Shown here in pieces: positions 1-47,837 of a stretch of 47,837 bases of DNA (within the stretch, counting starts at the first letter, position 1; every line of letters starts with the position of its first letter). This DNA comes from Flavobacteriales bacterium (GTDB taxonomy: Bacteria > Bacteroidota > Bacteroidia > JANQJC01), in NCBI GenBank assembly GCA_028281825.1, contig JANQJC010000019.1:1-47837 (forward strand). Direction: 5' to 3'. A model generated the notes under the pieces. The model had not been told where the DNA came from. It saw nothing but the letters and a program-made list of their open reading frames with translations, and ran no database searches. Both the position numbers and the translations under genes were made by a program.

Positions 1-129
1 AGTAAACTCAGGGGTGTTGTAATAGGGCAATGTATCCACCTTTTTAGCACTTTGGCTGCATGCCGCGCTAAATATCATTAAGAATAGTCCAACCCTTAAT
101 CGCTTATTCCTTCGAAACGATGCTATCAT
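1..129 (-). CDS. SCO1/SenC-family lipoprotein, N-terminal fragment cut by the window edge
   Basis: Forty-three codons read from an ATG at 129-127 to the window edge without a stop. The start is basic, a hydrophobic stretch follows, and a Cys at residue 24 (SAAC) could be a lipobox, although Ser at -3 is atypical. After it comes a VDTLPYYNTPEFT segment, which resembles the region before the thioredoxin-like domain of Bacteroidota SCO proteins. SCO proteins deliver copper to cytochrome oxidase or act as thiol reductases. The CxxxC motif would lie outside the window, so the family call rests on the N-terminal segment only. An internal ATG at 78-76 is a possible alternative start. The reading frame overlaps the end of the MORN lipoprotein gene by 26 bases, suggesting cotranscription. 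Confidence 0.55.
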   Translation of the reverse strand, partial: MIASFRRNKRLRVGLFLMIFSAACSQSAKKVDTLPYYNTPEFT

Positions 130-550
130 TCTCGCCCCAAACTGTTGTGCAATTTTTAACCCCTGCAAGTCCATATTTCCTCCCGTTTTTCATTTCATAA
201 TTAGCCAATAATCTTCCATCCGCTTTCCACATCTGCTGCATCCCATGCTCATGCCCATCTTTGTATTGCATCCGCCTATACATTTGCCCATTCTCATACC
301 ACTCTACCACCTCTCCCTCATATACATCATCCTTATACTGATACTCAAAACGCTTTACACCGTTAGGCCACCATCCTTCATGCAGCCCATTTCTCCTTCC
401 TTCTACATAACATCTGCGCTCCATCATCTGGCCATCGTCATACCACTTCTCCACTATCTCCACTTCCTTATTGCAACCAATAAGAACAAGAGCAAGGACA
501 AAAGCACTACTGAGCCACCGTACCAACTGTTCCAAAAAAGCCATCGCCAT
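104..550 (-). CDS. MORN-repeat (YwqK-like) lipoprotein
   Basis: 148 residues. Residues 1-25 form a signal sequence ending in VLIGC, a lipobox with Cys26, so a lipid-anchored envelope protein is predicted. The rest consists of short repeats of the type WYxNGQ and YKDG (about four units, residues 36-115), which is the MORN/YwqK pattern common in Bacteroidota. No biochemical role can be assigned; such repeats are thought to be interaction surfaces. The gene starts inside the end of the YHYH gene (44-base overlap) and overlaps the SCO gene at its own end, so the three look like one transcript. MAMAF offers two possible starts, residues 1 and 3; both keep the signal peptide. Confidence 0.7.
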   Translation of the reverse strand: MAMAFLEQLVRWLSSAFVLALVLIGCNKEVEIVEKWYDDGQMMERRCYVEGRRNGLHEGWWPNGVKRFEYQYKDDVYEGEVVEWYENGQMYRRMQYKDGHEHGMQQMWKADGRLLANYEMKNGRKYGLAGVKNCTTVWGENDSIVSKE

Positions 551-1280
551 TCAAATAAGGTGCTGCATCAGTAATGTGATAGTGATAAATCCCATCAGGG
601 TAATCACTGGTAGCATGAGTATGCCCATGATAGGCATCCAAATCGTTATTGCTCACTTGTTTGCCATCCTCCATAGGGCCATATACAGGAAAACCATCCA
701 ATAAAAAACCCAATAACTGGTCTTTACCATTGGCAGCAGTTAAATAAACTGGCTCTATGTGGTAATGATACATATTATTCCCAGCTGGATGTCCATTGTA
801 TTGGTCAAAGCTCACTATCTCATTATCTAGAGTAGTTCTGCCAGCAGCATACTGGTTAAAGAAAGGTACTCCATTCAATGATATACCCATAGGCCCCATC
901 GGGGTAGAGCTTTTATTGCTGGCCTCAGTAGGATTAAGTGGTATTCTGAATATCAAACTCTGCGGGCCAATACTATTCGGGTTTTGGTGGAAACCATTAC
1001 CACTATACGATTCATATTTATCACCCCATTGTGTTCCGTAAAAGTATGGGCTGTTATGGTCTGGGACTCCATTAGTTTTTATCACCACATAGCTTCCATC
1101 CAGGTATATGTCACTAGCACCATAAATCTTTTTATAAACCTCGGGCACATCTTCAGCCACATACTGTTCCTGGCTTTCAGTCAACTCTTCACTCTTGTCG
1201 CATGAGGCCATTGACAAAAGCCCCATAATAGGTATAACAGCTCCTATCACCCCTATCTTTATATATCTAATCAACTTCAT
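507..1280 (-). CDS. YHYH-domain lipoprotein
   Basis: 257 residues. A signal sequence ends at a lipobox (MASC, Cys27). The mature protein carries the diagnostic YHYH tetrads at residues 171-174 (in MYHYHIEP) and 232-235 (in GIYHYHITD), plus a His-rich HGHTHA segment near 218-223 and a GFPVYGPMEDG loop, as in the YHYH domain family. The function of the family is not established. The density of His and Tyr and the neighbouring SCO-like gene fit metal handling at the envelope, but that is inference. It is the first gene of the minus-strand group at the left edge; 171 bases separate it from the divergent membrane protein gene. Confidence 0.8.
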   Translation of the reverse strand: MKLIRYIKIGVIGAVIPIMGLLSMASCDKSEELTESQEQYVAEDVPEVYKKIYGASDIYLDGSYVVIKTNGVPDHNSPYFYGTQWGDKYESYSGNGFHQNPNSIGPQSLIFRIPLNPTEASNKSSTPMGPMGISLNGVPFFNQYAAGRTTLDNEIVSFDQYNGHPAGNNMYHYHIEPVYLTAANGKDQLLGFLLDGFPVYGPMEDGKQVSNNDLDAYHGHTHATSDYPDGIYHYHITDAAPYLNGDGFFGTVGTVAQ

Positions 1281-1451
1281 TACTATCTATTTTTAAAATT
1301 CACCTCACTAAATTACCAACCCTTATACGCTATACCGTTACACAATTATGCCAATGATGTGTAATATTCCTGACTTACATACTTCATTCATATAATTTGC
1401 AATTAGTTTACACAGTAAAGCATATCTGTTTATATTTTTACGGGCTAAACG

Positions 1452-2336
1452 ATGTACAAAAGCGAACAAATAACTATCAGCAGCATCTTTACCGATGTTG
1501 AAGACTTGCCCCGGCATACGCTTAATATTTTCTATTCAGCATTCTACTTTGCCCTCACTTTTGTTTTTCTCACCTATTTGAGTTACGCAGTAGTTGCCAT
1601 TAATGCTAGTATTCTAGGTTATGCACCCTACCTTACTTTTAATGGCGTGGATAATCTGGCACAAACCACAGGATGGAGCATCAAACGTATCGCTTTCGTT
1701 TATCTTTCAGCCCCGCTTTCAGGATTAGCAATCAGCGTGTTATCGTATTATTGGTATGTAGGCACTAACCATAAGAAATCGCACTTACAGCAACTCTTTT
1801 TCTGGTTGTCTCTAAATGGCTTTGTGCTGTTTTATTCCTATTTGCTCACAGGCCTCTTATCCGTTGGTGAATACTCTTCAAGGTATTTCACTGGTTTTGT
1901 GGCTTTCTTATCTTGGCTCGAATGGGGAAATGCAGCCATTTATGGCACTTTAGTGGCTCTGCTTATCATTTCAGTTTTCTATGCAAACCGATATGCTTGG
2001 CCTATTTTAAAAAGTAGCTACTCCACCAGGTTGCTGAAAAGAGCTAATGGAAGAGTGATTGTCTTTTGTAATCTTGTAGTATTGCCCTTTATGATTGGCG
2101 CATGTATAGTATTCGCAGCTACTTTTCCGATGGACTTCATGTACCAGATAGTGCGACTATTTAGCTATGGTATCGTTTTCCTAATTATGATGTGGGGAAT
2201 AAGTAACAGAAGAAAAAAAGTGGGGAGAATTAAAAAGGGAGGCATTAAATATCTACCACCCTATCTATTGCTTGTTTTCATCTGTGCCCTCATCGCCCTC
2301 GGCAGATTGGTTCTCAATTACGAGCTCAGGTTCTGA
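1452..2336 (+). CDS. Multi-pass membrane protein of unknown function
   Basis: 294 residues with about seven hydrophobic segments (roughly 28-50, 78-100, 112-135, 147-180, 205-225, 230-250, 268-287), so an integral inner-membrane protein. I do not recognise a family and see no catalytic motif. The C-terminal part is basic (RRKKVGRIKKGG) just before the last membrane segment. It stands alone: divergent from the YHYH gene and convergent with lspA, whose 3' end it overlaps by 72 bases. Both frames are well supported in the overlap because lspA there encodes only a low-complexity acidic tail. Confidence 0.7.
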   Translation: MYKSEQITISSIFTDVEDLPRHTLNIFYSAFYFALTFVFLTYLSYAVVAINASILGYAPYLTFNGVDNLAQTTGWSIKRIAFVYLSAPLSGLAISVLSYYWYVGTNHKKSHLQQLFFWLSLNGFVLFYSYLLTGLLSVGEYSSRYFTGFVAFLSWLEWGNAAIYGTLVALLIISVFYANRYAWPILKSSYSTRLLKRANGRVIVFCNLVVLPFMIGACIVFAATFPMDFMYQIVRLFSYGIVFLIMMWGISNRRKKVGRIKKGGIKYLPPYLLLVFICALIALGRLVLNYELRF

Positions 2337-3011
2337 TGGAGATACATTCTCATCATTTTGTTTTTCTTGAAGAAAAAACTTCCGCTGGAAAAGCAGTATC
2401 ATAACCACTCCAATAGTGATGGAAGCATCAGCAATATTAAACACTGGCCTGAAGAACATAAAGTGGTCATTAGCCCATGGGAAGTTTAAATACAGAAACA
2501 TTGGCATCCATCCAGGTTTGTCTAGAGGCCTTTCAGGAAACCATTCGGGTATATGGGTATCAACCACAGGAAAGTAAAGCATGTCTACCACTCTGCCATG
2601 CAAAAAACTCGCATATCCCCCTTCGGGAGATAAGAATTGGGCCACTTCACCATAGCTTTCAGTGAATATTAAACCATACAGCATACTATCGATAATATTG
2701 CCAATGGCCCCAGCCAGTACAAGGGATATACTCACTATCATCACAGTATTGGCATTCTTTTTTATGATACTATACAAATACCAACCAATCAGCGAAACAG
2801 CTGCTATCCTGAAAAGACTGAGAATGAGTTTACCGTACTCTCCCTGCAATACCATGCCAAAGGCCATTCCAGGGTTTTCCGTGAAATGTATGATAAACCA
2901 GTCCCCTAAGATACTGTATTCCTGACCCAACATCATATGGGTTTTTACCCATATTTTAACAAATTGGTCAATAAAAAGTACGATGAATATGACTATAAGC
3001 GCCCTTTTCAA
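2265..3011 (-). CDS. lspA: Lipoprotein signal peptidase (signal peptidase II)
   Basis: 248 residues, inner-membrane aspartic protease that cleaves prolipoprotein signal peptides before the lipidated Cys. Conserved boxes are visible in order: DQFVK (15-19), NPGMAFG (46-52), GNIID (104-108), VVDMLYF with catalytic Asp143, and FNIADASI with catalytic Asp195. Four membrane segments fit the family. It is longer than the usual 160-170 residues: about 25 extra residues lie between the two catalytic boxes, and there is an acidic tail from about residue 217. The start is TTG at 3011-3009; an in-frame stop lies two codons upstream and the next Met is too far inside. Third gene of the ileS-dksA-lspA order. 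Its clients include the lipoproteins predicted in this window. Confidence 0.95.
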   Translation of the reverse strand: MKRALIVIFIVLFIDQFVKIWVKTHMMLGQEYSILGDWFIIHFTENPGMAFGMVLQGEYGKLILSLFRIAAVSLIGWYLYSIIKKNANTVMIVSISLVLAGAIGNIIDSMLYGLIFTESYGEVAQFLSPEGGYASFLHGRVVDMLYFPVVDTHIPEWFPERPLDKPGWMPMFLYLNFPWANDHFMFFRPVFNIADASITIGVVMILLFQRKFFLQEKQNDENVSPSEPELVIENQSAEGDEGTDENKQ

Positions 3012-3116
3012 AACTTAGATTAACTGGCTGATAAAAAGCGGATTATGATATGATGTAAAGGAACACCATAACCCTTGTTTTATTATTTTAAGCTAGTGCT
3101 TTAAAGCCTAGGCACG

Positions 3117-3512
3117 CTATTGCGCCCTCTTAGCTTCAATGCTTAGGGTAGCGTGAGGCACAATACGTAGCCTTTCTTTCGGTATCAACTTACCAGTAAC
3201 CCTACAAATGCCATAAGTACCATTCTCAATCCTTATCAAGGCATTTTCAAGGCTTTCAATAAACTTTTGCTGCCTGCCGGCTAATTGGTTAATCTCTTCT
3301 TTTGAAAGCACATCAGAACCATCTTCCATCAACTTGAAAGTAGGTGAAGTGTCATCAGTACCATGGTCATCTTTGTGAGATATCTGGTCTTTCAAAAGTT
3401 CAAGATCAGTGCGGGCCTCGGTCAATTTATTATTAATCAACTCCTTGAATTCCTCTAGTTCGGTGGCTGAGTATCTTGTTCTCTCTTTTTGCTCTTCTTT
3501 TTTCTTTGCCAT
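3117..3512 (-). CDS. DksA/TraR-family protein with a degenerate zinc finger
   Basis: 131 residues. An N-terminal helical hairpin (about 15-95) precedes GTYGICRVTGKLIPKERL and a PHATLSIEAK end, the layout of DksA/TraR proteins that bind the secondary channel of RNA polymerase. Only one of the four zinc-finger cysteines remains (Cys103); the others correspond to Thr106, Ser124 and Ala127. I recall the same replacement in related Bacteroidota proteins, so it is probably functional rather than decayed. The ATG lies 6 bases after the ileS stop and 105 bases precede lspA, so cotranscription with both is likely. Confidence 0.9.
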   Translation of the reverse strand: MAKKKEEQKERTRYSATELEEFKELINNKLTEARTDLELLKDQISHKDDHGTDDTSPTFKLMEDGSDVLSKEEINQLAGRQQKFIESLENALIRIENGTYGICRVTGKLIPKERLRIVPHATLSIEAKRAQ

Positions 3513-3518
3513 AGCGAA

Positions 3519-6500
3519 TCAATTTTTGTTAATCCTGTCTATTAAAATATATGTTGAAATGTTTGTGTCTATCTCCACTTCAACCCCTCCACCATTCTCT
3601 ATACTGTCAACAATCTCAAGGGTTTCAGCAAGGGTTTCTGAACAAATATAATTTTTATTGTTTACGATTGCACTTTCTATACCATCGTGCTTCTGTATTT
3701 TCAGCTCTATCCTGTCCGTAACTTCGTAATCACGCTCTTTGCGAAGGTTTTGTATCCTGCTCACAAATTCACGAGCTATACCTTCTTCCCTAAGTTCGGT
3801 AGTGACAGTAATGTCCAAGGCTACCGTCACATTGCCTTCATTGGCTACCAACCAGCCCGGTATGTCCTCTGAGCTTATCTCCACGTCTTCCAACTCTATA
3901 CGTATAGCCTCTCCATTAGCGTCCAATTCATAAAAGCCATCCTTCTCTATCTGGGTTATTTCCTCCTGCCCAAATTGCCCTACAGCCGCTGAAATCGCCT
4001 TCATATGCTTACCATACTTAGGCCCTAACTTCTTGAAATCAGGCTTTATTTTTTTTACCAGCACTCCAGTAGTTTCCGTCAAAAACTCCAACTCCTTCAC
4101 GTTCACCTCACTCAAAATCAGGTCAGTTACACTCTCCAACCTTCTTTTGAAGGTATCGTCCAATACTGGAACCAGTATCTTGTTCAATGGCTGACGCACC
4201 CTAATTTTTTGCGCCTGGCGTAATGACAATACAAGGGAAGAAACTTTCTGGGCCAACAGCATTCTTTCTTCAAGGTCTTTATCCACCATTTCTGCCTTGT
4301 ACTCAGGGAAGTCAGATAAATGAACTGAATCTACCCCAACTCTACCTGTTGTTGCATTCAAATCACTGAATAACCTCTCCGCAAAAAATGGTGCAATAGG
4401 GCTTGACAATTGCGCCACAACTTCAAGGCAACGATATAGAGTCTGATAAGCCGATATTTTATCCTGTGTGTAGGTTCCTTTCCAAAAACGTCTCCTGCTC
4501 AATCTAACATACCAATTACTCAAATGCTCATCCAAAAAGTGCTGAACCGCCCTGCCAGCTTTTGTGGGCTCATAGTCATTATAGGCTTCATCCACCTCTT
4601 TGATTAGTGAATTTAGCATAGACAATATCCACCTGTCTAATTCCGGCCTTTCATTGATAGGCACTTCTTCTTCCTCATAGGTAAAGCCGTCAATATTGGC
4701 ATATAGCGCGAAGAAAGAATAAGTATTGTAAAGCGTTCCGAAGAATTTACGGCGTATCTCGTCAATACCTTCTTCATCAAAGCGTAGGTTATCCCAGGGC
4801 TGTGCATTGGTTATCATATACCAACGTGTAGCGTCTGGACCATATTTCTCTATTGTCTCAAATGGGTCAACTGCATTGCCCAATCGCTTCGACATCTTAT
4901 TGCCATTCTTATCCAGCACCAACCCGTTAGACACCACATTCTTGTAGGCAACTGAATCGAACAGCATCACTGCAATGGCATGAAGGGTAAAAAACCAGCC
5001 CCTTGTTTGGTCAACACCTTCAGCAATAAAATCTGCAGGGTAGTTGGCCTTAAGCTCTTCTTTATTCTCAAACGGATAATGAGACTGCGCATACGGCATT
5101 GAACCTGAATCAAACCAAACATCAATCAAGTCTGGCTCGCGATACATCTTCTTACCCGATGGCGATACCAACACAATATCATCTACATAAGGGCGATGTA
5201 AATCAAACTTTTCGTAATTCTCTTTTGAGAGGTCTACCGTATCAAAATCTGCTAATGGATTATTGTCCATCACACCAGCTTCCACCGCCTTTTCAATGGC
5301 TTCTTTCAGTTCGGCTGCTGAACCAATACAAGTTCTTTCCTCACCATCTTCAGTACTCCAAATTGGGATAGGAATACCCCAAAAGCGCGAGCGAGAAAGG
5401 TTCCAGTCTACCAAATTCTCCAGCCAGTTGGCAAAGCGACCAGTACCTGTAGAAGCTGGTTTCCAATTGATGGTTTCGTTCAACTCCAATAGCCTTTGCT
5501 TGGCTGCCGTGGTTTTCACAAACCATGAATCAAGTGGATAGTATAATACGGGCTTATCGGTTCTCCAGCAATGTGGATAACTGTGATTGTAGCTTTCTTT
5601 CTTAAAGAGCTTGCCTTCTTCCTGCAGCTTCAGCACAATGCGCTCATCAACGCTCAGGTACTCCTTCAACTCTTTTATCTTACCATTGGCCTCTAGTATT
5701 CCCTTTTGTTTTTGGAATTCAGCTTCTTTCTCCTCATCAGACAAGTAGGCCTCTTTAACATACTCGCCACCATAAAGAAAAATACCATCCTTCACATCTT
5801 CTGTAAAACGGCCACGCTTATCCACCAAGGTGAGTGAACCCACCCCATTTTGCTTGGCTGTTCTAAAGTCATCAGCACCAAAGCTAGGTGCCAGGTGCAC
5901 GATACCTGTACCATCCTCTGTAGTGACGAAGTCTCCTACCAATACCTTAAAGGCATCGCCATCTTCTGGCTGCGCAAATGGCAATAGCTGCTCATACCTG
6001 ATGCCAGCCAAATCACTACCCTTAAACTCAGCAACTACTTCAAAAGGTGCATTTTTGTCTCCTTCCTTGTAGTCTTCCAACTTCAATTCAGCATTCTTCT
6101 CAGGGAAATGAGCGTTCAGCAAGTTCTTAGCCAACACCACCGTGATAGGTTGGTAGGTATATAAATTGTAGGTCTTTACTAAAACGTAATCGATATTCTT
6201 GCCCACCGCCAATGCCGTATTCGAAGGCAACGTCCACGGAGTGGTCGTCCAGGCAATAAAGTATGCTTGCCCCCAATCGCTGCTGAATGGCAAGTCTTGT
6301 CTATCAGCAATTTTGAATTGAGCAACCGCAGTTCTATCCTTCACATCCCTATAGGCCCCCGGCTGGTTTAATTCATGGGTGCTTAGTCCAGTACCTGCAG
6401 CTGGTGAGTAGGGTTGAATGGTATAACCCTTATACAGTAAGCCCTTCTCAAAAAGCTGGTTCAGCAGGTACCAAACACTCTCGATATATTTGTTCTCATA

Positions 6501-6956
6501 GGTGATGTATGGATGTTCCATATCCACCCAGTAGCCCATTTTACGCGTAAGGTCGTTCCAAACACCAGTGTATTTCATCACTGCCTCTCGACAGGCAGCA
6601 TTGTATTCTTCAACAGTCACTGTTTTACCGATGTCCTCTTTAGTGATGCCCATTTCTTTCTCTACACCCAACTCCACTGGCAAGCCGTGGGTATCCCAAC
6701 CAGCCTTACGCTTTACCTGGTATCCCTTGAGGGTCTTATAGCGACAGAAAATATCCTTGATAGTCCTTGCCATCACGTGATGAATACCCGGCTGGCCATT
6801 AGCTGATGGTGGCCCTTCATAAAACACGAAATTCTCCTTGCCTTCACGCGTCTCCACACTCCTCTCGAAAGTGTTCTCTTTTTCCCACACTTCTAGTATA
6901 TCCTTTCCTATCTGTGAAAGGTCAAGCTGCTTATATTCAGGGTATTTTTTACTCAT
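3519..6956 (-). CDS. ileS: Isoleucyl-tRNA synthetase
   Basis: 1145 residues; charges tRNA-Ile with isoleucine in the cytoplasm. The class I signatures are present: an HIGH-type box at residues 55-63 (QPGIHHVMA) and KMSKR at 687-691. Between them lies the editing domain (WTTTPWTLPSN). After the catalytic core come the anticodon-binding domain (DRWILSMLN, LSNWYVRLSRRRFW) and a long C-terminal region. The length, well above the roughly 940 residues of the E. coli enzyme, matches the long eukaryote-like form usual in Bacteroidota, a form often linked to low mupirocin sensitivity (family knowledge, not tested here). First gene of the ileS-dksA-lspA cluster, with a TAnnTTTG box 27 bases before the ATG. 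Confidence 0.97.
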   Translation of the reverse strand: MSKKYPEYKQLDLSQIGKDILEVWEKENTFERSVETREGKENFVFYEGPPSANGQPGIHHVMARTIKDIFCRYKTLKGYQVKRKAGWDTHGLPVELGVEKEMGITKEDIGKTVTVEEYNAACREAVMKYTGVWNDLTRKMGYWVDMEHPYITYENKYIESVWYLLNQLFEKGLLYKGYTIQPYSPAAGTGLSTHELNQPGAYRDVKDRTAVAQFKIADRQDLPFSSDWGQAYFIAWTTTPWTLPSNTALAVGKNIDYVLVKTYNLYTYQPITVVLAKNLLNAHFPEKNAELKLEDYKEGDKNAPFEVVAEFKGSDLAGIRYEQLLPFAQPEDGDAFKVLVGDFVTTEDGTGIVHLAPSFGADDFRTAKQNGVGSLTLVDKRGRFTEDVKDGIFLYGGEYVKEAYLSDEEKEAEFQKQKGILEANGKIKELKEYLSVDERIVLKLQEEGKLFKKESYNHSYPHCWRTDKPVLYYPLDSWFVKTTAAKQRLLELNETINWKPASTGTGRFANWLENLVDWNLSRSRFWGIPIPIWSTEDGEERTCIGSAAELKEAIEKAVEAGVMDNNPLADFDTVDLSKENYEKFDLHRPYVDDIVLVSPSGKKMYREPDLIDVWFDSGSMPYAQSHYPFENKEELKANYPADFIAEGVDQTRGWFFTLHAIAVMLFDSVAYKNVVSNGLVLDKNGNKMSKRLGNAVDPFETIEKYGPDATRWYMITNAQPWDNLRFDEEGIDEIRRKFFGTLYNTYSFFALYANIDGFTYEEEEVPINERPELDRWILSMLNSLIKEVDEAYNDYEPTKAGRAVQHFLDEHLSNWYVRLSRRRFWKGTYTQDKISAYQTLYRCLEVVAQLSSPIAPFFAERLFSDLNATTGRVGVDSVHLSDFPEYKAEMVDKDLEERMLLAQKVSSLVLSLRQAQKIRVRQPLNKILVPVLDDTFKRRLESVTDLILSEVNVKELEFLTETTGVLVKKIKPDFKKLGPKYGKHMKAISAAVGQFGQEEITQIEKDGFYELDANGEAIRIELEDVEISSEDIPGWLVANEGNVTVALDITVTTELREEGIAREFVSRIQNLRKERDYEVTDRIELKIQKHDGIESAIVNNKNYICSETLAETLEIVDSIENGGGVEVEIDTNISTYILIDRINKN

Positions 6957-6983
6957 CTATCACCAATTTTGGCAAAAGGAGTG

Positions 6984-6991
6984 CAAAGCTA
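6984..6991 (-). promoter_or_regulatory. Predicted -7 promoter box for ileS
   Basis: On the minus strand the sequence is TAGCTTTG, a full match to the Bacteroidota -7 consensus TAnnTTTG, 27 bases before the ileS ATG. No clear TTTG -33 element at the usual spacing was seen. Confidence 0.4.
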
Positions 6992-7053
6992 ATAAATTTG
7001 GTGGAAAATTCTTTACCGAATATGCTTTGTATGTAAGCGTATATCGCGATATT

Positions 7054-7061
7054 TAACTTTG
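7054..7061 (+). promoter_or_regulatory. Predicted -7 promoter box for the OmpA-domain protein gene
   Basis: TAACTTTG matches TAnnTTTG 25 bases before the TTG start at 7087. A TTTG at 7026-7029 could be the -33 box, but the spacer of 24 bases is longer than the usual 19 or so. Confidence 0.4.
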
Positions 7062-7086
7062 CCACTAATAACACCATTCTTAAGCG

Positions 7087-8706
7087 TTGAAGCCATCCTT
7101 TCATAAATCACCATATTGGACTATCCTTTTTATAGCATTAACAACCCCAATAACAGGATTCGGACAGGATACAATATCAGTTTATTTTGAGTTTGGAAGT
7201 GCCAAAATTTCTAATAAACAACAAGTTGAACTTGACTTTATCCGCATCAATTACGATATATCGTCGCTTGATTCGATTTTATACCTGGGCATGGCAGACT
7301 CAGTTGGAAACTTCAAAACCAACCTTCGCCTTTCAGAAAAAAGAGCCAGAAATATCGCCAGGTATTGCGAAAAGCTAATTCCTAAAACTATACCTTCAAA
7401 AGTGGTTGCCCTTGGTGAGAAGATTGAAGGGAAAGAAAAGGAAAGCCGGAGAGTTGATATCATATTTTACTACAAAGGGACTAACGAAGCCCAGGGGCTA
7501 GCAATTGGTAACCTCGATTCTTCTATTACTGATAATCCAATACCGTTATGCTACTATATAGATTACTCTCTTTTACATAGAAGTCATGTGAGAACCATCA
7601 CTAAAGGCAAGAAAAGATTAGTGATGATAGAGGCGCTTGAACCGCAAAAGAAAAACGGCAAAACACACTATTCGGGAAGCATCGATAAGTCAGGGATTTT
7701 AAAACTGAAAAAAGTCAGGTGGAAGAACAGGGTAACGGGTAGTTTTTGGTGGCTCAAGCAAAGGCCTGTTGCCTTGATACCTGAAAAAAACTTCGACCAG
7801 TTCAGGATATTTACCATTGACACCTTGCCTTGCGATACCTGCAATGAAGACTTCGCCAATACGTCTAAAATTACTAACCAGGAACCTTGCCTGCAAGTTG
7901 ACCGATTTTTAATGAGGAATTTACAATGCAAAACTAATTGGTTCAAGAGCTCTGAATTTAAAATTCGTGTACCTAAGGAATATGTAGACATTAAGGATAA
8001 ATACTACATTGGTTGTGGACATTCAACAAGATTGCATTGGGAAACAAAAAAATGGGGCAAAAGGAAGAATTACTACTTTACTAAGCTACCAATTGTTTTC
8101 CTAAACATGAACTACATAGCCAACATAACCCGGGATATGGAGTGCTGCAAAACCGACCCAGAGCCGTCAGACTGTAACAAGGGAATGATAGGTGTATTAC
8201 CATGGTTTTGTATACCTAGAAATCAAGATTACCGATTTGTAGCAAGAGCAGGGGTCTTTTACCCACAAAAAACTTTCTTGCCTTTTCTTGGATTGGGAAT
8301 TAGCAAGGCACAGTTGATAACAGAAGAACATCTGTTTATTGGAGTTGACCTTCAGAATAACCTTTTTGCGTCACTAGAGTTTGATTTGTACCTGCTTTCT
8401 TTTCCTTGGCAAATGTTGAGCCCGTTTAGCAACTGGCAAACACCTGGACCGCAATTAGCATTCTCAAATTATGCTGAAGTATATGTCGGCTCAGAATTGA
8501 GGGGGCATTTAAACCTTAATAGTAGCAATAACCTTTATCATACTGCCCACATAGGGTTATGCCATACAAATGCTAAACCAAAGGCTATACTTAACAGAAT
8601 CTATTTGCAATCCGGTATCGGATTTGATTATTTAGACAGCAATCCTTTTAAATCTTTTGGAGTTGCCCAATTTGGGATTGACCTTAGTATTGCTAGTTTC
8701 AATTAA
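7087..8706 (+). CDS. Secreted protein with N-terminal OmpA-like domain and unknown C-terminal region
   Basis: 539 residues from a TTG start; no ATG lies near, and this start gives a signal peptide ending in TGFG before Gln27. Residues about 28-130 form an OmpA-like peptidoglycan-binding domain: FEFGSAKI, then GMADSVGN with the conserved Asp and LSEKRARNIA with the conserved Arg. The next roughly 250 residues are basic with several Cys pairs (CDTC, ECCK) and are not recognised. The last 150 or so residues (YRFVARAGVFYP onward) alternate polar and aromatic residues like outer-membrane beta strands and end in a hydrophobic strand. The order OmpA domain first, barrel-like part last, is the reverse of OmpA itself. 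The gene is single, converging on the RidA gene 36 bases away. Confidence 0.7.
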   Translation: MKPSFHKSPYWTILFIALTTPITGFGQDTISVYFEFGSAKISNKQQVELDFIRINYDISSLDSILYLGMADSVGNFKTNLRLSEKRARNIARYCEKLIPKTIPSKVVALGEKIEGKEKESRRVDIIFYYKGTNEAQGLAIGNLDSSITDNPIPLCYYIDYSLLHRSHVRTITKGKKRLVMIEALEPQKKNGKTHYSGSIDKSGILKLKKVRWKNRVTGSFWWLKQRPVALIPEKNFDQFRIFTIDTLPCDTCNEDFANTSKITNQEPCLQVDRFLMRNLQCKTNWFKSSEFKIRVPKEYVDIKDKYYIGCGHSTRLHWETKKWGKRKNYYFTKLPIVFLNMNYIANITRDMECCKTDPEPSDCNKGMIGVLPWFCIPRNQDYRFVARAGVFYPQKTFLPFLGLGISKAQLITEEHLFIGVDLQNNLFASLEFDLYLLSFPWQMLSPFSNWQTPGPQLAFSNYAEVYVGSELRGHLNLNSSNNLYHTAHIGLCHTNAKPKAILNRIYLQSGIGFDYLDSNPFKSFGVAQFGIDLSIASFN

Positions 8707-8742
8707 TCATATGGCCAACTGCTAATGGCTAAGACCCAAGAC

Positions 8743-9159
8743 CTAAACAGTAGCTATCACCTTCAATTCAATGGCAATAGGCGTTGGCAGTTTATTGATT
8801 TCAATCGTGGTGCGGCAAGGTTGGTTATCCTTAAAATACTCTGCATATATACGATTGTAGGTTTTAAAATCATCATCCATATTGGTGAGGAAAACCGTCA
8901 CGTCCACAATCTTATCCCAGGATGAGCCCGCATCCTCCAATATGTACTTGATATTATTGAACACAGAATGGCATTGCTTCTCAATATCGTATGAGATTAT
9001 TTTACCGCTCTCATCCAGTTTTACCCCTGGTATTTTCCTGGTTCCTCTTTCTCTTGGCCCAACACCTGATAGGAATAAAAGATTACCCACTTTGCGGGCA
9101 TGGGGATAAAGACCTACTGGTTCAGGGGCACGGGATGAGTTCAACAATTCTTCTGCCAT
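8743..9159 (-). CDS. RidA-family (YjgF/UK114) deaminase, possibly 2-aminomuconate deaminase
   Basis: 138 residues, the usual size for this trimeric family. RidA proteins hydrolyse reactive enamine/imine intermediates. The substrate-carboxylate-binding Arg is present (Arg116 in CRTTIEI), followed by the IELKVIA strand with Glu131. The SGVGPR segment (31-36) resembles the 2-aminomuconate deaminase branch, which works in tryptophan/kynurenine or aminophenol breakdown. No other gene of that pathway is nearby, so the substrate is uncertain. Two TAnnTTTG boxes lie upstream. It is divergent from the threonine dehydrogenase gene. Confidence 0.85.
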   Translation of the reverse strand: MAEELLNSSRAPEPVGLYPHARKVGNLLFLSGVGPRERGTRKIPGVKLDESGKIISYDIEKQCHSVFNNIKYILEDAGSSWDKIVDVTVFLTNMDDDFKTYNRIYAEYFKDNQPCRTTIEINKLPTPIAIELKVIATV

Positions 9160-9178
9160 TTATGTTATTATTTTGAGT

Positions 9179-9195
9179 CAAATATACCAAACGTA
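9179..9195 (-). promoter_or_regulatory. Two adjacent -7 type boxes before the RidA gene
   Basis: Reading the minus strand gives TACGTTTG at 9195-9188 and TATATTTG at 9186-9179, both full matches to TAnnTTTG, one base apart. The nearer box ends 19 bases before the ATG at 9159. No -33 box at the expected distance is obvious for either. Confidence 0.4.
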
Positions 9196-9257
9196 TGGTT
9201 TATCGATTAAGGAAAATAATTCATCTAAAAAGGCAAATTTTTATACATTAGTTGCGT

Positions 9258-9265
9258 TAAATTTG
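9258..9265 (+). promoter_or_regulatory. Predicted -7 promoter box for the threonine dehydrogenase gene
   Basis: TAAATTTG matches TAnnTTTG and ends only 6 bases before the ATG at 9272, implying a very short or absent leader. A TTTG -33 box at the usual spacing is not visible. Confidence 0.4.
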
Positions 9266-9271
9266 ATGTAG

Positions 9272-10222
9272 ATGTCGAAGGTATTAGTAATAGGAGCCTC
9301 TGGGCAGATTGGTACTGAGTTGGTAGAGAAACTTCGTGAGTTTCATGGGGCTAATAATGTGGTAGCTGCCGATATTAAAACAGCAGCCTACGAAGTGGTG
9401 AATGGCGGTCCTTTTGAGCAATTGGATGTTTTGGATACTCAAAAGCTTTACTCTATCATCCATAAATATCACATTGACGAAGTTTACCTTTTGGCTGCAA
9501 TGCTCTCTGCCAAGTCTGAAGAAAAATTGCTTTCAGCCTGGCGCCTAAACATGGATGGCTTAATGAATATATTAGAGATAGCCCGTGGCAAATACATCTC
9601 AAAAGTTTTTTGGCCTAGTTCTATTGCCGTGTTCGGCCCAACTACTCCAAAAGAAAACACCCCGCAGCATGCCGTTACCGAGCCTAATACTATTTATGGT
9701 ATTAGTAAATTAGCTGGTGAAAGGTGGTGTGAATATTATCACCAAAAATTTGGTGTAGATGTGCGTAGCTTGCGCTACCCAGGCTTGATTGGTTATCGCT
9801 CAGAACCAGGCGGCGGCACAACAGACTATGCTGTACAGATATTTCATGATGCCATACACAAAGGTGAATTTGAGTGCTTCCTGGAGCCTGATACCGTTCT
9901 ACCTATGATGTATATGCCAGATGCCCTTAGGGCTACCTTGGATATCATGCACGCCCCAGCTGAGAAAATAAAATTGCGTTCAAGCTATAACTTATCCGCT
10001 TTCAGTTTCTCACCTGCACAATTGGCCAGGGAAATAAAGCAACACGTTCCTGAATTTAAAATCACTTATAACCCCGACCACAGACAGAAAATCGCTGAAA
10101 GCTGGCCTTCGTCCATAGACAGTTCAGTAGCTTCTCAAGATTGGGGATGGCAGCCGCAATATGACCTCAAAGCAATGACAGGTGATATGTTTGCTCATTT
10201 AAAAGTGGGACAGGAAGGTTAG
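9272..10222 (+). CDS. tdh: L-threonine 3-dehydrogenase, short-chain (epimerase-like) type
   Basis: 316 residues. Oxidises L-threonine with NAD+ to 2-amino-3-ketobutyrate in the cytoplasm. An extended SDR fold is shown by the NAD-binding GASGQIG motif (8-14), a PSS segment near 115-117 and the catalytic pair Tyr142/Lys146 in IYGISK. The GGGTTDYAVQIFHDA stretch (180-194) is characteristic of the bacterial SDR-type threonine dehydrogenases first studied in Flavobacterium and distinguishes it from sugar epimerases. No kbl (2-amino-3-ketobutyrate ligase) gene is in the window. The start is fixed by an ATG just after a promoter-like box. Confidence 0.9.
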   Translation: MSKVLVIGASGQIGTELVEKLREFHGANNVVAADIKTAAYEVVNGGPFEQLDVLDTQKLYSIIHKYHIDEVYLLAAMLSAKSEEKLLSAWRLNMDGLMNILEIARGKYISKVFWPSSIAVFGPTTPKENTPQHAVTEPNTIYGISKLAGERWCEYYHQKFGVDVRSLRYPGLIGYRSEPGGGTTDYAVQIFHDAIHKGEFECFLEPDTVLPMMYMPDALRATLDIMHAPAEKIKLRSSYNLSAFSFSPAQLAREIKQHVPEFKITYNPDHRQKIAESWPSSIDSSVASQDWGWQPQYDLKAMTGDMFAHLKVGQEG

Positions 10223-10341
10223 CAGCTGGTCGAACCAAAGCGTTCAACTTCCCATGTTATTCGTCGATTCATCTAGCTGATAACCGCCTTCGTCTAATTT
10301 CCTCAACATTCGCTTTTTTCTCCCGTAATCATGCATGAATT

Positions 10342-10350
10342 AAAAGGAGA
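10342..10350 (+). promoter_or_regulatory. Strong Shine-Dalgarno-like site
   Basis: AAAGGAGA-type purine run (10342-10350) 8 bases before the ATG at 10359. Such strong sites are uncommon in Bacteroidota, and most genes in this window lack one. Confidence 0.55.
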
Positions 10351-10358
10351 AATCGGCT

Positions 10359-11264
10359 ATGATGAACAAATTGATTACACTTTTACTGTTCTTCTGCTTT
10401 CAGATAGGATACGCGCAGTCGTCCACTGACGATATCAATAAGAAGGATGCCAATAACATGAAACAGGGTCATTGGATTATTTACAATGAAAATGGTAAAT
10501 ATCCTGGTTATGATGACGGACAAAAAGTTGAAGAAGGTGATTACCTGAACAACAAAAAAGTTGGTATTTGGATTAAGTATTATCCAAATGGCAACATCAA
10601 CCATGAAATTACAATGGCCAATAATATCCCTAATGGTTATGCCAAGTTTTATTATAAGAATGGCAAGATTCAAGAAGAAGGCATGTGGCAAAACAACAAA
10701 TGGGTTGGTGAATACAAGTATTACCATGAAAATGGTGAAGTCTTCTACAAATGGAATTACAATTCTTCAGGTAAAAGGGAAGGCCACCAAGAATATCATC
10801 ACGACAATGGTAACATGATGATTGAAGGCGCCTGGAAGAATGGTAAAGAGTCAGGTGTTATTAAGGAATACTACGAAGATGGTTCGTTGAAAGTGGAGAA
10901 AAACTTTAACGAGGGTAAGATAGACCCAACGGCTACCAAGACTTACCAGATTGGTAAAATTTATCATCCTGATGCCAAAAAGCCAGAGCAAAAGGCAGCT
11001 GCAACTGTAGTTGTTAAAGAAGCCTCGAGCAATGAAACAGCCAGTATAACTGCTACACCAGTGGTTAAAACAGAAGCTAAAAGCAGCAAGCCTGGATACT
11101 TAGAAGATGGTCACCATACTACTTACAACTCAAAAGGTAAAAAACTGAAAGAGGGTGAGTTCAAAAATGGCAAACTGATTGACGGCAAAGAATTTCAATA
11201 CTCCGATAGCGGTCAGCTTGAAAAGACATTTAACGTAAAGAATGGTGTAAGAACCGAAGAATAG
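10359..11264 (+). CDS. Secreted MORN-repeat (YwqK-like) protein
   Basis: 301 residues starting MMNK; either of two adjacent ATGs may be used. A signal peptide ends GYA with Gln as the first mature residue. Residues 45-190 hold about six MORN/YwqK units (YPNG, YYKNGK, YHENGE, YHDNG, YYEDGS). A low-complexity Ala/Thr/Val/Lys linker (about 205-245) follows, then two more units near the C terminus (YNSKGKKLKEGEFKNGK, YSDSGQLE). The function is unknown; the protein is predicted to be periplasmic or surface-exposed. Single-gene transcript: a strong ribosome-binding site in front and a perfect terminator behind. Confidence 0.8.
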   Translation: MMNKLITLLLFFCFQIGYAQSSTDDINKKDANNMKQGHWIIYNENGKYPGYDDGQKVEEGDYLNNKKVGIWIKYYPNGNINHEITMANNIPNGYAKFYYKNGKIQEEGMWQNNKWVGEYKYYHENGEVFYKWNYNSSGKREGHQEYHHDNGNMMIEGAWKNGKESGVIKEYYEDGSLKVEKNFNEGKIDPTATKTYQIGKIYHPDAKKPEQKAAATVVVKEASSNETASITATPVVKTEAKSSKPGYLEDGHHTTYNSKGKKLKEGEFKNGKLIDGKEFQYSDSGQLEKTFNVKNGVRTEE

Positions 11265-11285
11265 ATAATATCTCTGCTTTCTTTT

Positions 11286-11314
11286 AAAAAGTCCCACAAT
11301 TGTGGGACTTTTTT
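11286..11314 (+). terminator. Intrinsic terminator after the MORN-protein gene
   Basis: Perfect inverted repeat with arms 11286-11299 and 11300-11313; the core is GTCCCACAA/TTGTGGGAC and the 3' arm runs into TTTTTT. As the flanks are A-tract and T-tract it could work in both directions. Confidence 0.85.
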
Positions 11315-11361
11315 GTTGGTAATAAGTGAAACAATAGGTTTACAGAATGCCGAAAAAATCG

Positions 11362-11369
11362 CAACTTTG
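11362..11369 (+). promoter_or_regulatory. Near-match -7 box for cysS
   Basis: CAACTTTG differs at the first base from TAnnTTTG and ends 5 bases before the cysS ATG, the same position as in several other genes here. Confidence 0.3.
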
Positions 11370-11374
11370 GCGGC

Positions 11375-12874
11375 ATGAACAAGGATTTATACATTCATAA
11401 CACTATAAGCCGCAAAAAAGAGCTTTTTGAACCCTTGAACCCACCATTTGTTGGAATGTACGTTTGCGGCCCTACAGTATATGGCGAAGCGCATCTGGGC
11501 CATGCCCGCCCATATGTTACTTTTGATGTATTGTATCGCTACCTTCAGTTCTTGGGCTACAAAGTACGTTATGTGCGCAACATCACAGATGTGGGCCACT
11601 TGGTAGGTGATGGTGATTCAGGTGATGATAAAATAGCCAAAAAAGCCCGTTTGGAACAAATTGAGCCGATGGAAGTGGTCCATCGCTATGCCAATAGCTT
11701 CCATCACAATATGAACCAATTGAACACCCTTTCGCCAAGTATTGAACCGACAGCTTCTGGCCATATTGTCGAGCAGATAGAAACCATCAAGCAAATACTG
11801 GAAAATGGTTATGCTTATGAATCCGATGGCTCTGTGTATTTCGACGTATTGAAATACAATGAAACCTATGACTATGGTAAGTTATCAGGTCGCAAAGTAG
11901 ATGAATTGATTTCTAACACTCGCGAGCTGGATGGCCAGGAAGGAAAAAAAAATAGCGTTGATTTTGCCTTATGGAAAAAAGCTGAACCTGAGCACATCAT
12001 GCGTTGGCCCTCACCATGGAGCGATGGTTTCCCAGGCTGGCACTTAGAGTGCTCGGTGATGAGCACTAAATACCTGGGCGAGCATTTTGACATCCACGGC
12101 GGTGGAATGGATTTGCTATTCCCTCACCATGAGTGCGAGATTGCCCAATCAAATGCTGCCAATGCCAGCGACCCCGCCAAATATTGGATGCACAACAACA
12201 TGATTACCATCCACGGGCAAAAGATGGGTAAATCCTTGGGGAACTTTATTACCCTCAATGAGCTTTTCAGTGGTGATAATAAGCAGCTAGAACAGCCTTA
12301 TAGCCCTATGACCGTGCGTTTCTTTATATTGCAAGCGCACTATCGCAGCACACTCGACTTTTCTAATGAAGGACTGCAAGCATCTGAGAAAGGGTTGAAA
12401 AAGTTGCTTAATACAACTAAAACGCTTCAGGGTTTGACTTACTCTGGGCAATTTGAAGAAGATGTCGCCAAGACCGAAGAGAAGGTGAACAAATTGATGG
12501 CGGATTGCCATGAGCAGATTAATGATGACTTAAATACAGCGCAGGTGATTGCGTCGCTATTTGAGTTAGGTAGTGTTGCCAACTCAGTACACGACAAGAA
12601 AATGCCAATAAATGCGTTAAAGCCAGAGACTCTTGAAAAATTGAAGGAGCATTTTAAAGTGTTTGTCAATGACATACTTGGTTTGCAGGAAGAAGGTGCT
12701 GATAGCGAAAAGAATGAGATAACCGAAAAGTTGGTTGACTTGGTATTGCAGTTCAGGCAACAGGCTAAAGAGCAGAAAAATTACGCTATGTCTGACCAAA
12801 TTCGCGATGCATTAACCGCTATGAAAATTAAGGTAAAAGACTCAAAAGATGGTGTGGAGTGGAGCTATGAATAA
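11375..12874 (+). CDS. cysS: Cysteinyl-tRNA synthetase
   Basis: 499 residues; charges tRNA-Cys in the cytoplasm. Signatures: CGPTVY with the zinc Cys (31-36), the HIGH box [15 protein letters not shown] and HHECE with further zinc ligands, and the KMSKS box in the form KMGKS ([11 protein letters not shown]). An alpha-helical anticodon-binding part follows, ending DGVEWSYE. First gene of a tight plus-strand operon; its last 8 bases overlap the start of the glutaminyl cyclase gene. A clear terminator lies upstream, so transcription starts afresh here. Confidence 0.97.
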
Positions 12875-13859
12875 ACTTAGGATTATATACCCTTTTTTGT
12901 TGCTGATACTTCTTTTTGGATGTACTCCAGATGAAGAAAAAAAGCATACCAAAAAGGATAAACCAAAAATTCCAACGGTACCAACGCCAGACTTCAATGC
13001 AGACTCGGCTTATGCCTATATTCAGAAACAAGTGGATTTTGGCCCTCGCGTACCAGGAACTAAACCTCATAAAGAAACGCTGGACTGGTTGGTGGCAAAA
13101 TTTAAAACCTACACTCCTGAAGTCATGGTACAAAAAGCAGAAGCCACTGTTTTTGACGGCACAAAAAAGCCCATCAGGAATATCATAGCTTCTTTCAATT
13201 TAGAGAAGAAAAGTCGCATTATGTTATCAGCCCATTGGGACACCCGCCCCTATGCCGACCAGGATAGTGAAAGAACTGGTGAACCCATTTTAGGTGCTAA
13301 CGACGGCGGTAGTGGTGTGGGTGTATTGATTGAAGTAGCGCGTCAATTGAGTAAAAGTAATCCCAACGTGGGTGTGGATATCATACTTTTTGACTTAGAG
13401 GACTATGGTCAGCCCGAATCTGTGATGCAACAGCAAAAAGAGCATACCTACTGCCTGGGTTCTCAGCATTGGGCGCAAAACAAACACAAGGAGAATTATT
13501 TTCCGCGCTATGGCATTTTGCTGGATATGGTGGGCGGCAAAAATGCCCGCTTTACCATGGAAGGCACGTCTATGGAGTATGCCCCACAGATAGTGAAAAA
13601 GGTATGGGATATTGCCAACGCCATTGGCTACTCAGACCACTTTGTATATGAACGCACCAAGCCAATAACCGACGACCATTTATATGTGAATGTTTATGCG
13701 CATATACCTATGATTGATATTATTGAGCATGACCCAAAAACGAAATTCAACTTTCCAAAGTCATGGCACACCCATAATGACAACATGGATGTGATTGACA
13801 AAAACACATTGAAAGCAGTTGGGCAAACTTTGCTGGAAGTTATCTACACGGAGTATTAA
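12867..13859 (+). CDS. Lipoprotein glutaminyl-peptide cyclotransferase (animal-type, M28 fold)
   Basis: 330 residues from the ATG at 12867, chosen over an ATG six codons upstream because it begins a clean lipoprotein signal (MNKLRII to LLFGC). The fold is a single-zinc M28 peptidase: AHWDTRP (121-127), zinc Asp146 in NDGGSG, Glu178 in DLEDYG, and a WHTHND box with zinc His301. The YCLGSQHWA segment and that WHT box match type II glutaminyl cyclases known from Bacteroidota, which convert N-terminal Gln to pyroglutamate in exported proteins. An aminopeptidase of the same fold is the alternative, but such enzymes usually keep two zinc sites. The substrates would be the many secreted proteins here with Gln at the mature N terminus. 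Confidence 0.8.
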
Positions 13860-13873
13860 TCAATGATGAATTA

Positions 13874-14788
13874 ATGATATCCAAAAAGAATGCTCGTGTT
13901 CTCCGTTTAGTTCTAAAAATATCCATCACACTTGCCGCTCTCTTTTTTGTCTTCAGAAAGATTGATTTTTCTCAATTTTTGGAGACGATAGCCACTATCA
14001 ATATATGGTATTATTTGGCGGCGCTACTCACTTTTCACGTTTCCAAGATTATCTCATCTTTCAGGCTTAATCACTTTTATGAAAGCACCGGGCTAAAGTT
14101 AGATTGGAAAACCAACCTGAAGCTGTATTACGTAGGTATGTTCTATAACCTGTTCCTACCTGGAGCAGTAAGTGGTGATGCTTACAAAGTGTATATCCTA
14201 AAACAAGCTGGGGTTGAAGCAAAAACCAAAAAGCTCGTAAGTGCCACATTTTTGGATAGGGTAAGCGGAATGGCCTTTCTGGTGATATTAGCATTCATAT
14301 TTCTTCTAAGCAGTTCTTTCGTACCTGATGCGCAACTTTTTTACGCTGTAATTGTTGGGCTGGCAATATTGGTATTGCCATGTTACTACCTTTTTGTTTA
14401 TCTACTTTTCAGAAGTTTTACTACAAAGTATTGGATAACCAATGGTCTATCCCTGTTAGTGCAATTAGGCCAGGTAGGTGCTGCCTGGTTTTTGCTAATG
14501 GCGTTGTCTCAGCATACCCACCTTATGGATTACCTTACTATGTTCATGCTGTCATCTGTAGCTGTGTTTATACCGTTTACCATTGGTGGAGTCGGCGCAC
14601 GAGAGACCGTCTTCTATTTTGGCTCTGAACATTTAGGTATTAATCAACCAGAAGCAATTGCATTTGCCTCCCTGTTTTTCAGTATCTCTGCACTTACTGC
14701 CCTAACAGGATTGGTGTTCACTTACTTTATTGATAAAGAAATTGCAGAAAAACAGGTTTCTTTGCCCAAAGAAAATAATAGGGAATGA
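13874..14788 (+). CDS. Lysylphosphatidylglycerol synthase transmembrane/UPF0104-family membrane protein
   Basis: 304 residues with about eight membrane segments. The LYYVGMFYNLFLPGAVSGDAYK block (partly shown, residues about 78-99) and the FTIGGVGARE segment (about 236-245) are the conserved boxes of the family that includes the flippase part of MprF and AglD-like proteins. The lysyltransferase domain of MprF is absent, so lipid flipping or lipid-linked glycan handling is the likelier role (inference). It sits 14 bases after the cyclase gene, and its stop overlaps the start of the GT39 gene by 4 bases, supporting a joint role with that lipid-dependent glycosyltransferase. Confidence 0.8.
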   Translation: MISKKNARVLRLVLKISITLAALFFVFRKIDFSQFLETIATINIWYYLAALLTFHVSKIISSFRLNHFYESTGLKLDWKTNLKLYYVGMFYNLFLPGAVSGDAYKVYILKQAGVEAKTKKLVSATFLDRVSGMAFLVILAFIFLLSSSFVPDAQLFYAVIVGLAILVLPCYYLFVYLLFRSFTTKYWITNGLSLLVQLGQVGAAWFLLMALSQHTHLMDYLTMFMLSSVAVFIPFTIGGVGARETVFYFGSEHLGINQPEAIAFASLFFSISALTALTGLVFTYFIDKEIAEKQVSLPKENNRE

Positions 14789-16362
14789 TTGCCTACCTGA
14801 AAAAAAATCCTTCAGCACTTTATATTGCCTGCGTACTTCTTTTTATTCCTGCATATTTCATCAACCTGGGCTTAATGCCCCTTCTAGCTGATGAAGGCAC
14901 AAGGGCTATAGTAGCTATTGAAATGCTTTTTTCGGGCAACTATTGGGTACCTACCATCAATGGCGAATTCTATTATCGCAAGCCACCCGTTTTCAACTGG
15001 ATAATAGTTACCCTCTTTAAACTCACTGGCAACTTTAGCGAGTTGATGATTCGCATTCCCTCGGTAGTTCCTCTATTCTTTTACGGACTCACTATCTACT
15101 TATGGGTCAAGAGATATTTGGGCAAAAAAACTGCATTTCTCTCTGCGGTAATGTTCGTCACTTGCGGCAGGATAATTATTTACGCTTCACTACTCGGGCA
15201 TATCGATATTTTATACTCCTGGGTTACTTTCATGAGCTTTATCGCCATTTGGGAATATTACAAGAAAGAAAAATGGTTGCTACTTTTTGTGGTTTCTTAT
15301 TTCCTTTCAGCTGCTGCCTTCTTAATGAAGGGGCTACCGACCATACTCTTTCAAGGCATCACATTAACCGTCTTTTTCCTCTATCAAAAACAGCTTAAAA
15401 AACTCTTCTCATGGCAACATTTGGCTGGGATTAGCATCTTCTTTTTATTAGTTGGTGGCTATTTCTGGAAATACAGTCAATACAATGAGCTCACTGGCTG
15501 GGTGGTTGAGTTGTGGGACCAATCTGGACAAAGGACACCATTGGACAAGAAATGGTATGAAAGTGTCTTGCACCTCTTCACTTTCCCGTTGGAACAACTT
15601 GGACACCTGGCGCCGTGGTCATTATTAGTTTTCTTCTGCTTTAGAAAAGGCTTCATAAAAGAGGTAAAAAGCCATCCTTTCTTACTCTTTCTCAGCGTTG
15701 TATTCATAGTTAATATTCCAGTATACTGGATATCACCAGGAGCCTTGCCACGCTACATGTTTATGCTCTATCCCCTGTTTTTTATTGTAGTTGCTTATGC
15801 CTACTCCGAAGGGCCAGACAAAACACCAGTTCTTCGCAAATGGATAGAAAACATCCTTTTGGGTGCCACAGTTATTGCTACGCTTGGGCTATGGGCAGTT
15901 CCATTTATGGATGTTGATGTGCCTTTTATGTTTCTTAAAACGGGCAGCTTATTTATTGCTTCCGCTGTTTGTATTTGGTTATATATCCAGTTAAAAGACT
16001 ACCGCTTTTTAAGCTTAACCCTTATCATTCTCATCATGAGGATTGGCTTTAATTGGTTTATACTTCCCTATCGGCATCAAGTCAGCCCCGAGGTTTATCA
16101 TAAGAGTGAAGCCATAAAAATAGCTCAAAAAACCATGGGCAGGGAGCTAACCAAACACCCAGGCACTCCAATCAATCACGTTTCGAGTTACTATATTGAA
16201 GCTGTGAGAGGTGATATCCTATTTAACTCAGGGGATTGGAAGGATTATAAGATACACCCATTAGGTAGTGAAGAAAACGACCAGTGCTTTATTAACGATA
16301 GTATGAAAATCAAGTACGAAAATATGACACTGTACTTGTACAATTGCCTGGAAGAAAACTAA
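14785..16362 (+). CDS. GT39/ArnT-like membrane glycosyltransferase
   Basis: 525 residues, about eleven to twelve membrane segments. The first extracytoplasmic loop has ADEGTRAIVAIEML with the acidic pair expected for catalysis in the PMT/ArnT superfamily (about residues 34-50), then YYRKPPVFNW. Such enzymes move a sugar from a polyprenyl-phosphate donor to protein, lipid A or another lipid on the outer face of the inner membrane. The acceptor cannot be deduced. Translationally coupled (ATGA overlap) to the UPF0104 gene. Its TAA shares two bases with the stop of the convergent yjbQ-like gene. Confidence 0.85.
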   Translation: MIAYLKKNPSALYIACVLLFIPAYFINLGLMPLLADEGTRAIVAIEMLFSGNYWVPTINGEFYYRKPPVFNWIIVTLFKLTGNFSELMIRIPSVVPLFFYGLTIYLWVKRYLGKKTAFLSAVMFVTCGRIIIYASLLGHIDILYSWVTFMSFIAIWEYYKKEKWLLLFVVSYFLSAAAFLMKGLPTILFQGITLTVFFLYQKQLKKLFSWQHLAGISIFFLLVGGYFWKYSQYNELTGWVVELWDQSGQRTPLDKKWYESVLHLFTFPLEQLGHLAPWSLLVFFCFRKGFIKEVKSHPFLLFLSVVFIVNIPVYWISPGALPRYMFMLYPLFFIVVAYAYSEGPDKTPVLRKWIENILLGATVIATLGLWAVPFMDVDVPFMFLKTGSLFIASAVCIWLYIQLKDYRFLSLTLIILIMRIGFNWFILPYRHQVSPEVYHKSEAIKIAQKTMGRELTKHPGTPINHVSSYYIEAVRGDILFNSGDWKDYKIHPLGSEENDQCFINDSMKIKYENMTLYLYNCLEEN

Positions 16363-16769
16363 TGATACACGCTAATAATTAACCTTCTTCTGCCTCCCCT
16401 GTTTCTAAACTCACACAGGTAAATTCCTTGCCAGGTTCCCAAATTGAGGCGCCCATTAGTAATTGGTATGGTTACCGAACTACCCACCAGGCTTGACTTG
16501 ATGTGTGCTGGCATATCGTCGCTACCTTCCATAGTATGACGATAATACGGTTCGTTCTCCCTTACCAGTTGATTAAAGCTACTTTCAAAATCAACCCTTA
16601 CTGTGGGGTCAGCGTTTTCATTAATCGTTAACCCGGCAGAAGTATGCTGTATAAACACATTCAGCATACCTGTTTCAGGCAAAGGGCCAATTGCATCTTT
16701 TACCAAATGGGTGATTAAGTGAAAACCTCTATTAAACTCAGGAAGCGTAATCTCTTTTTGAATCACCAT
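16359..16769 (-). CDS. YjbQ/UPF0047 family protein
   Basis: 136 residues, the standard length. Conserved segments: IQHTSAGLTINENADP (about 45-60), MEGSDDMPAHIKSSL (80-94), GTWQGIYLCEFRNRGGRR near the C terminus. These proteins have a YbgI/YjbQ fold and weak thiamine-phosphate synthase activity has been reported; the real role is unclear. It follows the M48 protease gene without a gap, so the two are cotranscribed. Confidence 0.92.
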   Translation of the reverse strand: MVIQKEITLPEFNRGFHLITHLVKDAIGPLPETGMLNVFIQHTSAGLTINENADPTVRVDFESSFNQLVRENEPYYRHTMEGSDDMPAHIKSSLVGSSVTIPITNGRLNLGTWQGIYLCEFRNRGGRRRLIISVYH

Positions 16770-17567
16770 TTAAGGCAAGCTGTTCTTAAAGTCTTGATAC
16801 TCCTGGTCAAAAATATTTGTCCCGCCGCAACCTAACTCAACACCCACATCTTGGATGTTTTGCACCCTATTACCTGGATCGGGGTGTGTGCTTAAGAACA
16901 CCGGAGTGCCACTCGAGCCACCTGCATTAACCAAATTTTCAAAGAAATTAGCAGCCCCATCAGCTTGATAATCGGTTGGGCACAAATAAACCACTGAATA
17001 CCTATCAGCTTCTGTTTCGTTAGCGCGGCTAAAAGCCAAAGTAGTAAGCCCGGAAGCTATCTCGGTTAGAGTGCCTTGATTACCTCCTAGCAATACATCC
17101 AATAACAGTTGTAAACCATAGGCTTTTGTCAACTGGTCTGTTGTGTGTCTTCTATCTGCATGTGCGATTTCGTGGCCTAATACTCCAGCCAGTTCATGTT
17201 CTGAGTCAAGAAATTTGATAAGTCCCGTATAAACATAAATGTAGCCACCTGGAGTACAAAACGCATTTAGGGTATTGTCGTCATGGATAATTCTTACCTC
17301 CCATACAAATTCATCTTTATAGTACACTTCCCCGGCATTCAATATTTTATTGCGGATATTATTCAAATAAGCATACGCGGCTGAATACTGTGATTCACTT
17401 AGAACGGGGTACTCCTGCGGGTTAGACAATATTTCTTGATTGACCTGCGCTCCCAGTTGTTTGTCATCTTCAACAGAGAAAATATTGATACTATTGTCGT
17501 CTGGGTTTCCACAGCCAAATAAAGTTATTACCATGCCACCCAATACTAAAAGGCTTTTGATTTTCAT
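16770..17567 (-). CDS. M48-family zinc metalloprotease lipoprotein
   Basis: 265 residues. The lipobox LFGC (Cys19) predicts lipid anchoring in the envelope. The zinc site is HEIAH (132-136), with a third ligand Glu184 in NETEADR, and a THPDPGNR box (227-234) typical of BepA/LoiP-like and Oma1-like M48 proteases. Such enzymes degrade or help mature outer-membrane proteins. No TPR domain is present, so it is closer in layout to LoiP than to BepA. Divergent from polA over 181 bases in which I found no clear promoter box. Confidence 0.92.
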   Translation of the reverse strand: MKIKSLLVLGGMVITLFGCGNPDDNSINIFSVEDDKQLGAQVNQEILSNPQEYPVLSESQYSAAYAYLNNIRNKILNAGEVYYKDEFVWEVRIIHDDNTLNAFCTPGGYIYVYTGLIKFLDSEHELAGVLGHEIAHADRRHTTDQLTKAYGLQLLLDVLLGGNQGTLTEIASGLTTLAFSRANETEADRYSVVYLCPTDYQADGAANFFENLVNAGGSSGTPVFLSTHPDPGNRVQNIQDVGVELGCGGTNIFDQEYQDFKNSLP

Positions 17568-17748
17568 GTCGTCGGTTTATTTAAGCAATAAAACTAATAC
17601 TTCTGAATTAAGAACTAAAATCTAGTGCTTATGTTTTGTGTTTTTCTACAAAAATTCATCTTCAGGAAATTAAGTCCCCATCAAGCCTTCAAAAGACCCT
17701 TAAATTCCTATTTTTACCTGCTACCAAAATTTATACCGACACATAACC

Positions 17749-20559
17749 ATGAACAACCAAGATAACGACAAGCGGCTTTTTCTACTAGATGCATTTGCCT
17801 TGATTTACCGTGCCTACTTTGCTTTCGGCAACAACCAAAGGGTAAACTCAAAGGGCTTAAACACTTCTACTGTGTTTGGTTTTACCAACACCCTTTTGGA
17901 TGTATTGAATAATGAAAAACCGACACATATTGCAGTTGTGTTTGATACGGCGGCACCTACCACACGTCATGAAGAGTATAGTGACTATAAGGCAGGCCGC
18001 GAAGCCATGCCAGAAGATATTGCAAAAGCTATTCCCTATGTAATGAAGTTGGTGGAAGGCTTTCGCATTCCCATTCTACTGTCTGATGGTTATGAAGCTG
18101 ATGATATCATAGGCACACTAGCTAAGAAAGCAGAAAAGGCGGGTTACATCACCTATATGATGACTCCCGATAAGGATTTCGGCCAGTTGGTATCTGAGAA
18201 TATTTTCATTTACAAACCTGCTAAATCAGGCAAACCAGCAGAAGTATTAGGTCCAAAAGAGGTTTGCCAACGCTGGACAATACAAAGACCCGAACAAGTC
18301 ATTGACATTCTGGGCTTAATGGGTGATAAAGTAGATAACATCCCTGGTGTGCCTGGGGTCGGAGAAAAAACTGCCATGAAGCTCATTGGTGAATACGGCA
18401 GTATTGAAAACCTCCTTGAAAACACAGAGGATTTAAAAGGCAAGCTTAAGGAAAAGGTGGAAGACAATAAAGAACAAGCCCTACTCTCTAAAAAGCTGGC
18501 AACCATACTTCTTGATGCCCCTATTGAGTTTGAAGAAAACAAACTCATTATCGACCCAATGGATAAAGAGGCGCTGAAAGAACTATTTGCTGAATTGGAA
18601 TTCAGGACCTTGGGCAAGCGTGTTTTTGGCGAAGAAGAAGCCAGTAAGCTAGTTGCCAAAGCAAAGCCTACAGGACAATATGATTTATTTGGCCACTCCA
18701 GTGACAACAGTGAAGAAGCCAGCGATGAGCCAGAGGTAGTTGCCATGAAAACCCTAGAGACAGCTGAACATGACTATAAACTGGTTGACAGCGAGAAAAA
18801 AAGAAAAGAGCTAGCTGCTGAGCTCACTAAGCACAAGAGCTTTTGCTTTGATACAGAAACCACAGGTATCAATCCTTTAGAGGCTGAACTGGTTGGTTTA
18901 TCTTTCTCAATAAAAGGTGGAGAAGCCTACTATGTTCCAACTCCAGCCGACTTTGAAGCAGCGAAAAAGGTGTGTGACGATTTTAAAGTAGTATTAGAAA
19001 CCCCCGAGATTGAAAAAGTAGCACAGAACATCAAATATGACATGCTTGTTTTGAAAAAGTATGGGGTTAATGTAAAGGGGCACCTTTTTGATACCATGAT
19101 TGCCCACTACCTAATACAGCCTGACATGAAGCACAATATGGATGTGTTGGCTGAAACTTACCTGAACTATGCACCCGTATCTATTGAAACTCTAATTGGC
19201 AAGAAAGGCAAAAACCAATTGAGCATGCGTGATATACCGGTAGAAAAAGTGAAAGACTATGCAGCTGAAGATGCTGATATCACCCTACAACTAAAAGAGG
19301 TGTTTGCACCAATGCTTAAGAGCGACAATCTTCAAAAACTATATGAAGAGATAGAAATGCCTTTGGTTCCTGTGCTGGCCGACATGGAAAACGAAGGAAT
19401 AAATCTTGACATCAAGGCATTGGAAAGTTTATCACAAGAGTTGCATGATGACTTGGTAAAAACCCAAGATAAAATTCATGAACTGGCAGGAACTGATTTT
19501 AATATCTCCTCACCCAAGCAGTTGGGAGAAATACTTTTTGACCAGCTAAAAATTGTGGAGAAGCCCAAGAAAACCAAAACTGGGCAATATGCCACCAATG
19601 AAGATGTACTATCTGGTCTGGTAGAAAAACACCCCATAGTTGGTAAAATACTTGACTTTAGGGAATTGCAGAAACTCAAAAGTACTTACGTTGATCCGCT
19701 TCCAACCCTGGTAAACAAATCCACTGGCAGGATACATACCTCTTACAACCAGGTGGTAGCTGCTACCGGCAGGCTGAGTTCTGACAGGCCTAATCTTCAA
19801 AATATCCCAATTAGAACTGAGCGCGGGCGTGAAGTAAGAAAAGCATTCGTGCCTAGAAATGACGATTACGTGCTACTTTCGGCTGACTACTCACAAATAG
19901 AGTTGCGCATCATTGCTGAGTTGTCAAAGGACAATGGCATGATTGAAGCTTTTACCAAAGGGATTGATATCCATTCAGCAACGGCTTCCAAGGTATTTGG
20001 TGTGGAGCTGGATACCGTTGATAGGGAAATGCGCAGTAAGGCAAAAGCTGTGAACTTTGGTATATCATATGGACAAACCGCTTTTGGATTATCACAAAGC
20101 CTGGGTATTTCGAGAACTGAAGCCAAGGAAATTATCGACAATTTCTTTATGCAATTTCCAGGCATCCGCAATTACATGGATGACAGCATTGAATTTGCAA
20201 AAAAGCATGGATATGTGGAAACCATCAAAGGCCGTCGCCGTTGGTTGAGAGACATCAATTCTCAAAATGCCGTTGTGAGAGGACATGCTGAACGTAACGC
20301 CATTAATGCACCTATCCAAGGTTCAGCTGCAGACATGATTAAGATTGCCATGATTAATGTCCACAGAGAGCTTGAAAAGCAAAATCTTAAATCAAAGATG
20401 CTGCTTCAGGTGCATGATGAATTGGTATTTGATGTACACAAAGATGAAGTGGATATGGTAAAACCTATTGTAGAAACAGGCATGAAAAACGCCATCCAAA
20501 TGAAAGTGCCTGTGGACGTGGAAATGGATACTGGCAAAAACTGGCTGGAAGCACATTAA
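17749..20559 (+). CDS. polA: DNA polymerase I
   Basis: 936 residues, full three-domain enzyme for Okazaki-fragment processing and repair. The N-terminal 5'-3' exonuclease (about 8-290) has LLDAFALIYRAYF and EADDIIGTLA and the H3TH motif around NIPGVPGVGEKTA. The 3'-5' exonuclease (about 360-535) keeps FDTETTG (367-373), with the catalytic Asp and Glu, and YAAEDAD, so proofreading looks intact. The polymerase part has SADYSQIELRI (motif A, around 711), KAVNFGISYGQ (motif B) and VHDELVF (motif C, around 888). Monocistronic by spacing. Confidence 0.98.
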   Translation: MNNQDNDKRLFLLDAFALIYRAYFAFGNNQRVNSKGLNTSTVFGFTNTLLDVLNNEKPTHIAVVFDTAAPTTRHEEYSDYKAGREAMPEDIAKAIPYVMKLVEGFRIPILLSDGYEADDIIGTLAKKAEKAGYITYMMTPDKDFGQLVSENIFIYKPAKSGKPAEVLGPKEVCQRWTIQRPEQVIDILGLMGDKVDNIPGVPGVGEKTAMKLIGEYGSIENLLENTEDLKGKLKEKVEDNKEQALLSKKLATILLDAPIEFEENKLIIDPMDKEALKELFAELEFRTLGKRVFGEEEASKLVAKAKPTGQYDLFGHSSDNSEEASDEPEVVAMKTLETAEHDYKLVDSEKKRKELAAELTKHKSFCFDTETTGINPLEAELVGLSFSIKGGEAYYVPTPADFEAAKKVCDDFKVVLETPEIEKVAQNIKYDMLVLKKYGVNVKGHLFDTMIAHYLIQPDMKHNMDVLAETYLNYAPVSIETLIGKKGKNQLSMRDIPVEKVKDYAAEDADITLQLKEVFAPMLKSDNLQKLYEEIEMPLVPVLADMENEGINLDIKALESLSQELHDDLVKTQDKIHELAGTDFNISSPKQLGEILFDQLKIVEKPKKTKTGQYATNEDVLSGLVEKHPIVGKILDFRELQKLKSTYVDPLPTLVNKSTGRIHTSYNQVVAATGRLSSDRPNLQNIPIRTERGREVRKAFVPRNDDYVLLSADYSQIELRIIAELSKDNGMIEAFTKGIDIHSATASKVFGVELDTVDREMRSKAKAVNFGISYGQTAFGLSQSLGISRTEAKEIIDNFFMQFPGIRNYMDDSIEFAKKHGYVETIKGRRRWLRDINSQNAVVRGHAERNAINAPIQGSAADMIKIAMINVHRELEKQNLKSKMLLQVHDELVFDVHKDEVDMVKPIVETGMKNAIQMKVPVDVEMDTGKNWLEAH

Positions 20560-20583
20560 TTCTTCCTTTAACTAAACCATACC

Positions 20584-21507
20584 TTGGAGCAGAAAAAGTA
20601 TAGTTATCGATACTTGATGTTTATCGGTAATACCCTGATGCTCTCATTGTATTTGGGAGTTCCATTTCTTGCAGTTGTCCTTATGGAACTGGCTACTTTG
20701 TATGACGTTATACCAGGTGTTAAATTTCGGCAGCTTGTTCTCAAGGAATTTGTTATATTCTTAATTATTGTCATAACACTTGTAATATGGGTGTCCAACT
20801 GGTGGAAAAAATGGGCACTTTCTGTTGTAAAACCAACACACAAGGAAAGACTAAAAAGCAAAATAGAAGGTAAAGACTCACTGGTGATTAAGACCTGGGA
20901 TAAATTGGATATCTATAAGAAGATATTGAGAGTAAGCCTTATCATTGCCCTATTCATAGGTGCTATAATAGGTGATAATTATTGGAAAAGAAAACAAAGG
21001 CTTTTGGAGTCCGACACTTCATACAGTGAAGCTCATATAACCGATGTAAAAAGACTTGCTCGCAATAAACGAGGACTTATCATGGCATATTATACTTATC
21101 AGTTGGACGGTGAATCTTTCAATGATTCTACCGTCATAAGTTCTGGGTGGGTCTTTAGTTTGGAAGACAAGAATGGATTTAACATAATAAGTGGCGATCG
21201 ATTTGCCCTAAGATATTATACTCCTGATCATACCATTATCAAAAGGGTAGCCTTCCATAAACCGCTTGGTGACACTGAAATACGCTATCTTACCTTGACC
21301 AAAGAAGTGTGCTATAATCTTTATCCTAATACAGATATTGATTGTTTGGTTGACTCAATATATGCACATTTCGGAACAGATGGCATTGGGATACTTTATA
21401 ACCATAAAACAGGCTATTGGGCCAATGAAAACTACAATCATATTAGGTTTAAAACTATGGCTCGCAAAGAGGATTTTAAGAAGCTAAAGAAAGCCTGCGC
21501 CAAATAA
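20584..21507 (+). CDS. Membrane protein of unknown function
   Basis: 307 residues from a TTG start; an ATG twelve codons in (20617) is an alternative, but the first hydrophobic segment begins around it. Three membrane segments (about 11-37, 50-70, 113-132) precede a soluble region of about 170 residues rich in beta strands, with AHITDVKRLARNKRG and GDRFALRYYTPD. This layout recalls DUF3592-like proteins but the match is too weak to name. It lies 24 bases after polA and may be cotranscribed. A small hairpin follows the stop. Confidence 0.6.
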   Translation: MEQKKYSYRYLMFIGNTLMLSLYLGVPFLAVVLMELATLYDVIPGVKFRQLVLKEFVIFLIIVITLVIWVSNWWKKWALSVVKPTHKERLKSKIEGKDSLVIKTWDKLDIYKKILRVSLIIALFIGAIIGDNYWKRKQRLLESDTSYSEAHITDVKRLARNKRGLIMAYYTYQLDGESFNDSTVISSGWVFSLEDKNGFNIISGDRFALRYYTPDHTIIKRVAFHKPLGDTEIRYLTLTKEVCYNLYPNTDIDCLVDSIYAHFGTDGIGILYNHKTGYWANENYNHIRFKTMARKEDFKKLKKACAK

Positions 21508-21520
21508 ATTCCTTCATTCA

Positions 21521-21540
21521 AGGGCTGATAGCCCTATTTA
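21521..21540 (+). terminator. Weak hairpin after the unknown membrane protein
   Basis: AGGGCT-GAT-AGCCCT stem (21521-21535) followed by only ATTTA. A possible weak terminator; the T tract is poor. Confidence 0.3.
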
Positions 21541-21637
21541 GTCGGGTTTTATACTGTTATGGTCGATTACTCGTAACCTCAGGAAAACCATTTACCCATG
21601 TGTACCGTATAGTAAGCACCATACATTCTAAAAACCG

Positions 21638-22501
21638 ATGATGACTTTGAGCAATAGAATAGTGAAGTTAATTTACCTGCTATTATACGTTGGACTAGCA
21701 TGGATGCTGGTAATGATGATGTCATGCTCTAGTGAAGAACCCAGGACTGAGCAGGCTGCTGTAAGTACTGAAAGACATGATAATGCCAAGGCGGAAGAGA
21801 TGATTGATAACCTACCATCTCCGATAGAAATGGCTATTTTAGTAAAACACGCAGGTGCCAAGTACAATGCTTCTCACTTGAATGACCTACAAGCTTTATC
21901 CAGGTATCAAACCAACGATAAAAAATCGTTGAACATTGGTGTATATAGCGCTGATGTAGGCTATACCAGTCTCTTTAGGCAGAAACAAGAAACCATGTTC
22001 TACTTGGAGAACTTGCGCAAACTCTCTGATGATATCGGTTTGACAGATGCTTTTGAACAATCCGTATTTGATAGAATTGAAGCTAATCTTGACAACCGCG
22101 ATTCCTTACTTTCTATTATTTCAGAAGCTTACCAAATGGCCAATGTGTTTTTGAAGGATAATAACAGGTATAGTACAGCGGTATTAATGATTGCAGGTGC
22201 ATGGACAGAAAGTTTATCCCTTGCTATTGACCTTTGTACTGAAGAAGGCGTGAATGACCAAATAGCATACAGAATAGCTGAGCAGCATGCTTCATTGAAG
22301 AAACTGATTAACTCAATGAGTGAATTTAGGGATAATCCAACCATTGACTCTCTTTACAATGAGTTTGTAGAACTCGAGAAGGTTTTTGCAGCCAAGCCAA
22401 TAGCTACCATGGATAAGAACGAAAACATAACCGTAGATGAAAACCAATTGGCCCTGCTTACCGAGAAATCTTCAGAAATAAGAAGTTGGGTTATTAACTA
22501 A
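21638..22501 (+). CDS. Lipoprotein of unknown function
   Basis: 287 residues. Signal sequence with a lipobox MMSC (Cys30) followed by Ser-Ser-Glu-Glu and an acidic linker, so lipid-anchored, probably outer membrane. The mature part is almost entirely helical (ALSRYQTNDKKSLNIGVYSADVGY, RIEANLDNRDSLL, EQHASLKKLINSM), reminiscent of helical-bundle surface or periplasmic proteins. I recognise no family. Related genes are common in Bacteroidota in my experience of such sequences, but that is an impression. Its stop overlaps the stop of the convergent MsbA-like gene by 4 bases. Confidence 0.7.
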   Translation: MMTLSNRIVKLIYLLLYVGLAWMLVMMMSCSSEEPRTEQAAVSTERHDNAKAEEMIDNLPSPIEMAILVKHAGAKYNASHLNDLQALSRYQTNDKKSLNIGVYSADVGYTSLFRQKQETMFYLENLRKLSDDIGLTDAFEQSVFDRIEANLDNRDSLLSIISEAYQMANVFLKDNNRYSTAVLMIAGAWTESLSLAIDLCTEEGVNDQIAYRIAEQHASLKKLINSMSEFRDNPTIDSLYNEFVELEKVFAAKPIATMDKNENITVDENQLALLTEKSSEIRSWVIN

Positions 22502-24375
22502 ACAAAGGATTGTAACTCATACAGCTTCTTGTAGACACCATTCTTGGCTAAAAGCCCTAGATGGTTTCCCCTTTCAATTATCTCACCTTTCTGCATTACG
22601 ACAATCTCGTCTGCATATTGAATGGTCGACAATCGGTGTGCAATAACTATTGAAGTGCGGTTACGCATCAAATTGAAAAGAGCATCTTGTACCAGCCTTT
22701 CTGATTCAGTGTCTAACGCCGATGTTGCCTCATCCAGAATAAGCATTGGTGGATTCTTAAGCACCGCACGCGCTATGCTTAATCTCTGGCGCTGCCCACC
22801 TGAGAGCTTGCCTCCTGAGTCCCCAATATTGGTGTAATATCCTTCTGGCAACTCCGTTATAAAATCGTGTGCATTGGCAACTTTAGCCGCACTTATCACG
22901 GCTTCTTCGGTAGCGTTTTCCATACCAAAGGCGATGTTGCTGTACACCGTGCCATTAAACAAGATGGGGTTTTGTGTTACCACTCCCATTAATCCTCTTA
23001 AATCACTAATTACATAGTCTTTTAGGTCAACACCATCAATATACACTCCACCCTCGGTCACATCGTAAAATCTTGGCAACAAATCTGCCAAAGTCGTTTT
23101 TCCAGCCCCTGATTGCCCTACCAAGGCTATCGTCTTGCCCTTATTAATCTTAAGGTTAATGTTTTTAAGAATAGGGTCTTTATCATAGGAGAAATTGACC
23201 TCTTTATACTCAATTGCATCCTCAAACTTATTGATTCGCAATGCATTAGGTTTTTCCAATATTTTTTCTGGCTCCTCCAGTACTTCATTGATACGGTCCG
23301 CCGATGCCAAGCCTTTCTGGATGTTGTAATAAGCCGTTGTAAAACTCTTAGCCGGGCTTATTATTTGCGAAAACATAGCTATGTAGGCAAGAAAAATAGA
23401 AGCTGAGATTTGAGTATCGCCAGATAATAAGGTGAAACCAAAAATCTGGAGCCTTTGTCCTAATACTACATATCCCCCAAATAGTATCACTACCACTAAT
23501 ACAGTAACCCCCAATAGCTCACTCATAGGCGAAGCGAGTTCCCGCTTGCGATACATCCGGTTGTTAAGTTTATAATATACTTGATTATGCTCCCTAAACC
23601 TATCATGGCTGCTGGCAATGGCATTAAAGGCTTTTATCACCCGAAGGCCACTCAATGATTCCTCTATTATAGATAACAATTGTCCTAATTTTCCTTGCAC
23701 CTTGTATGAGGTCCTTTTCAGGCTCTTGCCTATCTTACCAATGATATACCCGGAGACGGGAAGGAAAATAAGAACAAAAAGAGTTAATTCAGGGCTGAGA
23801 AAAACCATCATCCCTAAAAAGATAATGATGTTAATAGGGTCGCTCACCATAGTCTCCAATGAGCTCATAATCCATGTCTCAATTTCTTGTACATCAGAGG
23901 TCATTCTTGACATAATATCACCTTTCTTCTCCCTACTGTAGTATGAAAGTGGCAAAATCAATATCTTCTTATAAAGTGCATTTCTCAAGTCCCGCACCAC
24001 ACCATGACGAACAGGTGCCAGGAAGTATTTCGCCAAATACCTGAATAGGCTCTTGAAGAAAATCATCATCACCACCATAGCACAGATATAAAGTAATAGC
24101 TTCACCTTACCTTCAGCTATTACTTGTCCATTCTCATCCAACATCAACTGGCCAAACTCATAATACAAATATTCCTTCAGCGATTCTGCATTCATGCTAA
24201 ATTCAGGTTGCTCAGTAACCACAGGCTGGTCTTTGAAGAGTAAGTCCAAAAACGGGATAAGCATTGCCAACGAAAAGAGTGAGAATATGGACGAAAGAAG
24301 GTTAAAAACCACATTGAGCGTAGCGTAGCCCCAATACTTAGTGAGAAATCGGTTTAACCAGTGTCTCTTTTTCAT
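22498..24375 (-). CDS. MsbA-like ABC exporter (permease fused to ATPase)
   Basis: 625 residues: six membrane segments (about 15-345) followed by an ATPase domain with Walker A GQSGAGKTT (around 420), signature LSGGQRQR (around 523), Walker B MLILDEATSALD and a switch His in IVIAHRLST. As a homodimer it would flip a lipid-linked substrate, in this family usually lipid A core, across the inner membrane. There is an acidic loop of about 50 residues between the first two membrane segments (DQPVVTEQPEFSMNAESLK), larger than in E. coli MsbA. Substrate not proven. Divergent from rbfA over only 90 bases; the ATG is 5 bases from a -7 type box. Confidence 0.88.
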   Translation of the reverse strand: MKKRHWLNRFLTKYWGYATLNVVFNLLSSIFSLFSLAMLIPFLDLLFKDQPVVTEQPEFSMNAESLKEYLYYEFGQLMLDENGQVIAEGKVKLLLYICAMVVMMIFFKSLFRYLAKYFLAPVRHGVVRDLRNALYKKILILPLSYYSREKKGDIMSRMTSDVQEIETWIMSSLETMVSDPINIIIFLGMMVFLSPELTLFVLIFLPVSGYIIGKIGKSLKRTSYKVQGKLGQLLSIIEESLSGLRVIKAFNAIASSHDRFREHNQVYYKLNNRMYRKRELASPMSELLGVTVLVVVILFGGYVVLGQRLQIFGFTLLSGDTQISASIFLAYIAMFSQIISPAKSFTTAYYNIQKGLASADRINEVLEEPEKILEKPNALRINKFEDAIEYKEVNFSYDKDPILKNINLKINKGKTIALVGQSGAGKTTLADLLPRFYDVTEGGVYIDGVDLKDYVISDLRGLMGVVTQNPILFNGTVYSNIAFGMENATEEAVISAAKVANAHDFITELPEGYYTNIGDSGGKLSGGQRQRLSIARAVLKNPPMLILDEATSALDTESERLVQDALFNLMRNRTSIVIAHRLSTIQYADEIVVMQKGEIIERGNHLGLLAKNGVYKKLYELQSFV

Positions 24376-24380
24376 CAGGG

Positions 24381-24388
24381 CAAAGATA
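24381..24388 (-). promoter_or_regulatory. Predicted -7 promoter box for the MsbA-like gene
   Basis: Reads TATCTTTG on the minus strand, a full TAnnTTTG match, 5 bases before the ATG. It would give a nearly leaderless mRNA. No -33 box found. Confidence 0.45.
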
Positions 24389-24453
24389 GTCGTTTTAAGG
24401 TCGGTAAGTAAAAGTAGGCATCAAAGCCTAACGATTGTTGCATGGGCATATTG

Positions 24454-24461
24454 TATATTTG
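24454..24461 (+). promoter_or_regulatory. Predicted -7 promoter box for rbfA
   Basis: TATATTTG is a full TAnnTTTG match, 4 bases before the ATG at 24466. It lies downstream of another in-frame ATG at 24442 and so argues against that start. TTGTTG at 24435-24440 is closer than a normal -33 spacing. Confidence 0.45.
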
Positions 24462-24465
24462 CTGC

Positions 24466-24804
24466 ATGGCATCTATAAGACAAGAAAAAATTGCCCGCCT
24501 ACTTCAAAAAGAGCTAGGCACCATATTTCAACGTGAAAGCCGCACCTGGTTTGATGGGGCATTTATTACCGTTACTACAGTCAGGGTAAGCCCCGACCTA
24601 TCTATCGCCCGTGTGTACCTAAGTATTTGGGGCGTTGACGATAAAGAGAAAACATTGGAAACCGTGCAAAACCAACATGGCAACATAAGGAGGCATTTAG
24701 GCAATAATGTGCGCCACCAACTACGCATCGTTCCTGAGTTTCATTTCTATATCGATGACTCATTGGATTATGCCGAGAATATCGAAAACCTGCTAAAAAA
24801 ATAA
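24466..24804 (+). CDS. rbfA: Ribosome-binding factor A
   Basis: 112 residues from ATG 24466 (MASIRQEKIARLLQKELG), the normal RbfA length. An ATG eight codons upstream would add a Cys-rich MGILYICC leader not seen in the family. RbfA is a KH-fold protein that helps mature the 30S subunit at the 16S rRNA 5' end. Visible family features: an N-terminal RQEKIARLLQKEL helix, VRVSPDLSIARVYLS strands and the C-terminal LRIVPEFHFYIDDSLDYAENI. It is followed after 50 bases by the lolC/E-like gene, an arrangement I regard as typical for Bacteroidota. Confidence 0.95.
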   Translation: MASIRQEKIARLLQKELGTIFQRESRTWFDGAFITVTTVRVSPDLSIARVYLSIWGVDDKEKTLETVQNQHGNIRRHLGNNVRHQLRIVPEFHFYIDDSLDYAENIENLLKK

Positions 24805-24854
24805 ATGGTTATTTGGTGCTGTTATTCCCTTATCTCTAATAACTATCTTAGTGT

Positions 24855-26090
24855 ATGAATTTAGCGCTACACATAGCCAGGCGTTACCTACTCTCAAAAA
24901 AGTCGCACAATGCCATTAATATCATATCGGGGATATCTGTCTTTGGTATTATGGTGGTTTCAGCAGCGCTTATTGTGGTACTTTCAGTTTTCAATGGCTT
25001 TGAAAACCTGGTAGTATCGCTTTACAACTCATTTGACCCTGATATCAAGATAACTCCTTACGAAGGAAAGACCATTCCCTACAGTGCTTTCTCTAAGGAA
25101 GATATTATGAAAATAGAGGGTGTAGCCCACTATGTTGAATCAATTGAAGAAAACGCACTCTTAAAATACAAAGACAAACAGTATATCGCCACAGTAAAAG
25201 GGGTTGACAATGAATTCCTGGAAATGAGCGGGCTTGACTCAATGATGACTGAAGGCGAGTGCAAACTGGAAAGCCAGGGATTCAATAATGCCATTATTGG
25301 GCAAGGTGTCTCTTATTACCTCTCAACCAACATTGACGATATCATGTCTCCCCTCAATATTTATGTACCCAAACGAGGAAAAAAAATTGCACTTGACCCT
25401 TCCAAAGCATTCAAACAACAGGGTATTTTCATATCAGGTGTATTCTCCATCCAACAAGAGTTTGATGTAAAATATGTTTTGGTGCCAAAAGCTTTTGCCC
25501 GCGATTTACTGGACTATAAAGACGAAATAAGCGCCATAGAAATCGGGGTTGTGGATGATGAAGCCCTAACCTATGTTGAAGGACAACTAAAAGAACTACT
25601 CGGTGATGGTTTTGTAATTAAAGACCGTTTTGAACAACATGAGCTGCTCTACAAAATACTAAAGTCAGAAAAGTGGGCGGTTTATTTAATCCTAACCTTC
25701 ATACTCATTATTGCCATCTTTAATGTGATTGGTTCGCTCACCATGCTTATTCTAGACAAGAAGGAGGACATTAACATATTGCGCAGTATGGGTGCTGAAA
25801 CTAACTTGATTAGGCGCATCTTTATCACTGAAGGGTTGATGATAACTGCTTCAGGCGCATTAGCCGGAATGGCCCTTGGCTTTTTAGTTTGCCTTGCCCA
25901 GATTAAGTTGGGTTTGGTAAAGCTGCAAGGCAGTGGCTCATTCGTGATAGAAAACTACCCGGTACAAATGCAATTCCTTGATTTCGTTTACGTGTTCCTC
26001 ACTGTGTTTGGTATTGGTATTTTGGCTTCTTTTATTCCCGTGAGGCAAATCGTTAAAAACACCAGCAATATCCGTGTTCAGGCTGAATAA
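24855..26090 (+). CDS. LolC/LolE-like lipoprotein-releasing permease (FtsX family)
   Basis: 411 residues. N-terminal IARRYLLSKKSHNAINIISGIS, then a first membrane segment, a large periplasmic domain (about 50-270) and three C-terminal membrane segments (about 275-300, 320-345, 375-400), the MacB/FtsX layout. The start sequence and the VLSVFNGFE segment match LolC/E, which releases mature lipoproteins from the inner membrane to the carrier LolA. No LolD ATPase gene is adjacent, so the partner is elsewhere. A near -7 box (TATCTTAG) lies just before the ATG. The following MORN/OmpA gene begins 17 bases inside its end. Confidence 0.88.
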   Translation: MNLALHIARRYLLSKKSHNAINIISGISVFGIMVVSAALIVVLSVFNGFENLVVSLYNSFDPDIKITPYEGKTIPYSAFSKEDIMKIEGVAHYVESIEENALLKYKDKQYIATVKGVDNEFLEMSGLDSMMTEGECKLESQGFNNAIIGQGVSYYLSTNIDDIMSPLNIYVPKRGKKIALDPSKAFKQQGIFISGVFSIQQEFDVKYVLVPKAFARDLLDYKDEISAIEIGVVDDEALTYVEGQLKELLGDGFVIKDRFEQHELLYKILKSEKWAVYLILTFILIIAIFNVIGSLTMLILDKKEDINILRSMGAETNLIRRIFITEGLMITASGALAGMALGFLVCLAQIKLGLVKLQGSGSFVIENYPVQMQFLDFVYVFLTVFGIGILASFIPVRQIVKNTSNIRVQAE

Positions 26091-26811
26091 ATACTTGATT
26101 ATTCTTCTTTGCATTTCTATCGGCATTCCCGCAATGGCGCAAGACAAAATTTGGAATGGCAAAAAAACCGAGCGATATGAAAGCGGTAAGAAAAAATCCA
26201 GAAGAATATACAAAAATGGGTTCCGCAATGGCATTTGGAAAACATGGAGCAAAGATGGTCAGCTAACTGAAAAGAAAGAATATAAAAAGGGTAAGTTAAA
26301 TGGCTGGGTATATAAGTGGTCCGTTTCAGGCACCCTTTTGGAGAAATGCTACTATGTGAATAATAAAAAGAATGGCGAGTGTTATAACTATCATTATACT
26401 GGTGAGCCTGATTGGGAAAAGACTTTTGTAAATGATTCTATGACGACTTATATCCTTTTCCCAAAAAATGAGACCGCTCGCCAATGGATCATGTTTGAAA
26501 TGGAAAGGGCCGAAATTGGAGATGGAGAGAAACTGCTTTTAGATACCTTTCTTGAAAAGGCTAAAGCTAACCCTGACTATCCCATTCGCATTCAAGGTTA
26601 CTCCGATTTTGAAGAGAGTAGGACTATTTCTTTTGACCGCGCCAAAGCCGTTCATGACTATTTTATCAGTCAGGATATCCCTTCAGACAGGATGACCCTA
26701 ATGGCTTATGAGGCTCATCGCCCCTTGCTTATCAAGCAAGAAGCAGTGCAAAACGAAAAGAACAATAACAAGCGCTGCGAAATATACCTGGTTTCCTCTT
26801 TGGAGTTTTAA
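26074..26811 (+). CDS. Secreted MORN-repeat protein fused to an OmpA-like domain
   Basis: 245 residues from GTG at 26074, the only start that gives the full signal peptide (MFRLNKYLIILL to PAMA before Gln23). Residues about 25-110 are MORN/YwqK units (KRRIYKNGF-like, WSKDGQL, WSVSGTL, YHYTGEP). Residues about 140-245 form an OmpA-like domain: IRIQGYSDFEES with the conserved Asp and FDRAKAVHDYF with the conserved Arg, so peptidoglycan binding is plausible. The MORN part would then be held at the cell wall. Starts within the end of the lolC/E-like gene, so translationally coupled. Confidence 0.8.
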   Translation: MFRLNKYLIILLCISIGIPAMAQDKIWNGKKTERYESGKKKSRRIYKNGFRNGIWKTWSKDGQLTEKKEYKKGKLNGWVYKWSVSGTLLEKCYYVNNKKNGECYNYHYTGEPDWEKTFVNDSMTTYILFPKNETARQWIMFEMERAEIGDGEKLLLDTFLEKAKANPDYPIRIQGYSDFEESRTISFDRAKAVHDYFISQDIPSDRMTLMAYEAHRPLLIKQEAVQNEKNNNKRCEIYLVSSLEF

Positions 26812-26840
26812 GTACTTTAGTTGCTTAAAACCTTATTACT

Positions 26841-28307
26841 ATGCTCTCCATCAAAAGACTATTAACAATATTGTTTGTAGTACTTGCTTCGCAGCTGTTT
26901 GCCCAAGATGACGTTGTACGATTAACAAGCGCCATGCTTGGCCCCACTCCTATTGCTGAAGATTTACATGAGTTGTGTGACAAAATTGGTGGGCGGGTTA
27001 CAGGCACCGAACCTAATGAGAAAGCTGTGGAATGGGCTGTGAAGAAATTTCAGGAAGTGGGAGTGGATGTGAAGAAAGAAGCCTTTCAAATGCCCTCCTT
27101 TTGGAATGAGACATCAGCCAGGGCTGAGATAAGTGGTGAAATTAGCTTTAGCCCTAAAATTGTCTCAAGGGCCTTTTCAATTCCGACACCCAAAGAAGGC
27201 ATAGAAGGGGAATTGATTAGCGTGGGTTATGGAAGTGAAGAAGACTTCAAAAAACTGGGAGAGAAAGCCAAAGGTAAATTTGTATTGGTGCAAACCAATG
27301 TTTTGGAGGACCTATCAGGCCTGTTCGGTGAGTACGATAATGCAGCTAAAATTGAAACCCGAGCCGAAATAGCCAAAGTGAAAGGCGTAGTATATATGTC
27401 TTCTAGGGAGAAAAAATTGCTTTTCAGGCACCTTGCCGCAAAAGCATACAACAATAAACTACTATTGGCAGTGATGGCCCGTGATGACGCCACTCGCTGC
27501 CAGCGCGTTCTGGATAGAAATGGCAAATTGAATATCAAGCTCAACCTTGATTTGCAAACGGGCGGCAGTTATACCAGCCATAATGTAATCGCCGAGATAA
27601 GGGGCTCAGAAAAACCAGATGAGATAGTGGTTGTAGGTGCCCACCTTGACTCCTGGGGGCTTGGCACTGGAGCTAATGATAACGGGTGTAATGTATCTAT
27701 GATGATTGACCTGGCACGCCAAATGAAAAAACTAGGCATTCAACCCAAGCGTACTATTCGCTTTGCGTTGTGGAATGGCGAAGAGCAATGTATTTGTGGC
27801 TCCCAGGCATACACCCAACAGCATGAAGCTGAGCTGGACAAACATAGAATAGCTATTTCCATTGATATTGGTAGTGGAAATATAACGGGTTACCTATCGG
27901 GTGGAAGGCCTGAAGTAGCTACCTTGGCCGAAAACTCATTGAGAGCCGTTCCCGGTTTAGGGCCTTTTACTATTGCTGATGTACCTATTGTGGGCACGGA
28001 CAACTACGACTTTATGGTGCAAGGTGTACCCAACCTCATTGGCGCACATGAAAACTATAATTACTGTTCCAACTATCACAGTGAGTCTGACACTTATGAT
28101 AAAGTGAATCTGAACAATTTAAAGGCCAATGCTGCTATTGTGGCATCTACTATCATGTATTTCGCAAATGAGGACTATGAGCCAGCTAAACGCCAAAGCA
28201 GGGCTCAAATTCAGGAACTGATTGATGGTAGCAATTTAAAAGACCAGATGAAAGCCTTTCATTTTCTCAAACCTTGGGATGAAGGAACCAGGGGAAGAAA
28301 GCCTTAG
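26841..28307 (+). CDS. Secreted M28-family zinc aminopeptidase
   Basis: 488 residues. The signal peptide ends QLFA before Gln23. A PA-like insert (about 110-235) precedes the M28 catalytic core with the full two-zinc set: His268/Asp270 (AHLDSWG), Asp280 (ANDNG), catalytic Glu314 and zinc Glu315 (NGEEQ), an Asp in SIDIGSG and His413 (NYHSESD). The layout resembles carboxypeptidase Q/PGCP-like M28 exopeptidases that release N-terminal residues from peptides. Likely periplasmic or secreted; there is no T9SS tail. Last gene of the rbfA group, followed by a strong terminator. Confidence 0.9.
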   Translation: MLSIKRLLTILFVVLASQLFAQDDVVRLTSAMLGPTPIAEDLHELCDKIGGRVTGTEPNEKAVEWAVKKFQEVGVDVKKEAFQMPSFWNETSARAEISGEISFSPKIVSRAFSIPTPKEGIEGELISVGYGSEEDFKKLGEKAKGKFVLVQTNVLEDLSGLFGEYDNAAKIETRAEIAKVKGVVYMSSREKKLLFRHLAAKAYNNKLLLAVMARDDATRCQRVLDRNGKLNIKLNLDLQTGGSYTSHNVIAEIRGSEKPDEIVVVGAHLDSWGLGTGANDNGCNVSMMIDLARQMKKLGIQPKRTIRFALWNGEEQCICGSQAYTQQHEAELDKHRIAISIDIGSGNITGYLSGGRPEVATLAENSLRAVPGLGPFTIADVPIVGTDNYDFMVQGVPNLIGAHENYNYCSNYHSESDTYDKVNLNNLKANAAIVASTIMYFANEDYEPAKRQSRAQIQELIDGSNLKDQMKAFHFLKPWDEGTRGRKP

Positions 28308-28334
28308 TTAACATATACACCAGCACCAAACACA

Positions 28335-28360
28335 AAAAGGCCCGCTAATGCGGGCCTTTT
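28335..28360. terminator. Bidirectional intrinsic terminator
   Basis: Stem AAAAGGCCCGC / GCGGGCCTTTT (28335-28345 and 28350-28360) with loop TAAT. The A and T flanks let it serve both the plus-strand M28 gene and the minus-strand adhesin operon, which converge here. Confidence 0.9.
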
Positions 28361-28380
28361 CTATTTTTGAATTTTAACCA

Positions 28381-29868
28381 TTATTCTCCCCTATAGATGT
28401 GTACCCAAGCTTTGTCTTGTAAGCCAGAAGCACGCACCTTCTTCATTTCATCTAAGGCAGGTTGTAAAGCATCGTACCTCAGAGAGTATACATAATGCCA
28501 TTTACGCTTACCGTTGTACACAATGATAGCATCCACGTCTTTCTCTTTCCAAAGCTCGATAGCTCTCTCTGCCCTCTTTAATTCACGGAATGATTCAATC
28601 ACCACGTAATAACCCGCCTCCAATTCGGTTTCTTCATAAACAACCTTGCCGTCAGCACCCGTCTTCTTGATAAGGCGCATTAGCATGTCCTTAATCTGGT
28701 TAGTGTCCAGACTTGGCTGTGATTGGTTTTCTCTCAATTCCTTAATTTGATTCTCAAGCTCTTGTATTCTACGCTCGTTTTCATCTATCTCATCCTGACG
28801 CTGACCATCACCTTCTTCGTTACTATCCATTCTAGTATCCAATGAATCCACATTATTCTCTAAACTATCTGTCTTCAACCATAGCTTATCTTGATTTTCA
28901 CGAAGCTCTTCCAGTTCTTCTTCAAACTTCTTGTTGTTTGCTCCACCAAATCTAAACCCTACCATCACTTCATGAGTACCATTACTTTGGGCAGCTATTT
29001 CAGTATTTGACAACTCGTAAGCATAAGAAACACTAAACTGATCGGCCACCCTGAAACCAAGGGCTGGTATAATACCTACATCTGTGCGATAGGTACCACC
29101 TATCCATACAATATCCTTCCAGTTGATATAAAGATTACCGTCAATTTGCTGAGCGCCTCCAGGCAAGTACCTGAATAATGCTGATGGCTCTATCATCCAG
29201 GTACCATCTTTGATGTCAAAGTTATACCCTAAGTACCCCACTAGGTGACGCTTTAACTCAAAGTATCTGTCAGTCTCGTAGTCATTATAAGCCACTTTGG
29301 TTTCAAGCACCTGTGGAACCGAAACTCCTAAGTCAAGACCCTTTAATTTGTACTTTAAACCTGCATCAACATTAAAAGTAGTTCCATTGATATCGCCTGC
29401 ACCAAGTATTATCTCACTCACGTCTTGCGCTACAATGTCAGAAACATTAATCCTATTATCAATAAAGCCAACTCCGGCACCAAGAGCCAGGTAGTGGTTA
29501 CCATCTTTATTAAAGTTGAACCTTTGGGAATAGGCTACAGTTCCAGTAGTTCTTTGTAGAATGTGAGTCCTGTCAGTAGATAATGTACCACCAATGGCTT
29601 GGTTCCCGTTACCTATAGGGCTGTGCACACTTAATATGTTAGTTACGGGAGCGCCCTCAATGCCTACCCATTGCCTGCGGTGATTAAGAAATGCCGTAAA
29701 CATATCTTGCTCGCCAGCAGCTGCAGGATTTAGCAAAAACTTGTTTTGGTAATACAACCCTGATATAGGCAATTGCTGACCATAGGCTTGCACACCAATC
29801 ATAACTGCAAGTGCAGCGATAATACTCTTAAAACCTCTTTTCATTTGGACTTGTTTAAGTTTTAACAT
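28381..29868 (-). CDS. PorP/SprF-family T9SS protein fused to a coiled coil and a SPOR-like domain
   Basis: 495 residues; Met9 (29844) may be the true start because it begins the signal peptide, which ends QAYG before Gln31. Residues 31-310 are a PorP/SprF outer-membrane barrel (LPISGLYYQNKFLLNPAAAG and HRRQWVGIEGAP region near the N terminus), about the usual full length for the family. A charged coiled coil (about 313-385) and a folded region at 417-495 follow, with GYYVVIESF, AERAIELWKEKDVDAIIVYN and WHYVYSLRY, the beta-alpha-beta-beta-alpha-beta pattern of SPOR domains that bind peptidoglycan. In gliding bacteria SprF-type proteins are needed for export and anchoring of the adhesin encoded next to them; here the two secreted proteins are directly upstream. 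Confidence 0.88.
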   Translation of the reverse strand: MLKLKQVQMKRGFKSIIAALAVMIGVQAYGQQLPISGLYYQNKFLLNPAAAGEQDMFTAFLNHRRQWVGIEGAPVTNILSVHSPIGNGNQAIGGTLSTDRTHILQRTTGTVAYSQRFNFNKDGNHYLALGAGVGFIDNRINVSDIVAQDVSEIILGAGDINGTTFNVDAGLKYKLKGLDLGVSVPQVLETKVAYNDYETDRYFELKRHLVGYLGYNFDIKDGTWMIEPSALFRYLPGGAQQIDGNLYINWKDIVWIGGTYRTDVGIIPALGFRVADQFSVSYAYELSNTEIAAQSNGTHEVMVGFRFGGANNKKFEEELEELRENQDKLWLKTDSLENNVDSLDTRMDSNEEGDGQRQDEIDENERRIQELENQIKELRENQSQPSLDTNQIKDMLMRLIKKTGADGKVVYEETELEAGYYVVIESFRELKRAERAIELWKEKDVDAIIVYNGKRKWHYVYSLRYDALQPALDEMKKVRASGLQDKAWVHIYRGE

Positions 29869-29897
29869 CTTTCTGTCGCTTCAGATGGTTTATATTT

Positions 29898-32000
29898 CTA
29901 TTCGTTTAGTCTTAATAAGGTGATTGGACCTTTGTACACTTTCTCCGTGCCATCACATTTCACTACATAGTAGTAAGTACCTTCAGGCAATGGCTCACCA
30001 TCCAATGTACCGTCCCATGGTGTTGTGTACCCTCTGCTTGCGTATACCTCATTACCCCAACGATTTACGATAACGATGTCGCAATCATCATAAAGCTCAA
30101 GGTTCTTTACATACCATAACTCATTCTGTCCGTTGCCGTTTGGTGTGATTACATTGGTAGCTTCAAAAGTGTAATCAGGATCAACCGTAACAGTAACACT
30201 TGCAGAACTCTCACAACCATATTCACTTGTACCTGTTACGGTATAAGTAGTTGTTTCAAGCGGTGTTGAAGTAATACTGCTGCCATGATGAGCATCAAGG
30301 TAACTGTGTGGATACCAATGGTAATGCTCAGCGCCTGTCGCCCAAAGAGGAACATCATACCCCAAGCTAACCGTTGTATCATTGCTGATTACAAGAGTAG
30401 GCAATGGGTAAACTGTAACTTCATTAACGTCGCTTCTTGAGCAGCCGTGGCTATCAGTTATCACTACTGTATAAAAACCTGCCGTATCAACAGTTATAGT
30501 AGCCGTAGTTTCACCTGAAGACCACAGTGCAGTTTCGTCATTAGCTAAATCAACAGAAAGATAAATACTATCTCCATCACAGAAAGCAAATTCATCAGTA
30601 CTACTCTTAATGTCAGGATCAGGCAATTCCCATACATTTACAAATCCAGTAGCTGTGTCCATACAACCATCTATACTTGTAACTATTAGCTCTACGGGGT
30701 ATGTTCCTGGAGCATCATAAGTATGCACAGGGTTGATGATACTCGCACCTTCTCCATCTCCAAAGTTCCAGAAGTAAGATGCCACTGCTGTGCCGTTGTT
30801 ATTAGTCGTGTTAGTAAATACCGTCTCATCACCATAGCACACATCAGTACCTGTAAGGCCTGCAATTGGAGCCGCATAAATAGTAATGTCCCTGGTGTAT
30901 GAACTCATACATCCGTAAGAGTTTGAGCCTGTTAACTCAACCGTGTAAGTGCCTGGCCCTGGGTAGGTGTGTACAGGATTTACGTCAGCTGATGTTTCAC
31001 CATCACCAAAATCCCAAACGTAAGCTATCGTACCTACTTGGTTTATCGAGTTATTGATAAACACAACAGCTTTACCTTCACAAGCCGCGCCATCGTAATC
31101 AAAAAGTATAACTGGAAGTGGCGATACTGTTACAGTGTGTGTTACCGTATCCTTACAACCATTATCTGTAGTTACCTGCATACTAATGACGTAAGCACCC
31201 GGACTTGTAAACAAGTAAGGCACATAAGCACCAGTAGCATCATCAAACATACCATCATCATCCAAATCCCACTCATAAGACACAATGGACCCACTTGAAA
31301 CCGTACCAGTTCCAATCAACTTGGTTGAGTCACCGATACAAACATCATTGTAAGTAAAGTCTGCTGTTGGATTAGGATGAACCGTTACTGAAGAACTGTG
31401 CTCTTTTACGCAACCGTTATCTGTTACCACTTGAATACTAACGGTATAAGTTCCAGCACCACCAAAATTATACGTCACCATAGCTCCTGAACCATCGTCG
31501 TATGAACCATCATTATCCAAGTCCCAACTTTGACTCGCAATACTTCCAGTTAGCACAGATGAAGTGCTTGTAAGTGTGGTAAGGTCACCAGCACATTCGC
31601 TTGTTGCTGTAAAACCAGCAATTGCTGCTGGGTGAACAGTTACGTTTTGGTAACCAATAGTAGTGTCACTCTGGTCAGTAATTACCTGTAGCCCCACCGT
31701 AAAGTTTCCATGCCCAAGGAGTGTGAAGCCAATATTCGCCCCACTACCATCTGTGAAAATACTATCGTTGTTGAAGTCCCAGTTCCATTCAATGATATTC
31801 CCACTGCCGGCAACTGAAGTACTGTTAAAAGTAGTTTGGTCTCCTTGACACTCAGTTGTAGCTGTGAAGCTCACGGTGCTGGTGCCTCCGCCGCCACCAC
31901 CACCGCCTCCAGGCATTGCCTGAAGACTTGTGGGGCAACCAAAACTTATGATACCGGCTGCAATTGCCGCAAACATCATTTTACTTTTTTTGCTCTTCAT
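29898..32000 (-). CDS. PKD-repeat surface protein with T9SS type B (CHU_C) sorting tail
   Basis: 700 residues. Signal peptide to about Ala28, then a run of nine Gly (31-39). Five PKD domains follow (about 42-123, 125-207, 209-292, 294-374, 376-456; WDFGDGE and NPVHTY signatures in the fourth and fifth), then two Ig-like domains (457-532, 533-606) and a CHU_C/gliding-motility-associated tail (608-700; TPNGNGQNE, VNRWGNEVY, LPEGTYYYVV). Secretion by the T9SS and surface display are predicted. PKDs 1 to 3 carry DxDNDG-like acidic loops that could bind calcium. It lies 34 bases after the giant adhesin and 29 before the longest PorP/SprF frame, so one operon. Confidence 0.92.
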   Translation of the reverse strand: MKSKKSKMMFAAIAAGIISFGCPTSLQAMPGGGGGGGGGTSTVSFTATTECQGDQTTFNSTSVAGSGNIIEWNWDFNNDSIFTDGSGANIGFTLLGHGNFTVGLQVITDQSDTTIGYQNVTVHPAAIAGFTATSECAGDLTTLTSTSSVLTGSIASQSWDLDNDGSYDDGSGAMVTYNFGGAGTYTVSIQVVTDNGCVKEHSSSVTVHPNPTADFTYNDVCIGDSTKLIGTGTVSSGSIVSYEWDLDDDGMFDDATGAYVPYLFTSPGAYVISMQVTTDNGCKDTVTHTVTVSPLPVILFDYDGAACEGKAVVFINNSINQVGTIAYVWDFGDGETSADVNPVHTYPGPGTYTVELTGSNSYGCMSSYTRDITIYAAPIAGLTGTDVCYGDETVFTNTTNNNGTAVASYFWNFGDGEGASIINPVHTYDAPGTYPVELIVTSIDGCMDTATGFVNVWELPDPDIKSSTDEFAFCDGDSIYLSVDLANDETALWSSGETTATITVDTAGFYTVVITDSHGCSRSDVNEVTVYPLPTLVISNDTTVSLGYDVPLWATGAEHYHWYPHSYLDAHHGSSITSTPLETTTYTVTGTSEYGCESSASVTVTVDPDYTFEATNVITPNGNGQNELWYVKNLELYDDCDIVIVNRWGNEVYASRGYTTPWDGTLDGEPLPEGTYYYVVKCDGTEKVYKGPITLLRLNE
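31230..31778 (-). repeat. Acidic calcium-loop-like repeats in PKD domains 1-3
   Basis: Three copies of an acidic loop at residues 75-87, 160-172 and 245-257 (forms DFNNDSIFTDGSG, DLDNDGSYDDGSG, DLDDDGMFDDATG), spaced exactly 85 residues. They replace the plain WDFGDG turn of PKDs 4 and 5. Confidence 0.75.
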
Positions 32001-32034
32001 CTTTTCGATTTTTTGTTCTCTTTTCTAGTATGGA

Positions 32035-35000
32035 TTACTTCTCAATTATCAATCTCTCATGGTAAACTCCAGTATCAGTTAACACCTCTATCACATATAC
32101 CCCTGTACTGAATTCACTCTTATCAAACCTTTTCAGGTATGATGAGCCAACAACATTGTCTGCTTCTTGGTGCAGCAATTTACCATCTATTGTAACAACT
32201 CTCACCTCAAATTTTCCAATGTTATCAACAGCCTGATATTCGATTGTGAATTCTCCGTGAGTTGGGTTAGGATAGATGTTTAAGAAACTACCATCCGCTT
32301 CCTCAATTCCGGTAACGTTGATAATCAAAGTTACAACCGCTGTATCACTTCCACAGTTATTGGTAGCTATCATATACACTGTATAAACACCACTCTCTGT
32401 GTAAGTATGAACAGGGTTTTCATCAGTTGAAGTGCCACCATCATCAAAGTTCCATGAGTATGATGTAGCATCAGTAGTTTGGTTGTTGAATGCCACCGTA
32501 CCAGCGGCCGTTACCGTAGTAAAGGCAGCATCAGGTAATGGGTTATTAGCATCCAGCGTAACCGTTTCAACTACGGTACATCCTTTTTGGTCAGTGATAG
32601 TAATGGTATATGTACCAGAAGGTATATTACTAAAAGTACCAGATGATTGTGGTGTGCCACCATTCAGAGAGTACTCATAAGGTGTTGTACCACCACTACC
32701 TGCTACCGTAATGCTACCTGTTGCCTGGCCTTCACAGTTTGGATTGCTAGTATCCGTCACATCTAAAGCAAGTGGTGCCGGAGTATCAATATCCACTGTA
32801 TCGCCAGCAGTGCAGCCGTTGGCGTCTTGCACACTCAACACATAGGTAGCGGCAGCCAAACCGTTAAAGGTAGACGATGACTGATAAGTAGCTCCTCCAT
32901 CAATTGAGTATTGATATGGTGCAGTACCACCAGAGGCCAGTACGGTTAATATACCGTTAGCATCACCATGGCAATTGACAGGTGTTGCATTCACTGCATC
33001 AATAAACAATGGGTCAGTAGGCTCATTAACCGTAATTGTATCGGTATTGATACAGCCATTAGCATCCATCGTGTAGATTACATGTGTACCAACACCCAAG
33101 TCAGTAAGCACGTTGCTACCTTGGTAAGTAACACCATCGCTAGAGTATTGGTAAGCACCAGTACCGCCCGCGGCCGTTACCGTTGCAGAACCATTTGACT
33201 GACCTGTACATAGCACATTACTTACATCTACTGCGGTACTTATACCGGCACTTGGCTGAGTAATATCCACGCTTACTTCATCTGTACAGCCATTATCATC
33301 TCTCACCCTCACAGCATAAGTGCCAGCAGGAAGGTTAGAGAACACCGCTCCAGATTGGTAGTTAGCACCACCATCTATTGAGTATTCAATCGGAGCAGTG
33401 CCGCCGGTTGTTGATACTGCTATCTCTCCCGTGCTATCACCGAAGCATAATACTACCTCGAAGTCAACCGAGGCAACTAAGGCATCTGGCTCATCCACAG
33501 TCACTGTTTGACTTGCTTCACAACCATCGTCACCTATCACAGTAACCACATATGTACCACCACTCAAGCCACTAAACATGTTAGAGCTTTGAGGAGTTCC
33601 GTTATCCAGAGCGTATGAAAGTGGCGCAGTACCAAATGTCGCGTTAACAGTAAGTGAACCATTACCATTACCGTTACAGTCAACATCAACTATGTCAACA
33701 GTAAACTCAGGCGTTGGATTAACAACTACGTTAAAGCTACAAGTGTCTGCATTACCTGCTGTATCTGTAACTACGAAGGTTACAACTGTTGTTCCCACTG
33801 GGAATACAGAGTCACTGGCAAATCCTGCAATCTGCATTACTGTATCTACCATACAATTATCAGTACCAACAGGTGTAGCAAATGATACTACCGCACCATT
33901 AGTGTCTGTGCTGCAAAGCTCGATATCAGCTGGGCAAGTAATCATTGGGGCAACATCATCCACAACAGTAACATCAAAGCCACAAGTAGCAGTGTTACCT
34001 GATGAATCTGTTGCTGTATACATCACTGTTGTTGTTCCGATTGGGAAGAAGTCCCCGGGAACGTGAGTGGCAGTTAATGCCACTCCACTACAGTTATCAC
34101 TAGCTATTGGCTGTGTCCAGCTCACATTATTACCACATGAGTTAGCATCAGAAGATACCGTCATGTCAGCAGGGCAACCGCCAATTAATGGGTCTTCTAC
34201 GTCAAGAACAGTAACATCGAAACTACATGTTGACATGTTACCAGAAGTGTCCATCGCTGTGTAAGTAACCGTTGTTACACCCACCGGGAATAAGTCGCCT
34301 GGGCTATGTGTGCTATAAACCGTATCTACACCACAGTTATCAGATGCTACTGGAGGTGTCCAGCTTACAATTGCAAAACATACACCGCTTATTTGCTGGT
34401 CAACAGTAGTATCAGGGATACAAGCCCATATTGGGTCTTCCACATCATTTACTGTTATATTAAAGCTACATGTATCTGAATTTCCGAAAGCATCCACCAC
34501 TACAAACTCATTGTAAGTTGTGCCCACGGGGAACACAGAGCCACTAGCCAAGCCAGCTGTTTGTGTAACAGATTGAGATGGATCATAGAAATTAAGTGTA
34601 AACTCATTAACCTGTCCTAAATCACCACCAGCATTATCAGAAACAAAGAGCGTCCAGGTGCCATTTGGATCTGAGCCATCATTCATTGCTGCCAAATCAG
34701 TCACTGCAGTATATGTACCCCCTAATGCAGGTAAGTTACTACATACACCTTCGGCTGGGTTACCGGTACCCACTTCAAAACAGGCATCTATATCATCTCC
34801 ACTGCATCCAAACGCACTCGCCGGAAAACCTATTTGATTGATAAGTTCAACAGTAACACCGTTAGGTGATTGAAGACTAACTATCAAATCACCAGTCCAT
34901 GTATGCGATAAATCCACACAAATGCTTTCAAACAGCACATCCACACCTAGTGTAGATGGAAGTCCACTCACATTAAATGGCAACGATACTCCAGATGGGT

Positions 35001-38000
35001 CACTATCAGGAATAGCAACGGAACCTGTCCAAGTTTCGCTTACTGTAACTCCTGGCAATGGGCAGTTGTCAGTAGCAATTATGTTGTAATCATATACTGC
35101 ACCACAAACACCAGTATCGTTAGGCAATGTAGAGTCTCCAGGGCAAATAACCACCGGATCTTCCCCGTCTTCTACAAACACCATTATTGAGCAGGTATCA
35201 GCATTACCCGCTGAGTCAGTAGCATACCACTCAACCGTGGTTATACCCACCGGATAGCTGTCAGATGCATCACTTGTACCATTATAGCTATTGGTGATTA
35301 TTACACCGGGGCAGTTATCGGTTGCTGTAGCTGCCGGAAGTGATACAAAACCTTCACATAAGGTTGAGTCTGATGTTCCAGCAAATAAATTGTTACCTCC
35401 AGTACAAATCTCAAGGTTCCAAGCATTTAATGTACCTAGATCCAAACCAGTGAAGTCATCAGTGATACGTAGTATCCAAGTACCAAACATATCTTCACCA
35501 TTAAAGGCTGCTAATGCTTGCAATGGCTGATAAGCCAAATTATCATTGGCATCGCATGGCCATGTACCGTGAGTAAGGCCAGAGTCATCAAAGCCTATTA
35601 ATAGTTCAGTTGTGGCTTGCTCGCATGGGTCTTGAACAAGGTCTATCACAGTTCCACTTGGGCTTTCTAGTTGAATATCCAAGTCACCTGTCCAGGTGTG
35701 TGTGATATCAAGGCCAAGTAGATTCACATCACTTATTATTCCATGTGAACCAATGTACAACTCAGATGTTACAGTGGTACTTTCCGCAAAAGGAAGGCCT
35801 GGGTCATCTATAGCTAAACCTACATCCGTACTAGGTGTAGTGTTACAACTTAAAGTGCTTGTTGGGCAGCTAATCACAGGAATGGCTGTATCAACTACTG
35901 TTACCATTACACTGCAAGTGTCTGAGTTACCGTGTAGGTCAGTAGTAACAAATGTTTCGGCTGTAGTACCTACCGGGAACGTAGAACCAGTTCCTAAACC
36001 AGCAATCTGGGTTGTAACAGATGCTGCGTTTACATCTATCAATAAATGAACGTTAGGGAAACCAATATCCACATAGTTGGTTGGTTCAATAGCACCACAA
36101 TCTGCTGCTGCAATGTATGAAGCACCAGTTTGTCCTGCAGAGTTAGTTCCGATAAAGAATGAGTCGCCCAAAGTTTGGCCTTCTGGTGCAAACACCTCCA
36201 CAACTAACTGTGAGCTTCCAGGTATAGTAGCTACAATAGGGAATTCATAAAGGGTTAAAGCAGTATCAGGAATTGTTAACGTGTTTGTAGCAACTAGTGT
36301 TAAGTTAGCATAAGCAAGAGGTCCTGACAGGGTGTATAGGTTCACCGTTATTGGTTGGCCGTTACCACTGTTAGAAACTGCACTTTCAATGCCGAATGTA
36401 ACGCTATGCACAAAGAAGTCGTTGGTGTATCCCAGTGTTGCTAAGTCATACACCCTCAAGAAGCCATTATCAGCATGCAAACCGCCAGCATTACAAGTGA
36501 TTGCATTAAACGGTTCAACATTAGGGTCAAGCGACTGAGTTAAGTTAACCGTATCACAAGCATCGATGCCAACAGGCTCAACGTAGTTAACTACTGCATC
36601 ACATTGGCCTGCATCGTTAGGTTGAGTTACATCAATACAAGTCATCACTGGTGGCTCAACGTCGTTCACAGTTACATCAAAACTACATGTACTGGTGTTA
36701 CCACTGGCGTCGGTAATTTCAAATGTATTAGTAGTAATGCCCACTGGGAATGTAGAACCGCTTGGCAAACCAGCAGTTTGCACTGCCATTGGGGTTCCAG
36801 TAGACAGAAGAAAGTTAATAGCCAAACTTTCTAATTGACCAGCATCAAAACCTTCATTATCAGACACGAAAATTGTCCATGTTCCGTTAGGGTCGGAGCC
36901 ATCATCAAGTCCACTCAAATCAGCTACCGCAGTAAAGGTGCCACCCAAAGCTGGTAAATCACTACACACATCTTCAGCTGGATTACCAGTGCCTGGCTCG
37001 AAGCATGCGTCTATGTTGTCACCTCCGCAACCAAATGGGTCCGCAGGCACACCAGGACGGTTGATTAGTTCAATTACAGTACCATTTGGAGACTCTAGAC
37101 TTACAATCAAGTCACCAATCCAAGTATGGGTTACATCCAAACAAACACTTCCCACATTCACATCAGTTCCCAATGCGGTTCCATTAATTCCACTTACAGT
37201 AAATGGAATGGAAAGACCCAAAGAGTCACCATCAGGTATTGGCGTGGGAGTATTGAATGTTGCTGTTTCAATAATTGGAAGTGGGCAATTGTCAGAAACA
37301 GCCATGTCAGCATAAGTAAATACTGTACCACATTGACCTGGGGTATTATCCAGTGCTGTGTCACCTGGACATACAATAACAGGGTCTTCGTCATCAGTAA
37401 CTGTAACTACCATTTGGCAAGTACTGCTATTACCTGATGTATCAGTTGCTGTCCACGTAACTATTGTAGTACCTACGGGGTAGTTATCCGAAGCGTCGTT
37501 AGTATTATTGAAGTCATTGACCAATGTCAATGAACCACAGTTATCACTGACAGCCGGAGCAGGCATTGAGATAGCCGCCCCACATGCTCCAGAGTCTGTT
37601 GAGACAAACACTGTATTGTCACCACCAGTGCATATCTCGAGACTCCATCCGTTAAGCATACCAAAATCGAGCTGAGTGAAATTATCTGTTATGCTCAATA
37701 TCCAAGTACCCATCATATCTTCAGCATCAAATGCAGACAATAGTCCATCTGGCTGATAAGCCAATCCATCTGTGGGAGGACAAGGATGTGAGCCATTAGT
37801 CAAGCCCTCATCATCAAAGCTCATTAGCATATTAGGGTCTGCGCCGCAACCTTGGTCAAATAAGGTTACTGTAGTTCCATTAGGACTGGTTAATTCTATT
37901 GTTAAGTCCTGTATCCAGGTGTGAGTAATATCTACACCCAATACATTAAGGTCTGTAATAGTACCTGAAGAGCCAATAGTAAGCGTTGAAGTAATTGTTT

Positions 38001-39651
38001 GCGAGTCACCAAAAGGCAGACCTGGATCATCAATCGCCTGACCAACATCAGTGCTTGCATCTGTATTACAAACCAATGGTGATGTAGTGCAGTCAAGGAT
38101 AGGATCTTCATCATCAGTTACCGTTATTGTTTGTGTACAGAAATCAGTATTGCCAAACAAGTCTGTAACTGTCCAGGTAACAAATGTAACACCCACTGGG
38201 TAGGTATCACTTGCATCAGATGTGCCATTGTAATCATTTATAATAGTGGCATAACAGTCATCTGTATAGTCAACACCAAATACAGGCTCGGCTATAGTAA
38301 CTGCTGCGCCACATTGACCTGCATCAGCAGTTTGGTTTACATCAGCGGGGCAATTAACTATAACTGGCCCTGAGTTATCATCAATAGAAATATCAATAAT
38401 ACCAAGCCCCTGGGCACCATTATATCCCGATACCCTAATGTAATAAGTGTTACTAGCTGTAGGAGTAAATGTTATTTCAGACTGAAGGCTACAGAAATCA
38501 TCGTTACAGAAAAGAGCTGACTCAGAAACTGGGCAACCACCAGTTGCATCATAAATAGCCATCTTGGTATCATAGGCACTACCACAAAGACTTACTGTAA
38601 CATCGCAAGAAGATTCAGGAGTAATTGAATACCAAATATCATTATCAAGGTGAGAATAGCTAAAGAAGGTACAACCCGTTGGCTCATCGGGGCCATCTGT
38701 AGTTGCACAAAGGTTATTAAACAAACCAGTATAAACAGTAGGCAATGCCACAGCGTTCGCACAATCGTCGTTGCCGTCGTCACATGAAACAAGCATGTCA
38801 AAATTACCCGCATCTGTGCCAAAACCTGTCACATACACATAGTAAGTCTGTCCGTTAACGGTTGAACATAAAGTAACTTGAGAAGCCAATCCACACTCAT
38901 CATCATTGCTGTCTTCACAAACTACCGCACCGCAATTTCCACTGAAAACCCCCATTTTGGTGTCATAATCAGTATTATTTGAGCAAAGACTAAAAGTAAC
39001 TCCATTACCTGTACCAACAAAAGAATACCAAACACCAGGAGCAGTACTTAAATCATCAATGCAAGTCGTAAGTGATGCATCAGCTGAAGCAGCAGCCGTG
39101 TTACCACTTACTACATCACCACAAGCAACTGGTATTGCATTGGCACAATCATCATTACTGGGGGGTGGCGTGCAAGTCACGGTTAAATCAAAATCACCCG
39201 TTGCACCCAAGAAACCGTGTATCAGGATATAATAATCCGTTCCACTACTGGCAACGAAACTTATTGTACTTGTATTACCTGTACAATTAATGTCGTCATC
39301 ATTGCCATCCACACAAGTTAATGAACCACATGAGCCTGAATAAACAGAGATTTTTGTATCAAAGTTTGCCTGGTCACAAGTGGTGAGTGTTACAAGATTG
39401 TCATTGCCTGAAAAATAATACCAGACACCCTGACCACCATCATAAGTAGTTCCACAGTCAGCTACACCATCATCTGTAGATGCTGTTGTGGAGCCTGACA
39501 CTGTTTGGCCACACGAGAGTGTTATCGCATTGGCACAATCATCATTAGCTGGTTGAGCGAAAGCTGCAACCCCTGCCAGCATTGAGGTCGCCAATGCCAG
39601 CATTTTACTGAATTTTCTAACAAAATTCGTGGTCTCGTTGGTCTTTTTCAT
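32035..39651 (-). CDS. Giant multidomain T9SS-secreted adhesin with HYR, P-domain, SprB-repeat and PKD modules
   Basis: 2538 residues. Signal peptide 1-32, mature start Gln33. Three pre-peptidase-like modules, each opening NDDCANA (36, 166, 294). Nine HYR domains span 427-1980. Four carry an inserted proprotein-convertase P-domain (about 528-676, 795-955, 1267-1418, 1538-1690; DITHTW and SPNGT motifs) and one an unknown beta-sandwich-like insert (1043-1212). Five SprB repeats (about 1981-2370), one PKD (2373-2447, NFDDGG, NPVHTY) and a type A T9SS tail (2455-2538, LNIYPNPTHGEFTI). No enzyme domain is seen, so the likely role is a surface or gliding adhesin (inference). A strong AGGAGG site precedes the ATG. 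Opposite-strand ORFs here are shadows. Confidence 0.93.
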   Translation of the reverse strand: MKKTNETTNFVRKFSKMLALATSMLAGVAAFAQPANDDCANAITLSCGQTVSGSTTASTDDGVADCGTTYDGGQGVWYYFSGNDNLVTLTTCDQANFDTKISVYSGSCGSLTCVDGNDDDINCTGNTSTISFVASSGTDYYILIHGFLGATGDFDLTVTCTPPPSNDDCANAIPVACGDVVSGNTAAASADASLTTCIDDLSTAPGVWYSFVGTGNGVTFSLCSNNTDYDTKMGVFSGNCGAVVCEDSNDDECGLASQVTLCSTVNGQTYYVYVTGFGTDAGNFDMLVSCDDGNDDCANAVALPTVYTGLFNNLCATTDGPDEPTGCTFFSYSHLDNDIWYSITPESSCDVTVSLCGSAYDTKMAIYDATGGCPVSESALFCNDDFCSLQSEITFTPTASNTYYIRVSGYNGAQGLGIIDISIDDNSGPVIVNCPADVNQTADAGQCGAAVTIAEPVFGVDYTDDCYATIINDYNGTSDASDTYPVGVTFVTWTVTDLFGNTDFCTQTITVTDDEDPILDCTTSPLVCNTDASTDVGQAIDDPGLPFGDSQTITSTLTIGSSGTITDLNVLGVDITHTWIQDLTIELTSPNGTTVTLFDQGCGADPNMLMSFDDEGLTNGSHPCPPTDGLAYQPDGLLSAFDAEDMMGTWILSITDNFTQLDFGMLNGWSLEICTGGDNTVFVSTDSGACGAAISMPAPAVSDNCGSLTLVNDFNNTNDASDNYPVGTTIVTWTATDTSGNSSTCQMVVTVTDDEDPVIVCPGDTALDNTPGQCGTVFTYADMAVSDNCPLPIIETATFNTPTPIPDGDSLGLSIPFTVSGINGTALGTDVNVGSVCLDVTHTWIGDLIVSLESPNGTVIELINRPGVPADPFGCGGDNIDACFEPGTGNPAEDVCSDLPALGGTFTAVADLSGLDDGSDPNGTWTIFVSDNEGFDAGQLESLAINFLLSTGTPMAVQTAGLPSGSTFPVGITTNTFEITDASGNTSTCSFDVTVNDVEPPVMTCIDVTQPNDAGQCDAVVNYVEPVGIDACDTVNLTQSLDPNVEPFNAITCNAGGLHADNGFLRVYDLATLGYTNDFFVHSVTFGIESAVSNSGNGQPITVNLYTLSGPLAYANLTLVATNTLTIPDTALTLYEFPIVATIPGSSQLVVEVFAPEGQTLGDSFFIGTNSAGQTGASYIAAADCGAIEPTNYVDIGFPNVHLLIDVNAASVTTQIAGLGTGSTFPVGTTAETFVTTDLHGNSDTCSVMVTVVDTAIPVISCPTSTLSCNTTPSTDVGLAIDDPGLPFAESTTVTSELYIGSHGIISDVNLLGLDITHTWTGDLDIQLESPSGTVIDLVQDPCEQATTELLIGFDDSGLTHGTWPCDANDNLAYQPLQALAAFNGEDMFGTWILRITDDFTGLDLGTLNAWNLEICTGGNNLFAGTSDSTLCEGFVSLPAATATDNCPGVIITNSYNGTSDASDSYPVGITTVEWYATDSAGNADTCSIMVFVEDGEDPVVICPGDSTLPNDTGVCGAVYDYNIIATDNCPLPGVTVSETWTGSVAIPDSDPSGVSLPFNVSGLPSTLGVDVLFESICVDLSHTWTGDLIVSLQSPNGVTVELINQIGFPASAFGCSGDDIDACFEVGTGNPAEGVCSNLPALGGTYTAVTDLAAMNDGSDPNGTWTLFVSDNAGGDLGQVNEFTLNFYDPSQSVTQTAGLASGSVFPVGTTYNEFVVVDAFGNSDTCSFNITVNDVEDPIWACIPDTTVDQQISGVCFAIVSWTPPVASDNCGVDTVYSTHSPGDLFPVGVTTVTYTAMDTSGNMSTCSFDVTVLDVEDPLIGGCPADMTVSSDANSCGNNVSWTQPIASDNCSGVALTATHVPGDFFPIGTTTVMYTATDSSGNTATCGFDVTVVDDVAPMITCPADIELCSTDTNGAVVSFATPVGTDNCMVDTVMQIAGFASDSVFPVGTTVVTFVVTDTAGNADTCSFNVVVNPTPEFTVDIVDVDCNGNGNGSLTVNATFGTAPLSYALDNGTPQSSNMFSGLSGGTYVVTVIGDDGCEASQTVTVDEPDALVASVDFEVVLCFGDSTGEIAVSTTGGTAPIEYSIDGGANYQSGAVFSNLPAGTYAVRVRDDNGCTDEVSVDITQPSAGISTAVDVSNVLCTGQSNGSATVTAAGGTGAYQYSSDGVTYQGSNVLTDLGVGTHVIYTMDANGCINTDTITVNEPTDPLFIDAVNATPVNCHGDANGILTVLASGGTAPYQYSIDGGATYQSSSTFNGLAAATYVLSVQDANGCTAGDTVDIDTPAPLALDVTDTSNPNCEGQATGSITVAGSGGTTPYEYSLNGGTPQSSGTFSNIPSGTYTITITDQKGCTVVETVTLDANNPLPDAAFTTVTAAGTVAFNNQTTDATSYSWNFDDGGTSTDENPVHTYTESGVYTVYMIATNNCGSDTAVVTLIINVTGIEEADGSFLNIYPNPTHGEFTIEYQAVDNIGKFEVRVVTIDGKLLHQEADNVVGSSYLKRFDKSEFSTGVYVIEVLTDTGVYHERLIIEK
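32542..33711 (-). repeat. Five tandem SprB repeats
   Basis: Residues about 1981-2370 of the adhesin: five units of 76-79 residues, each with a Cys-Gly/Asn-Gly segment (CNGNGNGSL, CFGDSTGEI, CTGQSNGSA, CHGDANGIL, CEGQATGSI), GGTAPYxYS and DxxGC. This matches the SprB repeat family of gliding adhesins. Confidence 0.88.
34438..35889 (-). repeat. Second copy of the duplicated HYR/P-domain block
   Basis: Residues 1255-1738 of the adhesin repeat the layout of residues 515-997: HYR split by a type A P-domain, then HYR split by a type B P-domain. Long identical strings such as IDDPGLPF, DITHTW, LEICTGG, ACFE-GTGNPAE and SDPNGTWT are shared. Confidence 0.85.
36661..38109 (-). repeat. First copy of the duplicated HYR/P-domain block
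   Basis: Residues 515-997 of the adhesin. Nearly the same length as the second copy (1449 against 1452 bases) and separated from it by one HYR domain with a different insert. Confidence 0.85.
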
Positions 39652-39655
39652 ATCT

Positions 39656-39662
39656 CCTCCTT
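39656..39662 (-). promoter_or_regulatory. Strong Shine-Dalgarno site for the adhesin
   Basis: AAGGAGG on the minus strand, 4 bases before the ATG at 39651. One of only two strong sites noticed in the window. Confidence 0.65.
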
Positions 39663-39757
39663 GTAGTAGTTATAGTTTGGTTGGTTTAAAGTTGGTCAGA
39701 TTAGTAATTGATGGAAAGCCCCTGTCAATCAACAGATATCTTCTCAGAGCGCCTTTA

Positions 39758-40180
39758 TTAGCGCTTGTTATATTCTTCAGGATGGTCTTTCACCCAAGCC
39801 TCTTTGGCTTTGTCAATATCCTCTATGCCCTTGTAGTTGTAGTAAGGTGGTAATTTTTCACCCTGCATTTCTGCATACTTTTCAGGGTTGTCTTTTATCC
39901 AAGCTCTTTTAGCCTTATCAGAATCTTGGATGCCCTTATAGTTATGATAAGGCTGCCCTACAGTAGCATCATTACTAGTTGCTTTCTCAGTATCAGCATT
40001 TCTCAAAGAATTGTAGCGCTCAGCATCTGCTTTTTGATTTGCCTTGGTGTTAGCCTTGTCCTGCACTTTTGCATTCGGATTATTTACATCTTCAGCGGCA
40101 TTATTTGCATCTTGTGCAAATACGCTTACGCTCGCCATGGCACATACCAATAGCATAGCAATAGTAGAAATCACTTTCAT
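39758..40180 (-). CDS. Small secreted repeat protein of unknown function
   Basis: 140 residues from ATG 40180 (MKVISTIAML), preferred over an ATG 22 codons upstream because it begins the signal peptide, which ends SVFA before Gln23. A polar region rich in Asn, Ala, Lys and Asp (23-75) is followed by two copies of a 26-residue unit, PYxNYKGIxDxDKAKxAW (77-102 and 112-137), ending NPEKY/HPEEY. I do not know a function. It lies 106 bases before the giant adhesin on the same strand and could be cotranscribed, but a separate transcript is equally possible. Confidence 0.7.
   Translation of the reverse strand: MKVISTIAMLLVCAMASVSVFAQDANNAAEDVNNPNAKVQDKANTKANQKADAERYNSLRNADTEKATSNDATVGQPYHNYKGIQDSDKAKRAWIKDNPEKYAEMQGEKLPPYYNYKGIEDIDKAKEAWVKDHPEEYNKR
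39770..39952 (-). repeat. Two-copy 26-residue repeat in the small secreted protein
   Basis: Coding copies at 39875-39952 and 39770-39847, 105 bases apart. The units share NYKGI, DKAK-AW and K-(N/H)PE-Y; of 26 residues, most are identical. Confidence 0.8.
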
Positions 40181-40469
40181 CTTGGATAGGTTTAATAAGT
40201 TAAAAAGAAAATAATAATTTGATGTGAGTCGTATATATTGATTCACAGTTGGTTAAGGTTTGGTTAATTAGTCGGTCAACGAAAATGTTGAGCTAAATGT
40301 AAACTATCTTTCGATAAAACACAACATTTCAATGACAAAAGTTGGGACTTATCTTGACAATTCCAAATGATTTGAAATTAAAATTTCTTTGCCCTAACAG
40401 TAAAATGCCCTTTTAATAATAGTTGCTTCGGGGAAACTTTAACGTGATTTTACCGTAAATCAGCCCTTT
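40181..40469. other. Longest intergenic stretch, divergent control region
   Basis: 289 AT-rich bases between the small secreted protein (minus) and the WD40 protein (plus). No tRNA, hairpin terminator or full TAnnTTTG box was seen. It must hold promoters for both directions. Confidence 0.5.
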
Positions 40470-42101
40470 ATGAAGTTAGCTGACGTTTTACTCATACTAT
40501 TGTTTGCCAATTCGTCTACAGCCCAATTGCGCCTGGAGTATAAGATTGGCTACTCTGGAATGCCCGGGCAAGTGGAAGTGATACGCTTTGCGCCTGATGG
40601 CCAGCACTTTTACAGTGGTGACAATCGCGGCTACATTTTTGAGTGGGATTTAGGCCAAGAAAAGCCAGTTAGGGAATTCAAAAGCCTTTTTGGCAAGATA
40701 AGTAGCTTGCAGTTTAGCCCTGATGGGAGCATTTTAGCTAGTAGCGCCCCCGATGGTTCTATCTATTTATGGAGCTTAAAAACTGGGGAGTCGTTAAGGA
40801 GAATACGGGCACCAAGAAATCCTGAAATTGCATTGGCTGAGCAATTCTTTACAGCTATCTCTCCAGATAATTTATGCGTATACTTTGGTGGGCGAAATCG
40901 GTATATCTGCAAGGCTCCGATAAACAATAAAGAACGAGCAGAAATAGTCTACAAGAGTGATGAGTGGGACATAAAGGCTGGAATGTTTAATACAGATGGA
41001 GAACTGGTTTTCGCTGCTGGAAACAAAATACACTTCATGAAAGACGATAAAGTCATCAGAGAGATAGACTGTGTGGATTGCCAAACCAATGCCCTACATT
41101 ATGACAAAAGCGGAAAGTATATACTTACCTGGTGTGAGGATGGAACCACAAGAGCATGGAATGCTGCAACAGGAAAGCAACTGTACATAAGTAAGCCAGG
41201 TGAAGGCGGGCCAAAAATCAGTAATCTTGATTTTAGCATGACCGAGAAATACACTGTAACTGGCTTCGGTAACTTTAATGTTTGGGATGTTAATCATACA
41301 GGTTTTCTCTTTGGGACTGGTGACCAGGTAATCAACTTTGAATTTGAAGATGAAAACCAGAGATGGCTGGCTTCTTCAGGTAATGGCAAGGATATACAGC
41401 TTTGGAGAATATATGACCCTAAACAAGAAACTGAAGAACCAGTATTGCCAGAAAACTTTGACCTATCATTTTTAGATGAACCATTGGAAGAAGAAAAAGA
41501 GGAAGAACCAAAGAAAGAAGAAGTGAAGCCAAAAGCTGAGATACAGCCTGCGGTGGCTAAAGAGACCCGACAAATAGAAGTTGAAGAGCTTGCGGTGGCT
41601 AAAATAAACAAGGCTAACCAAGAAGCCGAAAAGGTGAAAGCACCAAAAGTGATGGAGGCGAAGCCTGTGGTCGCTGATGAAAAAAGGCCTGAAAATAAAA
41701 CTCAACCCAAAGCAGAAGCAGAAACAAAAAGCTATAAACTACCTGAAAAAATCAACGGCAGGCGGGTTTTACCCATTAAAGCTGAAAATAAACTGGCTTT
41801 TGCTGCTCCTAACCTCAATATTACTGTGTGGGATAATAAAATAATGGATGGGGATGTAATCTCACTCTACATTAATGATAGCCTTGTGCTTGAGAACTAT
41901 AGCCTGGATACAATCCCGATGGAAATACCTGTGTATGTGGCTCAAGGTGAAAAGACCTATCTCACCTTGCATGCGCATAACCTGGGTACCGTTCCACCAA
42001 ACACAGCAGATATTAAAATATCAGACGGCACCAAGGAATATCAAATCGAGTTAAAGTCTGATTTCCAAGGCTCTTCAGTTGCCGAGATTTTTGTAGAGTA
42101 A
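40470..42101 (+). CDS. Secreted WD40-repeat protein with charged linker and unknown C-terminal domain
   Basis: 543 residues. Signal peptide ending SSTA before Gln19. Residues about 30-310 hold WD40-type beta-propeller units (IRFAPDGQHFYSGDNRG, LQFSPDGSILASSAPDGSIYLW, DKSGKYILTWCEDGTTRAW). A Glu/Lys/Pro-rich linker (about 325-425) follows. The last 100 residues (LNITVWDNKIMDGDVISLYIN to GTKEYQIELKS) form a beta domain whose WDNxxxDGDVISL start recurs in other Bacteroidota envelope proteins; its function is unknown. Probably a periplasmic interaction platform (inference). Stands alone, followed after 51 bases by the queD-like gene. Confidence 0.75.
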   Translation: MKLADVLLILLFANSSTAQLRLEYKIGYSGMPGQVEVIRFAPDGQHFYSGDNRGYIFEWDLGQEKPVREFKSLFGKISSLQFSPDGSILASSAPDGSIYLWSLKTGESLRRIRAPRNPEIALAEQFFTAISPDNLCVYFGGRNRYICKAPINNKERAEIVYKSDEWDIKAGMFNTDGELVFAAGNKIHFMKDDKVIREIDCVDCQTNALHYDKSGKYILTWCEDGTTRAWNAATGKQLYISKPGEGGPKISNLDFSMTEKYTVTGFGNFNVWDVNHTGFLFGTGDQVINFEFEDENQRWLASSGNGKDIQLWRIYDPKQETEEPVLPENFDLSFLDEPLEEEKEEEPKKEEVKPKAEIQPAVAKETRQIEVEELAVAKINKANQEAEKVKAPKVMEAKPVVADEKRPENKTQPKAEAETKSYKLPEKINGRRVLPIKAENKLAFAAPNLNITVWDNKIMDGDVISLYINDSLVLENYSLDTIPMEIPVYVAQGEKTYLTLHAHNLGTVPPNTADIKISDGTKEYQIELKSDFQGSSVAEIFVE

Positions 42102-42132
42102 TCTTTCTACCAATACAAGCCATAGATTTGAG

Positions 42133-42140
42133 TAAATTTG
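42133..42140 (+). promoter_or_regulatory. Predicted -7 promoter box for the queD-like gene
   Basis: TAAATTTG is a full TAnnTTTG match ending 12 bases before the ATG at 42153. A possible TTG start at 42138 lies inside this box and is therefore unlikely. Confidence 0.4.
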
Positions 42141-42152
42141 CGCCCAAGCAAA

Positions 42153-42593
42153 ATGAAAAAGATACGCATCACCAAAGAATTTACTTTTGAGATGGCCCAC
42201 GCCTTAAGGGGGCATGATGGCAAATGCGCCAACATCCACGGCCATTCGTACACCCTTTCGGTTACGTTGATTGGCGTTGCCATTAATGATGAAACCAATC
42301 CGAAAAATGGAATGGTGATGGACTTCGCTGATTTAAAGAAAATCATCAAAGAGCATATAGTAGACCTGTATGACCATGCACTTCTATTGCACGAAAAACA
42401 CGACATTATCCCAAATGGAAGCTCACAAGCTGGTAAGGTGATAAGGGTCGACTACCAACCAACGTGCGAAAATATGGTGGTGAAGTTTGCCGAGCAAATC
42501 ACACCTCACTTACCGCCTAACACCCAGCTATTTAGATTAGGTTTAAGGGAGACCAGCACTAGTTACGCTGAGTATTACCCAAGTGACAACTAG
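42153..42593 (+). CDS. queD: 6-carboxy-tetrahydropterin synthase/6-pyruvoyl-tetrahydropterin synthase family
   Basis: 146 residues from ATG 42153 (MKKIRITKEF). Zinc ligands His16, His29 and His31 and the catalytic Cys25 are in HALRGHDGKCANIHGHSY; YDHALLL and the C-terminal RLGLRETSTSYAEY with its Glu are also family features. QueD turns dihydroneopterin triphosphate into 6-carboxy-tetrahydropterin for queuosine and other 7-deazapurines. No queC, queE or folE gene lies nearby, so a PTPS-type role cannot be excluded; QueD is the more likely reading. Confidence 0.85.
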   Translation: MKKIRITKEFTFEMAHALRGHDGKCANIHGHSYTLSVTLIGVAINDETNPKNGMVMDFADLKKIIKEHIVDLYDHALLLHEKHDIIPNGSSQAGKVIRVDYQPTCENMVVKFAEQITPHLPPNTQLFRLGLRETSTSYAEYYPSDN

Positions 42594-42600
42594 CTTTAAA

Positions 42601-42622
42601 AGCCTTCAATAAAGGCTATTTG
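42601..42622 (+). terminator. Weak hairpin after the queD-like gene
   Basis: AGCCTT-CAATA-AAGGCT stem (42601-42617) followed by ATTTG. Short and with a poor T tract; it lies just before the next gene's promoter box. Confidence 0.35.
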
Positions 42623-42637
42623 TAATGCTTTTGTGAT

Positions 42638-42645
42638 TACATTTG
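42638..42645 (+). promoter_or_regulatory. Predicted -7 promoter box for the SCO gene
   Basis: TACATTTG matches TAnnTTTG and ends 8 bases before the ATG at 42654. A TTTG at 42619-42622 is 15 bases upstream, slightly short for a -33 box. The box argues against the GTG at 42633. Confidence 0.45.
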
Positions 42646-42653
42646 CGGGCGTT

Positions 42654-43358
42654 ATGCAAAATTGGTCAACCGCAAAGAAAGTAGGGCTTTTATTTATCCT
42701 GCTCTTATTTCCGTCACTACTGTATATTTTTCTTATCACAGGCAAGCACAATTTCGCTCATCTGGCTCACGTGACCTATGTTGACGAAAGCGGAATACAA
42801 CAGAACAGGCCCGCACCTCAGTTTAAGTTGGTTAATCAGAATGGTGATACCCTTACCAATGAAGACCTAAAAGGAAAGGTGTATGTAGCTGATTTCTTCT
42901 TTACTACCTGTCCCAGCATTTGTATTGATATGACTCAAAACATGAAGGAGTTGTATGGCAAATTTGGGGAACGCGAGGACTTTGCTATGCTCTCCATTAG
43001 CATTAACCCAGACACAGATAGCATACCAGTACTGAAGGATTATGCGACTGAAAGAGGTATAGATTATGACAACTGGAATTTTGTAACAGGGGAACAAGAT
43101 GTAATCTTCGAGCTTGCTTATGGTTTTCTCTCCAATGCAGTAAAAGATGAAAATGAGCCTGGGGGGTATGCCCATTCTGGTCATTTTATTCTGGTAGATA
43201 AAGAAGGTAATATTCGCTCAAGAGAAGATGAGCAGGGAAATGTAATAGCAGCATATGATGGAACCAGCTATGCCGTTGTGAAAAGGGAGTTGATGGATGA
43301 CATAAAAGTACTTTTTGCAGAGTACCAATTGGAGAAAAAGGATAGGAGCAAAAAATGA
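42654..43358 (+). CDS. SCO1/SenC-family copper-delivery/thioredoxin-like protein
   Basis: 234 residues from ATG 42654. A GTG seven codons upstream would lie ahead of the promoter box. An N-terminal membrane anchor (about 10-30) precedes a periplasmic thioredoxin-like domain with the copper-binding CPSIC motif (Cys86, Cys90) and His174 in YAHSGHF. SCO proteins insert copper into the CuA site of cytochrome c oxidase. The next gene, a DUF420 membrane protein, overlaps its stop by 4 bases; this pairing supports an oxidase-assembly role. Distinct from the lipoprotein SCO-like fragment at the left edge. Confidence 0.92.
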   Translation: MQNWSTAKKVGLLFILLLFPSLLYIFLITGKHNFAHLAHVTYVDESGIQQNRPAPQFKLVNQNGDTLTNEDLKGKVYVADFFFTTCPSICIDMTQNMKELYGKFGEREDFAMLSISINPDTDSIPVLKDYATERGIDYDNWNFVTGEQDVIFELAYGFLSNAVKDENEPGGYAHSGHFILVDKEGNIRSREDEQGNVIAAYDGTSYAVVKRELMDDIKVLFAEYQLEKKDRSKK

Positions 43359-43882
43359 GTGATAAAAAGATATTCAGGGCAATTATTGTCCTTTCGGTTG
43401 TAGTATTTGGGGTGGTTGCGTTTTTGTATAGTTTGCCAAAGGCTACTGGCAACATGCCCGAATGGGCAAAATCATTACCACTAGTAAACGCAATAATCAA
43501 TGGCACCTGCTCAATGCTTTTACTTGCCTCCCTCTACTCCATCAAGAGCAAGAACGTACAAACCCATAAGAGGCTGAATATTATCACTTTTGCTTTATCA
43601 GCCCTGTTCCTGGTGTCTTACATTATTTTTCACTCCTTCGGGGTGGAAACTTCTTTCCCTGAAGACAACCCCTTGAGGCCATTCTACCTGGTAATATTGC
43701 TTACGCACATTTTGTTGGCGGCTGTAGTATTGCCTTTGGTACTTATTACCTTCTACTTTGGGTTGACCCATAAGATAAAGCAGCACAGAAAAATAGCTCG
43801 CTGGACTTTCCCGGTATGGTTATACGTTACCGTATCAGGTGTGATAGTTTACCTGATGATTTCGCCTTACTACCAGTTTTGA
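43355..43882 (+). CDS. DUF420 membrane protein
   Basis: 175 residues with five hydrophobic segments (about 7-27, 45-63, 74-93, 108-133, 146-168). His residues in LIFHSF-like positions (IIFHSFGVE), LTHILLA and KQHRKIARWTFPVWLYVTVSG match the DUF420 family. CtaM, a related protein in Firmicutes, is needed for cytochrome oxidase maturation (family knowledge). Coupled by a 4-base overlap to the SCO gene and ends 12 bases before the convergent stress-protein gene. Confidence 0.88.
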   Translation: MSDKKIFRAIIVLSVVVFGVVAFLYSLPKATGNMPEWAKSLPLVNAIINGTCSMLLLASLYSIKSKNVQTHKRLNIITFALSALFLVSYIIFHSFGVETSFPEDNPLRPFYLVILLTHILLAAVVLPLVLITFYFGLTHKIKQHRKIARWTFPVWLYVTVSGVIVYLMISPYYQF

Positions 43883-43894
43883 TTTAACTGCCGC

Positions 43895-44764
43895 TTATTG
43901 GAATAGGATGTTGCCTATCTTATAAAGTTCAGTCATTGGGTTAACGCACATCACTGCTATTTGTGCATCGTTGTTGATAATCTTCTCATGGTCTGCACCT
44001 AAGATAAATTCACCAACACCACCATCTGAACCTTCATCTGTCATTATCACGATAAGGCCTGCATCTACCTGAGCCGCATACTTGATAACGTTTTTAGCGA
44101 AGCCCTTTTCCATCTGACTGGTAACGAATTTCACCTCGTTTTTAGAGAAGTAGTTCTCTGCATGGGCTACGTTATTCTTAATTGCGTTTGCAATAAATTC
44201 ATCTGAGTCATGAGCTGCCAAAATGTGCACCTCAGCACCATATTGGCGGGCCATAGATATGGTGTGTAATATCTTATGCTTATTCTCTTTATTCGCGTTT
44301 ACTGGATAAACAATCTTCTTATATCCGTCAGGGTCAATGTTTTTCTTTTGCACTATGATAACCGGCACTGGAGAAGTAGTAATCACTTTTACTGCAAAGG
44401 CTCCTACCAGGTGCTGTACCCCTACTACACCATGTGTTCCCATCACCAATAACCTGGCCTGGGTTTCTTCAGCCACTTCACCAATAGTCGTGAATATACT
44501 CCCTTCACGATAGATGTAGTTGGCCTTGATGCCCTCATGCAAGCTAATATCATGGGCCTTTTTGCTCAATTGCTCTTCTATTGCCTGAATACTTTTGCCT
44601 TCCTTCTTTAGCTTGGATTTTGTTTCCTTATTTACCACGTGCACCAATGAAATCTCATCACCATTACTTTTGGCAATATTAATGGCATGGTTTACAGCAC
44701 ATTCAGCAACTTCTGTAAAGTCTGTTGGCACTAAAATCAACTTCTTCTTTTCGTTATTTTCCAT
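43895..44764 (-). CDS. Tandem-domain universal stress protein
   Basis: 289 residues with two UspA domains (about 8-142 and 150-289). Domain 1 begins KLILVPTDFTEVAECAVNHA and has MGTHGVVGVQHLVG, an incomplete version of the ATP-binding G-2x-G-9x-G-S/T motif. Domain 2 begins KIVYPVNANKENK and ends with TDEGSDGGVGEFILG, also imperfect. ATP binding is thus doubtful. Cytoplasmic stress-related role by family. A TATTTTTG box lies 33 bases upstream of the ATG. Confidence 0.9.
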   Translation of the reverse strand: MENNEKKKLILVPTDFTEVAECAVNHAINIAKSNGDEISLVHVVNKETKSKLKKEGKSIQAIEEQLSKKAHDISLHEGIKANYIYREGSIFTTIGEVAEETQARLLVMGTHGVVGVQHLVGAFAVKVITTSPVPVIIVQKKNIDPDGYKKIVYPVNANKENKHKILHTISMARQYGAEVHILAAHDSDEFIANAIKNNVAHAENYFSKNEVKFVTSQMEKGFAKNVIKYAAQVDAGLIVIMTDEGSDGGVGEFILGADHEKIINNDAQIAVMCVNPMTELYKIGNILFQ

Positions 44765-44797
44765 AAAGTCAGGCGTTGTTTATGATTTGTAGAAGCC

Positions 44798-44805
44798 CAA
44801 AAATA
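44798..44805 (-). promoter_or_regulatory. Predicted -7 promoter box for the stress protein gene
   Basis: TATTTTTG on the minus strand matches TAnnTTTG, 33 bases before the ATG at 44764. A T-rich background makes a chance match more likely. Confidence 0.3.
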
Positions 44806-44827
44806 CATTTTAGGCTTAAATATCATA

Positions 44828-45418
44828 TTAAGAATCGTAAGATTCTACAATTTTCCTTATCACTTCAATATGCTGTTGCTTTTTGGGTTCTCTTATCCTC
44901 TTGGCATATGGAGTGAAATATTGATGTTGGGTCAAGAATTTCAGTTGCAGCCTATTCCAATCCTGTTCTGTCTGAATCAAGTTGTTTTCCCTCAGTTCCC
45001 TGAAAAGCGTTGCCGCTATGTATTCAAAATCATCCCTACCCAGATAATCAAGGTCCGCATCACAAATGATTTGCTCCAATCTGTTCTTAGGTGTTTGAGG
45101 CACTTTAGTGGCCATTATCATCCCGCAGATACTCTCAAGATGTCCATCAGTATAACCATATTCGGGGAGTACTTCACGTGCAATATCGCAACCTACTTCT
45201 TCGTGGTTTTTGTATTGGCGAAGGAATCCACAATCGTGAAAAAGGGCTGCTGTTTTCAATAAATCTGCTTCTTCACCTTTTATCCCTTCAAATTCAATGA
45301 TAAGTTTAGTGGCATTTAAAACATCTACCGTATGGTGAAACCCGTGGTAGTACAGGTCGCTGGATAACTCAAGATTTAATTTCTTTACTATGTATGATTT
45401 GGCTTTAGTATAATCCAT
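44828..45418 (-). CDS. HD-domain protein, probable phosphohydrolase
   Basis: 196 residues. The metal-binding set of the HD superfamily is visible: His25/His28/His29 (YHGFHHTVDV), His61-Asp62 in ALFHDCGF, and an Asp in CDADLDYLG (around 120-122). The substrate cannot be told; related proteins act on nucleotides or cyclic dinucleotides, but no partner domain is present. Here HDxG is HDCG, which keeps the ligands. It lies 63 bases upstream of the stress protein gene. Confidence 0.88.
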   Translation of the reverse strand: MDYTKAKSYIVKKLNLELSSDLYYHGFHHTVDVLNATKLIIEFEGIKGEEADLLKTAALFHDCGFLRQYKNHEEVGCDIAREVLPEYGYTDGHLESICGMIMATKVPQTPKNRLEQIICDADLDYLGRDDFEYIAATLFRELRENNLIQTEQDWNRLQLKFLTQHQYFTPYAKRIREPKKQQHIEVIRKIVESYDS

Positions 45419-45472
45419 TTATAAAGATTTGGCCGGTCAAAATATAAAATTTTACCCGCTGACCGCGTTAAC

Positions 45473-46885
45473 TTAAGTTAACTCTTGGTATTTAATCGAT
45501 AACTCGTTGTTTTTAACCCCCCAACGGTTGCCGAGAAGAATTACAGCCACTACAGCTTGTATAGCAACCAAAATTGTGCTATTGATGAGTGTCATATCAG
45601 GATATATCGGCCAAAAAGCTGGCACCACTGAATGGAGCCCGGCACCAGCTAAAATACCCGGCAGCAAACCGTATAGCACCACTAAGTAGAGCAAGGCTGT
45701 CATATCAGCTCTTTTCTTGTTGTCAGCCAAGTTCAAAAACAACAGTATGGCCACATCACGAGTCATGAAGAGTAACAAATTAAAAGGTATGAATGTAAAG
45801 TTGAGCGGCAGCGACTCCCTTTGTAGCCTTTCAATAATGCTTTGGCTCATTGGTGCGGATTGCATGTACACGAAAAGTGCAATCCCAACTACTACCGTCA
45901 CCAAAAAGCTAACCAGCCAAAGAGGTATGTTGTGCAACACGTCATCATAATCCTTTTTTTTCCATCTATCCATTATCCTTCGGAAATTAATCATGTCTTT
46001 CGGCTCGCTAAACACCATGAAATAGGTAAGCGCCAGTGGTATCATCAAGGCAATATAACCACCTATAATTATTTGATGCTTAGTTTCTAAAAAGCCGATA
46101 GAAGATGCCATACCTGATTGGAAAAGCATCACACAGACCAGGAATGAAAGCCAAACCCAAGGTTTATTATCAAATTGCAATTCAGTACGCATGTTGCGAT
46201 ACAAGCCTACAATAGACCAAAAGGTATAGAGTAATAAAGTGATAACCGTAAAGTTGGCGATACTCATTTTGATACCAAACCATTTGAGTACATCAAAATT
46301 TTCAGCAAATAAGCCTATGGAGTTAGAAGCCATTGAGGTGGAGAACAGCAAAGCAACCACAAAATAAAAAGTGCTTTTTATCTTTGCTTTGCCTGCATTC
46401 TTCCTTATCCCAATGAGACTGAGGCCAATACATAGGGCATGACTAAATATACCCACTAATATGAGGTGCCCCATCAACTTCAGGCTCATGAAGGTGTTTG
46501 GCTCAAAGAGCGAACAAATCACATAAACCAGCACCGCGTATGCCGCTCCATACCAAGTGTAGGCGGTGCTACCAAACAGTTTACCTATAGCCATTTGCCA
46601 AGGGCCAATAGATGTCATACGCTGAAAAGACCAGGTTTCATCATTCACCTCACCAATCACCGCTTCTGAGGCTTGCCTATTGCCCCATATGTAAACTAAA
46701 ACACCAAAAATGAGCAATGAAGGTCTCATCAAAGCTTCGGCCAACGAAGTATCATATCCCTTAAAGAAATAAGCAAAGATGTAAATCAGGGTAATAATAA
46801 AAGGCATTATCAAAAGGCGGTTGGGCTGCATTTCCAGCCACAGGTTCCTTTTTAATTCAGGGTTTGAGTTAAGTATGTTTGCCAT
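45473..46885 (-). CDS. ABC transporter membrane subunit
   Basis: 470 residues with about twelve hydrophobic segments in two halves and a soluble stretch around 300 (RRIMDRWKKKDYDDVLHNI). Starts MANILNSNPELKRNLWLEMQP. I infer an ABC-2-type export permease because it follows the ATPase gene by only 7 bases; the sequence alone gives no substrate. The protein is longer than typical single ABC-2 permeases (250-400). Confidence 0.8.
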   Translation of the reverse strand: MANILNSNPELKRNLWLEMQPNRLLIMPFIITLIYIFAYFFKGYDTSLAEALMRPSLLIFGVLVYIWGNRQASEAVIGEVNDETWSFQRMTSIGPWQMAIGKLFGSTAYTWYGAAYAVLVYVICSLFEPNTFMSLKLMGHLILVGIFSHALCIGLSLIGIRKNAGKAKIKSTFYFVVALLFSTSMASNSIGLFAENFDVLKWFGIKMSIANFTVITLLLYTFWSIVGLYRNMRTELQFDNKPWVWLSFLVCVMLFQSGMASSIGFLETKHQIIIGGYIALMIPLALTYFMVFSEPKDMINFRRIMDRWKKKDYDDVLHNIPLWLVSFLVTVVVGIALFVYMQSAPMSQSIIERLQRESLPLNFTFIPFNLLLFMTRDVAILLFLNLADNKKRADMTALLYLVVLYGLLPGILAGAGLHSVVPAFWPIYPDMTLINSTILVAIQAVVAVILLGNRWGVKNNELSIKYQELT

Positions 46886-46892
46886 GGCGAGA

Positions 46893-47798
46893 TTATTTTA
46901 AGCTGTCCATATATTTTTCTCTCAAGCTATCTTTCTTGTGGTAAAATTCTGCCACTTTCAACCCTGAGTCGATTATCTTTTTGAGTAATTCATGTTGTTG
47001 GCGTTCATCTCCTTCAAAATCCAACATCACCAAGCCATCTCTTTTTTCAATTGGCATCTCACCAATCAGGCCTGGCAATATCTCCTCTACCCCAGCTGGT
47101 TGGTCAACCAAACGCATCACCAACCTTTTCTTCAACACGAAGGTTTCGGTAGTTTCTTTATTGCCCGCAAGGTGGCCTTGCCTTAAGGTCAATAAATTAT
47201 TGGCGTATTCGTCCAACTCAGCAATAATGTGTGATGACACTAAAAGGGTCATTCCTTCCGCATTCAGTTCCAAAAACAATTTAGACAGTGAACTTCTTGC
47301 CTCTGGGTCAAGGCCTGATGCCGGCTCATCCAATATAATCACCTTAGGCTCATGAATGATGGTTTGCCCAATGGCCAATCTCTGCCTCATACCACGAGAA
47401 AGACTCTCCACCTTTGCTGTGCGCTTATCAGTAAGCCCAATTCTAAGTAGTGTCTTTTGTATTCTTTCTTCAATTTGGCTCTCAGGCACATCATGGGCCA
47501 AGCATGAATATTCTAATGATTTCTCTACGGTTAGACTATCGTATAAACCAAAAAAATCTGGTAAAAAGCCAATGATGCGATGGGCATCACGCGGGTTCTT
47601 CAATACATCAATTCCATTAACGCTTATCTCTCCAGAGAAAGGCTTGGTGAGCGCAGCCAAGCATTTGAGTAGGGTAGTTTTTCCGGCACCATTAGGACCT
47701 ACAATAGCTGTGATACTTCTTTCGGGAATTTCAAATGAAACGCCGTCCAAAGCGCGGTGGCCCGGGTATTCATAGGTTAGGTTTTTTACAGATATCAT
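46893..47798 (-). CDS. ABC transporter ATP-binding subunit
   Basis: 301 residues. Walker A GPNGAGKTT (34-42), Q-loop region GFLPDFFGLYDSLTV, signature LSRGMRQRL, Walker B VIILDEPASGLD and switch His in VSSHIIAELDEYA. The residues after about 220 are an extra C-terminal domain seen in many export-type ATPases (CcmA/NatA-like group). Together with the next gene it forms a two-gene exporter of unknown substrate. Confidence 0.93.
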   Translation of the reverse strand: MISVKNLTYEYPGHRALDGVSFEIPERSITAIVGPNGAGKTTLLKCLAALTKPFSGEISVNGIDVLKNPRDAHRIIGFLPDFFGLYDSLTVEKSLEYSCLAHDVPESQIEERIQKTLLRIGLTDKRTAKVESLSRGMRQRLAIGQTIIHEPKVIILDEPASGLDPEARSSLSKLFLELNAEGMTLLVSSHIIAELDEYANNLLTLRQGHLAGNKETTETFVLKKRLVMRLVDQPAGVEEILPGLIGEMPIEKRDGLVMLDFEGDERQQHELLKKIIDSGLKVAEFYHKKDSLREKYMDSLK

Positions 47799-47837
47799 CT
47801 AAAGGGAATTTTTCACAGGTAAACCTAAGAAAAATTA

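Follow-up and report, generated by a model that had tools for sequence, protein, structure and literature searches.

HYR domains interrupted by complete domains in a T9SS adhesin of an uncultured Bacteroidia bacterium: probable split-domain hosts

The adhesin gene and its surroundings

The window, i.e. the whole stretch of 47,837 nucleotides that was analysed, comes from an uncultured Bacteroidia bacterium. On its minus strand, at 32035-39651, an intact reading frame of 2538 amino acids encodes a giant surface protein, a T9SS adhesin; all the features described below lie on the same strand. Pfam recognises in this protein ten HYR stretches, four P_proprotein domains and five SprB stretches, as well as a PKD domain and a T9SS type A sorting domain. 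Nine HYR domains extend from aa 425 to about aa 1980, and the interrupted ones are HYR2 to HYR6. HYR1 (aa 425-512; 38116..38379; PF02494 at 38119-38379, profile positions 2-81) and HYR7, HYR8 and HYR9 (aa 1735-1980; 33712..34449; PF02494 at 34207-34446, 33964-34203 and 33721-33963) are uninterrupted, and these matches uphold what an earlier note on this DNA had read in them.

The HYR domains are followed by the SprB repeat region (about aa 1985-2370; 32542..33699; PF13573 in five stretches), the PKD domain (aa 2370-2442; 32326..32544; PF18911, 51.4 bits) and the T9SS type A C-terminal sorting domain (aa 2459-2536; 32044..32277; PF18962, 54.5 bits; TIGR04183 of NCBIfam, 40.5 bits). The same genome encodes a full PorU, the T9SS sortase (1436 bits), and the adhesin, with its C-terminal Por_Secre_tail and a genomic sortase, qualifies as T9SS type A cargo. 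The C terminus carries this sorting domain and has no match to RTX families in Pfam or NCBIfam, which places the protein outside the RTX adhesins. Downstream of the adhesin (28381-32000, minus strand) there are a PKD/CHU_C protein and a PorP/SprF-like protein, the latter with a predicted coiled coil and a weak SPOR match; both are probably a second T9SS surface pair.

Five consecutive nested HYR domains

HYR2 to HYR6 occupy aa 513-1734 (34450-38115), and each of them holds a complete second domain. The adhesin has, in this sense, split domains: HYR stalk domains interrupted in sequence by complete autonomous domains. The inserts are found at two places of the host, slot 1 (after strand A, which contains Cys1) and slot 2 (after the DNC turn, which contains Cys3), whereas a third one, slot 3, located between strands B and C, is seen in relatives.

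Two nests use slot 1. In HYR2 (aa 513-752; 37396..38115) the host consists of an N part (aa 513-521) and a C part (aa 679-752), and the insert that follows Cys1 is a type A P-domain (aa 522-678; 37618..38088; PF01483, 51.1 bits). HYR5 (aa 1254-1494; 35170..35892; host parts aa 1254-1262 and 1420-1494) contains a type A P-domain as well (aa 1263-1419; 35395..35865; PF01483, 48 bits), which is a duplicate of the HYR2 insert (tree support 98/97).

The other three nests use slot 2. HYR3 (aa 753-995; 36667..37395; host parts aa 753-792 and 955-995) is opened after DNCPLP by a type B P-domain (aa 793-954; 36790..37275; PF01483, 40.5 bits), whose duplicate (tree support 100/99) is found in HYR6 (nest aa 1495-1734; 34450..35169; host parts aa 1495-1533 and 1692-1734; insert aa 1534-1691; 34579..35052; PF01483, 43.8 bits). 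HYR4 (aa 996-1253; 35893..36666; host parts aa 996-1034 and 1210-1253) holds an autonomous jelly-roll-like domain with the pattern NSVxC ... DIGFPxxH (aa 1035-1209; 36025..36549), of which free-standing homologues exist. The PF01483 scores of the four P-domain inserts (39-51 bits) are well beyond the threshold of 21 bits, and types A and B are recognisably related (BLASTP E 6e-13).

The earlier note had described five consecutive interrupted HYR domains (residues 515-1738; 34438-38109), and this is confirmed, with boundaries at aa 513-1734, by complementary halves and joined-half matches. Its location of the P-domains of HYR3 and HYR6 right after the DNCPLP turn holds, and so does that of the P-domains of HYR2 and HYR5 after the opening Cys, but the two P-domain types that it told apart are recognisably related. 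The halves keep the HYR pattern as it had stated, but the ending FPVGTT or YPVGTT does not apply to HYR3 and HYR5, which read PVGIT.

The domain inserted into HYR4

The HYR4 insert has no match in Pfam or NCBIfam. Relatives of this domain stand alone in the small proteins L051, L052 and L053, and they also form part of large proteins in a Thermoflexales bacterium and in Antribacter soli. Free-standing homologues open with a strand xTxSxSQxI, and for this reason the insert is considered to start near aa 1035 (VNLTQS...). The earlier note was thus right about an unrecognised domain at slot 2, but not about its start after DACDTVNLTQSLDP. The NSVxC...DIGFPxxH domain is widespread (Bacteroidota, Chloroflexota, Actinomycetota and an Alcanivoracaceae bin), with examples in L049 (aa 1875-2052), L050 (aa 1080-1248) and L051-L053.

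Profile evidence on the two halves

A different explanation of this layout is that of serial domains, in which the HYR fragments would be independent mini-domains or linkers between P-domains. This could account for the fact that Pfam matches only the C part in intact nests (PF02494, 26.2-38.5 bits), with matches that start at profile position 42-43 in the unedited C halves of HYR3, HYR4 and HYR6, and for the slot-1 N part being short (about 9 residues) and of weak score. However, a local model of HYR, derived from uninterrupted domains, aligns with both parts of each slot-2 host, in complementary halves with little overlap: 1-44 and 42-81 in HYR3, 1-45 and 40-81 in HYR4, and 1-46 and 39-81 in HYR6. 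For slot 1 the ranges are 1-19 and 13-81 (HYR2) and 1-21 and 17-81 (HYR5).

When the inserts are excised, every one of the five hosts gives a single PF02494 match that runs from position 2 or 3 to 80 or 81, at 33.1-49.1 bits: 41.5 bits for HYR2 (3-81), 49.1 for HYR3 (2-81), 46.8 for HYR4, 35.7 for HYR5 (2-80) and 33.1 for HYR6 (3-81). The gathering score of the family is 21.7 bits; all five excised hosts exceed it over the full length and therefore belong to the HYR family.

Cysteines on opposite sides of the inserts

The cysteines of 446 distinct uninterrupted HYR domains, from the survey loci of the source genome and of others, were compared. Of these, 411 have Cys1 (column 9) as well as Cys4 (column 75) and 34 have neither, with a single discordant case (Fisher p 3e-50, a value that overstates independence since HYR sequences are related; the paired losses are nonetheless spread over 11 proteins from 10 loci). 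Because they are present or absent together, both residues are most likely bonded by a disulfide. All 21 tabulated nests, including the five of the adhesin, retain Cys1 and Cys4 on opposite sides of the insert, and this stands against serial domains, given that in ordinary HYR domains the two cysteines are lost only jointly.

HYR domains have a further Cys at column 21, 22 or 53, never two of these together, which presumably pairs with column 37. This mutual exclusion suggests that the three columns are alternative partners of column 37 and that HYR domains fall into two or more disulfide classes. Near the ends of the type A P-domain there is a separate Cys pair that belongs to the insert, and in a relative's nest (46_c) this pair has been lost together while the host pair is kept.

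Structure models and fold matches

Structure prediction, proposed by the earlier note as a check on the nesting, was run with AlphaFold2 on two constructs, and the outcome differs between them. The HYR4 nest alone, modelled from nine aligned sequences, reaches a pLDDT of 82 and a pTM of 0.74; it is predicted to be a compact two-domain unit, which speaks against serial domains. The three-nest construct from HYR4 to HYR6 has a mean pLDDT of 69 and a pTM of only 0.38, with values mostly of 70-90 in HYR5 and HYR6 and a poor HYR4 insert. Uninterrupted HYR domains were left out of the structure alignment because their N halves got misplaced among the nests.

In Foldseek comparisons the P-domain part superposes on that of furin at 2.7-2.8 A over about 160 columns, as corresponds to a P-domain fold. 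For the HYR4 nest the resemblances are weak: an entry with the Cwp84 protease and a lectin-like domain (TMq 0.43), PHR domains, a carbohydrate-esterase CBM and the BC2L-C lectin. At a low rank (E 0.06) there is also a carbohydrate-binding module of Aeromonas salmonicida together with its split domain. No solved HYR structure was found by sequence search.

Nested HYR domains in other genomes

The source bacterium is the sole representative of its order in the genome collection. Among 395 genomes of the class, just one other family group (G003, G086 and G049) has matches to the HYR3 and HYR6 nests over their whole length, and its adhesins contain the HYR4, HYR5 and HYR6 nests as well as additional ones. 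These include a slot-1 insert with no Pfam match and, at slot 3, an insert that resembles choice-of-anchor R, a weak likeness (NCBIfam 24.1 bits, under the cut-off of 30).

The HYR5 host of G049 shares 67-69% identity with those of G003 and G086, and at slot 1, where these two have a P-domain, it has the choice-of-anchor-R-like insert. This insert has no significant similarity to the P-domain inserts of G003 and G086, and its homology is instead with the insert that HYR7 holds at slot 3 (E 1e-35). It follows that one insert family is found at two slots and that one slot accepts different families. The HYR7 of our adhesin and the interrupted HYR7 of these relatives were also considered as proof of an empty site, but this was dropped, as they are 44-47% identical and orthologous by position only.

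An empty site is found in G706, where a P-domain is inserted at slot 1 and the neighbouring gene carries the same HYR empty, with 74 of 91 host residues identical (81%) and a clean gap of 150 residues. The host is a divergent HYR, whose uninterrupted form reaches 15.4 bits with Pfam (below the cut-off) and matches the local model full-length at 34 bits. An uninterrupted paralogue that adjoins an interrupted one speaks against serial domains. This explanation is rejected on the basis of the complementary halves, the co-retention of the cysteines, the joined-half matches and the empty-site paralogue, and we consider it very improbable. In the same G706 gene, a HYR-like domain of L140, an ORF of 1436 aa, is seemingly interrupted twice (aa 755-1178), by an insert of the EDFEGGVPAGW type at slot 1 and by another one ahead of the GLVFTC strand.

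The survey was extended to 20 further HYR-rich loci, a non-random set picked for large ORFs, in which most HYR domains are uninterrupted and split ones were found in G001, G275 and G305, the insert of G305 being a Laminin_G_3 domain (106 bits). A further slot-1 insert occurs in G150, which belongs to the family of G003, and G141 has three nests within one protein, one of them with a P-domain at slot 3. Interrupted HYR domains, which the earlier note had proposed to look for in other Bacteroidota, are present in several genomes, e.g. G003/G086/G049, G001, G275, G305, G141 and G706. The other HYR proteins of the source genome, encoded on four contigs, are ordinary, and no convincing split HYR was found among them in the survey. 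Some candidates were discarded as nested HYR domains (G165, G221, G141:C36 and G275:C4, which are P-domain/PKD or protease-like proteins), and the low-scoring split flags of L010, L046 frame 0, L109, L110 and L114 were excluded from the counts.

P-domains also seem to be nested in a different Ig-like host, with the pattern FSGLxAxYC ... GxFxGxGV [P-domain] FxPxxAGTHTIxYT...GC, in L068 (aa 430-640 and 740-960) and L069 (aa 430-640), so that split hosts would extend beyond HYR.

History of the insertions

Trees of the inserts group HYR2 with HYR5 (98/97) and HYR3 with HYR6 (100/99) within the adhesin, and therefore, in the lineage of the adhesin, either two adjoining nests were copied as a pair or the inserts were homogenised. 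Five independent insertions are rejected by this pairing, and the five nests reflect about three insertion histories, with three combinations of insert and slot. Trees of the hosts are too weak or long-branched to show any incongruence between insert and host. The recurrence at two fixed loops claimed by the earlier note stands as repeated use of the same loops, but part of it is due to duplication inside the adhesin and a third slot is used in relatives.

It could be argued from these duplicates that HYR has no special role, and that any abundant repeat domain is hit by chance and a few cases are then copied. Related to this, most of the surveyed HYR domains are uninterrupted, and HYR is not unique as a host if the P-domains of L068 and L069 are nested as they seem to be. 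Nevertheless, many combinations of insert and slot are distributed across several other family groups, and the exchange at a conserved slot indicates that the same loops have been used repeatedly; chance insertion is for these reasons regarded as unlikely.

Proposed role of the nested domains

The suggestion of the earlier note that HYR acts as a scaffold with recurrent insertion at fixed loops is favoured by the complementarity of the halves, the joined scores, the covariation of Cys1 and Cys4, the empty site, the exchange of inserts, the independent cases and the HYR4 model. We consider it probable that the HYR domains of this T9SS adhesin act as split domains that present the inserted ones. 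The nesting, the slots, the exchange, the empty site and the co-retained cysteines can be read from sequence, while the disulfide, the sideways projection and the binding of ligands are inferred. In such an arrangement, the chain would start the Ig-like sandwich of the HYR and exit through a permissive loop (slot 1, 2 or 3); a complete second domain would then fold, with its two ends near each other, and the chain would re-enter to complete the HYR, which the putative Cys1-Cys4 disulfide would seal. The inserts would hang sideways off the HYR rod, and varied families could be exchanged at one slot because what mainly matters would be the closeness of the insert ends.

Most likely, the inserts would offer surfaces that bind ligands, either glycans or surface proteins, as suggested by the analogy with RTX adhesins, the weak lectin-like fold resemblance and the Laminin_G_3 case. 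P-domains stabilise partner domains in proprotein convertases, and it is conceivable that real nests have here a structural function, with inserts that make the rod wider or stiffer, or shield it, and that do not take part in binding. The inserts are not known to bind any ligand and do not evolve consistently faster than their hosts, which would agree with such a function. On the other hand, the diversity of the inserts and their exchange at one slot, the Laminin_G_3 insert, the weak lectin-like resemblance of the HYR4 insert and the RTX precedent fit binding better, and a purely structural role seems improbable.

Comparison with known systems

In ordinary HYR-containing adhesins (PF02494, PF23237) tandem HYR domains with the same Cys1-Cys4 pattern are uninterrupted and have about 80 residues, whereas the nested ones of the adhesin hold 150-175 extra residues at defined places. 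In pilins and adhesins of the RrgA type, a vWFA or similar binding domain is nested in an Ig-like stalk domain; these proteins differ from the HYR adhesin in that they usually have a single insert, as well as other folds and another anchoring.

The closest parallel is found in the RTX adhesins AhLap of Aeromonas hydrophila, FrhA of Vibrio cholerae and MpIBP, in which an Ig-like split domain is interrupted by a complete domain that buds sideways, with adjacent N and C termini (PMC12077191, PMC10865825). The types of insert described are CBM, PA14, RTX roll and vWFA. In these adhesins the arrangement presents ligand-binding modules, for which emergence from a split domain has served as a search criterion (PMC12077191, PMC10865825). 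The HYR adhesin is likewise long and repetitive, and its stalk domains, predicted to be Ig-like, are interrupted by complete and varied inserts. However, RTX adhesins are type I-secreted, calcium-dependent and Proteobacterial, with one or few splits near the C terminus, whereas the HYR adhesin is a T9SS protein with cysteine-bearing hosts, five consecutive splits and several slots. Neither HYR nor Bacteroidota is mentioned in these two papers (PMC12077191, PMC10865825), and in the open-access literature no relevant description of HYR with an insertion, a P-domain or T9SS was found. The earlier note did not know of a description of the nested architecture; RTX adhesins already show the split-domain principle, but for T9SS adhesins this literature gave no account of HYR as a split domain with several slots.

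Implications

Standard annotation names half of an HYR and leaves the insert nameless, as in the case of the HYR4 insert. HYR halves separated by 130-300 residues provide a rule by which giant surface proteins of Bacteroidota can be searched for candidate ligand-binding domains, and the exchange of inserts between related genomes makes the modular evolution of adhesion testable. HYR slots are, moreover, natural sites for engineered display. From a more general point of view, we give an even chance to the idea that HYR serves the T9SS adhesins of Bacteroidota in general as a plug-in scaffold, with at least three permissive slots in which unrelated inserts would be gained, lost or exchanged as cassettes on a conserved host; this would constitute a combinatorial route to new adhesion specificities, independent of the RTX split domains.
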